Shown: positions 1 through 41,702 of the stretch, in pieces | How positions within the stretch are numbered: the stretch's first letter is position 1 | Layout: each line of letters opens with the position of its first letter | Assembly (NCBI GenBank): GCA_021785405.1 | Contig: JAJYFF010000022.1 | Location: 1 to 41,702 of the forward strand | Source of the DNA: Pseudomonadota bacterium | GTDB taxonomy: Bacteria; Pseudomonadota; Gammaproteobacteria; Steroidobacterales; Steroidobacteraceae | Length of the DNA stretch: 41,702 nucleotides | Direction: 5' to 3' | Program-made: the position numbers and the translations under genes | The notes under the pieces: generated by a model | What the model was told of the DNA's origin: nothing | The model's database searches: none | What the model saw: only the letters and a program-made list of their open reading frames with translations

Positions 1-568
1 ACCAGATCAGCAGCAGCGACACGCTCAGCAGGTGCACCGCGAGCAGCGTCGGGTACGGCGCGCCGAGGTGGCTCACCGCGAGGAGCCCGGTCGCGATCGG
101 CAGGAACGTCACGAGCCAGCTGAAATAATCGTTGAACGTCGAGATCAGCCGCAGCACCGGATGGGTCAAGCGGCGCGCGAGCGCGAGTGCGAGCGAGCCG
201 AGCGTGACGACCGCGACCCCCGAGATCACGCCGCTCGGCAGGTTCGGCCACGACAGGCCGAACAGCCCCCGCAGGAACACGATGTGCTGCGCGAGCCCGA
301 AGAACACGATCGCGAGCCCGAGGTGCATCACGTAACCGTTCACGGTCGTGATCATCGAGGCCTGCGCGAACGGCTTGCGCGGCCACAGGTGCCGGGCGAA
401 GCCCCGGACCGCGCCGACCCAGTCCGGCGGCGCATCCTTGCGGCGTGGCGACGGATCGCGCGCCCACGGCAGCAGGATGAGCGACAGGAGCCGCCACGCG
501 ACGCCGAACACGAACACGGCGAGCGCGGTGGTGAGCGCCGGTCCCCTCGCGAAATCCAGCAAGTCCAT
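1..568 (-). CDS. isp1: Isp1-like membrane cytochrome b subunit of an Isp-type [NiFe] hydrogenase (partial)
   Basis: The 3' end lies beyond the window; 189 codons are visible. The start ATG follows an AGGAG ribosome site that sits inside the end of the hydrogenase small-subunit gene, one base after its stop codon. The visible protein opens MDLLDFARGPALTTALAVFV and shows several hydrophobic segments (about residues 9-36, 78-102, 115-135 and 150-189) with histidines in or near membrane segments, as expected for a NarI/DsrM-type di-haem cytochrome b. In Isp-type (group 1e) hydrogenases the order small subunit-isp1-isp2-large subunit is known. Isp1 there passes electrons between the hydrogenase and the quinone or sulfur pool. 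The family call rests on topology plus position directly after the small subunit; isp2 and the large subunit should follow outside the window. Confidence 0.8.
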   Translation of the reverse strand, partial: MDLLDFARGPALTTALAVFVFGVAWRLLSLILLPWARDPSPRRKDAPPDWVGAVRGFARHLWPRKPFAQASMITTVNGYVMHLGLAIVFFGLAQHIVFLRGLFGLSWPNLPSGVISGVAVVTLGSLALALARRLTHPVLRLISTFNDYFSWLVTFLPIATGLLAVSHLGAPYPTLLAVHLLSVSLLLIW

Positions 569-569
569 G

Positions 570-1628
570 TCAATCTCCTCGTGATGCTTTGTTCTTGCGG
601 TGTCGCGCGACCATCGCGCTCGCGACGCCGACGCCGACGCCGACCACCGCCGCGCCGCCGACCGCCTCGCCGAGGCTGCCGGTATGCGTCGACAAGGGAT
701 GGTAGAAACCTCCCTTGTCCCAGAAGTTCGGCTGCGAGCAGCCGAGGCATCCGTGTCCCGACTGGATCGGGAAGGACACGCCGCCGTTCCATTTCACCGT
801 CGGGCAGGCGTTGTAGGTCACCGGGCCCTTGCAGCCGAGCTCGTACAGGCACCAGCCGCGCCGCGCACCCTCGTCGTCGAAGCTCTTCGCGAACAGCCCC
901 TTGTCGTAGAACGGGCGCCGGTAGCAGCGGTCGTGGATCGTCTCGCCGAAGAAGGATTTCGGCCGCTTCAGTTCGTCGAGGTCGGGGAGCTTGCCGAAGG
1001 TGATCAGGTACGCGATCGTGCCGGCCATCGCCTCCGGGATCGGCGGGCAGCCGGAGATGTTGATCAGCGGCTTGTCGGTGATGATCTCCGAGACCGGCAC
1101 CGCGCCGGTCGGGTTCGGGTCGGCGTGCGGGATGCCGCCGAACGACGCGCAGGTTCCGACCGAGATCAGCGCGAGCGCCTGGGCGGCGGTATCGCGCAGG
1201 ATCTCGAGGTTGGTCTTGCCGGCGATCGTCGCGTAGACGCCGCCGTCCTTGATCGGGACCGAGCCGTCGACGACGACGACGTACTTGCCGGCGTTCGCCC
1301 GCATCGCCGCGTGCCGGGCTTCCTCCGCGGCGAACCCGGAGACCGCCTGCAAGGTCTCGTGATAGTCGAGCGAGATCAGGTCGAAGATCAGGTGCTCGAT
1401 CGTCGGCGCGAACGAGCGCGTCAACGACTCCGTGCACCCGGTGCACTCCTGGAAGCTCAGCCAGATCACCGACTGGCGGCGTGCGTTCGCCAGCCCTTCG
1501 GCGAGCGCGCGCGACTGCCAGGCCGGCAGGGCCATCAATGCGCCGAGGTAGGCGCCGTATTTCAGTAGTGCGCGGCGCGAGATCCCGCGCTGGGCGAGCA
1601 GTTCGCCGATCGTTCGTTCGTCCGTCAT
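570..1628 (-). CDS. hynS: [NiFe] hydrogenase small subunit, Tat-exported, membrane-anchored
   Basis: A 352-aa protein carrying the three Fe-S clusters that lead electrons away from the Ni-Fe site of the large subunit. The N-terminus has a twin-arginine signal (SRRALLK, about residues 17-23) followed by a hydrophobic stretch and an alanine-rich cleavage region, so the dimer is exported folded. Fe-S ligands are visible as CTGC (proximal cluster), GTCASFGG, SGCPP, then DRC, ELGCKGP, NACP and HGCLGC. The C-terminus has a short Gly/Val-rich hydrophobic segment and a basic end, probably a membrane anchor. The start was chosen at the ATG that gives a normal Tat signal; an upstream in-frame codon at 1679 would overlap the protease gene. 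It lies 4 bases after the protease gene and 1 base before isp1, so it is clearly in their operon. Confidence 0.95.
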   Translation of the reverse strand: MTDERTIGELLAQRGISRRALLKYGAYLGALMALPAWQSRALAEGLANARRQSVIWLSFQECTGCTESLTRSFAPTIEHLIFDLISLDYHETLQAVSGFAAEEARHAAMRANAGKYVVVVDGSVPIKDGGVYATIAGKTNLEILRDTAAQALALISVGTCASFGGIPHADPNPTGAVPVSEIITDKPLINISGCPPIPEAMAGTIAYLITFGKLPDLDELKRPKSFFGETIHDRCYRRPFYDKGLFAKSFDDEGARRGWCLYELGCKGPVTYNACPTVKWNGGVSFPIQSGHGCLGCSQPNFWDKGGFYHPLSTHTGSLGEAVGGAAVVGVGVGVASAMVARHRKNKASRGD

Positions 1629-1632
1629 GTCG

Positions 1633-2178
1633 TCAAGCCTCCGCGCGCAGTGCGCCGCAGCCCGCATCCCGCGGGACACCAGGGGATCGTCCCCACGCCT
1701 CGAGCAGGTCCTCGATGATTCGGCAGGCCGCGGGAATCGCGGCCGCGACCGGGGCGGTCGGTTCGAGGCCCCAGTCGGTCGATCCCGGCTGGACCGCGAC
1801 GAGCGCTCGGCGCGCCGGCCGGCGCCCGGTCAGTGCGGCGGCGGCGAGCAGGTCGGCGAGCGCGAGCTCGTGGACGCTGCTGCGCTGGCCGCAGAGCCTG
1901 GCGTCGAGCGCCGCGCGATCGAATGCACGGACGGTGCCCGGCGGGGCGCCGAGATCCATCGCGTCGACGGCGATCAGCGCGTCGGCGGCATCGAGTTCGA
2001 AGAGTAGGTTGAGGCCGAGGGTCCCGCCGTCGCACAGCCTGACCGCCGGCGGTCGCGACCGCCCGACCAGGGTTCGCTCGAGCGTGCGGATCACGTGGAT
2101 GCCAACCCCGTCGTCGGTCAGCAACACATTCCCTATGCCCAGGATCAAGACCTGGGTCGTTCCAATGCCGACCGCCAT
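1633..2178 (-). CDS. Hydrogenase maturation protease (HyaD/HybD family)
   Basis: A 181-aa endopeptidase that removes the C-terminal peptide of the [NiFe] hydrogenase large subunit after nickel insertion. The N-terminus has the family signature LGIGNVLLTDDGVGIHVI, followed by DGGTLGLNLL, DAMD and SVHELAL, the regions that supply the nickel-sensing acidic and His residues. The position that is Glu in E. coli HybD is Asp here (TDD). A further conserved block QPGSTDWGLEPT follows. It is the first gene of the hydrogenase operon, upstream of the small subunit rather than after the large subunit. Its promoter should lie in the 127-base gap to the pirin gene; no convincing sigma-54 or sigma-70 element was found there. 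Confidence 0.92.
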   Translation of the reverse strand: MAVGIGTTQVLILGIGNVLLTDDGVGIHVIRTLERTLVGRSRPPAVRLCDGGTLGLNLLFELDAADALIAVDAMDLGAPPGTVRAFDRAALDARLCGQRSSVHELALADLLAAAALTGRRPARRALVAVQPGSTDWGLEPTAPVAAAIPAACRIIEDLLEAWGRSPGVPRDAGCGALRAEA

Positions 2179-2254
2179 AGCCGGTTTCCCTTCATTCCTG
2201 GTTCCGGCAAAGCCGGGGGAAATTCCGTCGCTTGGCGATGTTCTCCCGCCGGGA

Positions 2255-2280
2255 CGCGGGATCCCATACGGGATCCCGCG
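2255..2280. terminator. Perfect 11-bp hairpin downstream of the pirin gene
   Basis: CGCGGGATCCC and its exact reverse complement flank the loop ATAC. The hairpin lies 25 bases after the pirin stop and before the hydrogenase operon that is read in the same direction, so it probably separates the two transcripts. No T-tract follows on the minus strand, so intrinsic termination is not certain. A smaller inverted repeat (CCGGC-AAA-GCCGG) lies at 2204-2216. Nothing else was recognised in this gap. Confidence 0.5.
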
Positions 2281-2305
2281 TAGTCGACTGCGGGTCCTCG
2301 CGGGG

Positions 2306-3193
2306 TCAGGCCGTCAGACGTCCGGCCTGATAATCGGCGATCGCGCGCTCGATTTCCTCGCGGGTGTTCATCACGAACGGGCCGTACTGCACGACCGGTT
2401 CGCCGATCGGTTGCGCGGCGAGCAGCAGCGCCCGCAGGCCCCGCGGACCCGCGATGCAGCGCAGCACGTCGCCGTCGGTCTCGAGGACCGCCGCCGCCTG
2501 CCGCGGCACTGCCTGCGGGCCCGCGGCGGTCTGCACCGCGACCTCGCCTTCGTACGGATAGAGGAACGCCGCATGGCCCCGCGGCAGCGGTTGCGTGAAC
2601 TCGGCCCCCGGCGGCAACTCGATGTCCAGGTACAGCGGATCGGTCGAGCGCTTCGCCGCGTGGCCGTTGATCGGACCCTCGACGTGCCGCTCCGCGACGT
2701 CGATCGCGCCGGCGATCACCCTCACGCGACCACCGCCCGGGAGCGTCGCGGTCGGGATGTCCGCGGGCGGGATGTCCCGATAGCTCGCGGGCTGCATCTT
2801 CTCCGCCGCCGGCAGATTGATCCACAGCTGGAAGCCGCGCATCCGACCTTCCGACTGGCGCGGCATCTCGGAATGGATCACGCCGTGCCCGGCGGACATC
2901 CATTGCACGCCGCCCGGCCCGAGATCGCCGACGTTACCGAGGTGGTCCCGGTGCTGCATGTGCCCGTCGATCATGTAGGTCACGGTCTCGAAGCCGCGGT
3001 GCGGGTGCGGCGGGAACCCGGCGATGTAATCGTCCGGGTTGTCGGTGCCGAACTCGTCGAGCATCAGGAACGGATCGACCCGCTGCGTCGGTGCGCTGCC
3101 GAGGCTGCGGCGCAGCTTCACGCCGGCGCCGTCCGACGCGGCGACCGACGGGATGATCCGCGCGACGCCGCGCTCAGCGACCGCGGCGCGCAT
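2306..3193 (-). CDS. Pirin family protein (bicupin)
   Basis: A 295-aa bicupin. The N-terminal cupin shows the metal-binding pattern FPPHPHRGFETVTYMIDG with later H and E residues (QHRD, GHGVIHSEMP), the Fe-binding set found in pirin and YhhW. Bacterial pirins include quercetin 2,3-dioxygenases and redox-dependent regulators; the substrate cannot be read from sequence. The chosen ATG has a GGAG ribosome site 7 bases upstream and overlaps the end of the DoxX gene by 20 bases; a GTG at 3208 would add five residues. DoxX-pirin pairs are frequent and often lie beside a LysR regulator, as here, which suggests a stress or redox response. Confidence 0.92.
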   Translation of the reverse strand: MRAAVAERGVARIIPSVAASDGAGVKLRRSLGSAPTQRVDPFLMLDEFGTDNPDDYIAGFPPHPHRGFETVTYMIDGHMQHRDHLGNVGDLGPGGVQWMSAGHGVIHSEMPRQSEGRMRGFQLWINLPAAEKMQPASYRDIPPADIPTATLPGGGRVRVIAGAIDVAERHVEGPINGHAAKRSTDPLYLDIELPPGAEFTQPLPRGHAAFLYPYEGEVAVQTAAGPQAVPRQAAAVLETDGDVLRCIAGPRGLRALLLAAQPIGEPVVQYGPFVMNTREEIERAIADYQAGRLTA

Positions 3194-3560
3194 CGAGGCT
3201 CCAGGCACCGGCGCCGTGCGCGACCAGCACGAGGAATCCGCCGGCGATCGCGATGTCCTTCAGCAGCATCAGTTGCTGGATCTCGTTGCCGATCGCGTGG
3301 TGGAAGATCACGCCGGCGAGCACCGTGAAGCCGGCGAGCAGGAACGCGGCGAGTCGCGTCCACAGCCCGAGCACGATCAATGCGCTGCCGCCGAGTTCGG
3401 TGAGGATCACGAGCGGCAACAGCCCTCCCGGGACGCCCGCCGATTGCATGTAGGCTTGCGTGCCCGCATAGCCGCCGATCTTCGAGAACCCGGCGACCAG
3501 GAACAGGATCACCAGCAGGATCCGCCCCGCCAGGTCCGCCGATTTTTGCCAAGTCGTCAT
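3174..3560 (-). CDS. DoxX family membrane protein
   Basis: A 128-aa protein with four predicted membrane segments (about residues 10-28, 48-66, 72-92 and 100-118) and the DoxX pattern RILLVILFLVAGFSKIGGY near the N-terminus and LLKDIAIAGGFLVL near the end. The start is supported by an AGGAG ribosome site 8 bases upstream; an earlier in-frame start at 3626 would reach into the AT-rich regulatory region. Family members take part in thiosulfate:quinone oxidation or in redox-stress complexes, but this short form cannot be assigned a reaction. It is co-transcribed with the pirin gene and divergent from the LysR gene. Confidence 0.9.
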   Translation of the reverse strand: MTTWQKSADLAGRILLVILFLVAGFSKIGGYAGTQAYMQSAGVPGGLLPLVILTELGGSALIVLGLWTRLAAFLLAGFTVLAGVIFHHAIGNEIQQLMLLKDIAIAGGFLVLVAHGAGAWSLDARRGR

Positions 3561-3631
3561 CGTCTGCCACTCCTGGCCCGTCCGGGGCCCGTTGGAATTC
3601 ACCGTCGATTGCGACGGCCCGATCATTTAAC

Positions 3632-3644
3632 TATTGATTCAATA
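3632..3644. promoter_or_regulatory. 13-bp perfect palindrome in the doxX/lysR intergenic region
   Basis: TATTGATTCAATA is symmetric around the central T at 3638. It sits in an AT-rich island (about 3625-3692) in otherwise GC-rich DNA, 72 bases upstream of the doxX start. This is a plausible binding site for the divergent LysR-type regulator. The following TATATATAAAA run could supply -10 or UP elements. Confidence 0.5.
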
Positions 3645-3673
3645 TATATAAAAGTCGATTTTTTACCGATTAC

Positions 3674-3688
3674 CTATCAGAATAATAG
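3674..3688. promoter_or_regulatory. LysR-type box (T-N11-A) just upstream of the lysR start
   Basis: CTATCAGAATAATAG is an interrupted dyad (CTAT-N7-ATAG) that contains the T-N11-A core of LysR-type operators. It ends 4 bases before the regulator's own ATG, a position suited to autorepression together with control of doxX-pirin. Confidence 0.5.
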
Positions 3689-3692
3689 ATAA

Positions 3693-4613
3693 ATGAAGAC
3701 CTCCCAGGGCACTGCGCGGATCACGCTCGAACAATGGCGGACCTTGATCGCCGTGGTCGAGGCGGGCGGCTACGCCGCCGCGGCGACGCGCCTGCACAAG
3801 AGTCAGTCCGCGGTCACCTATGCGGTCCAGAAGCTCGAGGCGGCGCTCGGGGTCAAGGCGTTCGAGATCCAGGGGCGCAAGGCGGTGTTGACCCCGACCG
3901 GGCAGTTGCTCTACCGCCGCGCGCGAGCGCTCACCGACGAGGCGCTCGCGCTCGAGGCGGCCGCGGCGACGCTCGCCGCCGGTTGGGAGCCCGAGCTGCG
4001 GCTCGCGGTCGACGTGGTGTTCCCGACGTGGTTGTTGCTCGAGGCCTTGCGCGTATTCGCGACCGAGCGGCCCGCGATGCGGATCGAACTGTACGAGACG
4101 GTGCTCGGCGGCACCGAGGACGCGTTGACGCAGCGTCAGGTGGATCTGGCGATCGGTTCGATCGTCCCGCCCGGCTTCGTCGGCGACCCGCTGATCTCGC
4201 TGCGATTCGTCGCCGTCGCGGCGCCCGGGCATCCGTTGCACGCGCTCGGTCGCCCGATCACCCATCAGGACCTGCGCGCCCATCGCCAGCTGGTGATTCG
4301 CGACTCCGGGCTGCGCCGGCACCGCGAGTCGGGATGGCTCGGCGCCGAGCGGCGCTGGACGGTGAGCCACAAGGCGACCGCGATCCGCGCGGTGCAGCTC
4401 GGGCTCGGCTTCGCGTGGTATCCCGACGAGATGATTCGCGAGGAGCTCGCGAGCGGCGCCTTGAAGCCGCTGCCGTTGCGCGAGGGGGGCGAGCGACGGG
4501 TCGAGCTGTACTTGATCTTGCCCGACCCCGATTACGCGGGTCCCGGCGCCCGACGCCTCGCCGAGCTGCTGCGCACGACGACCCTGCGGGCCGAGTCGCC
4601 CCGGGTCGCCTGA
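3693..4613 (+). CDS. LysR family transcriptional regulator
   Basis: A 306-aa regulator with an N-terminal winged helix-turn-helix: WRTLIAVVEAGGYAAAATRL, then KSQSAVTYAVQKLEAALGVK (about residues 12-60). It is followed by a periplasmic-binding-protein-like effector domain (about 95-295). Length is standard for the family. It is transcribed away from doxX-pirin, the usual arrangement for a LysR regulator and its target, and two dyads lie in the shared intergenic region. The effector cannot be inferred. Its end lies 32 bases before the convergent outer-membrane gene; that gap holds only a GC-rich imperfect inverted repeat. Confidence 0.95.
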   Translation: MKTSQGTARITLEQWRTLIAVVEAGGYAAAATRLHKSQSAVTYAVQKLEAALGVKAFEIQGRKAVLTPTGQLLYRRARALTDEALALEAAAATLAAGWEPELRLAVDVVFPTWLLLEALRVFATERPAMRIELYETVLGGTEDALTQRQVDLAIGSIVPPGFVGDPLISLRFVAVAAPGHPLHALGRPITHQDLRAHRQLVIRDSGLRRHRESGWLGAERRWTVSHKATAIRAVQLGLGFAWYPDEMIREELASGALKPLPLREGGERRVELYLILPDPDYAGPGARRLAELLRTTTLRAESPRVA

Positions 4614-4645
4614 ACGGCGCGCCCGCCCTCGGCGGCGCGGCACGG

Positions 4646-5503
4646 TCAGCGGCGCGCGAGTGACCATCGCGGCGGCGCCGCGGTCGATGCGGCGGCAGCG
4701 TACTGCGACGCCCCGCCCCAGGTCCAGTACAGGCCGAGATAGGCGACGGTGTGCATCGCCCCGGCGACGCTGCGGCCGCCGCTGAACAGCACATCGAAGG
4801 TCGGCGTGACGGCGTAGTAACCGCCGAGGTTCAGGATCGTCCGGCCGCGGCCGCCGACGAGGTCCGCGCCTTGGTCGAACACTTCCGCACCGAGCGTCCA
4901 CTTCGGCCCGACGTCGCGCTGCACGAGCCAGCCGGCGAACGCGTAGCTGCGCTGTCCCGGCGCGTGATTGACGACGTAACCGCCGCCGCCGTAGGTCTCC
5001 CACGGCCCGAGCGTCTTCTGCGCCCAGATCGGCAGGCGCCACCAGGTCTGGCCGTTGCCGAGGCCCGCGCGGGCGCTGCCGGTCGGCAGTTCCGCCATCG
5101 GGAAGATGCCCACCTGCGGCCGATCGGCGGTCTCCTCGAGCAGGCGGACCTTGATGCCGAGCTCGACGTCCCCGATCCCCGTGGCGATCGCGCCGCTGCG
5201 CGGCAGCGACTCGGCGTACGGCACGACGAGGTGGAATTGCATCTGCGGCCAGAACCCCTCGTTGTACTCGAATGCCGGCAGCGCGACGCTTCGGCCGTCC
5301 GCGGTCTGGTCGTCGGTCGCGAACACGTAGAACTCGCTGTGATGGTAATCGACGGGCTCGGGATCGTCGGTGAGGAACGGCGGGCCCGCGAGCGCGGACC
5401 GCCAGAGCGCGGCCGTCGCGAACGCGATCGCGAGCGCGGTCCGGGCGGTCGCGCGGGCCGGGGGCGATCGACGCGCGATCGTCACGGGCCGGCGACTCGT
5501 CAA
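4646..5503 (-). CDS. Putative outer-membrane beta-barrel protein (phenol MetA/SphA-like)
   Basis: A 285-aa protein with an N-terminal signal peptide (basic start, hydrophobic stretch about residues 22-34, SALAG cleavage region). The rest is rich in alternating aromatic and small residues with motifs such as GIGDVELGIKVRLL, PMAELPTGSARAGLGNG and WTLGAEVFDQG, typical of the transporter/MetA-pathway barrel-like families. The ligand is unknown. The ATG overlaps the stop of the potassium-channel gene by 4 bases (ATGA), so the two are translationally coupled; a reason for pairing a channel with a barrel is not evident. Confidence 0.75.
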   Translation of the reverse strand: MTSRRPVTIARRSPPARATARTALAIAFATAALWRSALAGPPFLTDDPEPVDYHHSEFYVFATDDQTADGRSVALPAFEYNEGFWPQMQFHLVVPYAESLPRSGAIATGIGDVELGIKVRLLEETADRPQVGIFPMAELPTGSARAGLGNGQTWWRLPIWAQKTLGPWETYGGGGYVVNHAPGQRSYAFAGWLVQRDVGPKWTLGAEVFDQGADLVGGRGRTILNLGGYYAVTPTFDVLFSGGRSVAGAMHTVAYLGLYWTWGGASQYAAAASTAAPPRWSLARR

Positions 5504-6744
5504 TTGCGGGCGAACAGGAGCTGGTCGACCGTGTCCTTGTCGATCGGCTCATCGAACAAGGCCCGCACGAGCAGGTCGCTGCCCAGCACCTGCGGCGCGA
5601 ACAGCATGTCCGGCTGCACCCGCCGGATCTTGCCGAGGTTCCGTGCGTCGTTCACGCCCGCGATCGTCTGCACCGTCGGCGCGATCTCCTTGACCGCGAG
5701 CACCACGAACGCGTTCTCGGCGTCGTCGTCGCGCAGCGTGAGCACCGCGCGGGCGTGCGGGACGCCGGCCTCCTCGAGCACCTCGTTGCGCGTCGCGTCG
5801 CCGGTGATCACGTCCGCGCCGGTCGGGTACGGCGACGGCCGGCCGGGCGGCGCGATCACGGTCACCGCCGCGCCGCGCGTCTGCAGCCGCTTCCACAGCG
5901 CGTAGGCGAGCGCGGAGGTGCCGATGATCACGAAGTGTCCGGTGCGTTGCTTGCTCTGCATGCGGCCCTCGAGTGCGCGCTTGATGCTGCCGCCGACCAG
6001 CGGTCCGATCACGACCGACAACGTCGTCGCGAAGACCGTGATGCCGAGCACGATCATCGACACGGTGAACATCCGTGCCACGGTCGTGCGCGGCAGGATG
6101 TCGCCGTAGCCGACCGTCGACATCGTCTCGATCGTATAATAGAACGCCGTCGGCAGATCGCGTATGACCGGCGAGTAGCCCGCGCCGAACCACAGCGAGC
6201 CGAGCACCCCGTACAGCAGCAGGATCCCGACGCTCAGCAGCGCGAACAGCGAGCTCGCGGCGAGGTTGCTGCGATCGAAGCGCCGCGCCTGCGCGACCAG
6301 CAAGGCGACGAGCACCGCGGCGATCCAGAACACCGGCGTCGGCGCCTGCGCGTGCCGCCAGGACAGCGCGGCGACGAACACGCCGAGCAGCAACGCGATC
6401 ACCCACGCGATTCGCGCGCGCAGCAGCAGGCCGAACGACATCAGCACGAGCGCGACGCCGACGATCACGTGCGGAAAGCTCGCGAGATCGATCACGCCGG
6501 CGCGGTGCTGCCCGGCGGCGGCGAGCACGGCGAGCATCCGCGCCGCGTACGGGCGGACCGCGAGGGCGCCGCACAGCGCGGCGAGCAGCGCGGCGAGCGC
6601 GGGGGTCGCGCGGTCCACGGCGCGGCCGAATGCGCGCACCCGCGCCGAGTCACGCGCGGCGCGCAGCCACCGGCGCAGCCGCGGCGTCCGCCGGGCGCGC
6701 CCCGGCGCCGCCCGCGGTTCGGAAGGAGGCGCAGTCGATGGCAT
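5500..6744 (-). CDS. Kch-like potassium channel with TrkA-N domain
   Basis: A 414-aa inner-membrane protein close in length to E. coli Kch (417 aa). Several hydrophobic segments (about residues 48-160) are followed by the two-helix pore (about 165-240) with the K+ selectivity filter TVGYGD. A cytosolic Rossmann-type RCK/TrkA-N domain (about 260-405) opens with HFVIIGTSALAYALWKRL; the usual GxGxxG glycines are altered (IGTSALA), so NAD binding may be modified. It is the first gene of a two-gene operon, divergent from the 5-oxoprolinase gene with a 112-base intergenic region that holds overlapping -10-like hexamers. Confidence 0.88.
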   Translation of the reverse strand: MPSTAPPSEPRAAPGRARRTPRLRRWLRAARDSARVRAFGRAVDRATPALAALLAALCGALAVRPYAARMLAVLAAAGQHRAGVIDLASFPHVIVGVALVLMSFGLLLRARIAWVIALLLGVFVAALSWRHAQAPTPVFWIAAVLVALLVAQARRFDRSNLAASSLFALLSVGILLLYGVLGSLWFGAGYSPVIRDLPTAFYYTIETMSTVGYGDILPRTTVARMFTVSMIVLGITVFATTLSVVIGPLVGGSIKRALEGRMQSKQRTGHFVIIGTSALAYALWKRLQTRGAAVTVIAPPGRPSPYPTGADVITGDATRNEVLEEAGVPHARAVLTLRDDDAENAFVVLAVKEIAPTVQTIAGVNDARNLGKIRRVQPDMLFAPQVLGSDLLVRALFDEPIDKDTVDQLLFARN

Positions 6745-6784
6745 CGCGTCGGCCTCGTGCCGCTCATCGGGAGTCGGGAACCTC

Positions 6785-6792
6785 TACAATAA
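6785..6792. promoter_or_regulatory. Overlapping divergent -10-like elements between channel and 5-oxoprolinase genes
   Basis: TACAAT (6785-6790, plus) and TATTGT (6792-6787, minus) overlap in TACAATAA, the only AT-rich spot in the 6745-6856 gap. They could drive the 5-oxoprolinase gene (leader about 60 bases) and the channel gene (leader about 35 bases). No clear -35 was seen. The ATG at 6796 opens a 9-codon reading frame and the ATG at 6828 a 10-codon one whose stop overlaps the 5-oxoprolinase start. Confidence 0.4.
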
Positions 6793-6856
6793 CAAATGGG
6801 CGGTGTGACGGGCGGACGCGAGTGACGATGACGCGGATCGGCGCGAGGGCGCGGCG

Positions 6857-9800
6857 ATGAGTCGCTGGGAGTTCTGGATCGACCGGGGCGGGACGTTCAC
6901 CGACCTCGTCGCGCGCCGGCCCGACGGCGGCCTCGCCGAGATGAAGCTGCTCTCCGAGGCGCCGGCGCAGTACGAGGACGCGGCGGTCGAGGGGATTCGC
7001 CGATTCCTCGGGCTGCGACCCGGCGAGGCGATCACGCCGCAGCGGGTCGCCGGCGTGCGCATGGGGACGACCGTCGCGACGAATGCGCTGCTCGAGCGCA
7101 AGGGCGAGCGCACCGTGCTCGTGACCACGCGCGGCTTTCGCGACGCGCTGCGGATCGGCAACCAGGCGCGGCCCCGCGTGTTCGCGCGCCGGATCGAGCG
7201 CCCCGAGCTCCTCTACGAGCGCGTCGTCGAAGCCGACGAGCGCCTCGACGCCCGCGGCGGGGTCTGCCGGCCGCTCGACGAACCCGCGCTCGCGCGCGAG
7301 CTGCGCGCGGCGCGCGCGGCCGGCCTGCGCGCCTGCGCGATCGTGTTCCTGCACGCGTACCGCCAACCGGTCCACGAGCTCGCCGCCGAGGCGCTCGCCC
7401 GCGCCGCCGGATTCCTGCAGGTCTCGGTGTCGCACCGGGTGAGCGGGCTCGCGAAATTCGTGCCGCGCGGCGACACCACGCTCGTCGACGCGTACCTGTC
7501 GCCGATCCTCGCGCGCTACGTCGAGCGCCTCGTCGCGCAGATGCCGGGTGTGCCGCTGTGGTTCATGCAAAGTTCCGGCGGTCTCATCGACGCGGCCCGC
7601 TTCCGCGGCAAGGATGCGATCCTCTCGGGCCCGGCGGGCGGAATCCTCGGGATGGTGCGCACCGGCGTCGCCGCGGGCCACGAGCGGTTGATCGGCTTCG
7701 ACATGGGCGGCACGTCGACGGACGTCAGTCATTACGCCGGCGAGCTCGAGCGGGTGTTCGATACGCAGGTCGCCGGCGTCCGCGTCGCGGCGCCGATGAT
7801 GAGCATCCACACGATCGCGGCCGGCGGCGGCTCGACGATCCGTTTCGACGGCTCGCGCCTGCGGGTCGGACCCGAGTCCGCCGGCGCCGTGCCCGGACCC
7901 GCGTCGTACCGGCGCGGCGGCCCGCTCACGGTCACCGATGCCAATCTCGTGCTCGGCCGGATCGACGCGGCGTTCTTCCCGCGGGTGTTCGGCCCCGGCG
8001 CCGACCAGGCGCTCGATCCCGACGCCGCGCAGCGCGGCTTCGCGGCACTCGCCGCGCGGATGTCGCAGGCCGCGGGATCGCCGATCAGCGCCGAGGAAGC
8101 CGCCGCCGGCGCGATTCGAATCGCGGTCGGCGCGATGGCGAACGCGATCCAGCGGATCTCGATCGCGCGCGGCTACGACGTCACCCGCTACACGCTGCAG
8201 TGCTTCGGCGGCGCGGGGGGGCAGCACGCGTGCCAGGTCGCCGACGCGCTCGGGATCGAGCGCGTGCTCTGCCATCCGCTCGCCGGCGTGATGAGCGCGT
8301 ACGGGATGGGGCTCGCCGATCGCAGCGCGACCCGCGAGGCGACGCTCGGCGAGACGCTCGCCGCTCCCGCGCTCGCCGCGGCGCACGCGCTCGCGGCGCG
8401 GCTGCGCGCCGAGGCGCTCGCGACGCTCGAGCGCGACGCCGGCGAGGAATGCCCCGCGCGCACGCTCGTCCGGCTGTGGTTGCGATACGAAGGCACCGAC
8501 ACCACGATCGCGTGCGAGCCGCCGAGCGCGCGCGGCGGCGCCGACGAGAAGGTGGCCGGGCTGCGCGCGCAGTTCGAGCGGTCGTATCGCGAGCGCTTCT
8601 CGTTCCTGATGCCGCAGCGGCCGGTGGTGATCGAGGCGGTCTCGGTCGAATGCATCGTCGTCGCCTCGGTGCCGCCGGTGCGACCGCCGGCGCCGGGCCC
8701 GGCGGTCGCACCGGCGCCGTGCGCGCGCCGGCCGCTCTACGGTCCCGACGAGGCGGGCGTCGCGACCTGGCACCGCGCCGACTGGCACCGCGCGCCGACG
8801 CTGCAACCCGGCGCGACGATCACCGGACCGGCGGTGATCGCCGGTGCCCACTCGACCACCGTGATCGATCCCGGTTGGCGGGCGAGCATCGCCGCCGACG
8901 GCGCGATCGAGATCGAGCGCACGCGCCGGACGCGCCGCGAGTCCGCCGGATCCGAGCGCACCGACCCGGTGCTGCTCGAGGTGTTCAACAACTCGTTCAT
9001 GAACATCGCCGAGCAGATGGGGCTGCGGCTGCAGAACACCGCGCATTCGGTGAACATCAAGGAACGCCTCGACTTCAGCTGCGCGCTGTTCGACTCGGCC
9101 GGCTCGCTGGTCGCGAACGCGCCGCACATGCCGGTGCACCTCGGATCGATGAGCGAATCGATCCAGGCGGTCCGCGCGGCGAATCCCGTGATGCGTCCCG
9201 GCGACGTGTACGCGCTGAACGACCCCTATCGCGGCGGGACCCACTTGCCGGACATCACGGTGGTCACGCCGGTGTTCCTCGACGAGGCGACGCCCTGCTT
9301 CTTCGTCGCCTCGCGCGGGCATCACGCGGACGTCGGCGGCGCGACGCCGGGATCGATGCCGCCGTTCTCGAAGACGATCGCCGACGAGGGGGTGCTGATC
9401 GACAACTTCAAGCTCGTCGACGGCGGCCGATTCCGCGACGAGGCGCTGCGCGCGCTGCTCGGCGCCGGCCGATTCCCGGCGCGCAACCCGGAGCAGAATC
9501 TCGCCGACCTGCGCGCACAGGTCGCCGCGAACGAGAAGGGCGCGCAGGAGCTGCGCGCGCTGGTGCGCGAGTACGGCCTCGCGACCGTGCTGCGCTACAT
9601 GCAGCGCGTGCAGGACAACGCCGAGGAGTCCGTGCGCCGCGTGATCGGCGCGCTGCGCGACGGGCGGTTCGAGCTGCCGCTCGACAACGGCGCGTGGATC
9701 CGCGTCGCGGTCGGCGTCGACGCCCGCCGCCGCCGCGCGCGCATCGACTTCACCGGTACGAGCGCGCAGCTCGCCGACAACTTCAACGCGCCGCGCGCGA

Positions 9801-10495
9801 TCACGATCGCGGCGGTGCTGTACGTGTTCCGCACGCTCGTCGACGACGAGATCCCGTTGAACGCGGGCTGCCTCCAGCCGCTCGAGATCCTCGTCCCGGA
9901 GGGCTCGATGCTGAACCCGCGGCCGCCCGCCGCGGTCGTCGCCGGCAACGTCGAGACCTCGATGTGCGTGACCAACGCACTCTATGGGGCGCTCGGCGTG
10001 ATGGCCGCGAGCCAGTGCACGATGAACAACTTCACCTTCGGCGACGCGCGGCATCAATACTACGAAACCATCGCCGGCGGATCCGGCGCCGGACCCGGCT
10101 TCGACGGCGCGAGCGTCGTGCAGACGCACATGACCAACTCGCGGCTGACCGATCCGGAGATCCTCGAGGCGCGCTTTCCGGTCCAGCTGATCTCCTTCGA
10201 GGTGCGTGCCGGCTCCGGCGGCGCCGGCCGCACGCGCGGCGGCGACGGCGCGATCCGCCGCATCCGCTTCCTCGCGCCGATGACCGCCGCGATCCTGAGC
10301 AACGGCCGGCGGCGCGGCGCGTTCGGGATCGCGGGGGGAGAGGCCGGGCAACCGGGCGCGAATCGCGTGCGGCGCGCCGATGGGCGCGTCGAGCCGGTGG
10401 ATTACATCGGCGAGGTCGCGATGGCGCCCGGCGACGAGTTTGAGATCGCGACGCCCGGGGGCGGCGGTTACGGGAGCGCGCTCGCGAGCGCGTGA
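6857..10495 (+). CDS. oplAH: 5-oxoprolinase, fused HyuA-HyuB type (ATP-hydrolysing)
   Basis: A 1212-aa single-chain enzyme that opens 5-oxo-L-proline to L-glutamate with ATP hydrolysis, a cytosolic step in clearing spontaneously formed pyroglutamate and in glutathione turnover. Domains in order: hydantoinase A N-terminal domain (about 4-190, starting [19 protein letters not shown]), hydantoinase A domain (about 200-510, with [15 protein letters not shown] and [10 protein letters not shown]), linker, and hydantoinase B domain (about 700-1205, starting [20 protein letters not shown], with [18 protein letters not shown]). Length matches eukaryote-type fused 5-oxoprolinases. A GAGG ribosome site lies 8 bases before the ATG. 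Its last 28 bases overlap the convergent DUF192 gene. Confidence 0.95.
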
Positions 10496-10980
10496 TCGCC
10501 GACGCGGATGCCGAGCCGATCGCAGATGCCGCCTTGCAGTTCGACGACCGCGCGAGTCCCCGCGGGCGCGTAGATCAGGTCGAGCGACAGCGGCCGTGCG
10601 CGCGGCGTGATCGCCGCGATGCGGCCGTGGGCGTCGAGGAACAGCATGTCGAGCGGCACGTAGGTGTTCTTCATCCACATCACGACCGGCTGCTCGCGCG
10701 GGAACGGGAACAACATGCCGTCGTGGGCGTCGAGCGCGCGGACGAACATCAAGCCTTGCTCGGCGCGCCGCGGCGTGTTCGCGATCCAGATCCGGAAATC
10801 GATCACCCGTCCCGCGACGGTGCGTATCGCGAGCACACTGCGCGGGAACGCCGACAGCGGCTCCGGCGCCGCCGCGCGCGCGGCCCGTGGCGCGGCGAAG
10901 CCGACCGCGGCCGCGAGGATCCACGCGGCGAGCGCGCCCAGCGCGCGCCGTCGCGTCGAACCGGACTCAGCGCGCCGCAT
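10468..10980 (-). CDS. DUF192 exported protein
   Basis: A 170-aa protein with an N-terminal signal peptide (hydrophobic about residues 13-35) and a DUF192 domain (about 50-165). The family core is visible: [37 protein letters not shown] and VVELQGG. The family is widespread, adopts a barrel-like fold and has no proven function. The end overlaps the convergent 5-oxoprolinase gene by 28 bases. The start lies inside the end of the upstream 201-aa gene (14-base overlap), so those two are probably co-transcribed. Confidence 0.9.
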
Positions 10981-11572
10981 AATTCACCGGGCCCGCGAAG
11001 TCGAAGCGACTGACCAGGATCTCGCCGCGGCCGTGAATCGCGCGCGCGGGTTCCGTGCAGAAGCCGTGCACCTCGACCCGGTAGACGTGCGCCGCCGCGA
11101 GACGGCGCTGCGTCAACGAGTCGATCGTGCAGCGCCGATCCCCGAGCGTGCCGAACACCCGGCCGTCGCTCTCGTCGATCACGGTGAGATTGGCCCGCCC
11201 CTCGCGCAAGGGCGCGCCCTCGCGCACGCCGGTCAGACCGAACAGGAACAGCAGGCGCGGCCGTGCCCCGCTCGCGCGACGGAAACTCATGCGCACGCCG
11301 CGCGGGTCGAGCTTGGGCTCGCCGGCGCACCAGGTGCCGCGGTTCGGCCAGTGCAGGGTCGCGTCGATCGAGCCGCCGATCTTCGCGCGCAGGTAGCCGT
11401 CGCCGCCCGGCAAGCACACCGGTATCGCCGCGCGCGCGAGGCGCGTGGCGGTCGGGCTCGCGAGCGCGGCGGTGGTGCCGAGCAGCCCGGCGGCGAGGAG
11501 GAGCGGGCGCCGTGCGCGCGGCGGGCGTAGGCGTTTGGCGACAGCGATGCCGCCCGGAATTCTCGGTATCAT
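10967..11572 (-). CDS. Exported protein of unknown function
   Basis: A 201-aa protein not assigned to a named family. The N-terminus has a basic region (KRLRPPRARR) and a hydrophobic stretch (about residues 23-38), consistent with a signal peptide. The mature part holds conserved-looking tryptophan/cysteine motifs (GGSIDATLHWPN, TWCAGEPKLDPRG) and one cysteine pair candidate near the end (RRCTID, HGFCTEP). The DUF192 gene starts within its last codons, which suggests joint translation of two exported proteins. Only 8 bases separate its ATG from the GTG alternative start of the divergent lipoprotein gene. Confidence 0.65.
   Translation of the reverse strand: MIPRIPGGIAVAKRLRPPRARRPLLLAAGLLGTTAALASPTATRLARAAIPVCLPGGDGYLRAKIGGSIDATLHWPNRGTWCAGEPKLDPRGVRMSFRRASGARPRLLFLFGLTGVREGAPLREGRANLTVIDESDGRVFGTLGDRRCTIDSLTQRRLAAAHVYRVEVHGFCTEPARAIHGRGEILVSRFDFAGPVNYAAR
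11567..11572 (+). promoter_or_regulatory. -10-like TATCAT upstream of the LEA14-type gene
   Basis: TATCAT ends 8 bases before an in-frame GTG at 11581. If used, the transcript would start at or next to that GTG. This is the same spacing seen at several other genes in this window. The hexamer contains the start codon of the divergent gene. Confidence 0.3.
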
Positions 11573-11601
11573 CCGCTGCAGTGACCCTCGATCTCACGCC
11601 C

Positions 11602-12132
11602 ATGCCCGCGCCGATTGTGCCACGCCGCCGCCGCGTGGTGTGGGCTGGAGCGTGCGCGACCGCCGCGATTCTCGTCGCCGCGTGCACGACGTTCGCACCG
11701 CACTTCGCGACGCCGGGGCTCTCGCTCACCGGCATCGAACTGCTCGGCGGCAATCTGTTCCAGCAGGATTTCCGCCTCGACCTGCAGATCCACAACCCGA
11801 ACCGCCAGTCGCTGCCGATCGAGCGGGTGCGCGTGCGCTTGAGCCTCGGCGGCGAGCCGATCGCGAGCGGTACCTCGATGCGTCCGTTCGTCGTGCCGCC
11901 GATGGGCGACGCGCGCTTCGAGATGACGGTCAGCGCGAACCTGGCGGCGGGGATCGCCGAGGTCGCGCGTCTCGCTCGAACGAACGCACCGGTGCCTTAC
12001 GCGATCGACGGCGTCGTGCGCCTCGATCTGCCCTTGTTCCACTCGCTGCCGTTCCACGCGAGCGGCCGTTTGCCGCTGCGCGACCTGTGCGCCGCCCCCT
12101 GCAGTCCATCCGCGGGGTCGGGTTCCATTTAA
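11602..12132 (+). CDS. LEA14-type (WHy domain) lipoprotein
   Basis: A 176-aa protein with a lipoprotein signal (hydrophobic about residues 11-22, lipobox LVAAC) and a water-stress/hypersensitive-response (WHy, LEA14) domain shown by LTGIELLGGNLFQQDFRLDL followed by QIHNPNRQSLPIERVRVRL. It is likely anchored in the cell envelope on the periplasmic side. Bacterial WHy/LEA14 lipoproteins are linked to desiccation or osmotic stress, with no enzymatic role known. The start could instead be the in-frame GTG at 11581, which fits a leaderless transcript from TATCAT at 11567. It is followed directly by an AT-rich island. Confidence 0.8.
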   Translation: MPAPIVPRRRRVVWAGACATAAILVAACTTFAPHFATPGLSLTGIELLGGNLFQQDFRLDLQIHNPNRQSLPIERVRVRLSLGGEPIASGTSMRPFVVPPMGDARFEMTVSANLAAGIAEVARLARTNAPVPYAIDGVVRLDLPLFHSLPFHASGRLPLRDLCAAPCSPSAGSGSI

Positions 12133-12157
12133 GTAATTGATTTTAAAAAAATAATCA
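12130..12157. promoter_or_regulatory. AT-rich island with an IHF-like site and an inverted repeat
   Basis: On the minus strand, 12142-12130 reads AATCAATTACTTA, a full match to the IHF consensus WATCAANNNNTTR. An inverted repeat TGATT-N10-AATCA spans 12138-12157. The island follows the lipoprotein stop and lies about 120 bases before the M32 carboxypeptidase start. A TACACT at 12191 may be that gene's -10 element. Confidence 0.4.
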
Positions 12158-12278
12158 TCGCTTGGCCGCGTGCCGGGGCCGACCCTCTGGTACACTATGC
12201 GCCCAAGATCGCCGCGACCGGCTGGCGTCCCCCCAGGGCGCCTCGCAACGGAATGCGCGGCGAGCCGGATCCGATCTC

Positions 12279-13778
12279 ATGGCCTTGACGCCTTACCAGC
12301 AACTCGAGCAAGAGTTTCGACGTCTGCACGCGTTCGGCGGCGCGCTGTCGCTGCTGCGCTGGGACGCGGCCGTGATGATGCCTCGCGGCAGCGCCGAGGT
12401 GCGCGGCGAACAGCTGGCGGCGCTCGAGACGGAACACCATGCGCTGTTGACGACGCCGAAGGTCGCGCGCCTGCTCGAGCGGGCCGAAGCGGGCGCGTCG
12501 CAACTCGACGACTGGGCGCGCGCGAATCTGCGCGAGATGCGTCGCCAGCGCGACCATGCGATCGCGACGCCGCCGTCGCTGATCGCCCGGCTCGCGAAGG
12601 CCGCCGCGCGCGCGGAGGTCTATTGGGTCGAAGCACGCAAGGCCGGCGACTTCCAGATCTTCGCGCCGCATCTGACCGAGGTCGTGCACCTCGTGCGGGA
12701 CAAGGCCGCGCTCGTCGGCCAGGCGCGCGGCCTGGCGCCGTACGACGCGCTGATCGACGCGTTCACGCCGGGGATCACGACCGCCGACATCGACACGATC
12801 TTCAAGGCGCTGTCGCGCAAGCTGCCGGGCTTGATCCACGAGGCGATCGAACTGCAGTCGACCCAGCCGCCGCTGCCGATCGCGGGCAAGTTCACGGTCG
12901 GCCGGCAGCGTCAGCTGATCGTCGACGTGCTGAAGGCGATGGGCTTCCCGTTCGATCGCGGCCGGCTCGACGAAAGCGAGCATCCGTTCACCGAGGGCGT
13001 GCCGGGAGACATCCGGATCACCACGCGGATCGATGTTGCGGATCCCTTCACCGGGCTGCTCGGCGCGGTGCACGAAACCGGTCACGCGCTGTACGGCCTC
13101 GGCCTGCCGCAACCCTGGCTCGATCAGCCGGTCGGCCAGGACCGCGGACTCGCGCTCGAGGAGAGCCAGTCGCTGTTGTTCGAGATGAACCTGTGCCGCA
13201 GCCGGGCCTTCGTGCAATACCTGCGGCCCTTGCTCGAGAAGCATCTGCAGGTGACGGGTCCGGAGTGGCAGGAGCAGAACCTCTATCGACACCTGATCCG
13301 CGTCCGCCGCGCGGCGATTCGCATGGATGCGGACGAATTGACCTACCCGGTGCACATCATGGCCCGTTACGACCTGGAGAAGCGGATCCTCGACGGCGCG
13401 CTCGCGGTTGCGGACGTGCCGGAAGCGTGGAACGAGGCGCTCGACCAGCGACTCGGGTTGCGGCCGGGGAGCGACGTCGACGGCTGCCTCCAGGACATCC
13501 ACTGGGCGGTCGGGCATTTCGGCTATTTCCCGTCGTATGCGCTCGGCGCGGTGATCGCCGGCCAGTTGAACGAAGCCTTGCGCGCGGCGCGCCCGGCGCT
13601 CGACGAGGAACTCGCGGCGGGCCAATTCGCCGGGGTCCTCGAATGGCTGCGGGATCACGTGCACGGGATCGGCGCACGCCTGCCGCTGAAGGAACTCATC
13701 CAGCACGCCACCGGCAAACCCCTGTCGGCCGCGGCCTACCTGCGCTACCTGGAAGCGAAATACCTCGAGGCGAGTTGA
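12279..13778 (+). CDS. M32 family carboxypeptidase (Taq type)
   Basis: A 499-aa cytosolic zinc metallocarboxypeptidase that removes C-terminal residues broadly. The zinc motif is H265-E-T-G-H269 within [18 protein letters not shown], preceded by the family block DIRITTRID and followed by [13 protein letters not shown], which supplies the third zinc ligand. A late block ([10 protein letters not shown]) also fits M32. Length agrees with Thermus aquaticus carboxypeptidase (about 510 aa). The start ATG gives the family N-terminus [20 protein letters not shown]; longer in-frame starts upstream lack similarity. Four bases separate its stop from ttcA. Confidence 0.95.
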
Positions 13779-13782
13779 GCGC

Positions 13783-14643
13783 GTGACGTCGGGCAACTTC
13801 AAGCGGCTGCAGGCGCGGCTCCGCGGCCTCGTCGGCAAGGCGATCGACGATTACCGGATGATCGCCGACGGCGATCGGGTGATGGTGTGCCTGTCGGGCG
13901 GCAAGGATTCCTACACGCTGCTCGACCAGCTGTTGAGCCTGCAGCGGAGCGCCCCGGTTCGATTCGAACTGCTCGCGGTGAACCTCGATCAGAAGCAGCC
14001 GGGTTTCCCGGCCGAGGTGCTGCCGCGCTATCTCGACGGGCTCGGCGTGCCGTATCGCGTGATCCAGCAGAACACCTACGCCGTCGTCAAACGCGTGATC
14101 CCGGACGGCAAGACGATGTGCGGCCTGTGCTCGCGGTTGCGGCGCGGTGCGCTGTACCGGTTCGCCGCCGAGAACGGCGTCACCAAGATCGCCCTCGGGC
14201 ACCATCGCGACGATCTCGTCGAGACCTTGTTCCTGAACCTGTTCCACGGCGGTCGCCTGAAGGCGATGCCGCCGAAGCTGCTGAGCGACGACCGGCGGCA
14301 CGTCGTGATCCGCCCGCTGTGCTACGTGCCGGAGCGGTTGATCGCGCGCTATGCCGCCGCGCGGCAGTTCCCGATCATCCCCTGCACGCTGTGCGGTTCG
14401 CAGCCGAACTCGCAACGCATCGCGGTCAAGCAACTGCTCGCCGGCTGGGAGCGCGAGCACCCGGGACGGATCGAAGCGATCTTCTCGAGCATGCGCCACG
14501 TCGCGGTCTCGCAGCTCGCCGATCCGGCCGCGTTCGACTTCGCGGGTCTCGACGCGCGCCGCCGGGCCGCCGACGTCGACGGCGAGGATCCGCGCAGCCT
14601 CGCGGTGGCATACGACGCACCGCCCGAGGAGCAGCCGTTCTGA
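13783..14643 (+). CDS. ttcA: tRNA 2-thiocytidine(32) synthetase TtcA
   Basis: A 286-aa ATP-dependent enzyme that thiolates cytidine 32 of certain tRNAs with an Fe-S cluster. The PP-loop SGGKDS is at residues 38-43. The three cluster cysteines are visible as C113 and C116 (CGLC) and C204 (CTLCGS). The block [20 protein letters not shown] is diagnostic for TtcA. The start codon is GTG, 4 bases after the carboxypeptidase stop, consistent with one transcript. Length is slightly below the usual 300-310 aa. Confidence 0.96.
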
Positions 14644-14648
14644 GCGCG

Positions 14649-16121
14649 GTGGAGGCGGCGCCGCCGCCGCGCACCGCGTGGCTCGAGCCCGGCCGCTTGC
14701 TGCTCGGGGAACATCCCGCCGCCACCGGGGATGCGGTGGAGCGCGTCGCCACGTTGCTCGGCGCGGGCATCAGCTATTTCATCGATCTGACGCGCGCCGG
14801 CGAGTGCGCCCCGTACGATCATCGCTTGCCGGCCGCGCGCGCCGAGGATGGACGCTACGTGATCTTCGTGCGGCGGGCGATCGGTCCCGGCGAGGTGCCG
14901 GCGACCGCCGACGCGATGACCGAGACCTTGAATTACGTCGATCGCGCCCTCGAAGTCGGGCATCGCGTGTTGCTGCATGCGGGCGCGGACGCCGGGCGTC
15001 TCGTGACGGTCGCCGGATGCTGGCTGCGCCGCCGGGGCATCGCGAGCGATCCGGCGCTCGATCGCGCGAGACGCGCGTGGATCGCCGCCTGCGGCATGGC
15101 GGACGCCGACGGCGCGACCGGCGAACTGGAGAGCGAGACGCAGCGTCGCTACGTCGCGGCCTGGCACGAGTCGGGCGGGGCGGGCGATACCGCCGATGAC
15201 GCGACGGACCTCGCGTTGCTCGGCCGATTGCGCGCGCGGTACCACGGCAGCTTGATCGGACTCGCCTGCGGCGATGCGCTCGGCGCATCGACGCAGTATC
15301 GGCGCGCGGGGTCGTTCGCGCCGATCACCGGGTTCGTCGGGGGCGGTCATTGGCAGCTCCCGCCCGGCGCGTGGACCGACGACACCGCGATGAGTCTGTG
15401 TCTCGCGGAAAGCCTGCTCGCGACCGACGCGTTCGACGCAGACGACCTGCGCGCGCGCTTGCGTCGATGGCAGCGCGAGGGCGAGTGCAGCAGCACCGGC
15501 CAGTGCCTCGGCATCACGGCCGCGGTCGCCGCCTCGCTGCAGCGCTCGGCGCCGGTCGAGGGCGGACCCGAGGCGGTCGTGCGCGCCGGCATCGTCGCGC
15601 TGTACGCCGCGTCGGATCCGTCGCGCGTGTTCGCCGGGGCCGCCGCGGCGGCGGCGGTGACCGACGCCTCGATTCCGGTGCGGCACGCCGCGATGGCGCA
15701 CGCCGCGTTGCTGCTCGCCGCGCTCCACGGGGCGCGCCGCGAGACCCTGCTCGCGACCGCGCGGGAATTCTGGATCGGGCACGCCGGCGCGCCGCCCGGG
15801 ATCCTCGACGTCGTGCTCGGCGCCGAGGCGCGGCCGGCGCCGGCCGCACGGCCGTTCCCGGCGGGCGGCGATCCGTTCGCGCCGATCCGCCTCGCGACCG
15901 CCACGGTGCAGGGCGGCGGCGGGTTTCGCGACGGGCTGCTCGCGATCGTGAACCGCGGCGGGGATGCGGATCTCGCCGGCGCGCTGTACGGGCAGCTCGC
16001 CGGGGCCTTGTGGGGGATCGACGCGATTCCGGCGGCCTGGCGTGGCGCGATCCGGCGCGCGACCGCGTTGCGCGACGTCGCCGACCGGCTGCTCGCGGCC
16101 GCGCTCGCGCCGCGGTCCTGA
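14649..16121 (+). CDS. Degenerate dual-specificity-phosphatase domain fused to an ADP-ribosylglycohydrolase
   Basis: A 490-aa two-domain protein. The N-terminal part (about 8-150; WLEPGRLLLGEHP, GISYFIDLTRAGECAPYDHR) resembles the dual-specificity phosphatases, but the catalytic HCX5R loop reads H110-A-G-A-D-A-G-R117: the nucleophilic Cys is Ala111. The C-terminal part (about 195-485) is an ADP-ribosylglycohydrolase, with CGDALGAS, WTDDTA (D244, D245) and GGDADLAGAL (D439, D441) as magnesium-binding motifs; the last is usually GGDTDT. The predicted role is removal of ADP-ribose from a macromolecule or small molecule, with the inactive phosphatase domain perhaps binding a phospho-group. The GTG start lies 5 bases after ttcA; an in-frame CTG at 14640 is less likely. 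Confidence 0.85.
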   Translation: MEAAPPPRTAWLEPGRLLLGEHPAATGDAVERVATLLGAGISYFIDLTRAGECAPYDHRLPAARAEDGRYVIFVRRAIGPGEVPATADAMTETLNYVDRALEVGHRVLLHAGADAGRLVTVAGCWLRRRGIASDPALDRARRAWIAACGMADADGATGELESETQRRYVAAWHESGGAGDTADDATDLALLGRLRARYHGSLIGLACGDALGASTQYRRAGSFAPITGFVGGGHWQLPPGAWTDDTAMSLCLAESLLATDAFDADDLRARLRRWQREGECSSTGQCLGITAAVAASLQRSAPVEGGPEAVVRAGIVALYAASDPSRVFAGAAAAAAVTDASIPVRHAAMAHAALLLAALHGARRETLLATAREFWIGHAGAPPGILDVVLGAEARPAPAARPFPAGGDPFAPIRLATATVQGGGGFRDGLLAIVNRGGDADLAGALYGQLAGALWGIDAIPAAWRGAIRRATALRDVADRLLAAALAPRS

Positions 16122-16151
16122 GCGCCCCGTGCGCCGCACGCGCACGCCGCC

Positions 16152-16157
16152 TATAAT
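16152..16157 (+). promoter_or_regulatory. Consensus -10 (TATAAT) 7 bases before a GTG start
   Basis: A perfect TATAAT ends 7 bases upstream of the GTG of the metallopeptidase gene, so transcription would begin at or next to the start codon. No Shine-Dalgarno sequence is present in the short interval and no strong -35 was seen. Confidence 0.5.
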
Positions 16158-16164
16158 TTTCCCG

Positions 16165-17226
16165 GTGCCGCACTCTTCGCCCCGCCGACCTGCCGATCGC
16201 GCCGCGTTCGCGCGCGCGCGCGCGTGGGAGCGGCTCGACGACGAGCAGTTGCTGAGTCTGCGGTTCTGCGATCTCGGCTTGTCGATCGCCGGCACCGCGC
16301 TCGAGGAGGCGATCGAGCGGCTCTACGCCGAACTCGCACAGCGCCACATCCGTCTGCGGCCGCACTGCTGGCTCGCCGAGGAGTGGTTCTCGCCGGACGG
16401 CGTGCCGGGCATCGCGATCCCGTTCTACCTGGCGCACCCGCGGCTCGCGCGTCTGGAGCGGCGTTTCATCGGCGAAGTCGAGGGCGGGAACCGGACCTGG
16501 CTGATGCGCATCCTGCGCCACGAGGCCGGCCACGCGATCGACAGCGCCTATCGTCTGCGACGGCGCCGCCGCTGGCGCGAGGTGTTCGGACCGGCCTCGT
16601 TGCCGTATCCGCACAGCTACCGGCCGCGACCCGGGAGCCGCCGCTACGTGCAGCATCTCGGCGAATGGTACGCGCAGGCGCATCCGACCGAGGACTTCGC
16701 CGAGACCTTCGCGGTGTGGCTGCAGCCGCGGTCCGGCTGGCGCACCGACTATGCGGGCTGGCCGGCGCTGCGCAAGCTGGAGTTCATCGACGGGCTGATC
16801 GCCGAGATCGGCGCCAGCGCGCCGGCGGTCGTCGATCGACGCCACGTAGAGGACCTCGCCGAGAACCCGCGCACGCTGCGTGCGCACTACGCACACCGGC
16901 ACGCGAGCCTGAGACTCCCGCGGCGTTCGGCCGCGGACGAACTGCTCCTGCGGATGTTCACCCCCGCGCCCGCTCGGCCCACCGCGCCGAAGGCGGCTCA
17001 CGCGATCCGGGCCCTCGCGAATCCGCTGCGCCGTCAGCTCGTCCATTCGGGCGCGTACAGCGACTATCTGGTCCGTCAGATCCTGCGTCTCGTGATCGCG
17101 CGCTGCGAGACGCGCGATCTGCGTGTGCGCGGCTCGGTGCGCGAGCTGCGGCCGAAACTGCGGTGGCTGATCGCCCGGCTCGCGGAGTCCTACGAGGAGC
17201 GGCAGCTGCCGCGGGTCGCGCTGTGA
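16165..17226 (+). CDS. Putative zinc metallopeptidase (HExxH), partner of an ATP-grasp ligase
   Basis: A 353-aa predicted cytosolic protein with no signal peptide. The zincin motif is H119-E-A-G-H123 (LRHEAGHAIDSAYRL). About 60 residues later HPTEDFAETFAVWL offers a downstream acidic ligand, as in the uncharacterised putative zinc-binding metallopeptidases. The C-terminal 100 residues are basic and helical. The start is GTG, 8 bases after a perfect TATAAT; longer in-frame versions run back through the preceding gene. Its stop overlaps the start of the ATP-grasp gene by 4 bases (GTGA), which makes a shared pathway likely. Substrate unknown. Confidence 0.75.
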   Translation: MPHSSPRRPADRAAFARARAWERLDDEQLLSLRFCDLGLSIAGTALEEAIERLYAELAQRHIRLRPHCWLAEEWFSPDGVPGIAIPFYLAHPRLARLERRFIGEVEGGNRTWLMRILRHEAGHAIDSAYRLRRRRRWREVFGPASLPYPHSYRPRPGSRRYVQHLGEWYAQAHPTEDFAETFAVWLQPRSGWRTDYAGWPALRKLEFIDGLIAEIGASAPAVVDRRHVEDLAENPRTLRAHYAHRHASLRLPRRSAADELLLRMFTPAPARPTAPKAAHAIRALANPLRRQLVHSGAYSDYLVRQILRLVIARCETRDLRVRGSVRELRPKLRWLIARLAESYEERQLPRVAL

Positions 17227-18257
17227 GGCGGTTGCGCGTGCTCGTGCTGGTGCACTCGACGCTGGTTCCGCCGAACTCGCTCGAGGGATCGACGCCGGAG
17301 GAGATCGACGAGTGGCGCACCGAGTTCGACGTGATCTCCCAGCTGCGCGCCGCGGGTCACGACGTGCGGCCGCTCGGGATCAGCGACAGTCTGTCGGAGT
17401 TGCGCGCGGCGATCCTCGAGTGGCAGCCGGACATCGCGTTCAACCTGCTCGAGGAATTCAACGGCATCGTGACCTACGATCAGCACGTCGTCGCGTTCCT
17501 CGAGTTGATGCGCCAGCCCTACACCGGCTGCAACCCGCGCGGGATGCTGCTGTCGCGCGACAAGGTGCTGTCGAAGCAGCTGCTGACCTACCATCGGATA
17601 CCGACGCCGCAGTTCATGGTGTTCCCGCGCGGCCGCCGTCCGCGCGTGCCCCGGCGGTTGCGTTTTCCGCTGTTCGTGAAGTCCTCGACCGAGGATGCCT
17701 CGCTCGGCATCGCGCATGCGTCGGTGGTCGACGACCTGCGGCAGCTCACCGAGCGGATCGAGTTCATCCACGCGCAGACCCATTCCGATGCGCTCGTCGA
17801 GGAGTACGTCGAGGGCCGCGAGCTCTACGTCGGCGTGCTCGGCAACGATCGGCTCACGGTGCTGCCGGTCTGGGAGATGACCTTCGGCACGCTGCCGGTG
17901 AACCTGCCGGCGATCGCGACCCGCAAGATCAAGTGGGACCGCCGCTACCAGCAGAAGTACGGGATCAGCACCACGGCGGCGCAGGACCTGCCGGAGGCGA
18001 CGGTGCAGCGGCTCGCGCAGATGACGAAGCGGATCTTCCGCGCGCTGCACTTGAGCGGCTACGCCCGGATGGACTTCCGGCTGCGCGAGGACGGCGAGCT
18101 GTTCGTGCTCGAGGCGAACGCGAATCCGAATTTGTCGGCGACCGAGGACTTCGCGCAGTCGGCGCTGAGCGCCGGCATCGACTACGCGGAGCTGCTGCGC
18201 CGGATCGTCGCGCTCGGCGCGAACTATCCGGCGGCCTGGCGGACCGACCAGGCCTGA
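17223..18257 (+). CDS. ATP-grasp ligase related to D-alanine-D-alanine ligase
   Basis: A 344-aa protein that should join a carboxylate to an amine through an acylphosphate. The N-terminal region (about 1-110; RLRVLVLVHSTLVPP, NLLEEFNG) precedes the ATP-grasp fold. Visible motifs are FPLFVKSSTEDASLGIA (ATP-binding Lys), VEEYVEGRELYVGVLGN and the metal site FVLEANANPNLS. The latter differs from the EINTxPG of true Ddl enzymes, so the product is probably not D-Ala-D-Ala. Translationally coupled to the upstream metallopeptidase and followed after 10 bases by a HAD phosphatase gene. Confidence 0.82.
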   Translation: MRRLRVLVLVHSTLVPPNSLEGSTPEEIDEWRTEFDVISQLRAAGHDVRPLGISDSLSELRAAILEWQPDIAFNLLEEFNGIVTYDQHVVAFLELMRQPYTGCNPRGMLLSRDKVLSKQLLTYHRIPTPQFMVFPRGRRPRVPRRLRFPLFVKSSTEDASLGIAHASVVDDLRQLTERIEFIHAQTHSDALVEEYVEGRELYVGVLGNDRLTVLPVWEMTFGTLPVNLPAIATRKIKWDRRYQQKYGISTTAAQDLPEATVQRLAQMTKRIFRALHLSGYARMDFRLREDGELFVLEANANPNLSATEDFAQSALSAGIDYAELLRRIVALGANYPAAWRTDQA

Positions 18258-18267
18258 GGGGCTCCGC

Positions 18268-19002
18268 GTGACGGTCGACCGCGAGCAGGGGGCAGGGGCA
18301 CGGGGTACTCCGCACGCGGGGCACGCGGCGGCGCGCCCGGCGTCGGTGATCAGCTTCGATCTCGACGACACGCTGTGGCCGATCGCCCCGGTGATCGAGG
18401 CGGCCGAGTCCGAATTGTGGGATTGGCTGCGCGAGCGCCATCCGCGGGCCGTCGCCGCCCACAGCATCGAATCGATGCGCGCGTTGCGCGCCGCGGTCGC
18501 CGCGCGCTTTCCCGAACGCGGCCACGACATGACGTTCGTGCGGCTGCACTCGCTCGCGCAGATGCTGGTCGCGGCCGGTTACGAGGCGTCGGCGGCCGAG
18601 CGCGCGTTCGAGGTGTTCTACGCGGCGCGCAACCGGGTGAGCTGCTACGCGGACGTGCGACCCGCGCTCGCGCGGCTCCGCCAGCGCCGGCCGCTGTACG
18701 CGCTCAGCAACGGCAACGCGGATCTGGAACGTTGCGGGATCGCGGCCTTCTTCGCCGGCCACGTGCACGCGCAGGCGGTCGGCGCGGCGAAACCCGATCC
18801 GCGCATGTTCGCCGCGCTCGCCGCGCGCGCCGGGGTCGCGCCCGCCGACATCCTGCACGTCGGCGACGATCCGTTCGCGGACGTCGACGGCGCGCGCCGC
18901 GCCGGGGTGCAAGCGGTGTGGATCAATCGGGACGGCCGGTCGTGGCCCGCGGAACTCGAGCCACCGGCACGGACGATCACGAGCCTCGAGGAGATCGGCT
19001 GA
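18268..19002 (+). CDS. HAD-IA phosphatase, YigB-like
   Basis: A 244-aa HAD hydrolase. Motif I is FDLDDTLWP (about residue 29), motif II is LSNGN, motif III is the Lys in GAAKPDPRMF, and motif IV is HVGDDPFADVDGARRAG. The closest familiar member is E. coli YigB, which dephosphorylates FMN and a riboflavin precursor; the true substrate may be any small phosphate ester. The first 25 residues are low-complexity and the exact start (GTG used here) is uncertain. It lies 10 bases after the ATP-grasp gene and is probably the last gene of that run. Confidence 0.85.
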   Translation: MTVDREQGAGARGTPHAGHAAARPASVISFDLDDTLWPIAPVIEAAESELWDWLRERHPRAVAAHSIESMRALRAAVAARFPERGHDMTFVRLHSLAQMLVAAGYEASAAERAFEVFYAARNRVSCYADVRPALARLRQRRPLYALSNGNADLERCGIAAFFAGHVHAQAVGAAKPDPRMFAALAARAGVAPADILHVGDDPFADVDGARRAGVQAVWINRDGRSWPAELEPPARTITSLEEIG

Positions 19003-19019
19003 GCCGCCGCGCGTCGGTG

Positions 19020-19412
19020 CTAGCCCTTGTCCTTGGTCGCGGCGACGCGCCGTCGCAGCGAGATCCACTCCGACAGCTTGCGCAGGTCCTTCTTCGGCTT
19101 CGGCGCCCGAGTCTTGCCCAGGTGGCCGCTGTCGTAGGGATCGTAGCCACGCGTGACGCCGCGGGGATTCGGCCGGGCGCCGGGCCCCGGCGGCGGGGTC
19201 TCGTCGAGGATCGCGAGTGCGGGATGCTCCAGACGGCGCAACTGATCGGTCGACACGTCGCGCCCGAACGCCCCGGTCGAGATCGCCCACTCCCAGACCG
19301 CGTTGCCGCGGTCGTCGAAACGGACGCGGCCGCTCGGGTCGTCGGGCGAACGAGAGGCTTTCGGACGTCCCGGTCCCGCGCCCTTCGGCGGCGTGTTCGA
19401 GCCCTTGGTCAT
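19020..19412 (-). CDS. Small conserved-looking protein of unknown function
   Basis: A 130-aa protein without signal peptide or membrane segment. The N-terminus is basic and proline-rich, the middle reads FDDRGNAVWEWAISTGAFGR, and the C-terminal part has GYDPYDSGHLGK followed by a Lys/Arg-rich end. I recognise the general type from proteobacterial genomes but know no function. A weak -10-like TAACTT lies 7 bases before its ATG (minus strand 19425-19420). Convergent with the HAD phosphatase gene, 17 bases apart. Confidence 0.7.
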   Translation of the reverse strand: MTKGSNTPPKGAGPGRPKASRSPDDPSGRVRFDDRGNAVWEWAISTGAFGRDVSTDQLRRLEHPALAILDETPPPGPGARPNPRGVTRGYDPYDSGHLGKTRAPKPKKDLRKLSEWISLRRRVAATKDKG

Positions 19413-19478
19413 GGTGCGGAAGTTAGCAATCCGCGGCGCGAATATGTCAAGCGTGCGATCGAGGATTCCTGCCGCGCG

Positions 19479-20012
19479 TCACAACCGGCGTCGATGGCGC
19501 GCGCGCAGCAGCGCGAGCGCGGTCTTGCCGTCGTCGATCTCGCCGTTCACGACCCGATCGATCGCCTCGTCGAGATCGATCCAGCGCAACTCGAGTTCTT
19601 CGTCGGCCTCCGGTGCCGCGGTGCCGAGCTCGAGGTCCTCCGCGAGGTACAGGTGGATGACTTCGGTGAGGATCGCCGGCGCGGGAACGTACCGCCCGAG
19701 CGGCGTCCAGCGCGCCGCGGTGATCCCGGTTTCCTCGCGCAGCTCGCGGACCGCGCACGCGTCCGGCGCCTCGTTCCGATCGAGCTTGCCCGCGGGGATC
19801 TCCCACAGGAAATCGTCGACCCCCAGGCGGTATTGCCGGACCAGGCACACGCGGCCGGCGGCGTCGACCGGCACGATCGCGGCGGCGCCGGGGTGGCGAA
19901 CCAGATCGTGCTCGTAGATCTGGCCATTCGCCGCCTGCAAGCGGGCAGCCATCACCTGGATCACGCGGCCGCGATGCCGCTCCAGGGTCTCGATCGGGGT
20001 CGGTTTGCGCAT
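19479..20012 (-). CDS. Nudix hydrolase, ADP-ribose pyrophosphatase type
   Basis: A 177-aa cytosolic enzyme expected to cleave ADP-ribose (or a related nucleoside diphosphate) to AMP and ribose 5-phosphate. The Nudix box GX5EX7REUXEEXGU is complete (GKLDRNEAP, then DACAVRELREETGI). The preceding LWEIPAG and following AILTEVIHLYLA fit the NudF group. The start MRKPTPIETL has a GAGGAA ribosome site upstream; the reading frame extends further but into the promoter. Divergent from the helicase gene. Confidence 0.92.
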   Translation of the reverse strand: MRKPTPIETLERHRGRVIQVMAARLQAANGQIYEHDLVRHPGAAAIVPVDAAGRVCLVRQYRLGVDDFLWEIPAGKLDRNEAPDACAVRELREETGITAARWTPLGRYVPAPAILTEVIHLYLAEDLELGTAAPEADEELELRWIDLDEAIDRVVNGEIDDGKTALALLRARHRRRL

Positions 20013-20054
20013 CCTCGTTCCTCGGGCGGATCTGGATATCCGTACAGGTGCTCC

Positions 20055-20062
20055 AGTATAGT
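20055..20062. promoter_or_regulatory. Overlapping divergent -10 elements, nudix/helicase
   Basis: AGTATAGT contains TATAGT on the plus strand (20057-20062), 6 bases before the helicase ATG, and TATACT on the minus strand (20060-20055), which would give the Nudix gene a leader of about 35 bases with its own ribosome site. The sequence is near-symmetric, as known for bidirectional bacterial promoters. Confidence 0.5.
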
Positions 20063-20068
20063 CGTCCG

Positions 20069-22159
20069 ATGACCTCGTCGACACCGGGCGCGTTCGAGCG
20101 ATTGAATCCGGCGCAACGCCAGGCGGCGACCTACGGGGCTCGCGGGCCCGCGGGAGGGTTCCGCGCGGGACCCTTGCTGATCGTCGCCGGCGCCGGCACC
20201 GGCAAGACCGCGACGCTCGCGCATCGCGTCGCGCATCTGGTGACCCAGGGCGTGGATCCGGCGCGCATCCTGATGCTGACGTTCACGCGCCGCGCCGCGC
20301 AGGAGATGGTCCGGCGCACCGAGGCGATACTCGCCGAGACCGCCGCGCGCGCGCAGGGCGCCGCCGCGGCGCGCGCGCTCGCGGCGCGGCTCGGCTGGGC
20401 GGGCACGTTCCACTCGATCGGCAACCGGATCCTGCGGCTGTATGCGAGCTCGCTCGGTCTCGATCCGGCGTTCAGCGTGCTCGATCGCTCCGACGCCGCG
20501 GACCTGATCGACGTGCTGCGCGACGAACTCGGCTTGTCGCGCCAGGACCGGCGCTTTCCGCGCAAGGACACCTGCCTCGCGATCTACAGCTATCGCGTGA
20601 ACACCGGCGGGACGCTCGCGCGCGCGATCGCGGACCTGCATCCCTGGGCCGCCGATCGGGAAGAGGACCTGCGCGGCTTGTTCCGCGCCTACGTGCTGCG
20701 CAAGCAACGCCACCACCTGCTCGACTTCGACGATTTACTGCTCTGCTGGCACGCGATGATGCAGAGTGAGGCGCTCGCGCGGGACCTCGGGCAGCGTTTC
20801 GATCACGTGCTGGTCGACGAATTCCAGGACACGAGCCGGCTGCAGGGCGAGATCCTGCAGGCGTTGAAGCCGGACGGCGCCGGCGTCACGGTCGTCGGCG
20901 ACGACGCCCAGGCGATCTATTCGTTCCGCGCCGCGTCGGTCGACAACATCCTCGGCTTTCCCGAGCGCTACCAGCCGCGAGCCGAGGTGATCCTGCTCAC
21001 CGACAACTACCGCTCGACCCAGCCGATCCTCGACGCGGCCAACGCGCTGATCGCGCAAAGCGAACGCCAGCACCGCAAGGCGCTCGGCGGCGGCCGGCGC
21101 TCCTCGCAGCAGCCGTGGTACGTCGTGCTGGACGACGCGGTCGCGCAGGCGGTCTACGTCGCCGACCGGATCCTCGCCGCGCGCGAGAGCGGCGTCGCCC
21201 TGCGGCGCAACGCGGTGCTCTTTCGCAGCTCGCACCACAGCGACGTCCTCGAGGTCGAACTGGCGCGGCGCGGGATCCCGTTCGTGAAATACGGCGGGCT
21301 CCGATTCCTCGAGGCCGCCCACGTGAAGGACCTGTTGTCGGTGCTGCGCTGGGCGGAGAATCCGCGTAACGCCGTGTCCGGTTTCCGGGTGCTGAAGCTG
21401 CTACCGGGAATCGGCCCGGCGATCGCGCAGCGTGCGCTCGCGCATCTCGAGGCTTGCGGCCACGCGGTCGGCGCGCTCGCCGCGTTCGCGGCGCCGCCGA
21501 CCGCGCGCACCGACTTCGCCGCGTTTTGCGCCGTGCTGGGTGCGCTCGCCGATCCGCAGACGCCGTGGCCGGGCCAGGTCGAACTGGCGCGCCGGTGGTA
21601 CGAGCCGCAGCTCGAGCGGCTCTACGAGGCGTCGCGCGCCCGCCTCGGCGATCTCGAACAGCTGGAGCAGCTCTCGACGCGTTACGCGACGCGCGAGCGC
21701 TTCTTGAGCGAACTCGCGCTCGATCCGCCCGCGGCGACCGGCGACTGGTCGCGGCACGCGTCGAAGGACGAGGATTACGTCGTGCTGTCGACGATCCACT
21801 CGGCGAAGGGGCAGGAGTGGGATCACGTCTATGTGTTGAACGTCGCCGACGGCAACTTTCCGTCGGAATTCGCCGCGGACAAGCCCGCGGCGATCGACGA
21901 GGAACGGCGACTCCTCTACGTCGCGATCACGCGCGCGCGCAACGAACTGCATCTGTGCGCGCCCTTGCGCTACGCGATCACCCAGCAGCCGCGAACCGGC
22001 GATGCGCACGTCTACGGCGCGAAGAGCCGCTTTCTGACCGACGCGGTGCTCGCGTGCTTCGAGCGGATCACGCCGCCCGCACCGCCGCTCGCCGAGGTGT
22101 CGGCACCGGGCGACGCGCCGATGGTCGATGTCGCTGCGCGCTTGAGCGCACTCTGGTGA
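20069..22159 (+). CDS. UvrD/Rep-type superfamily 1 DNA helicase
   Basis: A 696-aa 3'-5' helicase. Q-motif region LNPAQRQAATYG, Walker A AGAGTGKT at residues 40-47, motif Ia MLTFTRRAAQEM, motif II VLVDEFQDTS, motif III VGDDAQAIYSFRAA, motif IV YRSTQPILDAANALI, motif V STIHSAKGQEWDHVYVL and motif VI LYVAITRARNEL are all visible, so it should be active. It is close in size to Rep/PcrA but differs in the C-terminal tail, so it is not named. The start ATG is 6 bases after TATAGT and lacks a ribosome site. Role likely in replication restart or repair. Confidence 0.93.
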   Translation: MTSSTPGAFERLNPAQRQAATYGARGPAGGFRAGPLLIVAGAGTGKTATLAHRVAHLVTQGVDPARILMLTFTRRAAQEMVRRTEAILAETAARAQGAAAARALAARLGWAGTFHSIGNRILRLYASSLGLDPAFSVLDRSDAADLIDVLRDELGLSRQDRRFPRKDTCLAIYSYRVNTGGTLARAIADLHPWAADREEDLRGLFRAYVLRKQRHHLLDFDDLLLCWHAMMQSEALARDLGQRFDHVLVDEFQDTSRLQGEILQALKPDGAGVTVVGDDAQAIYSFRAASVDNILGFPERYQPRAEVILLTDNYRSTQPILDAANALIAQSERQHRKALGGGRRSSQQPWYVVLDDAVAQAVYVADRILAARESGVALRRNAVLFRSSHHSDVLEVELARRGIPFVKYGGLRFLEAAHVKDLLSVLRWAENPRNAVSGFRVLKLLPGIGPAIAQRALAHLEACGHAVGALAAFAAPPTARTDFAAFCAVLGALADPQTPWPGQVELARRWYEPQLERLYEASRARLGDLEQLEQLSTRYATRERFLSELALDPPAATGDWSRHASKDEDYVVLSTIHSAKGQEWDHVYVLNVADGNFPSEFAADKPAAIDEERRLLYVAITRARNELHLCAPLRYAITQQPRTGDAHVYGAKSRFLTDAVLACFERITPPAPPLAEVSAPGDAPMVDVAARLSALW

Positions 22160-22230
22160 CGGCCATCGACGCGTCCGCGATGCGCCGTTCCATCCCCGCG
22201 TACGCTCGAACGGGACTCATCCCTTCCCGC

Positions 22231-22275
22231 CGAGTCCCCGCTCCCGCGGCCCGTCACCGGGCCGCGGGAGACTCG
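22231..22275. terminator. Strong GC hairpin between convergent helicase and RRM genes
   Basis: An uninterrupted 13-bp stem (CTCCCGCGGCCCG and its complement) closes a TCAC loop at 22241-22270. Outside it CGAGTC (22231-22236) pairs with GACTCG (22270-22275), leaving a CCCG bulge. It lies in the 117-base gap between two convergent stops and could block transcription from both sides. No T-tract is present. Confidence 0.55.
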
Positions 22276-22276
22276 A

Positions 22277-22582
22277 TCACCAGCGGCGCGGTCCGCCGCC
22301 GCCGCCACCGCCTCCGCCGCCCATCGGCTTCGGACGCGGCGCGCGTTCCTGCGCTTCGTTGACTCGTAGCGGTCGACCCCCCATTTGAAAGCCGTTGGTC
22401 TGTTGAATTGCGTTCTGCGCGTCGCCCGCGGACATGTCGACGAACGCGAATCCCCGGGGACGCCCCGTCTCGCGGTCGTTGATCATCTTCACCGATTCGA
22501 CTTTGCCGTAGCGCTCGAACAGGCTACGAACCTCGTCTTCAGTCGCCGAGAACGGCAGGTTGCCAACGTAGATCGTCGTCAT
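22277..22582 (-). CDS. RRM RNA-binding protein with glycine-rich tail
   Basis: A 101-aa protein with one RNA recognition motif (about residues 2-80): RNP2 IYVGNL and RNP1 RGFAFVDM are intact. It is followed by a short RPKPM linker and a run of glycines ending in PRRW. Such proteins (Rbp/cold-inducible type) bind single-stranded RNA and are often induced by cold. The upstream region 22583-22849 contains no other gene; it holds an inverted repeat and -10-like sequences, so a long 5' leader is possible. Confidence 0.93.
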   Translation of the reverse strand: MTTIYVGNLPFSATEDEVRSLFERYGKVESVKMINDRETGRPRGFAFVDMSAGDAQNAIQQTNGFQMGGRPLRVNEAQERAPRPKPMGGGGGGGGGGPRRW

Positions 22583-22725
22583 TCAACTGGTCTCTCTAGC
22601 AGTGGGCGCCTGGTGTTCGGTCTCGATTCTCATCGTCGAGTCCGCTCCCGCGCCGCTCCAACACGCAACCCGTCGCCGCGCAGCGCGGCTCCGGGCTGAC
22701 CCTTCGGCCGTACACTATCCAATCG

Positions 22726-22753
22726 AGCGGGCAACCCTTCCAGAACGCCCGCT
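22726..22753. repeat. Inverted repeat upstream of the RRM gene
   Basis: AGCGGGC (22726-22732) and GCCCGCT (22747-22753) flank a 14-base spacer. The hairpin lies between the end of the sulfurtransferase gene and the RRM gene, both read on the minus strand. It could end the sulfurtransferase transcript or belong to the RRM leader. No T-tract follows. Confidence 0.4.
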
Positions 22754-22849
22754 AAATGATCTAGAGAACGAACCTCCGCCGGATGCTACGCCAGGGTTTC
22801 CATGTTGGCAAACCAGGGGTTTTTGAGCCTCGCGCGTCGTTTCGCGCGC

Positions 22850-23707
22850 TCAGCGCTCGTCGCCGGTCGCGACGGATCGGGCGGGATTCGCGACCCATTC
22901 GCTGTAGGAACCAGGGTAGAGTTTCGCACCGTGCAAGCCGGCGATCTCGAGCGCGAGGAGGTTGTGGCAGGCGGTGACGCCGGATCCGCACATCGAGATC
23001 ACCGACGTGGGGGCCGCGCCGCGCAGGAAATCGATCCAGCGGCGGCGCAGTTCCGCCGCCTCGAGGAACCGGCCGTCCGGTCCGAGGTTGCGCACGAACG
23101 GATGATTGCGCGCGCCGGGGACGTGGCCGGGGACGCGGTCGAGCGGTTCCGTCGCGCCGGTGAAACGCTCCGCGGCGCGCGCATCGACCAGCACGCAGCG
23201 CGGATCCGCGAGCGCCTGCTCGACCTCGGCGGTCGTCAACTGGGCGGTCGCGTCGGGTCGCGCGTGCAAGCTCGCAGGGCGCGGCGGCGCCGGCTCGCCG
23301 GTCTCGACCGCGCCCCCGGCCGCGATCCAAGCGGCATAGCCGCCGTCCAGCACCGCGACCCGTTCGTGGCCGATCCAGCGCAGCATCCACCACAGGCGCG
23401 CGGCATACGCGCCGCTCGCATCGTCGTAGGCGACGACCACCGAGTCGTCGCCGACGCCGAGGCCCGCGAGCCAGGTCGCGAAGCGCGCCGGATCGGGCAG
23501 CGGATGCCGACCGCTGCCCGCGGTCACCGGTGCGGACAAGTGCTCGTCCAGGCTCGCGTAGCGTGCGCCGGGGACATGACCCGAGCGGTACGCGTCGCGT
23601 CCCGCGGCCGGACGCAGCAAGTCGAAGCGGCAATCGATCGGCACCGTGCGGCCGTCGCCGAGGCGCCGCGCGAGCGCGGCTGGATCGATCAACGAGCGGA
23701 ATTCCAT
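22850..23707 (-). CDS. sseA: Thiosulfate/3-mercaptopyruvate sulfurtransferase (tandem rhodanese)
   Basis: A 285-aa two-rhodanese-domain enzyme that moves sulfane sulfur to an acceptor such as cyanide, thioredoxin or thiols. The N-terminal domain (about 1-140) is non-catalytic (RSGHVPGARYASLDEHLS). The C-terminal domain has the active-site loop CGSGVTAC at 240-247; the CGSG(V/I)T form is typical of 3-mercaptopyruvate sulfurtransferases. Start ATG gives the family N-terminus. A weak -10-like TAAGCT lies 6 bases before it on the minus strand (23719-23714). Divergent from the glutathione transferase gene. Confidence 0.93.
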   Translation of the reverse strand: MEFRSLIDPAALARRLGDGRTVPIDCRFDLLRPAAGRDAYRSGHVPGARYASLDEHLSAPVTAGSGRHPLPDPARFATWLAGLGVGDDSVVVAYDDASGAYAARLWWMLRWIGHERVAVLDGGYAAWIAAGGAVETGEPAPPRPASLHARPDATAQLTTAEVEQALADPRCVLVDARAAERFTGATEPLDRVPGHVPGARNHPFVRNLGPDGRFLEAAELRRRWIDFLRGAAPTSVISMCGSGVTACHNLLALEIAGLHGAKLYPGSYSEWVANPARSVATGDER

Positions 23708-23747
23708 CGGCGCAGCTTAGCGCAGGTGGCGGCGCCGCTTCATCCGT

Positions 23748-23753
23748 TACAAT
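23748..23753 (+). promoter_or_regulatory. -10-like TACAAT 8 bases before the glutathione transferase ATG
   Basis: TACAAT is followed by eight GC-rich bases and then the ATG at 23762, with no Shine-Dalgarno sequence. This spacing would place the transcription start at or near the start codon. Confidence 0.45.
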
Positions 23754-23761
23754 CCGCGCGC

Positions 23762-24427
23762 ATGGGACTCACGTTGTATTGGGGGAGCGGCAGCCCATTC
23801 TCGTGGCGCGTGCTGCTCGCGCTCGAGCACAAGCGGTTGCCGTACGAATCGCGCCTGCTGCAGCTCGACAAGCAAGAGCACCAGTCGCCGCAGATGCTGA
23901 AGCTCAATCCGCGCGGCCGGCTGCCGGTGCTCACGGACGGCGATTACGTCGTGTTCGAGTCGCTCGCGGTGCTCTATTACCTCGATGCCCGCTACCCCGA
24001 GCGGCCCGTGTTCGGTGCCGGTCCCGAGGAGGCCGGCGTGATCATGCGGGTGATCTGCGAGTTCCAGGCGTACGCGGAGCCCTCGGCGCAGCGCATCGTC
24101 GACGCGGTGTTCTCGGGGCGGCCCGCCCCCGGCGAGCTCGCGACGACCGACGCGATGCACGCCGTCGCGCGCGAGGCGCGCACGCTCGAAGCGCGGCTCA
24201 GCAAGGAGTGCTGGATCGTCGGCGAGCACTACTCGGCCGCGGACATGGTGATCTTCCCGTGGCTGAAGCTCCTGCTGCGCGCGCTGGGGCGCGCCGAGGC
24301 GGCCGAACTCGGCGCGCGCTTCCTGCCGCTCGAACGGAATTATCCGGCGCTCGCGCGCTGGATCGAGCGCATCGAGGCCTTGCCGAACTACCCGAAGACC
24401 TATCCACCGCACTGGCGCGGCCCCTGA
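23762..24427 (+). CDS. Glutathione S-transferase family protein
   Basis: A 221-aa cytosolic protein with an N-terminal thioredoxin-like domain (about 1-80; LTLYWGSGSPFSWRVLLALE, then NPRGRLPVLTDGDYVVFESL holding the glutathione-binding Pro and Glu-Ser) and a C-terminal helical domain (about 90-210; YSAADMVIFPWLKLL). The catalytic residue is likely Ser in SPFSWR. Substrate unknown. Its stop codon lies inside the first unit of a 20-base tandem repeat. Confidence 0.92.
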   Translation: MGLTLYWGSGSPFSWRVLLALEHKRLPYESRLLQLDKQEHQSPQMLKLNPRGRLPVLTDGDYVVFESLAVLYYLDARYPERPVFGAGPEEAGVIMRVICEFQAYAEPSAQRIVDAVFSGRPAPGELATTDAMHAVAREARTLEARLSKECWIVGEHYSAADMVIFPWLKLLLRALGRAEAAELGARFLPLERNYPALARWIERIEALPNYPKTYPPHWRGP

Positions 24428-24480
24428 ATCCACGGCGCGCCCCTTGAATCCACGGCGCGGCCCTTGAGCCCGCGGCGCGG
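24421..24480. repeat. Three tandem 20-base repeats at the glutathione transferase stop codon
   Basis: Units at 24421-24440, 24441-24460 and 24461-24480. The middle unit reads CCCTTGAATCCACGGCGCGG; the first and last differ from it by a few substitutions. Each unit carries a TGA, and the first TGA is the stop of the gene. A single related copy (TTGAGTCCACGGCGCG) lies at 29673-29688, again over a stop codon. Confidence 0.85.
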
Positions 24481-24541
24481 CGCCGGGTACTCTGCGCATC
24501 TTCACGAACGGGACGGGCGAATCCATGGCGGACGAGGCATC

Positions 24542-25960
24542 ATGAGCGAGAACGCAGTGCAGGTCGCATTCGGCGGCAAGATCGTGTTCGTCGGGTTCGG
24601 CAGCATCGGTCAGGGCGTCCTGCCGTTGATCCTGCGGCACGTCGGGATCCGCGCCGAGCGGATCGTGATCGTGACCGCGGAGGAGGCCGGGCGCGCGGAG
24701 GCCGAGCGCTACGGCGCGCGATTCCTCGTGACGCCGCTCACCGAGACGAACTATCGCGCGGTGCTCGAGCCGCTGCTCGGCGCGGGCGATTTCCTGTTGA
24801 ACCTGTCGGTCGACGTGTCCAGCCTCGCGTTGATCCGGTTCGCGCGCGAGCGTGGGGCGCTGTATCTCGATACCTGCATCGAACCGTGGGCGGGCGGTTA
24901 CTTCGACCCGTCGCTGTCGGTCGAGAGCCGCAGCAACTACGCGCTGCGCGAGGCAGCGCTCGCACTGCGCCAGGGGTATCGCGGTGGGCCGACCGCGGTG
25001 CTCACCCACGGCGCGAATCCGGGGATGGTCTCGCACCTGGTCAAGCGGGCGCTGCTCAACATCGCCGCCGACACCGGCTTGCAGGTCGCGCAACCACGCG
25101 ACCGCGCGGGGTGGGCGCGGCTCGCGCAGCGGCTCGGGATCAAGGTGATCCACGTCGCGGAGCGCGACACGCAGGTCGCCCGCGTGCCGAAGCGGGTCGG
25201 TGAGTTCGTGAACACCTGGTCGGTCGAGGGATTCGTGAGCGAAGGCTCGCAGCCCGCCGAACTCGGCTGGGGAACGCACGAACGGCATTTCCCGGCCGAT
25301 GGCGGTCGCCATTCCCGCGGATCCGGGTGCGCGATCTACCTGAACCGGCCGGGCGCGAGCACCCGGGTGCGCACCTGGACGCCCGACGCGGGCTGCTTCC
25401 ACGGTTTCCTGATCACGCACTCGGAAGCGATCTCGATCGCCGACTACTACACCGTCGAGGACCAGGGGCGCGTCGTCTACCGACCGACCTCGCATTACGC
25501 GTACCACCCCTGTGACGACGCGGTGCTGTCCGTGCACGAGCTTGCGGGACGCAATTGGCGGATCCAGGACCGCAAGCGCATCCTGATGGACGAGATCATC
25601 TCGGGGGTCGACGAGCTCGGCGTGCTGCTCGCCGGCCACGCGAAGAACGCGTACTGGTACGGCTCGCAGTTGTCGATCGAGGAAGCGCGCCGCCTCGCGC
25701 CCCACAACAGCGCGACGAGCCTGCAGGTCACCTCGTCGGCGCTCGCGGGCTTGATCTGGGCGATCGAGAATCCCGACCGCGGGATCGTCGAGCCGGACGA
25801 GATGGACTTCGAGCGGCCGCTTGCGATCTGCGCGCCGTATCTCGGCAAGGTCGTCGGCCGGTACACCGATTGGAACCCGCTCGAGCGCCGCGGCGAATTG
25901 TTTCCCGAGGATCTCGATCGCGACGATCCCTGGCAGTTCAAGAACGTGCGGGTGGTGTGA
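24542..25960 (+). CDS. hss: Homospermidine synthase
   Basis: A 472-aa NAD-dependent enzyme that makes sym-homospermidine from two putrescines (or putrescine and spermidine), close to the 477 aa of the Blastochloris enzyme. The N-terminal Rossmann motif is FVGFGSIGQGVLPLI. Family blocks LDTCIEPWAGGYFD, THGANPGMVSHLVKRAL, NTWSVEGFVSEG, TWTPDAGCFHGFLITHSEA and HNSATSLQVTSSALAGLIWA are present. The start has a GAGG ribosome site; a -10-like TACTCT at 24488-24493 would give a leader of about 40 bases. It appears to be transcribed alone. Confidence 0.95.
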   Translation: MSENAVQVAFGGKIVFVGFGSIGQGVLPLILRHVGIRAERIVIVTAEEAGRAEAERYGARFLVTPLTETNYRAVLEPLLGAGDFLLNLSVDVSSLALIRFARERGALYLDTCIEPWAGGYFDPSLSVESRSNYALREAALALRQGYRGGPTAVLTHGANPGMVSHLVKRALLNIAADTGLQVAQPRDRAGWARLAQRLGIKVIHVAERDTQVARVPKRVGEFVNTWSVEGFVSEGSQPAELGWGTHERHFPADGGRHSRGSGCAIYLNRPGASTRVRTWTPDAGCFHGFLITHSEAISIADYYTVEDQGRVVYRPTSHYAYHPCDDAVLSVHELAGRNWRIQDRKRILMDEIISGVDELGVLLAGHAKNAYWYGSQLSIEEARRLAPHNSATSLQVTSSALAGLIWAIENPDRGIVEPDEMDFERPLAICAPYLGKVVGRYTDWNPLERRGELFPEDLDRDDPWQFKNVRVV

Positions 25961-25964
25961 GGCG

Positions 25965-25984
25965 CGCGGCTCGTGCGAGCCGCG
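25965..25984. terminator. GC hairpin between convergent hss and greB
   Basis: CGCGGCTCG and its reverse complement are separated by only two bases; the effective loop would open the innermost pairs. It lies 4 bases after the hss stop and 6 bases before the greB stop, with no T-tract. Confidence 0.4.
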
Positions 25985-25990
25985 TGCGGG

Positions 25991-26509
25991 TCAATCCGGG
26001 GGATCGTAGCGGATCTCGACGATCGTCAGGCGCCGCGGCCCGGCCGGCAGTGCGACGGTGATCTCGTCGTCGACCGCGCGCCGCAACAGCGCGCGCCCGA
26101 GCGGGGAATCCATGCTCAGGTAATCGGCGGCCATGTCGAACTCGTCCGGGCCGACGATCCGGTGCCAGCGCCGTTCCCCACGCTCGTCCTCGACGCGCAC
26201 CCAGGCGCCGAAGTAGACCCGACCCGGATCGCGGCGCACCCCGGCCGCGCGGGTATCGACGATCGTGATCCCCTCGAGGCGCTTGCGCAGGAAGCGCACG
26301 CGCCGCAGGATCTCGTGCAGGCGCTTCTTCCCGTAGGTGTACTCGGCGTTCTCGGAGCGATCGCCCTGCGCCGCAGCGGCCGCGACGGCTTGGGTGACGA
26401 CCGGCCGCTCGACCTGCCAGAGCTGGTGCAGTTCCTCCCGCAGGCGCTGCGCGCCTTCCGGCGTGATGTACTTCGAGGCCGGCGCCGCCGGCGGGCGGTA
26501 TCTCGACAC
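25991..26509 (-). CDS. greB: Transcription elongation factor GreB
   Basis: A 172-aa factor that enters the secondary channel of RNA polymerase and stimulates cleavage of backtracked RNA. The N-terminal coiled coil starts SRYRPPAAPASKYITPEGAQ and carries the GreB hallmark GDRSENAEYTYGKKRLHEI at its tip, with the paired acidic residues. The C-terminal FKBP-like domain (about 95-170) shows YFGAWVRVEDERGE and DSPLGRALL. A GTG start was chosen because many gammaproteobacterial GreB proteins begin with an SRWRPP-like sequence; in-frame starts at 26557 and 26587 would add 16 or 26 residues. Confidence 0.93.
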   Translation of the reverse strand: MSRYRPPAAPASKYITPEGAQRLREELHQLWQVERPVVTQAVAAAAAQGDRSENAEYTYGKKRLHEILRRVRFLRKRLEGITIVDTRAAGVRRDPGRVYFGAWVRVEDERGERRWHRIVGPDEFDMAADYLSMDSPLGRALLRRAVDDEITVALPAGPRRLTIVEIRYDPPD

Positions 26510-26610
26510 GATGCGTGAACCCCGGGGCCGGACGCCGAAACGTGACCGGCGTCCCATCGGTGGAACGGCGTTTGAGCAACCGCTCACAGCGGCCGCGTCC
26601 GGGCGGACCT

Positions 26611-26616
26611 TAAGCT
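26611..26616 (+). promoter_or_regulatory. Weak -10-like TAAGCT before the 65-aa gene
   Basis: TAAGCT ends 8 bases before the ATG at 26625. No -35 element and no ribosome site are evident. The same hexamer lies before the sulfurtransferase gene at a similar spacing. Confidence 0.3.
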
Positions 26617-26624
26617 AGCCGTGC

Positions 26625-26822
26625 ATGGGCATCAAGTACTACACCCATTTCATCGCGCAGCCGGACGGCGCCGCCGAGCACAGCGAGTACCGCGGGATCG
26701 TCGAGCTGCTCGGCCGGTTCGATGCGCGCCACAGCGATCGCGACATTGCGCGGGTGCTGGCGCGCAGCTTCGACCTCGAGGAATCCGCGATCCAGATCCT
26801 GCAGTGGCAGCGGCTGCACTGA
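26625..26822 (+). CDS. 65-aa small protein of unknown function
   Basis: Begins MGIKYYTHFIAQPDGAAEHS and ends in ILQWQRLH. No signal peptide or membrane segment; the middle is helical and charged (GIVELLGRFDARHSDRDIAR). No family recognised. It forms its own transcription unit: nothing else lies between it and a double hairpin ending in eight T residues 50-78 bases after the stop. It is divergent from greB. Composition and codon use match the neighbours, which supports a real gene. Confidence 0.7.
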   Translation: MGIKYYTHFIAQPDGAAEHSEYRGIVELLGRFDARHSDRDIARVLARSFDLEESAIQILQWQRLH

Positions 26823-26830
26823 ATCCCCTG

Positions 26831-26861
26831 GCGGGTCTCACTCCCCTTCGGTGAGATCCGC
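26831..26861 (+). repeat. Stable hairpin upstream of the terminator
   Basis: GCGGGTCTCAC pairs with GTGAGATCCGC (11 pairs, one G-U in RNA) around a 9-base loop, just after the 65-aa gene. Together with the terminator at 26872 it gives a two-hairpin 3' end. Confidence 0.7.
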
Positions 26862-26871
26862 ACTTCCCCAA

Positions 26872-26900
26872 CCCCGAGCGAATCTCTCGGGGTTTTTTTT
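26872..26900 (+). terminator. Rho-independent terminator
   Basis: CCCCGAG and CTCGGGG form a 7-bp stem with a 7-base loop, followed at once by eight T residues (26893-26900). It is the only classic intrinsic terminator seen in the window and ends the transcript of the 65-aa gene. Confidence 0.92.
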
Positions 26901-26985
26901 GCCCCGCGGCCTGAATCGGTCGAAATGCTAGACTGACCGCGCATACCGTTTCGGGCATCGCAGCATCGTGTCGAGGAGGCCGTGC

Positions 26986-27843
26986 ATGACGGACCGATCG
27001 CGAATGATCCGGCTCGCGCGGCGCCCGTTCGCAGTGCTTGCGCGGCGCGCGTTCGCAGTGCTCGCGCTGGGTGGCCTGCTCGTGGCCGGCGTCGCCGTCG
27101 CGACGGTGCCGGTGCCACCGCGGAGCGGCCGGGTGGTCGACCTGACCGGGACCTTGTCCGGTGCGACGGTCGCGCGGGTCGAGCAACGCCTGGCCGCATT
27201 CGAGGCCCGCAAGGGCCACCGGATCACGGTGTTGATGGTGCCGACGACGCAGCCCGAGGGCATCGTGCCATTCGGGCTCCGCGTCGCTGCCGCGTGGCAG
27301 CTCGACCGCCCGGGCGCCGGCGACGGCGCGATCCTGATCATCGCGAAGAACGACCGCCGGGCCCGCATCGAAGTCGGTGACCGGCTCGCGGGCGTATTGC
27401 CGGCCGCGATCGCGAACCGGATCGTGAGCGATACGATCGCCCCGCATTTTCAGGCCGGTGACTTCGACGGTGGCGTCGAGGCCGGGGTCGCGCGGATGAT
27501 CGCGGTGATCAATGGCGAACCCTTGCCGCCGCCCGATCGGCGCTGGACGGCCGGGCACCACCGCGGGCTGCAGCGACTGCTCCCGCTGCTCCTGGTGCTG
27601 GTGTTGGTCGGCGCTTGGGCGCTGGACGCGCTGGTGGGCCGCCTGCTGGGGTCGATCGTGACCGGCGGTCTGGTCGGCGCGCTCGCGTGGGGCTCGAGTC
27701 ACTGGCTCCTGGTCGGCGTCGGCGCCGGCGTGCTGGCATTCGGCTTCGCGCTGCGGCTCGGCGCGGGATCCGCCGGCGCGAGCGGCGCCGGTGACCCTGG
27801 GGACGGCGGCGGCGTCGGCGGCGCCTCGGGGAATTGGGGATGA
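26986..27843 (+). CDS. TPM-domain membrane protein (YgcG type)
   Basis: A 285-aa exported membrane protein. A signal peptide (hydrophobic about residues 20-37) precedes a TPM domain (about 45-180; VVDLTGTLSGATVARVEQRL, DGAILIIAKNDRRARIEVGD), then hydrophobic segments (about 195-260) and a Gly/Ala-rich tail. TPM domains have been tied to acid phosphatase activity and photosystem II assembly; bacterial YgcG-type proteins are of unknown role. The ATG has a GGAGG site 8 bases upstream; the GTG at 26968 is a weaker choice. A -10-like TAGACT at 26930 lies upstream. It overlaps the next gene by 4 bases. Confidence 0.88.
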   Translation: MTDRSRMIRLARRPFAVLARRAFAVLALGGLLVAGVAVATVPVPPRSGRVVDLTGTLSGATVARVEQRLAAFEARKGHRITVLMVPTTQPEGIVPFGLRVAAAWQLDRPGAGDGAILIIAKNDRRARIEVGDRLAGVLPAAIANRIVSDTIAPHFQAGDFDGGVEAGVARMIAVINGEPLPPPDRRWTAGHHRGLQRLLPLLLVLVLVGAWALDALVGRLLGSIVTGGLVGALAWGSSHWLLVGVGAGVLAFGFALRLGAGSAGASGAGDPGDGGGVGGASGNWG

Positions 27844-28349
27844 CCGTCGCCCGTTGGATCAGGCCATTGCTCACGCCCCCCTGGCGGATCCGCCTCGCGT
27901 TCTCCCAGCGGACGCTCGCGGCGATCGAGGCGGCGATCGCGCGGGTCGAGCCCAGCCATACCGGCCGTATCCGCTTCGCGGTCGAGACGGCGGTGCCGTC
28001 GGCGTCCCGGTGGCGTCGGGCGTCGTCCCGGACGCGCGCGCTGGAGGCTTTTTCGTCGCTGCGCGTCTGGGATACGGAACGGAACAACGGCGTGCTGATC
28101 TATGTTCTGTGGGCCGAGCGCCGGCTCGAGATCGTCGCGGACCGTGGGTTCGGCCAGCGGGTGCGACCGTCGGAGTGGGAGGCGGTCTGCCGGTTGATCG
28201 AGGGGTACTTCCGTGAGGGGCGGTTTCGGGACGGCGCGATCGCCGGAATCGACGCGGTGGGGGCGTTGTTGGCGCGCCATTACCCATCGGCCGAGGCGTC
28301 GGCCGGGCGAACGGCGACCGAGCGGCCCGGCCAGCCGGCATTGCTATGA
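27840..28349 (+). CDS. Second TPM-domain protein, short form
   Basis: A 169-aa protein with a TPM domain of the compact type (RTLAAIEAAIARVEPSHTGR, NNGVLIYVLWAERRLEIVADRG, AGIDAVGALLARHYP). It has no signal peptide and is probably on the cytosolic side. The ATG overlaps the first TPM gene by 4 bases (ATGA). In many proteobacteria such a pair follows lemA; no lemA is present upstream here. Confidence 0.88.
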   Translation: MTVARWIRPLLTPPWRIRLAFSQRTLAAIEAAIARVEPSHTGRIRFAVETAVPSASRWRRASSRTRALEAFSSLRVWDTERNNGVLIYVLWAERRLEIVADRGFGQRVRPSEWEAVCRLIEGYFREGRFRDGAIAGIDAVGALLARHYPSAEASAGRTATERPGQPALL

Positions 28350-28350
28350 C

Positions 28351-28371
28351 ATTGATTTGTTGAGATAATTA
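28351..28371. promoter_or_regulatory. AT-rich island upstream of the L,D-transpeptidase gene
   Basis: The stretch holds ATTGATT (28351-28357) and GATAAT (28364-28369). The hexamer could act as a -10 element for the transpeptidase start at 28438. The ATTGATT heptamer recurs in the AT-rich islands at 3633 and 12136. Confidence 0.35.
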
Positions 28372-28437
28372 ATGGTTCTTGAGGGTTTCGTTCGTGTGCA
28401 GCTCGCCACAGGTCCATCGATTGCAACGCCACCGCCC

Positions 28438-29676
28438 ATGAATTCGCCGAACAGAGTCGTGTCGCCGCTGAGCCGAGTCCTCGTGATCCTGATCGCGAGT
28501 GCGAGCGTGGGAGCCTGTTCGCTGTTTCGGCCGCCGCCTGCGGGAGGTGAGGGTGCCGCCGTCGCGCCGGCCGCGCCCGCCCCGGCGCCCGCCCCGACCT
28601 TGCCGACCCCGGTCGCGCTCGACCACTTCGTGCTCAAGGGTCCGTCCGACGACGTCGTCGGCTACGTCCAGCGGACCACGATCGGCCCGCACGACACGTT
28701 GTCGGACGTCGCGCGCCGTTTCGACGTCGGTTACGACGAGATCACACTCGCGAATCCCGGCGTCGATCCGTGGCTGCCCGGCGTCGGCCGCGTGGTCGTC
28801 GTGCCGACACAGTTCGTGCTGCCGGAGGCGCCGCATCGCGGGGTCGTGATCAATCTCGCGGCAATGCGGATCTTCTATTTTCCGCCGCATCGCCGGGGCC
28901 GGCCGCAGATCGTCTATACCCATCCGATCGGCATCGGGCGGGTGGCCTGGAAGACGCCCGAAGGGACGACGCGGATCATCGGCCGGCAGAAGAATCCGGT
29001 GTGGATCGTGCCGAAGTCGATCCGCGCGGAGCACGCGAAGGAAGGCGACCCGCTGCCCGCGGTCGTGCCCGCGGGCGACGACAATCCGCTCGGCAAATAT
29101 CTGTTCCAGCTCGGCTGGCCGGGTTATCTGATCCACGGCACCGACAAGCCCTACGGCGTCGGGATGCGGGTGAGCCACGGGTGCATGCATCTGTACCCGG
29201 AGGACATCAAGCAGTTCTTCCACATGATCCCGATCGGCACCAAGGTCACCGTCGTCAATCAGCCGTACGTGTTCGGCTGGCATCACGGTCGCCTGGTCAT
29301 GGAGGCGTTCCGGCCGCTGAAAGGCTACCGACGGTTGAACTGGACCGCGGAGCGGCGCCAGATGCTGCAGCGTGCGCTGCATACGCCGGCGGGCCGCGCG
29401 GCGATCCGGCGCGGCTTGCGGATCGATTGGGGGCGGGTGATCGCGATGGTGCACTCGCCACGGGGCCTGCCGGTCACGATCGGCCAGCACACGCCCGGCG
29501 TCGACGCGGTCATCGCGCAGGCGCCGCTCGTCGCCGACACGGTGCCGAAGGGTTCGAACTGGGACGGCGTCGTGCAGCTGTCGATCAGCACCCAGACCTA
29601 CGATGAGTTGACCGGCGTCGGCGCGCCGCCCAAGAAGGCGCCGCCCCCCGCGGCGACGCCCCCATCGGGACATTGA
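28438..29676 (+). CDS. L,D-transpeptidase (YkuD/ErfK type) lipoprotein with LysM-like region
   Basis: A 412-aa envelope enzyme expected to form 3-3 peptidoglycan crosslinks or attach lipoprotein to peptidoglycan. The N-terminus is a lipoprotein signal (hydrophobic about residues 13-25, lipobox VGAC), then an Ala/Pro linker, a LysM-like region (about 70-125; GPHDTLSDVARRFDV) and the YkuD domain (about 135-285). The catalytic block is SHGCMHLYPEDI with C249; the position after the Cys-hydrophobic pair, usually Arg, is His251. The C-terminal 120 residues are an extension. Another ATG at 28372 would move the signal 22 residues inward. Its TGA overlaps the next start. Confidence 0.9.
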   Translation: MNSPNRVVSPLSRVLVILIASASVGACSLFRPPPAGGEGAAVAPAAPAPAPAPTLPTPVALDHFVLKGPSDDVVGYVQRTTIGPHDTLSDVARRFDVGYDEITLANPGVDPWLPGVGRVVVVPTQFVLPEAPHRGVVINLAAMRIFYFPPHRRGRPQIVYTHPIGIGRVAWKTPEGTTRIIGRQKNPVWIVPKSIRAEHAKEGDPLPAVVPAGDDNPLGKYLFQLGWPGYLIHGTDKPYGVGMRVSHGCMHLYPEDIKQFFHMIPIGTKVTVVNQPYVFGWHHGRLVMEAFRPLKGYRRLNWTAERRQMLQRALHTPAGRAAIRRGLRIDWGRVIAMVHSPRGLPVTIGQHTPGVDAVIAQAPLVADTVPKGSNWDGVVQLSISTQTYDELTGVGAPPKKAPPPAATPPSGH

Positions 29677-31604
29677 GTCCACGGCGCGCAGGCGGCATCG
29701 CCGCCTTCGCGCTGCTCGTCAGCCCCGCGCTGTCGGCACGTGGCGTCGCGCCGGTCGAGCGCTCCTACGCGAATCTCGACGCGTTCCGGGTCACGCGGGT
29801 CGCGCTCGATCTCGACGCCGACTTCGTCGCGCAGCAGCTGCGCGGCACCGCGGTGCTGACGGTGCGCCGGCGGGATCCGTCGGCCAGTCACCTGGTGCTC
29901 GACACCCGCGGCTTGCGCATCCTGGAGGTCGCCGAGCTGACGCGGGCGACCTACGGCGCGCCGGAGACGCTCGCGCCGTTCTGGGTCAGCCGGCCGTTTC
30001 GGCTCGGCGTCCCGGACCCGACCAACGGCACGGCGCTGATCATCGACGTACCGCGCCGGGATGCGACCCAAGAATCGTTCCGGATCGAATACGAGACCTC
30101 GCCCCACGGACCGGGCTTGAACTGGACCACCGCGCGAGCGGGCGGTCACGGCGCACGGGTGTTCTACGCGCTGTCGCAGCCGTACGGCGCGCGCGGCTGG
30201 ATCCCGTTGCAGGACAGCCCGCGGGCGCGCGTGCGCGTGGTGCTGCACCTGCGGACGCCGTCCGACATGGTCGCGCTGCTCAGCGACGCCGGCGATCCGG
30301 GCGCCAAGTCGCCGTTCGCACCGACCTCGAAGCGCACGGCCGAGCACGCGCTGCGCACGCGGCGCGCGCTCGCGCCGTCGCAGCTCGACCTGGTCGTCGG
30401 CGATCTGAAATTCGCGCCGATCGACGCGCGCGCGGGCGTCTACGCGGCGGGGTGGACCGCCCACGGTCCGGCGCGCGCATTGCGCGACTATCCGGCGGTG
30501 CGCGCGGCCGGCGACCGCTTGCTCGGCGTGAGCGACGGCGCGCGGCGGGATTTCGTGATGATGCCCGCCGCCTTTCCGTTCCGCGCGGTCGCGACGCCGG
30601 GTCTCAGCCTGCTGTCGCCGACGCTGTTCGAGCGCACGCGCGATCCGGTGCCGCTCGCGGCGCGGTTGCCGTTCGCGGACGCCGAGGATGCCCTCGAGCC
30701 CGCGACCCGTGCCGACGCGTGGATCGGTTGGGCGTTCGCGGCCTACGCGCAGAGCCGCGTCGCGGCCGAACTGGCCGGCGCGCCGAACGCCGCGGCCCTC
30801 GACACGCTCGCCTATGTCGAGCAGCGTGCAGCGCTCGCGAACTCGCCACCGCTCGAGCGCCTGTGCGCCGGCCGCGCGGCCGGGCCGGGCGGGTGCGCCG
30901 GCGCGGGCCGCCTCGCGCAGGCGAAGGGGCGGCTGTTCTTCGCGACGCTCGCCGCGAGCGTCGGCCGAGCGCGGTTCGACGAGTTCGCGCGGCGCTGGTT
31001 CGCGGCTGCCGCGGGGCGGCCGGTCGACACCGCGGGCTTCGAGCACTTCCTCGCGAATCGGTTGATCGATCCGAACCGCCCCTCGGTCCGCCGCGCGGAC
31101 CTCGACGAGTGGCTGCACGACCCGGGCGTGCCGAGCGCCGTCGCACTGCCCGACGCGGCGCCGCTGCGCGCGGTCGACGCGGTGCGCTCGGCGTGGCTCG
31201 CGGGCCGGGTGCGCACCGCGGCGCTCGGCGCGCGCCACTGGTCCGAGCCGCAGTGGCGGTATTTCCTCGAGGGCCTGTCCGCGCAAGTCGGCGCCGCACG
31301 GCTCGCGCAGCTCGACGCGGCGTATCGTCCGATGCACGTGCTGCCGCCGCACGCGCAGAGCGCGTGGTTGCGGCTCGCGATCGAGAACCGGTATCCGCGC
31401 GGCACCGCGGCCGCGGCCGCGTACCTCGAGGCCGGCGGACGGCTCGATCTGCTCGCGCCGATCTATGCGGCGCTCGCGGCCTCGCCGGCCGACGCCGCGC
31501 TCGCGCGGCGGGTGTATTCCCACGCGCGAGCCGGCTATGATCCGCTCGCCGCGGCGCGCATCGGCGCGATCGTCGGTCGGGATCCCGCGGAGCGGACGAA
31601 ATGA
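29673..31604 (+). CDS. Leukotriene A4 hydrolase/M1 aminopeptidase homologue lacking the zinc site (pseudoenzyme)
   Basis: A 643-aa exported protein aligning along its length with LTA4-hydrolase-type M1 aminopeptidases: N-terminal beta domain (VALDLDADFVAQQLRGTAVL, FYALSQPYGARGWIPLQDSP), a central catalytic-like domain (about 255-440) and the C-terminal helical domain (about 540-640; WLRLAIENRYPRG, LLAPIYAAL). Where active members have GGMEN, HExxH-X18-E, it reads AVAT, A330-R-L-P-F334 and W353, so all zinc ligands and the catalytic Glu are lost. No other HExxH exists in the protein. The TTG start overlaps the transpeptidase stop by 4 bases. Probably a binding or scaffold protein in the envelope. 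Confidence 0.85.
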   Translation: MSPRRAGGIAAFALLVSPALSARGVAPVERSYANLDAFRVTRVALDLDADFVAQQLRGTAVLTVRRRDPSASHLVLDTRGLRILEVAELTRATYGAPETLAPFWVSRPFRLGVPDPTNGTALIIDVPRRDATQESFRIEYETSPHGPGLNWTTARAGGHGARVFYALSQPYGARGWIPLQDSPRARVRVVLHLRTPSDMVALLSDAGDPGAKSPFAPTSKRTAEHALRTRRALAPSQLDLVVGDLKFAPIDARAGVYAAGWTAHGPARALRDYPAVRAAGDRLLGVSDGARRDFVMMPAAFPFRAVATPGLSLLSPTLFERTRDPVPLAARLPFADAEDALEPATRADAWIGWAFAAYAQSRVAAELAGAPNAAALDTLAYVEQRAALANSPPLERLCAGRAAGPGGCAGAGRLAQAKGRLFFATLAASVGRARFDEFARRWFAAAAGRPVDTAGFEHFLANRLIDPNRPSVRRADLDEWLHDPGVPSAVALPDAAPLRAVDAVRSAWLAGRVRTAALGARHWSEPQWRYFLEGLSAQVGAARLAQLDAAYRPMHVLPPHAQSAWLRLAIENRYPRGTAAAAAYLEAGGRLDLLAPIYAALAASPADAALARRVYSHARAGYDPLAAARIGAIVGRDPAERTK

Positions 31605-31738
31605 TCAGCGAGTGGATGAGAATCATGCTCGACGAGATGGCGCGCAAGAAGGCCGAGGCCGAGGCCGCGCGACTCGAACGAGACCGTCGGCTCGAGGAGC
31701 GGCCGCAGCGGCGCGACGAACAGCGGTCGAAGGGATGA
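31601..31738 (+). CDS. 45-aa highly charged small protein between pseudo-peptidase and rhomboid genes
   Basis: It starts MISEWMRIMLDEMARKKAEA and continues with an almost uninterrupted charged helix (AARLERDRRLEERPQRRDEQ, then RSKG). Its ATG overlaps the upstream stop (ATGA) and its own TGA overlaps the rhomboid ATG in the same way. This exact double overlap argues for a real, translationally coupled gene. The Met-rich amphipathic N-terminus may lie along the membrane. No family recognised. It is short enough that gene finders may skip it. Confidence 0.65.
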   Translation: MISEWMRIMLDEMARKKAEAEAARLERDRRLEERPQRRDEQRSKG

Positions 31739-32415
31739 TCCCGCTCCAGGACGACAGCCGGTCGTCCTCCAGACCCTACGCCACCGTCGGCTTGATCGCG
31801 GCGTGTTTCGCGGTCTTCCTGTGGCAATCCTCGCTGGACGCGCCGGCCGCGCGCCGCGCGGTCGATGCCCTCGGCGCGATTCCCGCCGTCGTGTTCGGCG
31901 TCGCGCGGCTGCCGTCGGACCTCGTCTGGGTCCCGCGCTACGTGCCGGTCCTCACCTCGATGTTCCTGCACGCGAGCTGGATGCACTTGCTCGGCAACGT
32001 GCTCTTCCTGTGGATCTTCGGCGCGTCCGTCGAGGACTACATGGGCCCGCTGCGGTTCCTCGTGTTCTACCTCGGTTGCGGGATCGCGGCGTTCCTCGCG
32101 CAAGGCCTGGCGACGCCGGACTCGGCCTATCCGATCATCGGTGCGAGCGGCGCGATCTCCGGCGTCCTCGGCGCGTATTTCGTCACGTTCCCGCGCGCGC
32201 GCGTGCTCACCCTCGTGATATTGCCGTTCTTCCTGACGACGATGCGCGTGCCCGCGATGCTGCTGCTGTTGCTCTGGTTCCTCGTGCAACTCGTGAGCCA
32301 CTTCGCCGGTCACGACGGCGGCGTCGCGTTCCTCGCGCACATCGGCGGGTTCGTCACCGGGATCGCGCTCGCGCCGAGATTCAAGCGCCGCGATGGCGGC
32401 CTCCCGGCGTTGTGA
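31735..32415 (+). CDS. Rhomboid family intramembrane serine protease
   Basis: A 226-aa inner-membrane protease with about six hydrophobic segments. The catalytic dyad is S138 in GASGAISG and H202 in FLAHIGGFVTG. The conserved LHASWMHLLGNVLFL block after the first loop is present. It should cut substrates within the membrane near their lumenal end. Coupled by ATGA to the 45-aa gene and through it to the pseudo-aminopeptidase and L,D-transpeptidase genes, so an envelope-quality or regulated-processing role is plausible. Confidence 0.93.
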   Translation: MIPLQDDSRSSSRPYATVGLIAACFAVFLWQSSLDAPAARRAVDALGAIPAVVFGVARLPSDLVWVPRYVPVLTSMFLHASWMHLLGNVLFLWIFGASVEDYMGPLRFLVFYLGCGIAAFLAQGLATPDSAYPIIGASGAISGVLGAYFVTFPRARVLTLVILPFFLTTMRVPAMLLLLLWFLVQLVSHFAGHDGGVAFLAHIGGFVTGIALAPRFKRRDGGLPAL

Positions 32416-32455
32416 TAGAGTCCGCCGAGCGCCCACGAGGATCGAGGAACAGGCG

Positions 32456-34072
32456 ATGTCGAGTGACCCGAGTCCACGGCTCGGCGAGGAGCGCAGCCCG
32501 CAACCGTCGATCACGCGCCTGCCGACCGGCCGGACCGCCTTCGTCGGCCGCACCTTGCGCGGGCCGGTCGACCAGCCCGTGCGGATCGCGGGCTTCGCGC
32601 AGTTCCAGAGCGTGTTCGGCGGCCTGTGGCAACCGAGCCCGCTCGGCTATGCGGTCGAGCAGTTCTTCGACAACGGCGGCCGCGAGGCGATCGTCGTCCG
32701 GGTCGCGAACGGCGCGCGCGGCGCGACCGTGACCCTGCCGACCGGCGATGGCCGCCGCCTCGAGCTGCGCGCGCTGCGTCCGGGCACCCGCGAATTCCTG
32801 CGGGTCTGCATCGACTACGACAACCTGCCGGCGGGCGACGCCGACGGGTTCAACCTCACCATCCAGCGCGTGCGTGCGCAGGGCTCGCTGCACGTCGAGG
32901 ATCAGGAAATCCACCGGCGGCTGTCGGTACGCGCGGCCGACGGGCCGCGCTTCGTGACCGCGGCGCTCGCGCGCTCGGCGCTCGTGCGCGTCGTCGGGGC
33001 GCCGCCGGACGTGCGGCCGGCGCGCACGATCGACGCCGACAGCGGTCTCGCGACCGGTTGGATCGGCTCGAACGCGGACGGCGACGACGGCGCGCCCTTG
33101 ACCGATTACGACCTGATCGGCAGCGAAACCGAACGGACCGGCCTGTTCGCGCTCGCCGACGCCGAACCGTTCGACCTGCTGTACGTGCCGCCGCTCGCCC
33201 GCGACCGGGACGTCGGGCTCGCGACCTGCCTGGTCGCCGAGCGATTCTGCCGCGGCCGCCGCGCGCTGCTGATCGTCGATCCGCCGCAAGCCTGGCAGAC
33301 CGCGGACGACGCGATCGAGGGATTCGAGGCCTGGGGATTCCAGAGCGAGAACGCGACGATGTTCTTCCCGCGCGTGCTCGCCTACGACAAGCTGCGCGGG
33401 CGCTTCGAGACGTTCGCGCCGGGCGGCGCGGTCGCCGGCATGCTCGCCCGCCGCGACGCGCGGATGCCGCCGTGGGAGGAATCGGAGGAGAGCGTCGAAC
33501 CGGTGCTCCGGCCGGGTTACAAGCCGGCTTGCCAGGTCACCGAGTCGCAGCGCGTGCGGCTGCGCACCCACGGCGTGAACGCGCTGCTGTCGCTGCGTCC
33601 GACGCAGCGCCGGCTGGAGCGGCCGCGCACGCTCGCCGCGGGGAGCGTCGCGGATTTCCGCTACCTCGCGCCGCGCCGGGCGAACTCGTACCTCTTGAAC
33701 TGCCTCGTGCACGGTACGCGCTGGGCGGCGACCGCCGAACCCGGCCCGGACGCGTTCGCGACGGTCGAAGCGCAGGTGCGCGAATTCCTCGGCGATCTGT
33801 ATCGCCGCGGCGCGTTCCCGGGCCGCGGACCGGACGAGGCGTACTTCGTCGTCTGCGACGAGAGCCTGAATCCCCGCACCGCCGGGCCGGGGCTGCGGTT
33901 CCTCGTGGGACTCGCGGCGGCGCGCGCCGGTGAGTTCCACACCTACCGGATCGCGCAGACGCCGGCCGGCGGCGACGCGCAACCCGTGACCGTGAATCGC
34001 TGGCGCGAGGCGCGCTTCAGCCCCGAGCAGATCGAATGGGTCGATCGTCTCGCGAGCCGTCTCGAGGGCTGA
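32456..34072 (+). CDS. Orphan contractile tail-sheath-like protein
   Basis: A 538-aa protein resembling sheaths of contractile phage tails and extracellular contractile injection systems. The N-terminal domain has TGRTAFVGRTLRGPVDQPVR, FAQFQSVFGGLW and LGYAVEQFFDNGGREAIVVR. The C-terminal domain has VNALLSLRPTQRRLERPRTL, HGTRWAATAEPG and AYFVVCDESLNPRTAGPGLR, then AGEFHTYRIAQ. The usual N-terminal PGVYxEE arm that links sheath subunits is absent; the protein begins MSSDPSPRLGEERSPQPSIT. No tube, baseplate, spike, cap or ATPase gene lies nearby. Composition matches the neighbours, so it is not a recent arrival. Function unknown. Confidence 0.85.
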   Translation: MSSDPSPRLGEERSPQPSITRLPTGRTAFVGRTLRGPVDQPVRIAGFAQFQSVFGGLWQPSPLGYAVEQFFDNGGREAIVVRVANGARGATVTLPTGDGRRLELRALRPGTREFLRVCIDYDNLPAGDADGFNLTIQRVRAQGSLHVEDQEIHRRLSVRAADGPRFVTAALARSALVRVVGAPPDVRPARTIDADSGLATGWIGSNADGDDGAPLTDYDLIGSETERTGLFALADAEPFDLLYVPPLARDRDVGLATCLVAERFCRGRRALLIVDPPQAWQTADDAIEGFEAWGFQSENATMFFPRVLAYDKLRGRFETFAPGGAVAGMLARRDARMPPWEESEESVEPVLRPGYKPACQVTESQRVRLRTHGVNALLSLRPTQRRLERPRTLAAGSVADFRYLAPRRANSYLLNCLVHGTRWAATAEPGPDAFATVEAQVREFLGDLYRRGAFPGRGPDEAYFVVCDESLNPRTAGPGLRFLVGLAAARAGEFHTYRIAQTPAGGDAQPVTVNRWREARFSPEQIEWVDRLASRLEG

Positions 34073-34116
34073 GCGCGGTCGCGACCGTCGCAGGGTTCGC
34101 ACAGGGGATCGAGCCG

Positions 34117-34632
34117 ATGCCGTCGAGCGTACGCACCGTGATCTTCTCGCACGGGAAGGAAAGCGGACCGTGGGGTGAGAAGATCACCGCGATGGCGGCG
34201 GTCGTGCGCGAACTCGGCGGCGGCGTCGAGTCCGTCGATTATCGCGGCATCGACGATCCGCGCGCGCGCGTCGCCCGCCTGATCGAGGTCGGCCGCGGCT
34301 GCGCCGCGCCGATCGTGCTCGTCGGATCGAGCCTCGGCGGACACGTCTCGGCCGCCGCGGCACGCGCGCTCGGCGCACGCGGACTGTTCCTGCTCGCGCC
34401 CGCGTTCTACATGCCCGGCTTCGAGGACCATACGCCGCGGGATTGCGGCTGTCCGGCCGCGATCGTGCACGGCTGGCGCGACGAGATCGTCCCGGTCGAC
34501 CACAGCATCCGCTGGGCCCGCGAGCATCTCGCCGAGTTGCACCTGCTCGACTCCGATCACCGGCTGCAGGACCGGATCCCCGCGATCGGGCGGCTGCTGC
34601 GCGGGTTCCTCGAGTCGCTCGACCCGGGCTGA
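34117..34632 (+). CDS. Small alpha/beta hydrolase
   Basis: A 171-aa compact hydrolase. The nucleophile elbow is GSSLGG (about residue 71), the acid is in HGWRDEIVPVD, and the His is in DSDHRLQD near the C-terminus, so the Ser-Asp-His triad is complete. An N-terminal FSHGKESGPWG supplies the oxyanion region. This fits the minimal YqiA/YcfP-like esterase group; the substrate is unknown. It lies 44 bases after the sheath gene on the same strand and ends 12 bases from the convergent DUF2059-like gene. Confidence 0.88.
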   Translation: MPSSVRTVIFSHGKESGPWGEKITAMAAVVRELGGGVESVDYRGIDDPRARVARLIEVGRGCAAPIVLVGSSLGGHVSAAAARALGARGLFLLAPAFYMPGFEDHTPRDCGCPAAIVHGWRDEIVPVDHSIRWAREHLAELHLLDSDHRLQDRIPAIGRLLRGFLESLDPG

Positions 34633-34644
34633 GGCGTTACCGAT

Positions 34645-35532
34645 TCAGCGTTGCGGGGGCGTCGGCGTCGGCGTCGACTCGGCCGAGTCCTGCGCCTCGC
34701 TGCGGGCGATCTCCCGCCAGCTCTCGCCGATCCGCTCGCCGCAGCGGCGGCTCATGGAGCGGTAGCCGGCCGTCAGCGCCGCGATCGACGCGTCGACATA
34801 GGTCTTGCCGGCGGGGGACTGGAGGAACGACAGCATGCTGTGCAAATCCGCATCGCTGAGATCGCGATAGTCGTACGCGACGTACCGCTCGAGCGGCACC
34901 TGCAGGCTCTGCAGCAATTCGGGCGGCGGCGGCGTCTTCTTGCCGACGCTCGCGCGCGCGTCCTTCAGGTCGAGCCCGTATCCCATCGCCTTGCCGACCG
35001 CGAGCGAACGCCCCATCGTCATGTACACCTCGGCCGCGGAATCCGTCGCGCGGGTGACGGTCGCGATCTGGCGAAAGAGCGCCGCGCGCTGCGGAGTCGT
35101 CGGCGTGCCGAGCTTGCCGTTCGCGATCGCGTCGGTCGCCGCCGGATCGAGCTTCGCGAGCGCGACGTCGGCGGCGACCATGCGCCGGCCCGCCGGGCTC
35201 GCGAGGAACGCGAGCGTCTGGTCGACCGCTGCCGGATCGAGGTGCGCGGCGAACGCGGCGAGCGCGGAGGGTTCGAACACGTCGAGCCGGAACGTGCGCT
35301 TCGCCGCCGCGGTGACCGCCGCGAGGCGCGCGGCGTCGAGCTTGCCGTGCGACTCGGACTCGAACATCCGCTGCAACCTCGCCGGCATCCCCGCGAGCGA
35401 CGCCGCCACCTGCTCCCGCATGCCGGCGGCGAGATAGAGCCGTCCCGCCGCATCGATCGTGACCGCCGGCGGCGCCGCGAGTGCGGTCGCCGTCAGGCCG
35501 CATAACAGGAGCAATGACAGGGTCCTGGGCAT
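34645..35532 (-). CDS. Exported DUF2059-like protein
   Basis: A 295-aa protein with a clear signal peptide (MPRTLSLLLLCGLTATALA). The mature part is helical, with two copies of a DUF2059-like pattern: LAFLASPAGRRMVAADVAL (first half) and LHSMLSFLQSPAGKTYVDAS (second half). The C-terminus is a Thr-Pro repeat (STPTPTPPQR). A GGAG ribosome site precedes the ATG. The role is unknown; the location is periplasmic. Divergent from plsB with overlapping -10-like elements. Confidence 0.82.
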   Translation of the reverse strand: MPRTLSLLLLCGLTATALAAPPAVTIDAAGRLYLAAGMREQVAASLAGMPARLQRMFESESHGKLDAARLAAVTAAAKRTFRLDVFEPSALAAFAAHLDPAAVDQTLAFLASPAGRRMVAADVALAKLDPAATDAIANGKLGTPTTPQRAALFRQIATVTRATDSAAEVYMTMGRSLAVGKAMGYGLDLKDARASVGKKTPPPPELLQSLQVPLERYVAYDYRDLSDADLHSMLSFLQSPAGKTYVDASIAALTAGYRSMSRRCGERIGESWREIARSEAQDSAESTPTPTPPQR

Positions 35533-35564
35533 CGTGATCTCCGGGTGACGCTGGGAGCGGGGCG

Positions 35565-35574
35565 ATTGTACACT
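35565..35574. promoter_or_regulatory. Overlapping divergent -10 elements, DUF2059-like/plsB
   Basis: TACACT (35569-35574, plus) faces plsB and TACAAT (35570-35565, minus) faces the DUF2059-like gene; they share two bases within ATTGTACACT. Predicted leaders are about 25-35 bases, and both genes have good ribosome sites. Confidence 0.5.
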
Positions 35575-35614
35575 CTGCGCTCGGCGGGCTGACCGATCCG
35601 AGGAGTGGACGAGC

Positions 35615-38080
35615 TTGCGTTCTCCGTGGGGCCTCGGCCGGGCCTGGCAATGGCTCGTGCGCAAGAGCCTGGTCGCGTGGGTCAAGGTTGCGGTGAAACC
35701 CGATGCCGCGGCCGCGGGGCTCGCAGCGGCCGACCGCCCGGTGTGCTACGTGCTCGAGCGCGACGGCCAGAGCGACCTGGCGGTGCTCGGGCTGGTTTGC
35801 GGCCGCAGGAACCTGCCGCGGCCGAGCCGCCGGCTCCTGGTCGGCGGGATTCGCACCGACCACGCGCACTTCGAGCTCGAACGCCGCGTCGGGCTGCTGC
35901 GCAGCCGCGTCGACAAGCGCCCGCCCCGCACCCTCGTGCACCTGATGAGCGCGGTCGCGAAGGATCCCGAGTTCGACGTCGATCTCGTGCCCGTCGCGGT
36001 CTTCTGGGGGCGCGCGGCCCCGAAGGAATCGAGCTGGTGGCGGCTGCCGTTCACCGAAACCTGGAGCTTGGTCGGACGCGTTCGCCGGATCTTCACGATC
36101 CTGTTCAACGGCCGCAACACGCTCCTGCACTTCGGCGAACCGGTGTCGCTGCGCGCGGCGATGCAAGGCGAGCCGCCGAGCGCCGCCACCGCGCGCCGGA
36201 TCGTGCGGGCGCTGCGCGCGACGCTGCGCGCGCAGCGAACCTCGACGATCGGGCCGGACCTGTCGCACCGACGAACGATCGTCGCACGGGTGCTCGCGGC
36301 CCGCGCGGTGCGGAACGCGATCCGCGCCGAGGCGCGCGCGCGCGGCATCCCGCGCCGCGCGGCGATCCTCGCCGCGAAGCGCTGCGCCGACGAGATCGCC
36401 GCGAACTACTCCCGGACGTTCATCGGCTTCATGTCGGTGGTGCTCGGCTGGCTGTGGAATCGCCTGTACGACGGCGTCACGTTCCGGCACGTGGAGCGGC
36501 TGCAGGAGATCGGCGACGGCGCCGAGATCGTCTACGTGCCCTGCCATCGCAGCCACATGGACTATCTGTTGCTCTCCTACGTGATCTATCACAAGGGGTT
36601 CGCGATTCCGCACATCGCGGCCGGCGTGAACCTGAACATGCCCGTCGTCGGCCGCTTCCTGCGCAAGGGCGGCGCGTTCTTCCTGCGGCGCTCGTTCAAG
36701 GGCGACGCGCTGTACGCGTCGGTGTTCAAGCAATACCTGGGCCTGATGATGTCGCGCGGACACCCGCTCGAGTATTTCATCGAGGGAGGGCGCAGCCGCA
36801 CCGGACGACTGCTGCAGCCGCGCACCGGCATGCTGTCGATGACGGTGCAGGGCTATCTGCGCGACCCGCGTCGCCCGGTGGTGTTCGTCCCGGTGTACTT
36901 CGGGTACGAGCGCATCGTCGAAGGGGAGACCTACCTCGATGAGCTCGCGGGACGGCCGAAGCGCAAGGAGAGCGTGGCGGGCCTGTTGAAGGCGGTACCG
37001 GCGCTGCGGCAACGCTTCGGCGAGGTCCACGTGAACCTGGGCGAACCGATCGCGCTCGACGCCGTGCTGAGCGCCCACGATCCGCGCTGGCGGGAGCGCG
37101 CGGCCGGCGACGACGAGCCGCGGTTCGACGGCCTCGGCGCCGCGGTCGGCGACCTCGCGCGGCGCATCGTGACCGGGATCAATGCGGCCGCGGCCGTCAC
37201 GCCGATCAACCTGGTCGCGACCGCGGTGCTCGCGACGCCGCGCCAGGCGTGCGCGGAGGCCGATCTCGTCGCGCAGCTCGACCTGTATCGGCAGTTGCTG
37301 CGCGACGCGCCCTACGGGCCGCTGGTCACGGTGACCGCGGCGAGCGGCGCGCAGATGGTCGCGTACGCGGAAGGATTCGGCTTGCTGCGGCGGCGCCGCC
37401 ATGCGCTCGGCGACGTCTTGTCGATGACGCCGGATCGGGCGCTGCTCGCGACCTACTATCGCAACAACACCCTGCACCTGCTCGCGATCCCGTCGTTGCT
37501 CGCCTGTTGCTTCCTCGGCAACGCGAGCATGCGGACCGCGGACATCCTGCGCCTGCTGTCGCGAATCTATCCGTACATCGCCGCCGAGTTGTTCCTGCGA
37601 TGGGGCGAGGACGAAGTCGGCGACTACGCACTGCGCGTGCTCGAGGTGCTCGCCGGGCTCGGCTTGCTGAGCGCGACGCCGGGCCGCGACGAGTGGCACC
37701 GGCCCCCGCCGGCGACCGCCGAGGCGGTGCGGCTGTCGGGCCTCGCGGCCGCGACGATCCAGACGGTCGAGCGCTACTATCTGGCGATCGCGCTGCTGTT
37801 GCGCGCCGGCAGCGGCCGCATCGGCCAGCAGGCGCTCGAGGAGAGTTGCCGCTTGACCGCGCAGCGCATGAGCCTGCTGTACGGCTTCGAGTCGCCGGAA
37901 TTCTTCGACCAGGCGATGTTCCGCAATTTCCTGGAGTTGCTGCGCCGGCGCGGCGTCGTGCGGGTGGGCGCGGACGGCACGCTGTGCTTCGACGCGGCGC
38001 TGAGCGCGGTCGCGGTCGACGCGCAGATCGTGCTGTCCGAGCAGATCCGCCACAGCATCCTGCAGGTCACCTCGGGCTGA
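35615..38080 (+). CDS. plsB: Glycerol-3-phosphate 1-O-acyltransferase PlsB
   Basis: An 821-aa inner-membrane-associated enzyme that makes lysophosphatidate, the first step of phospholipid synthesis; E. coli PlsB has 807 aa. The four acyltransferase motifs are visible: H311-x4-D316 in PCHRSHMDYLLLS, GGAFFLRRSF, FIEGGRSRTGRLL, and VVFVPVYFGYERIVEG. The start is TTG with an AGGAG ribosome site 9 bases upstream, giving SPWGLGRAWQWLVRKSLVAW, the usual membrane-seeking N-terminus. Transcribed alone; its stop codon lies in a hairpin (38079-38095). Confidence 0.97.
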   Translation: MRSPWGLGRAWQWLVRKSLVAWVKVAVKPDAAAAGLAAADRPVCYVLERDGQSDLAVLGLVCGRRNLPRPSRRLLVGGIRTDHAHFELERRVGLLRSRVDKRPPRTLVHLMSAVAKDPEFDVDLVPVAVFWGRAAPKESSWWRLPFTETWSLVGRVRRIFTILFNGRNTLLHFGEPVSLRAAMQGEPPSAATARRIVRALRATLRAQRTSTIGPDLSHRRTIVARVLAARAVRNAIRAEARARGIPRRAAILAAKRCADEIAANYSRTFIGFMSVVLGWLWNRLYDGVTFRHVERLQEIGDGAEIVYVPCHRSHMDYLLLSYVIYHKGFAIPHIAAGVNLNMPVVGRFLRKGGAFFLRRSFKGDALYASVFKQYLGLMMSRGHPLEYFIEGGRSRTGRLLQPRTGMLSMTVQGYLRDPRRPVVFVPVYFGYERIVEGETYLDELAGRPKRKESVAGLLKAVPALRQRFGEVHVNLGEPIALDAVLSAHDPRWRERAAGDDEPRFDGLGAAVGDLARRIVTGINAAAAVTPINLVATAVLATPRQACAEADLVAQLDLYRQLLRDAPYGPLVTVTAASGAQMVAYAEGFGLLRRRRHALGDVLSMTPDRALLATYYRNNTLHLLAIPSLLACCFLGNASMRTADILRLLSRIYPYIAAELFLRWGEDEVGDYALRVLEVLAGLGLLSATPGRDEWHRPPPATAEAVRLSGLAAATIQTVERYYLAIALLLRAGSGRIGQQALEESCRLTAQRMSLLYGFESPEFFDQAMFRNFLELLRRRGVVRVGADGTLCFDAALSAVAVDAQIVLSEQIRHSILQVTSG

Positions 38081-38095
38081 CCGCGACGCGCGGTC
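38079..38095. terminator. GC hairpin over the plsB stop codon
   Basis: GACCGCG and CGCGGTC flank an ACG loop. It begins in the plsB stop and lies 10 bases from the convergent arfB stop, without a T-tract. It may limit read-through between the convergent genes. Confidence 0.4.
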
Positions 38096-38104
38096 GGGCG
38101 CGAC

Positions 38105-38512
38105 TCAGTCCCAGGCGCCGCCGGTGCGGTCGCGCTTGGAGGCGCCGCGCCGCCGCTTCGCCTCGAGCCGCCGCTCCTTCGAGGCGCGGGTCGGCCGGGT
38201 TCGCTGGCGCGGCTTCGGCTCGATCCGCGCGCGGTCGACGAGCGCCTCGAGCCGCTCGAGCGCATCGCGGCGGTTGCGCTCCTGGCTGCGCTCGCCGCGC
38301 GCGATGATCACGATGCTGCCGTCGTCGGTGAGCCGTCGGCCCGCGAGGCGCTGCAAGCGCCGCTTGACCTCGGGTGGGAGTGTCGTGTTCGCCGCCAGCA
38401 GGAACCGCAACTGGGCGGCGCTCGCGACCTTGTTCACGTTCTGTCCGCCCGGCCCGGAGGAGCGGACGAAGGTCCATTCGATGTCGCGCTCCGGGAGCGT
38501 CGAGCGGCTCAT
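38105..38512 (-). CDS. arfB: Alternative ribosome-rescue factor ArfB (YaeJ)
   Basis: A 135-aa peptidyl-tRNA hydrolase that releases chains from stalled ribosomes. The catalytic GGQ is in FVRSSGPGGQNVNKV, and the C-terminal basic tail (KPRQRTRPTRASKERRLEAK) is the part that enters the empty mRNA channel. Length fits the family (about 140 aa). Its ATG overlaps the stop of the DUF465 gene by 4 bases. Confidence 0.96.
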   Translation of the reverse strand: MSRSTLPERDIEWTFVRSSGPGGQNVNKVASAAQLRFLLAANTTLPPEVKRRLQRLAGRRLTDDGSIVIIARGERSQERNRRDALERLEALVDRARIEPKPRQRTRPTRASKERRLEAKRRRGASKRDRTGGAWD

Positions 38513-38733
38513 GCGTTCAGATCGGGGATCAGCTGGCTCTCCAGCCTCGCGATCTGATCCTTCAACATCAGCTTGCGCTTCTTCAGACGCTTCATCTGCA
38601 GCTCGTCGACCCGGAAGTCGAGGGTCAGGCGCGAGATCACGTCATCGAGATCGCGGTGCTCGATGCGCAACTGGCGCAAGCGCTCGATGTTCTTGAACAG
38701 GTCGGTGTTGACGTTGTCGTCGTCTTCGCTCAC
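38509..38733 (-). CDS. YdcH-type DUF465 small coiled-coil protein
   Basis: A 74-aa acidic-to-basic helical protein. The region LRIEHRDLDDVISRL followed by DELQMKRLKKRKLMLKDQIA is the DUF465/YdcH signature. Function unknown. It sits 6 bases after the PHP gene and overlaps arfB, so it is the middle gene of a three-gene operon. Confidence 0.92.
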   Translation of the reverse strand: MSEDDDNVNTDLFKNIERLRQLRIEHRDLDDVISRLTLDFRVDELQMKRLKKRKLMLKDQIARLESQLIPDLNA

Positions 38734-38739
38734 GGGCGC

Positions 38740-39585
38740 TCATCCGTCCTCGTCGCCGCCGATCCCGCGGCTTCGCCACGCCGGGATCAGCCCGTCCGGT
38801 AGCTTAGCTAAGCGGCCCAGGGGATTCCACGGCATGCGCGGCCCATGGAAATCCGAACCGACGGTGGCTTCGAGGCCGTGGCGGCGTGCGAGCGCCGCGC
38901 AGGCGTCGACGTGATGCGCCGCATTACCGCCGCAGCCGATCTCGAGCGCGCGTCCGCCGGCGGCGACGAAGTCCGCGAGCAATGCGTTGCGCGCGGTCGC
39001 CGACAGCGCATAGCGCGTCGGGTGCGCGAGCGAAGCGGTCCCGCCGGCGGCGACGATCCAGCCGACGATTTCGGCGAGCGCGGGCCATTCGGCGGCGACG
39101 TGGGCGGCGCGCCCGCGGCCGAGGTGGACCCGGAACGCCGCCCGCGGATCGCGCACGCAGCCGGCTTCCACCAGCGCGTCGGCGAGGTGCGAGCGGGTCG
39201 GCAAGCTGGCGCGCGCCTCGACCATCGCGAGCAGGCGGTCCCCGGGCAAACCCTTGTGCGTCAGGCGCTCGCAGATCGCGCGGATCCGATGGCGGCGGCG
39301 GTCGAGCTGCGCGGCGACCGCCGCGCGCAGCGCCGGGGCGCCGGGGTCGATCCAGAGCCCGAGCACGTGAATCGACTGGGATCGCCACGCCGCGGAGAAT
39401 TCGATCCCGGGGACGAGCCGCACCCCGTGCGTGCGCGCCGCCGCGGCCGCCTCCTCGAGGCCGGCGACGGTGTCGTGGTCGGTGAGCGCGAGCGCGCGCA
39501 GGCCGACCGCGGCCGCCCGCGCGAGGAGTTCCGCCGGCGGCAAGGCGCCGTCGGAGCAGGTCGAATGGCTGTGCAGATCGATCAT
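38740..39585 (-). CDS. PHP-domain phosphoesterase, YciV/RNase AM type
   Basis: A 281-aa metal-dependent phosphoesterase. Metal-binding motifs are DLHSHSTCSDG at the N-terminus, LTDHD, GIEFSA and VGSDFHGP near the C-terminus. E. coli YciV/Rnm (293 aa) removes 5' nucleotides from RNA ends and cleaves 3',5'-bisphosphates, and this protein probably does the same. A -10-like TAGAGT (minus 39598-39593) lies 7 bases before the ATG with no ribosome site. A longer in-frame start at 39666 is unlikely. First gene of the operon with the DUF465 and arfB genes. Confidence 0.92.
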   Translation of the reverse strand: MIDLHSHSTCSDGALPPAELLARAAAVGLRALALTDHDTVAGLEEAAAAARTHGVRLVPGIEFSAAWRSQSIHVLGLWIDPGAPALRAAVAAQLDRRRHRIRAICERLTHKGLPGDRLLAMVEARASLPTRSHLADALVEAGCVRDPRAAFRVHLGRGRAAHVAAEWPALAEIVGWIVAAGGTASLAHPTRYALSATARNALLADFVAAGGRALEIGCGGNAAHHVDACAALARRHGLEATVGSDFHGPRMPWNPLGRLAKLPDGLIPAWRSRGIGGDEDG

Positions 39586-39592
39586 CAGCGAC

Positions 39593-39598
39593 ACTCTA
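39593..39598 (-). promoter_or_regulatory. -10-like TAGAGT 7 bases before the PHP gene
   Basis: TAGAGT on the minus strand is followed by 7 bases and the ATG at 39585. No Shine-Dalgarno sequence is present, so a leaderless transcript is predicted. Confidence 0.4.
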
Positions 39599-39713
39599 GG
39601 GCATAACGGGTCGTTCCGGCCGGTCCTCGAGGTCGGGGCCTGGATATTTTGGCGGGGCGTCCCCATGTCCGCTGCAGGGCGAATCGTTCTCGTCCGCGGA
39701 GGAAGCCTTGAGC

Positions 39714-40091
39714 ATGCCGAACCACCGTCGAACCGATCTCGCGGTGCGGGTCGATCCGATCGAGATGCTGCAATACGTGCAAACGCTGATGGTCGCGCGC
39801 GCCGACACCGCCGCCGCCGACGGCTCGGACCCGCTCGCGCGCGGCGCGCCCAGCGATTCGCCCGTCACCCGGGCCGCGCAACTGCGCTGGACCGCGCTCA
39901 ATCGAGCGTTCGGCGACGCGCGAGTCGATCGGTGGACCAGCCGCCGCAAGGATCAGATCCAGCTGCCGGTCGCACTGATCGCGGCCGCCGGCGTTGCGCC
40001 GTTGACGATGGCCGACGAAGAGGTCGTGTTCGACATCCCGGCGTTGCTCGACGCGACCCTGCAGTTCTGCGAGCCGGTGGGCAACGCCTGA
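39714..40091 (+). CDS. 125-aa protein of unknown function
   Basis: Starts MPNHRRTDLAVRVDPIEMLQ and has a good GGAGG ribosome site 10 bases upstream. It is mainly helical with no signal or membrane segment; RAAQLRWTALNRAFGDARVD and FDIPALLDATLQFCEP look conserved but no family is recognised. It is divergent from the PHP operon (128-base gap) and converges on cysQ, 10 bases apart. Confidence 0.72.
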   Translation: MPNHRRTDLAVRVDPIEMLQYVQTLMVARADTAAADGSDPLARGAPSDSPVTRAAQLRWTALNRAFGDARVDRWTSRRKDQIQLPVALIAAAGVAPLTMADEEVVFDIPALLDATLQFCEPVGNA

Positions 40092-40101
40092 GCCGCGCGC
40101 G

Positions 40102-40887
40102 TCAGTTCGGCGGGAGCACCGCCGGGTCGCTGAACGCGAGGAAATCCCCGTTCAGCAAGGTTTCCCGGCAGTTGTAGCGCAGTCGATGGCCGTCCGGCCG
40201 CGTCACCTGGCCGCCGGCCGCCTCGAGCACGGCCTGGCCGGCCGCGGTGTCCCACTCGCTCGTCGGGCCGAATCGCGGGTACAAGTCGGCCGCGCCTTCC
40301 GCGACGACGCAGAATTTCAAGGAGCTGCCGATCGCCGTCAGTTCGTAACTCGGGAATTTGCCGAGGTAGGCGTCGGTCTGGGGCGTCGAGTGCGAGCGGC
40401 TGCCGACGATCCGGATCGGCGCGTGGCGAGGGGCGATGCGGATGCGCGTCTCGGCTTCGCCCACGCGCGCGCGGAAGGCGCCGAGCCCCGCCGCGCCCCA
40501 GTAGCTGAGGCCGAGCGCCGGAGCGGCCACGATGCCGAGCACGGGCTCGTGCTCGACGATCAGCGCGACGTTCACCGTGAACTCGCCGTTGCGTTTCACG
40601 AATTCGCGCGTGCCGTCGAGCGGATCGACGAGCCAGCATTCGCGCCAACCGCGGCGTTCGGACCAGGGGGCGTGCGAGGCTTCCTCCGACAGGACCGGCA
40701 CGTCGGGGGTCAGCCGCGTCAGTCCGTCCAGCAGGATGCGTTGCGATTCCAGATCGGCCAGGGTCAGCGGCGTGTCGTCGGCTTTGCGGCGTACCGCGAA
40801 ATCGCCGTCGTAGACTCGCATGATCGCCGCGCCGGCCGCGGCGACGACCGGCCGCAAGGCAGCAGCGAGCGCGGATAAGTCCCTCAT
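40102..40887 (-). CDS. cysQ: 3'(2'),5'-bisphosphate nucleotidase CysQ
   Basis: A 261-aa Mg-dependent phosphatase that converts PAP (adenosine 3',5'-bisphosphate) to AMP during sulfate assimilation. Inositol-monophosphatase-type motifs are present: VLSEEA, WLVDPLDGTREFVKRNGEFT and SEWDTAAGQAVLEAAGG. The start is placed at the ATG 7 bases after a TATCAT on the minus strand; longer starts run into the divergent gene. It faces yrfG across a 19-base gap that contains a shared symmetric -10. Confidence 0.95.
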   Translation of the reverse strand: MRDLSALAAALRPVVAAAGAAIMRVYDGDFAVRRKADDTPLTLADLESQRILLDGLTRLTPDVPVLSEEASHAPWSERRGWRECWLVDPLDGTREFVKRNGEFTVNVALIVEHEPVLGIVAAPALGLSYWGAAGLGAFRARVGEAETRIRIAPRHAPIRIVGSRSHSTPQTDAYLGKFPSYELTAIGSSLKFCVVAEGAADLYPRFGPTSEWDTAAGQAVLEAAGGQVTRPDGHRLRYNCRETLLNGDFLAFSDPAVLPPN

Positions 40888-40893
40888 CGTCGC

Positions 40894-40900
40894 TATGATA
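40894..40900. promoter_or_regulatory. Symmetric bidirectional -10 between cysQ and yrfG
   Basis: TATGATA gives TATGAT on the plus strand (40894-40899) and TATCAT on the minus strand (40900-40895). Each hexamer lies exactly 7 bases before the ATG of its gene. The two first bases of the start codons are 20 bases apart. Neither gene has a ribosome site. Confidence 0.6.
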
Positions 40901-40906
40901 ACCGCA

Positions 40907-41569
40907 ATGCCGAACGCTGCCCCAGTGGATTGGACGTCGGTCGAGACCGTGTTCCTCGACATGGACGGGACCTTGCTCGACCTCGCGTTCGACGAATGGT
41001 TCTGGCGCGAACTGATCCCGCGCCACTACGCGGCTCGGCACGGCCTGACCGAAGCCGCGGCAAGAACCGTGCTCGAGCCGAAATTCCAGGCGGTCGCCGG
41101 CACGATGGATTGGTACTGCATCGACCACTGGACGCGCGCGCTCGCGCTCGACGTGCGCGCGCTCAAGCGCGCGCACGTCGACGAGATCCGCTACCTGCCC
41201 GGCGCCGAAGAATTCCTGTCCCGGCTGCGCGGTCTCGGCAAGCGCGTCGTGCTGGTGACCAACGCCCACCCGGAGACGCTCGCGATCAAGGACGAACGCG
41301 TTGCGCTGACCCGTCACTTCCACGCGGTCTACTCCTCGCACCCGCTCGGCGCGCCGAAGGAGCATCCGCAATTCTGGCCGCGTCTCGGCCGGCTCGAGCC
41401 CTTCGACGCGTCGCGTACGCTGTTCGTGGACGATAGCCTGCCGGTGCTCGAGAGCGCCCGCCGTCACGGCATCGGCTGCCTGCGCGCGGTGCGCCGGCCG
41501 GACACGCGCCGCGGGCCGAAGGACACCGGCGCGTTCATCGGCGTCGATCGCGTGATCGACTTGCTGTGA
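40907..41569 (+). CDS. yrfG: GMP/IMP nucleotidase YrfG-like HAD phosphatase
   Basis: A 220-aa HAD hydrolase with motif I FLDMDGTLLDL, motif II LVTNAHPETL, a Lys in LGAPKEHPQFW and motif IV LFVDDSLPVLESAR. The block DEWFWRELIPRHYAARHGL is typical of YrfG, which dephosphorylates GMP and IMP. It lies next to cysQ, a neighbourhood common in gammaproteobacteria. The ATG is 7 bases after TATGAT with no ribosome site. Converges on the following gene with 7 bases between stops. Confidence 0.9.
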   Translation: MPNAAPVDWTSVETVFLDMDGTLLDLAFDEWFWRELIPRHYAARHGLTEAAARTVLEPKFQAVAGTMDWYCIDHWTRALALDVRALKRAHVDEIRYLPGAEEFLSRLRGLGKRVVLVTNAHPETLAIKDERVALTRHFHAVYSSHPLGAPKEHPQFWPRLGRLEPFDASRTLFVDDSLPVLESARRHGIGCLRAVRRPDTRRGPKDTGAFIGVDRVIDLL

Positions 41570-41576
41570 ACCGCGC

Positions 41577-41702
41577 TCAGGCGTCGGGCGGGGTCGTCTT
41601 GGGCGTCGCGTCGGGCGTCGTGGCGTCGGGATGCTGCGCGCCGCCGCTGCGGCCGCGGCCGCGGCGGCGCCGGCGCCGCCGGGGCGACTCCCCGGTGGCA
41701 GG
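41577..41702 (-). CDS. C-terminal tail of an Arg/Gly-rich protein (partial)
   Basis: Only the last 41 residues are inside the window. They read as a run of arginines and glycines (SPRRRRRRRGRGRSGG) followed by a repetitive Asp-Ala-Thr-Pro end (DATTPDATPKTTPPDA) and a TGA. Such tails occur on RNA-binding proteins, notably RhlB-type DEAD-box helicases, but the family cannot be confirmed without the upstream part. Confidence 0.5.
   Translation of the reverse strand, partial: PATGESPRRRRRRRGRGRSGGAQHPDATTPDATPKTTPPDA

Follow-up and report, generated by a model that had tools for sequence, protein, structure and literature searches.

We find that the window, by which we mean the whole analyzed stretch of 41,702 nucleotides, encodes an M1-family protein without a zinc site, and we propose, with a probability of about 0.62, that it is a pseudoenzyme formed in place from a working exported aminopeptidase of the LTA4H type, its fold being kept for a non-catalytic scaffold role in the cell envelope. 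Inactivity of the protein is predicted from the loss of its catalytic residues. That the starting form was an enzyme is indicated by the metal site, which orthologues at this locus still have in half of the genus and which is present in every homologue that we read in the rest of the family. Retention of the fold by purifying selection is indicated by sequence comparison as regards the selection and by structure prediction as regards the fold. The window (71% GC) belongs to a 2.92-Mb genome of 133 contigs that is 96% complete, and contains no Rfam match. The features discussed below are collected in Table 1.

Table 1. Features of the locus, with positions in the window.
Feature	Position	Strand	Remarks
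Two small upstream genes	26968-27843 and 27834-28349	+	First is Psb32-like, under cut-off
L,D-transpeptidase	28372..29676	+	YkuD; LysM just below cut-off; SHGC motif; stop overlaps start of M1-fold gene
Predicted M1/LTA4H-fold pseudoenzyme, 643 aa	29673..31604	+	ORF, profile matches, predicted model
Likely export signal	29673..29753	+	About residues 1-27: Arg pair, hydrophobic run, small residues; read by eye
Former GGMEN exopeptidase motif	30582..30596	+	RAVAT, residues 304-308
Former HExxH	30660..30674	+	A-R-L-P-F, residues 330-334
Former third zinc ligand (Glu)	30729..30731	+	W353; relatives in the clade carry Glu, Arg, Gln or Pro
Former Tyr383 position	30918..30920	+	Q416
C-domain carboxylate site	31440..31448	+	R590 kept (LTA4H R563); D592 replaces Lys (K565)
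Conserved 45-aa ORF (MISEWMRIMLDEMARKK...)	31601..31738	+	ATGA overlap with stop of M1-fold gene
Rhomboid protease	31735..32415	+	GASG motif; start overlaps stop of 45-aa ORF
DUF2586-like protein	32456-34072	+	Pfam match under cut-off; NCBIfam none

The reading frame lies where an earlier note on this DNA had placed it and is open; it starts with TTG, in a 4-base overlap with the stop of the L,D-transpeptidase gene. Its product falls in the LTA4H branch of M1 (phmmer: 3CIA, E 4.3e-60; human LTA4H, E 4.9e-23). The profile of the LTA4H C-terminal domain (Pfam Leuk-A4-hydro_C, PF09127) is passed at 46.2 bits, with a cut-off of 27, and the NCBIfam equivalog TIGR02411 detects full-length homology (E 7.6e-34) at 117.4 bits, far under its cut-off of 761.7. 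The M1 N-terminal domain profile PF17900 reaches 20.8 bits (cut-off 25.8), the catalytic profile PF01433 (Peptidase_M1) has no match on the protein at E up to 1, and Taf2 gives only a weak match (E 0.15 over 60 residues). The predicted model has the three-domain LTA4H-type fold of the M1/LTA4H structural superfamily. The marks of an M1 enzyme (HExxH-X18-E, GGMEN, a PF01433 match, a TIGR02411 score above cut-off) are missing; what we observe instead is the combination expected of a pseudoenzyme, namely homology to an enzyme with the catalytic residues gone, and purifying selection on a gene that has been kept. Export, which the earlier note had suggested, is likely from the N-terminus as judged by eye, and the putative signal forms a low-confidence tail in the predicted structure.

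For the zinc site we use the residue numbers of LTA4H and the roles assigned there (including those of Tyr383 and of the R563 and K565 carboxylate site). Alignment with orthologues places A330, R331, F334 and W353 at the positions of H295, E296, H299 and E318, with RAVAT in place of GGMEN, and so bears out the reported loss of the zinc site. The accompanying claim of a gap-free alignment was wrong: compared with the intact orthologues, one residue is missing from the window clade, either within HExxH or immediately ahead of it (at the first His according to phmmer, a few residues upstream according to MAFFT), so that the assignment of the replacement residues is uncertain by one. HExxH is absent from the protein in every register. 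An assembly error across the site is ruled out, since four more contigs from three other MAGs (REEB287, BP8.bin24 and, with two contigs, ZJ5.bin5), 78-82% identical to the window, share the altered site. Of the M1 contigs in the ZJ5.bin5 MAG (G022, contig C223), one is 78% and the other 82% identical to the window; the MAG perhaps contains two related strains binned together.

The gene is present in 22 of the 23 genomes of the genus. The one genome in which it was not found, G008, is 81% complete; the sole transpeptidase match there is terminal on a contig of 8.3 kb from which the other query genes are absent. HExxH...E is kept in 11 of the 22 genomes (G001, G003, G007, G009, G010, G013, G014, G017, G018, G020, G021), with GGQEN in G003 and AGMEN in G014 as variants of GGMEN, and gone in the other 11 (G000, G019, G015, G022, G012, G002, G005, G016, G011, G004, G006). 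The lost sites take several forms: A-R-F/D-x in the window clade, Y-A-Y-E in G016, A/S-A-D-E in G011 and G004, and D-A-H-E in G006, a partial stage in which one His and the Glu are retained. G001 (L125) has an intact zinc motif with Cys at the Tyr383 position, possibly an early stage of loss. Outside the genus, 30 genomes of the family have a match, and GGMEN and HEHE occur in all 29 that were read; of 582 named loci, the best 80 include 74 with HEHE, and the remaining six are contigs of this genus. An intact HExxH in sister genomes, which the earlier note had held to speak against its interpretation, is thus found at genus level and is absent in the six nearest genomes. Its presence in 11/22 indicates a transition from enzyme to pseudoenzyme and leaves the pseudoenzyme reading unharmed.

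The usual account of pseudoenzymes, in excerpts of a review, is duplication with survival of an active copy (PMC11266112). The window genome has no recognisable duplicate or active M1 twin (PF01433, E up to 0.001), which suggests that the retained function should be self-contained. In G015 and G005, too, a second M1 domain could not be recognised. A role as regulatory subunit for an active twin, which we considered and rejected, is therefore unlikely in these three genomes; G019, G022 and G012 do encode another M1-domain protein. We also rejected loss of peptide uptake as a cause: PF00854 is found in 22 of the 23 genus genomes, and the lone absentee is G013, whose M1 site is intact.

The altered gene is under clear constraint. 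Omega is 0.127-0.145 at dS 0.56-0.96 in six pairs drawn from four distinct window-clade sequences, and 0.062-0.129 for the L,D-transpeptidase in those six pairs; the M1 range omits the near-zero-dS pair G015-G022 and the other pairs of G022, which is close to a copy of G015, and the saturated pairs G000-G012 and G011-G004 were excluded as well. None of the frames in the 11 lost genomes has an internal stop, two of them being cut by a contig end, and the gene is still retained where identity within the window clade falls to 46-57%. These values uphold the view that selection has maintained a non-catalytic role rather than permitting decay; the dN/dS near 1 that the earlier note would have counted against its reading is not seen in these pairs. 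A codon branch model (our own code, linked-gene topology, 21 rows, G022 dropped) gave M1 an omega of 0.084 on intact branches, 0.152 on branches of loss and 0.167 afterwards (2dlnL 69.6); the corresponding values for the DUF2586-like gene are 0.101, 0.079 and 0.122 (2dlnL 6.8), and 2dlnL is 2.2 for the transpeptidase, contrasts that weigh more than the values themselves because distant dS is near saturation. In the two upstream genes (26968-28349) omega also rises after loss, to 0.146 and 0.187 (2dlnL 35.8 and 24.2), with loss branches flat, so that part of the post-loss rise is unspecific to M1.

The rough doubling of rates after loss would be expected if the gene were decaying slowly, an enzyme gene of small-genome lineages seen before its first frameshift, and completeness-corrected genome sizes run the same way (2.77-3.94 Mb for all 11 lost, 4.12-5.86 Mb for all 11 intact). 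However, the size link comprises one or two independent pairs, so that the separation yields no test, and small-genome relatives outside the genus, G126 and G236 among them, keep the site. With the low omega at substantial dS, the stop-free frames and the retention at low identity also against it, we regard decay as very unlikely.

Constraint is unevenly distributed over the protein. In the window group, omega is 0.074-0.083 for the N-domain, 0.168-0.202 for the catalytic domain and 0.133-0.171 for the C-domain. In five intact pairs conservation is highest in the catalytic domain, and in three window-group pairs it is lowest there; this change of rank is absent in the deeper lost pairs (N/catalytic/C 0.57/0.56/0.57 for G000-G012 and 0.61/0.53/0.48 for G011-G004), which weakens the scaffold reading slightly. 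A fold prediction, which the earlier note had proposed, preserves the fold around the cleft in the model, with the former zinc helix broken into two pieces (H328-331 and H335-340). The good model was built on an alignment mostly of intact relatives (from the best 80 of 582 named loci, 52 tried and 51 used); one built from 7 lost sequences only was uninformative (pLDDT 48.9, pTM 0.31).

Survival of the cleft in the model raises the question of whether it still captures peptides or glycan stems, which would make the protein a receptor- or chaperone-like binding protein comparable to yeast Tma108. Consistent with this, R590 (R563) is retained in all 10 lost proteins that cover it, the former site segment (residues 295-360) has an omega of 0.064-0.114 in the window group, and four divergent clade lineages all share A330, R331, P333 and A335. 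The residues that anchor a substrate tell otherwise. The Glu position that binds the peptide N-terminus is altered in 11/11 lost proteins (mildly in G016, with Asp, and G006, with Gln), and the Lys565 position, where 18 of the 19 intact rows have a basic residue and G017 has Leu, is non-basic in 10/10 covered lost rows. The Tyr383 position is changed in 9 of the 11 lost proteins, Tyr being retained in G012 and G002. The peptide-anchoring changes speak against a trap that would seize peptides as the family does, and the peptide binding that the earlier note suggested finds no support in that form, the Glu and Lys positions having changed alongside the zinc site. The split zinc helix of the model also weighs against a binding cleft, and Tma108 itself retains HExxH-E and lacks one substrate-binding residue, according to excerpts of the review (PMC11266112). 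We consider this reading unlikely.

New catalysis is another conceivable outcome: 13 sites conserved among the intact proteins have switched and become fixed in four clade-A lineages, as might accompany a new activity or a new metal site. Among these intact-conserved sites, however, none has gained His or Cys, which rules against a new metal site, and only one (D239) has turned acidic. New catalysis is scarcely credible on these grounds.

We therefore return to the scaffold reading and to how such a role might have arisen. Besides catalysis, the ancestral enzyme would already have served a non-catalytic purpose in the cell envelope. It would most likely have been a scaffold for binding proteins, with a fold kept for its surfaces; in the window group the N-terminal beta domain is under the strongest constraint. 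Going by gene order, the leading candidate partner would be the adjacent L,D-transpeptidase. Catalysis would then have been dropped in several lineages.

We surveyed the locus in larger stretches from 19 other genomes of the genus and from G026, leaving out G021 and G013, which lie on short contigs. The query genes found keep one order at all examined loci: two small genes, transpeptidase, M1, small ORF, rhomboid and DUF2586-like gene, the first two without a match at the G012 and G016 loci. The L,D-transpeptidase adjoins M1 in 20/20 genus genomes examined, with the SHGC motif in all, so that the coupling to it that had been claimed holds as synteny. Among the 29 homologues read outside the genus, it adjoins M1 in 13; many of the others lie at other loci or have short flanks. 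In G014 (L129), a MAG that is 71% complete, the transpeptidase beside the intact M1 gene is broken into two frames, either by error or in reality. The 45-aa ORF, for which we know of no name, follows the pattern M-x-S-E-W-M-K/R-x-M-L-E/D-E-I/M and has tblastn matches at 16 of 20 loci, the misses being two contig ends and two loci where it was recovered by frame reading. The DUF2586-like gene, presumably phage tail sheath-like, neighbours M1 at every genus locus with a long enough contig. Between these two the presence of the rhomboid varies from genome to genome in the genus: in G014 the match is short and remnant-like, and no GxSG motif was found in the rhomboid of G011. In complete intervals, uncorrected for kinship, 8 of 9 lost genomes have the rhomboid but only 3 of 9 intact ones, and the suggested coupling to it is accordingly weak.

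It is instructive to compare the window protein with known systems. The LTA4H-type cold-active aminopeptidase of Colwellia psychrerythraea (3CIA) has GGMEN, HELAHSW and NEGF, all gone here, and relative to the human LTA4H/aminopeptidase the window protein is without the zinc site and altered at the E271, Y383 and K565 positions. Pseudoenzymes as such are known, and so are inactive M1 folds in eukaryotes, among them TAF2, a TFIID subunit. TAF2 resembles the window protein in having a degenerate M1 fold that serves as a scaffold; it differs in being a subunit of a eukaryotic transcription factor, and is not known to have an active enzyme as a recent orthologue. Yeast Tma108, the other eukaryotic case and the sole M1 pseudopeptidase in the review's table as excerpted, is likewise thought non-catalytic, but it is a eukaryotic binder of ribosomal nascent chains and retains HExxH-E in Table 2 (PMC11266112). 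The bacterial protease YqgP, a Bacillus rhomboid, also acts as an adaptor independently of catalysis, which has been proposed as a path to pseudoproteases according to excerpts of its description (PMC7231995); it belongs to an unrelated family and retains catalysis. Our literature searches on M1 pseudopeptidases and LTA4H pseudoenzymes returned the review PMC11266112 alone or nothing. The new part is a change in place, in a single-copy gene and probably repeated, within one bacterial genus: single-copy orthologues in a fixed neighbourhood appear to shift from enzyme to non-enzyme, with half of the genus on each side and with partial stages present in G006 (one His and the Glu) and G001 (zinc site without the Tyr). 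What else the enzyme does thereby becomes a directly testable question, and if the reading is true, the locus, occupied by an intact orthologue in some genomes and by an inactive one in others, offers a ready-made experiment for separating both roles.

The number of losses depends on the tree. Without regain, the background trees require three to four, or two if a p-AU of 0.03 is disregarded. The linked-gene tree (11 neighbouring genes, M1 excluded, 27 rows; G021 and G013 were dropped from the background trees) rejects a single clade of all lost species (p-AU 0.0003), the same clade without G006 (0.0006), G016 with G011, G004 and G006 (0.0002), and the window clade with G016 (0.014); the grouping of G006, G011 and G004 stands (0.16). 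Unordered parsimony on this tree counts three changes because regains are permitted. Four unlinked genes (ValS, IleS, LeuS, RpoB; a patchy alignment of 26 rows and 4139 columns) reject a clade of all lost species (0.001), that clade minus G006 (0.03) and the grouping seen with M1 (0.001). They tolerate joining the window clade to G016 (0.06) or to G011 and G004 (0.13). These rejections are possibly overstated, the constrained trees having been searched more quickly than the free tree. A more far-reaching claim, that in the exported LTA4H-type aminopeptidases of this family peptide cutting matters less than a non-catalytic envelope role of greater age, linked to the adjacent L,D-transpeptidase, with three to four independent in-place losses in one genus and no duplication, is one that we advance tentatively and regard as rather doubtful.

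The M1 tree (active-site columns removed; G013, the G021/G013 fragments and the second G022 copy dropped) gives fewer losses and is in conflict with the background trees. It groups clade A, G016, G011 and G004 with G001 in two changes and tolerates one lost clade (p-AU 0.18-0.20), and the M1 data reject the order of the background trees (0.002 when only well-supported clades are imposed; 0.02 when the remaining genus members are made a single clade). One or two losses, followed by replacement of M1 alone that moved the altered or the intact allele between species, would give such a pattern; this can be compatible with the scaffold reading, since it concerns history and not function, and we hold it to be a genuine possibility, if a lesser one. 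G001, with its zinc ligands kept and Cys at the Tyr383 position, looks like an intermediate. Its union with clade A has support 100 even in a tree that includes no other lost lineage, which may reflect gene exchange or shared ancestral weakening. Against such replacement, the lost lineages are long branches, for which attraction is expected, the replacement residues differ by lineage, and the unlinked genes reject the M1-like grouping. Single neighbours are mostly indecisive on that grouping: the DUF2586-like gene rejects it (0.004), while the transpeptidase does not (0.35).
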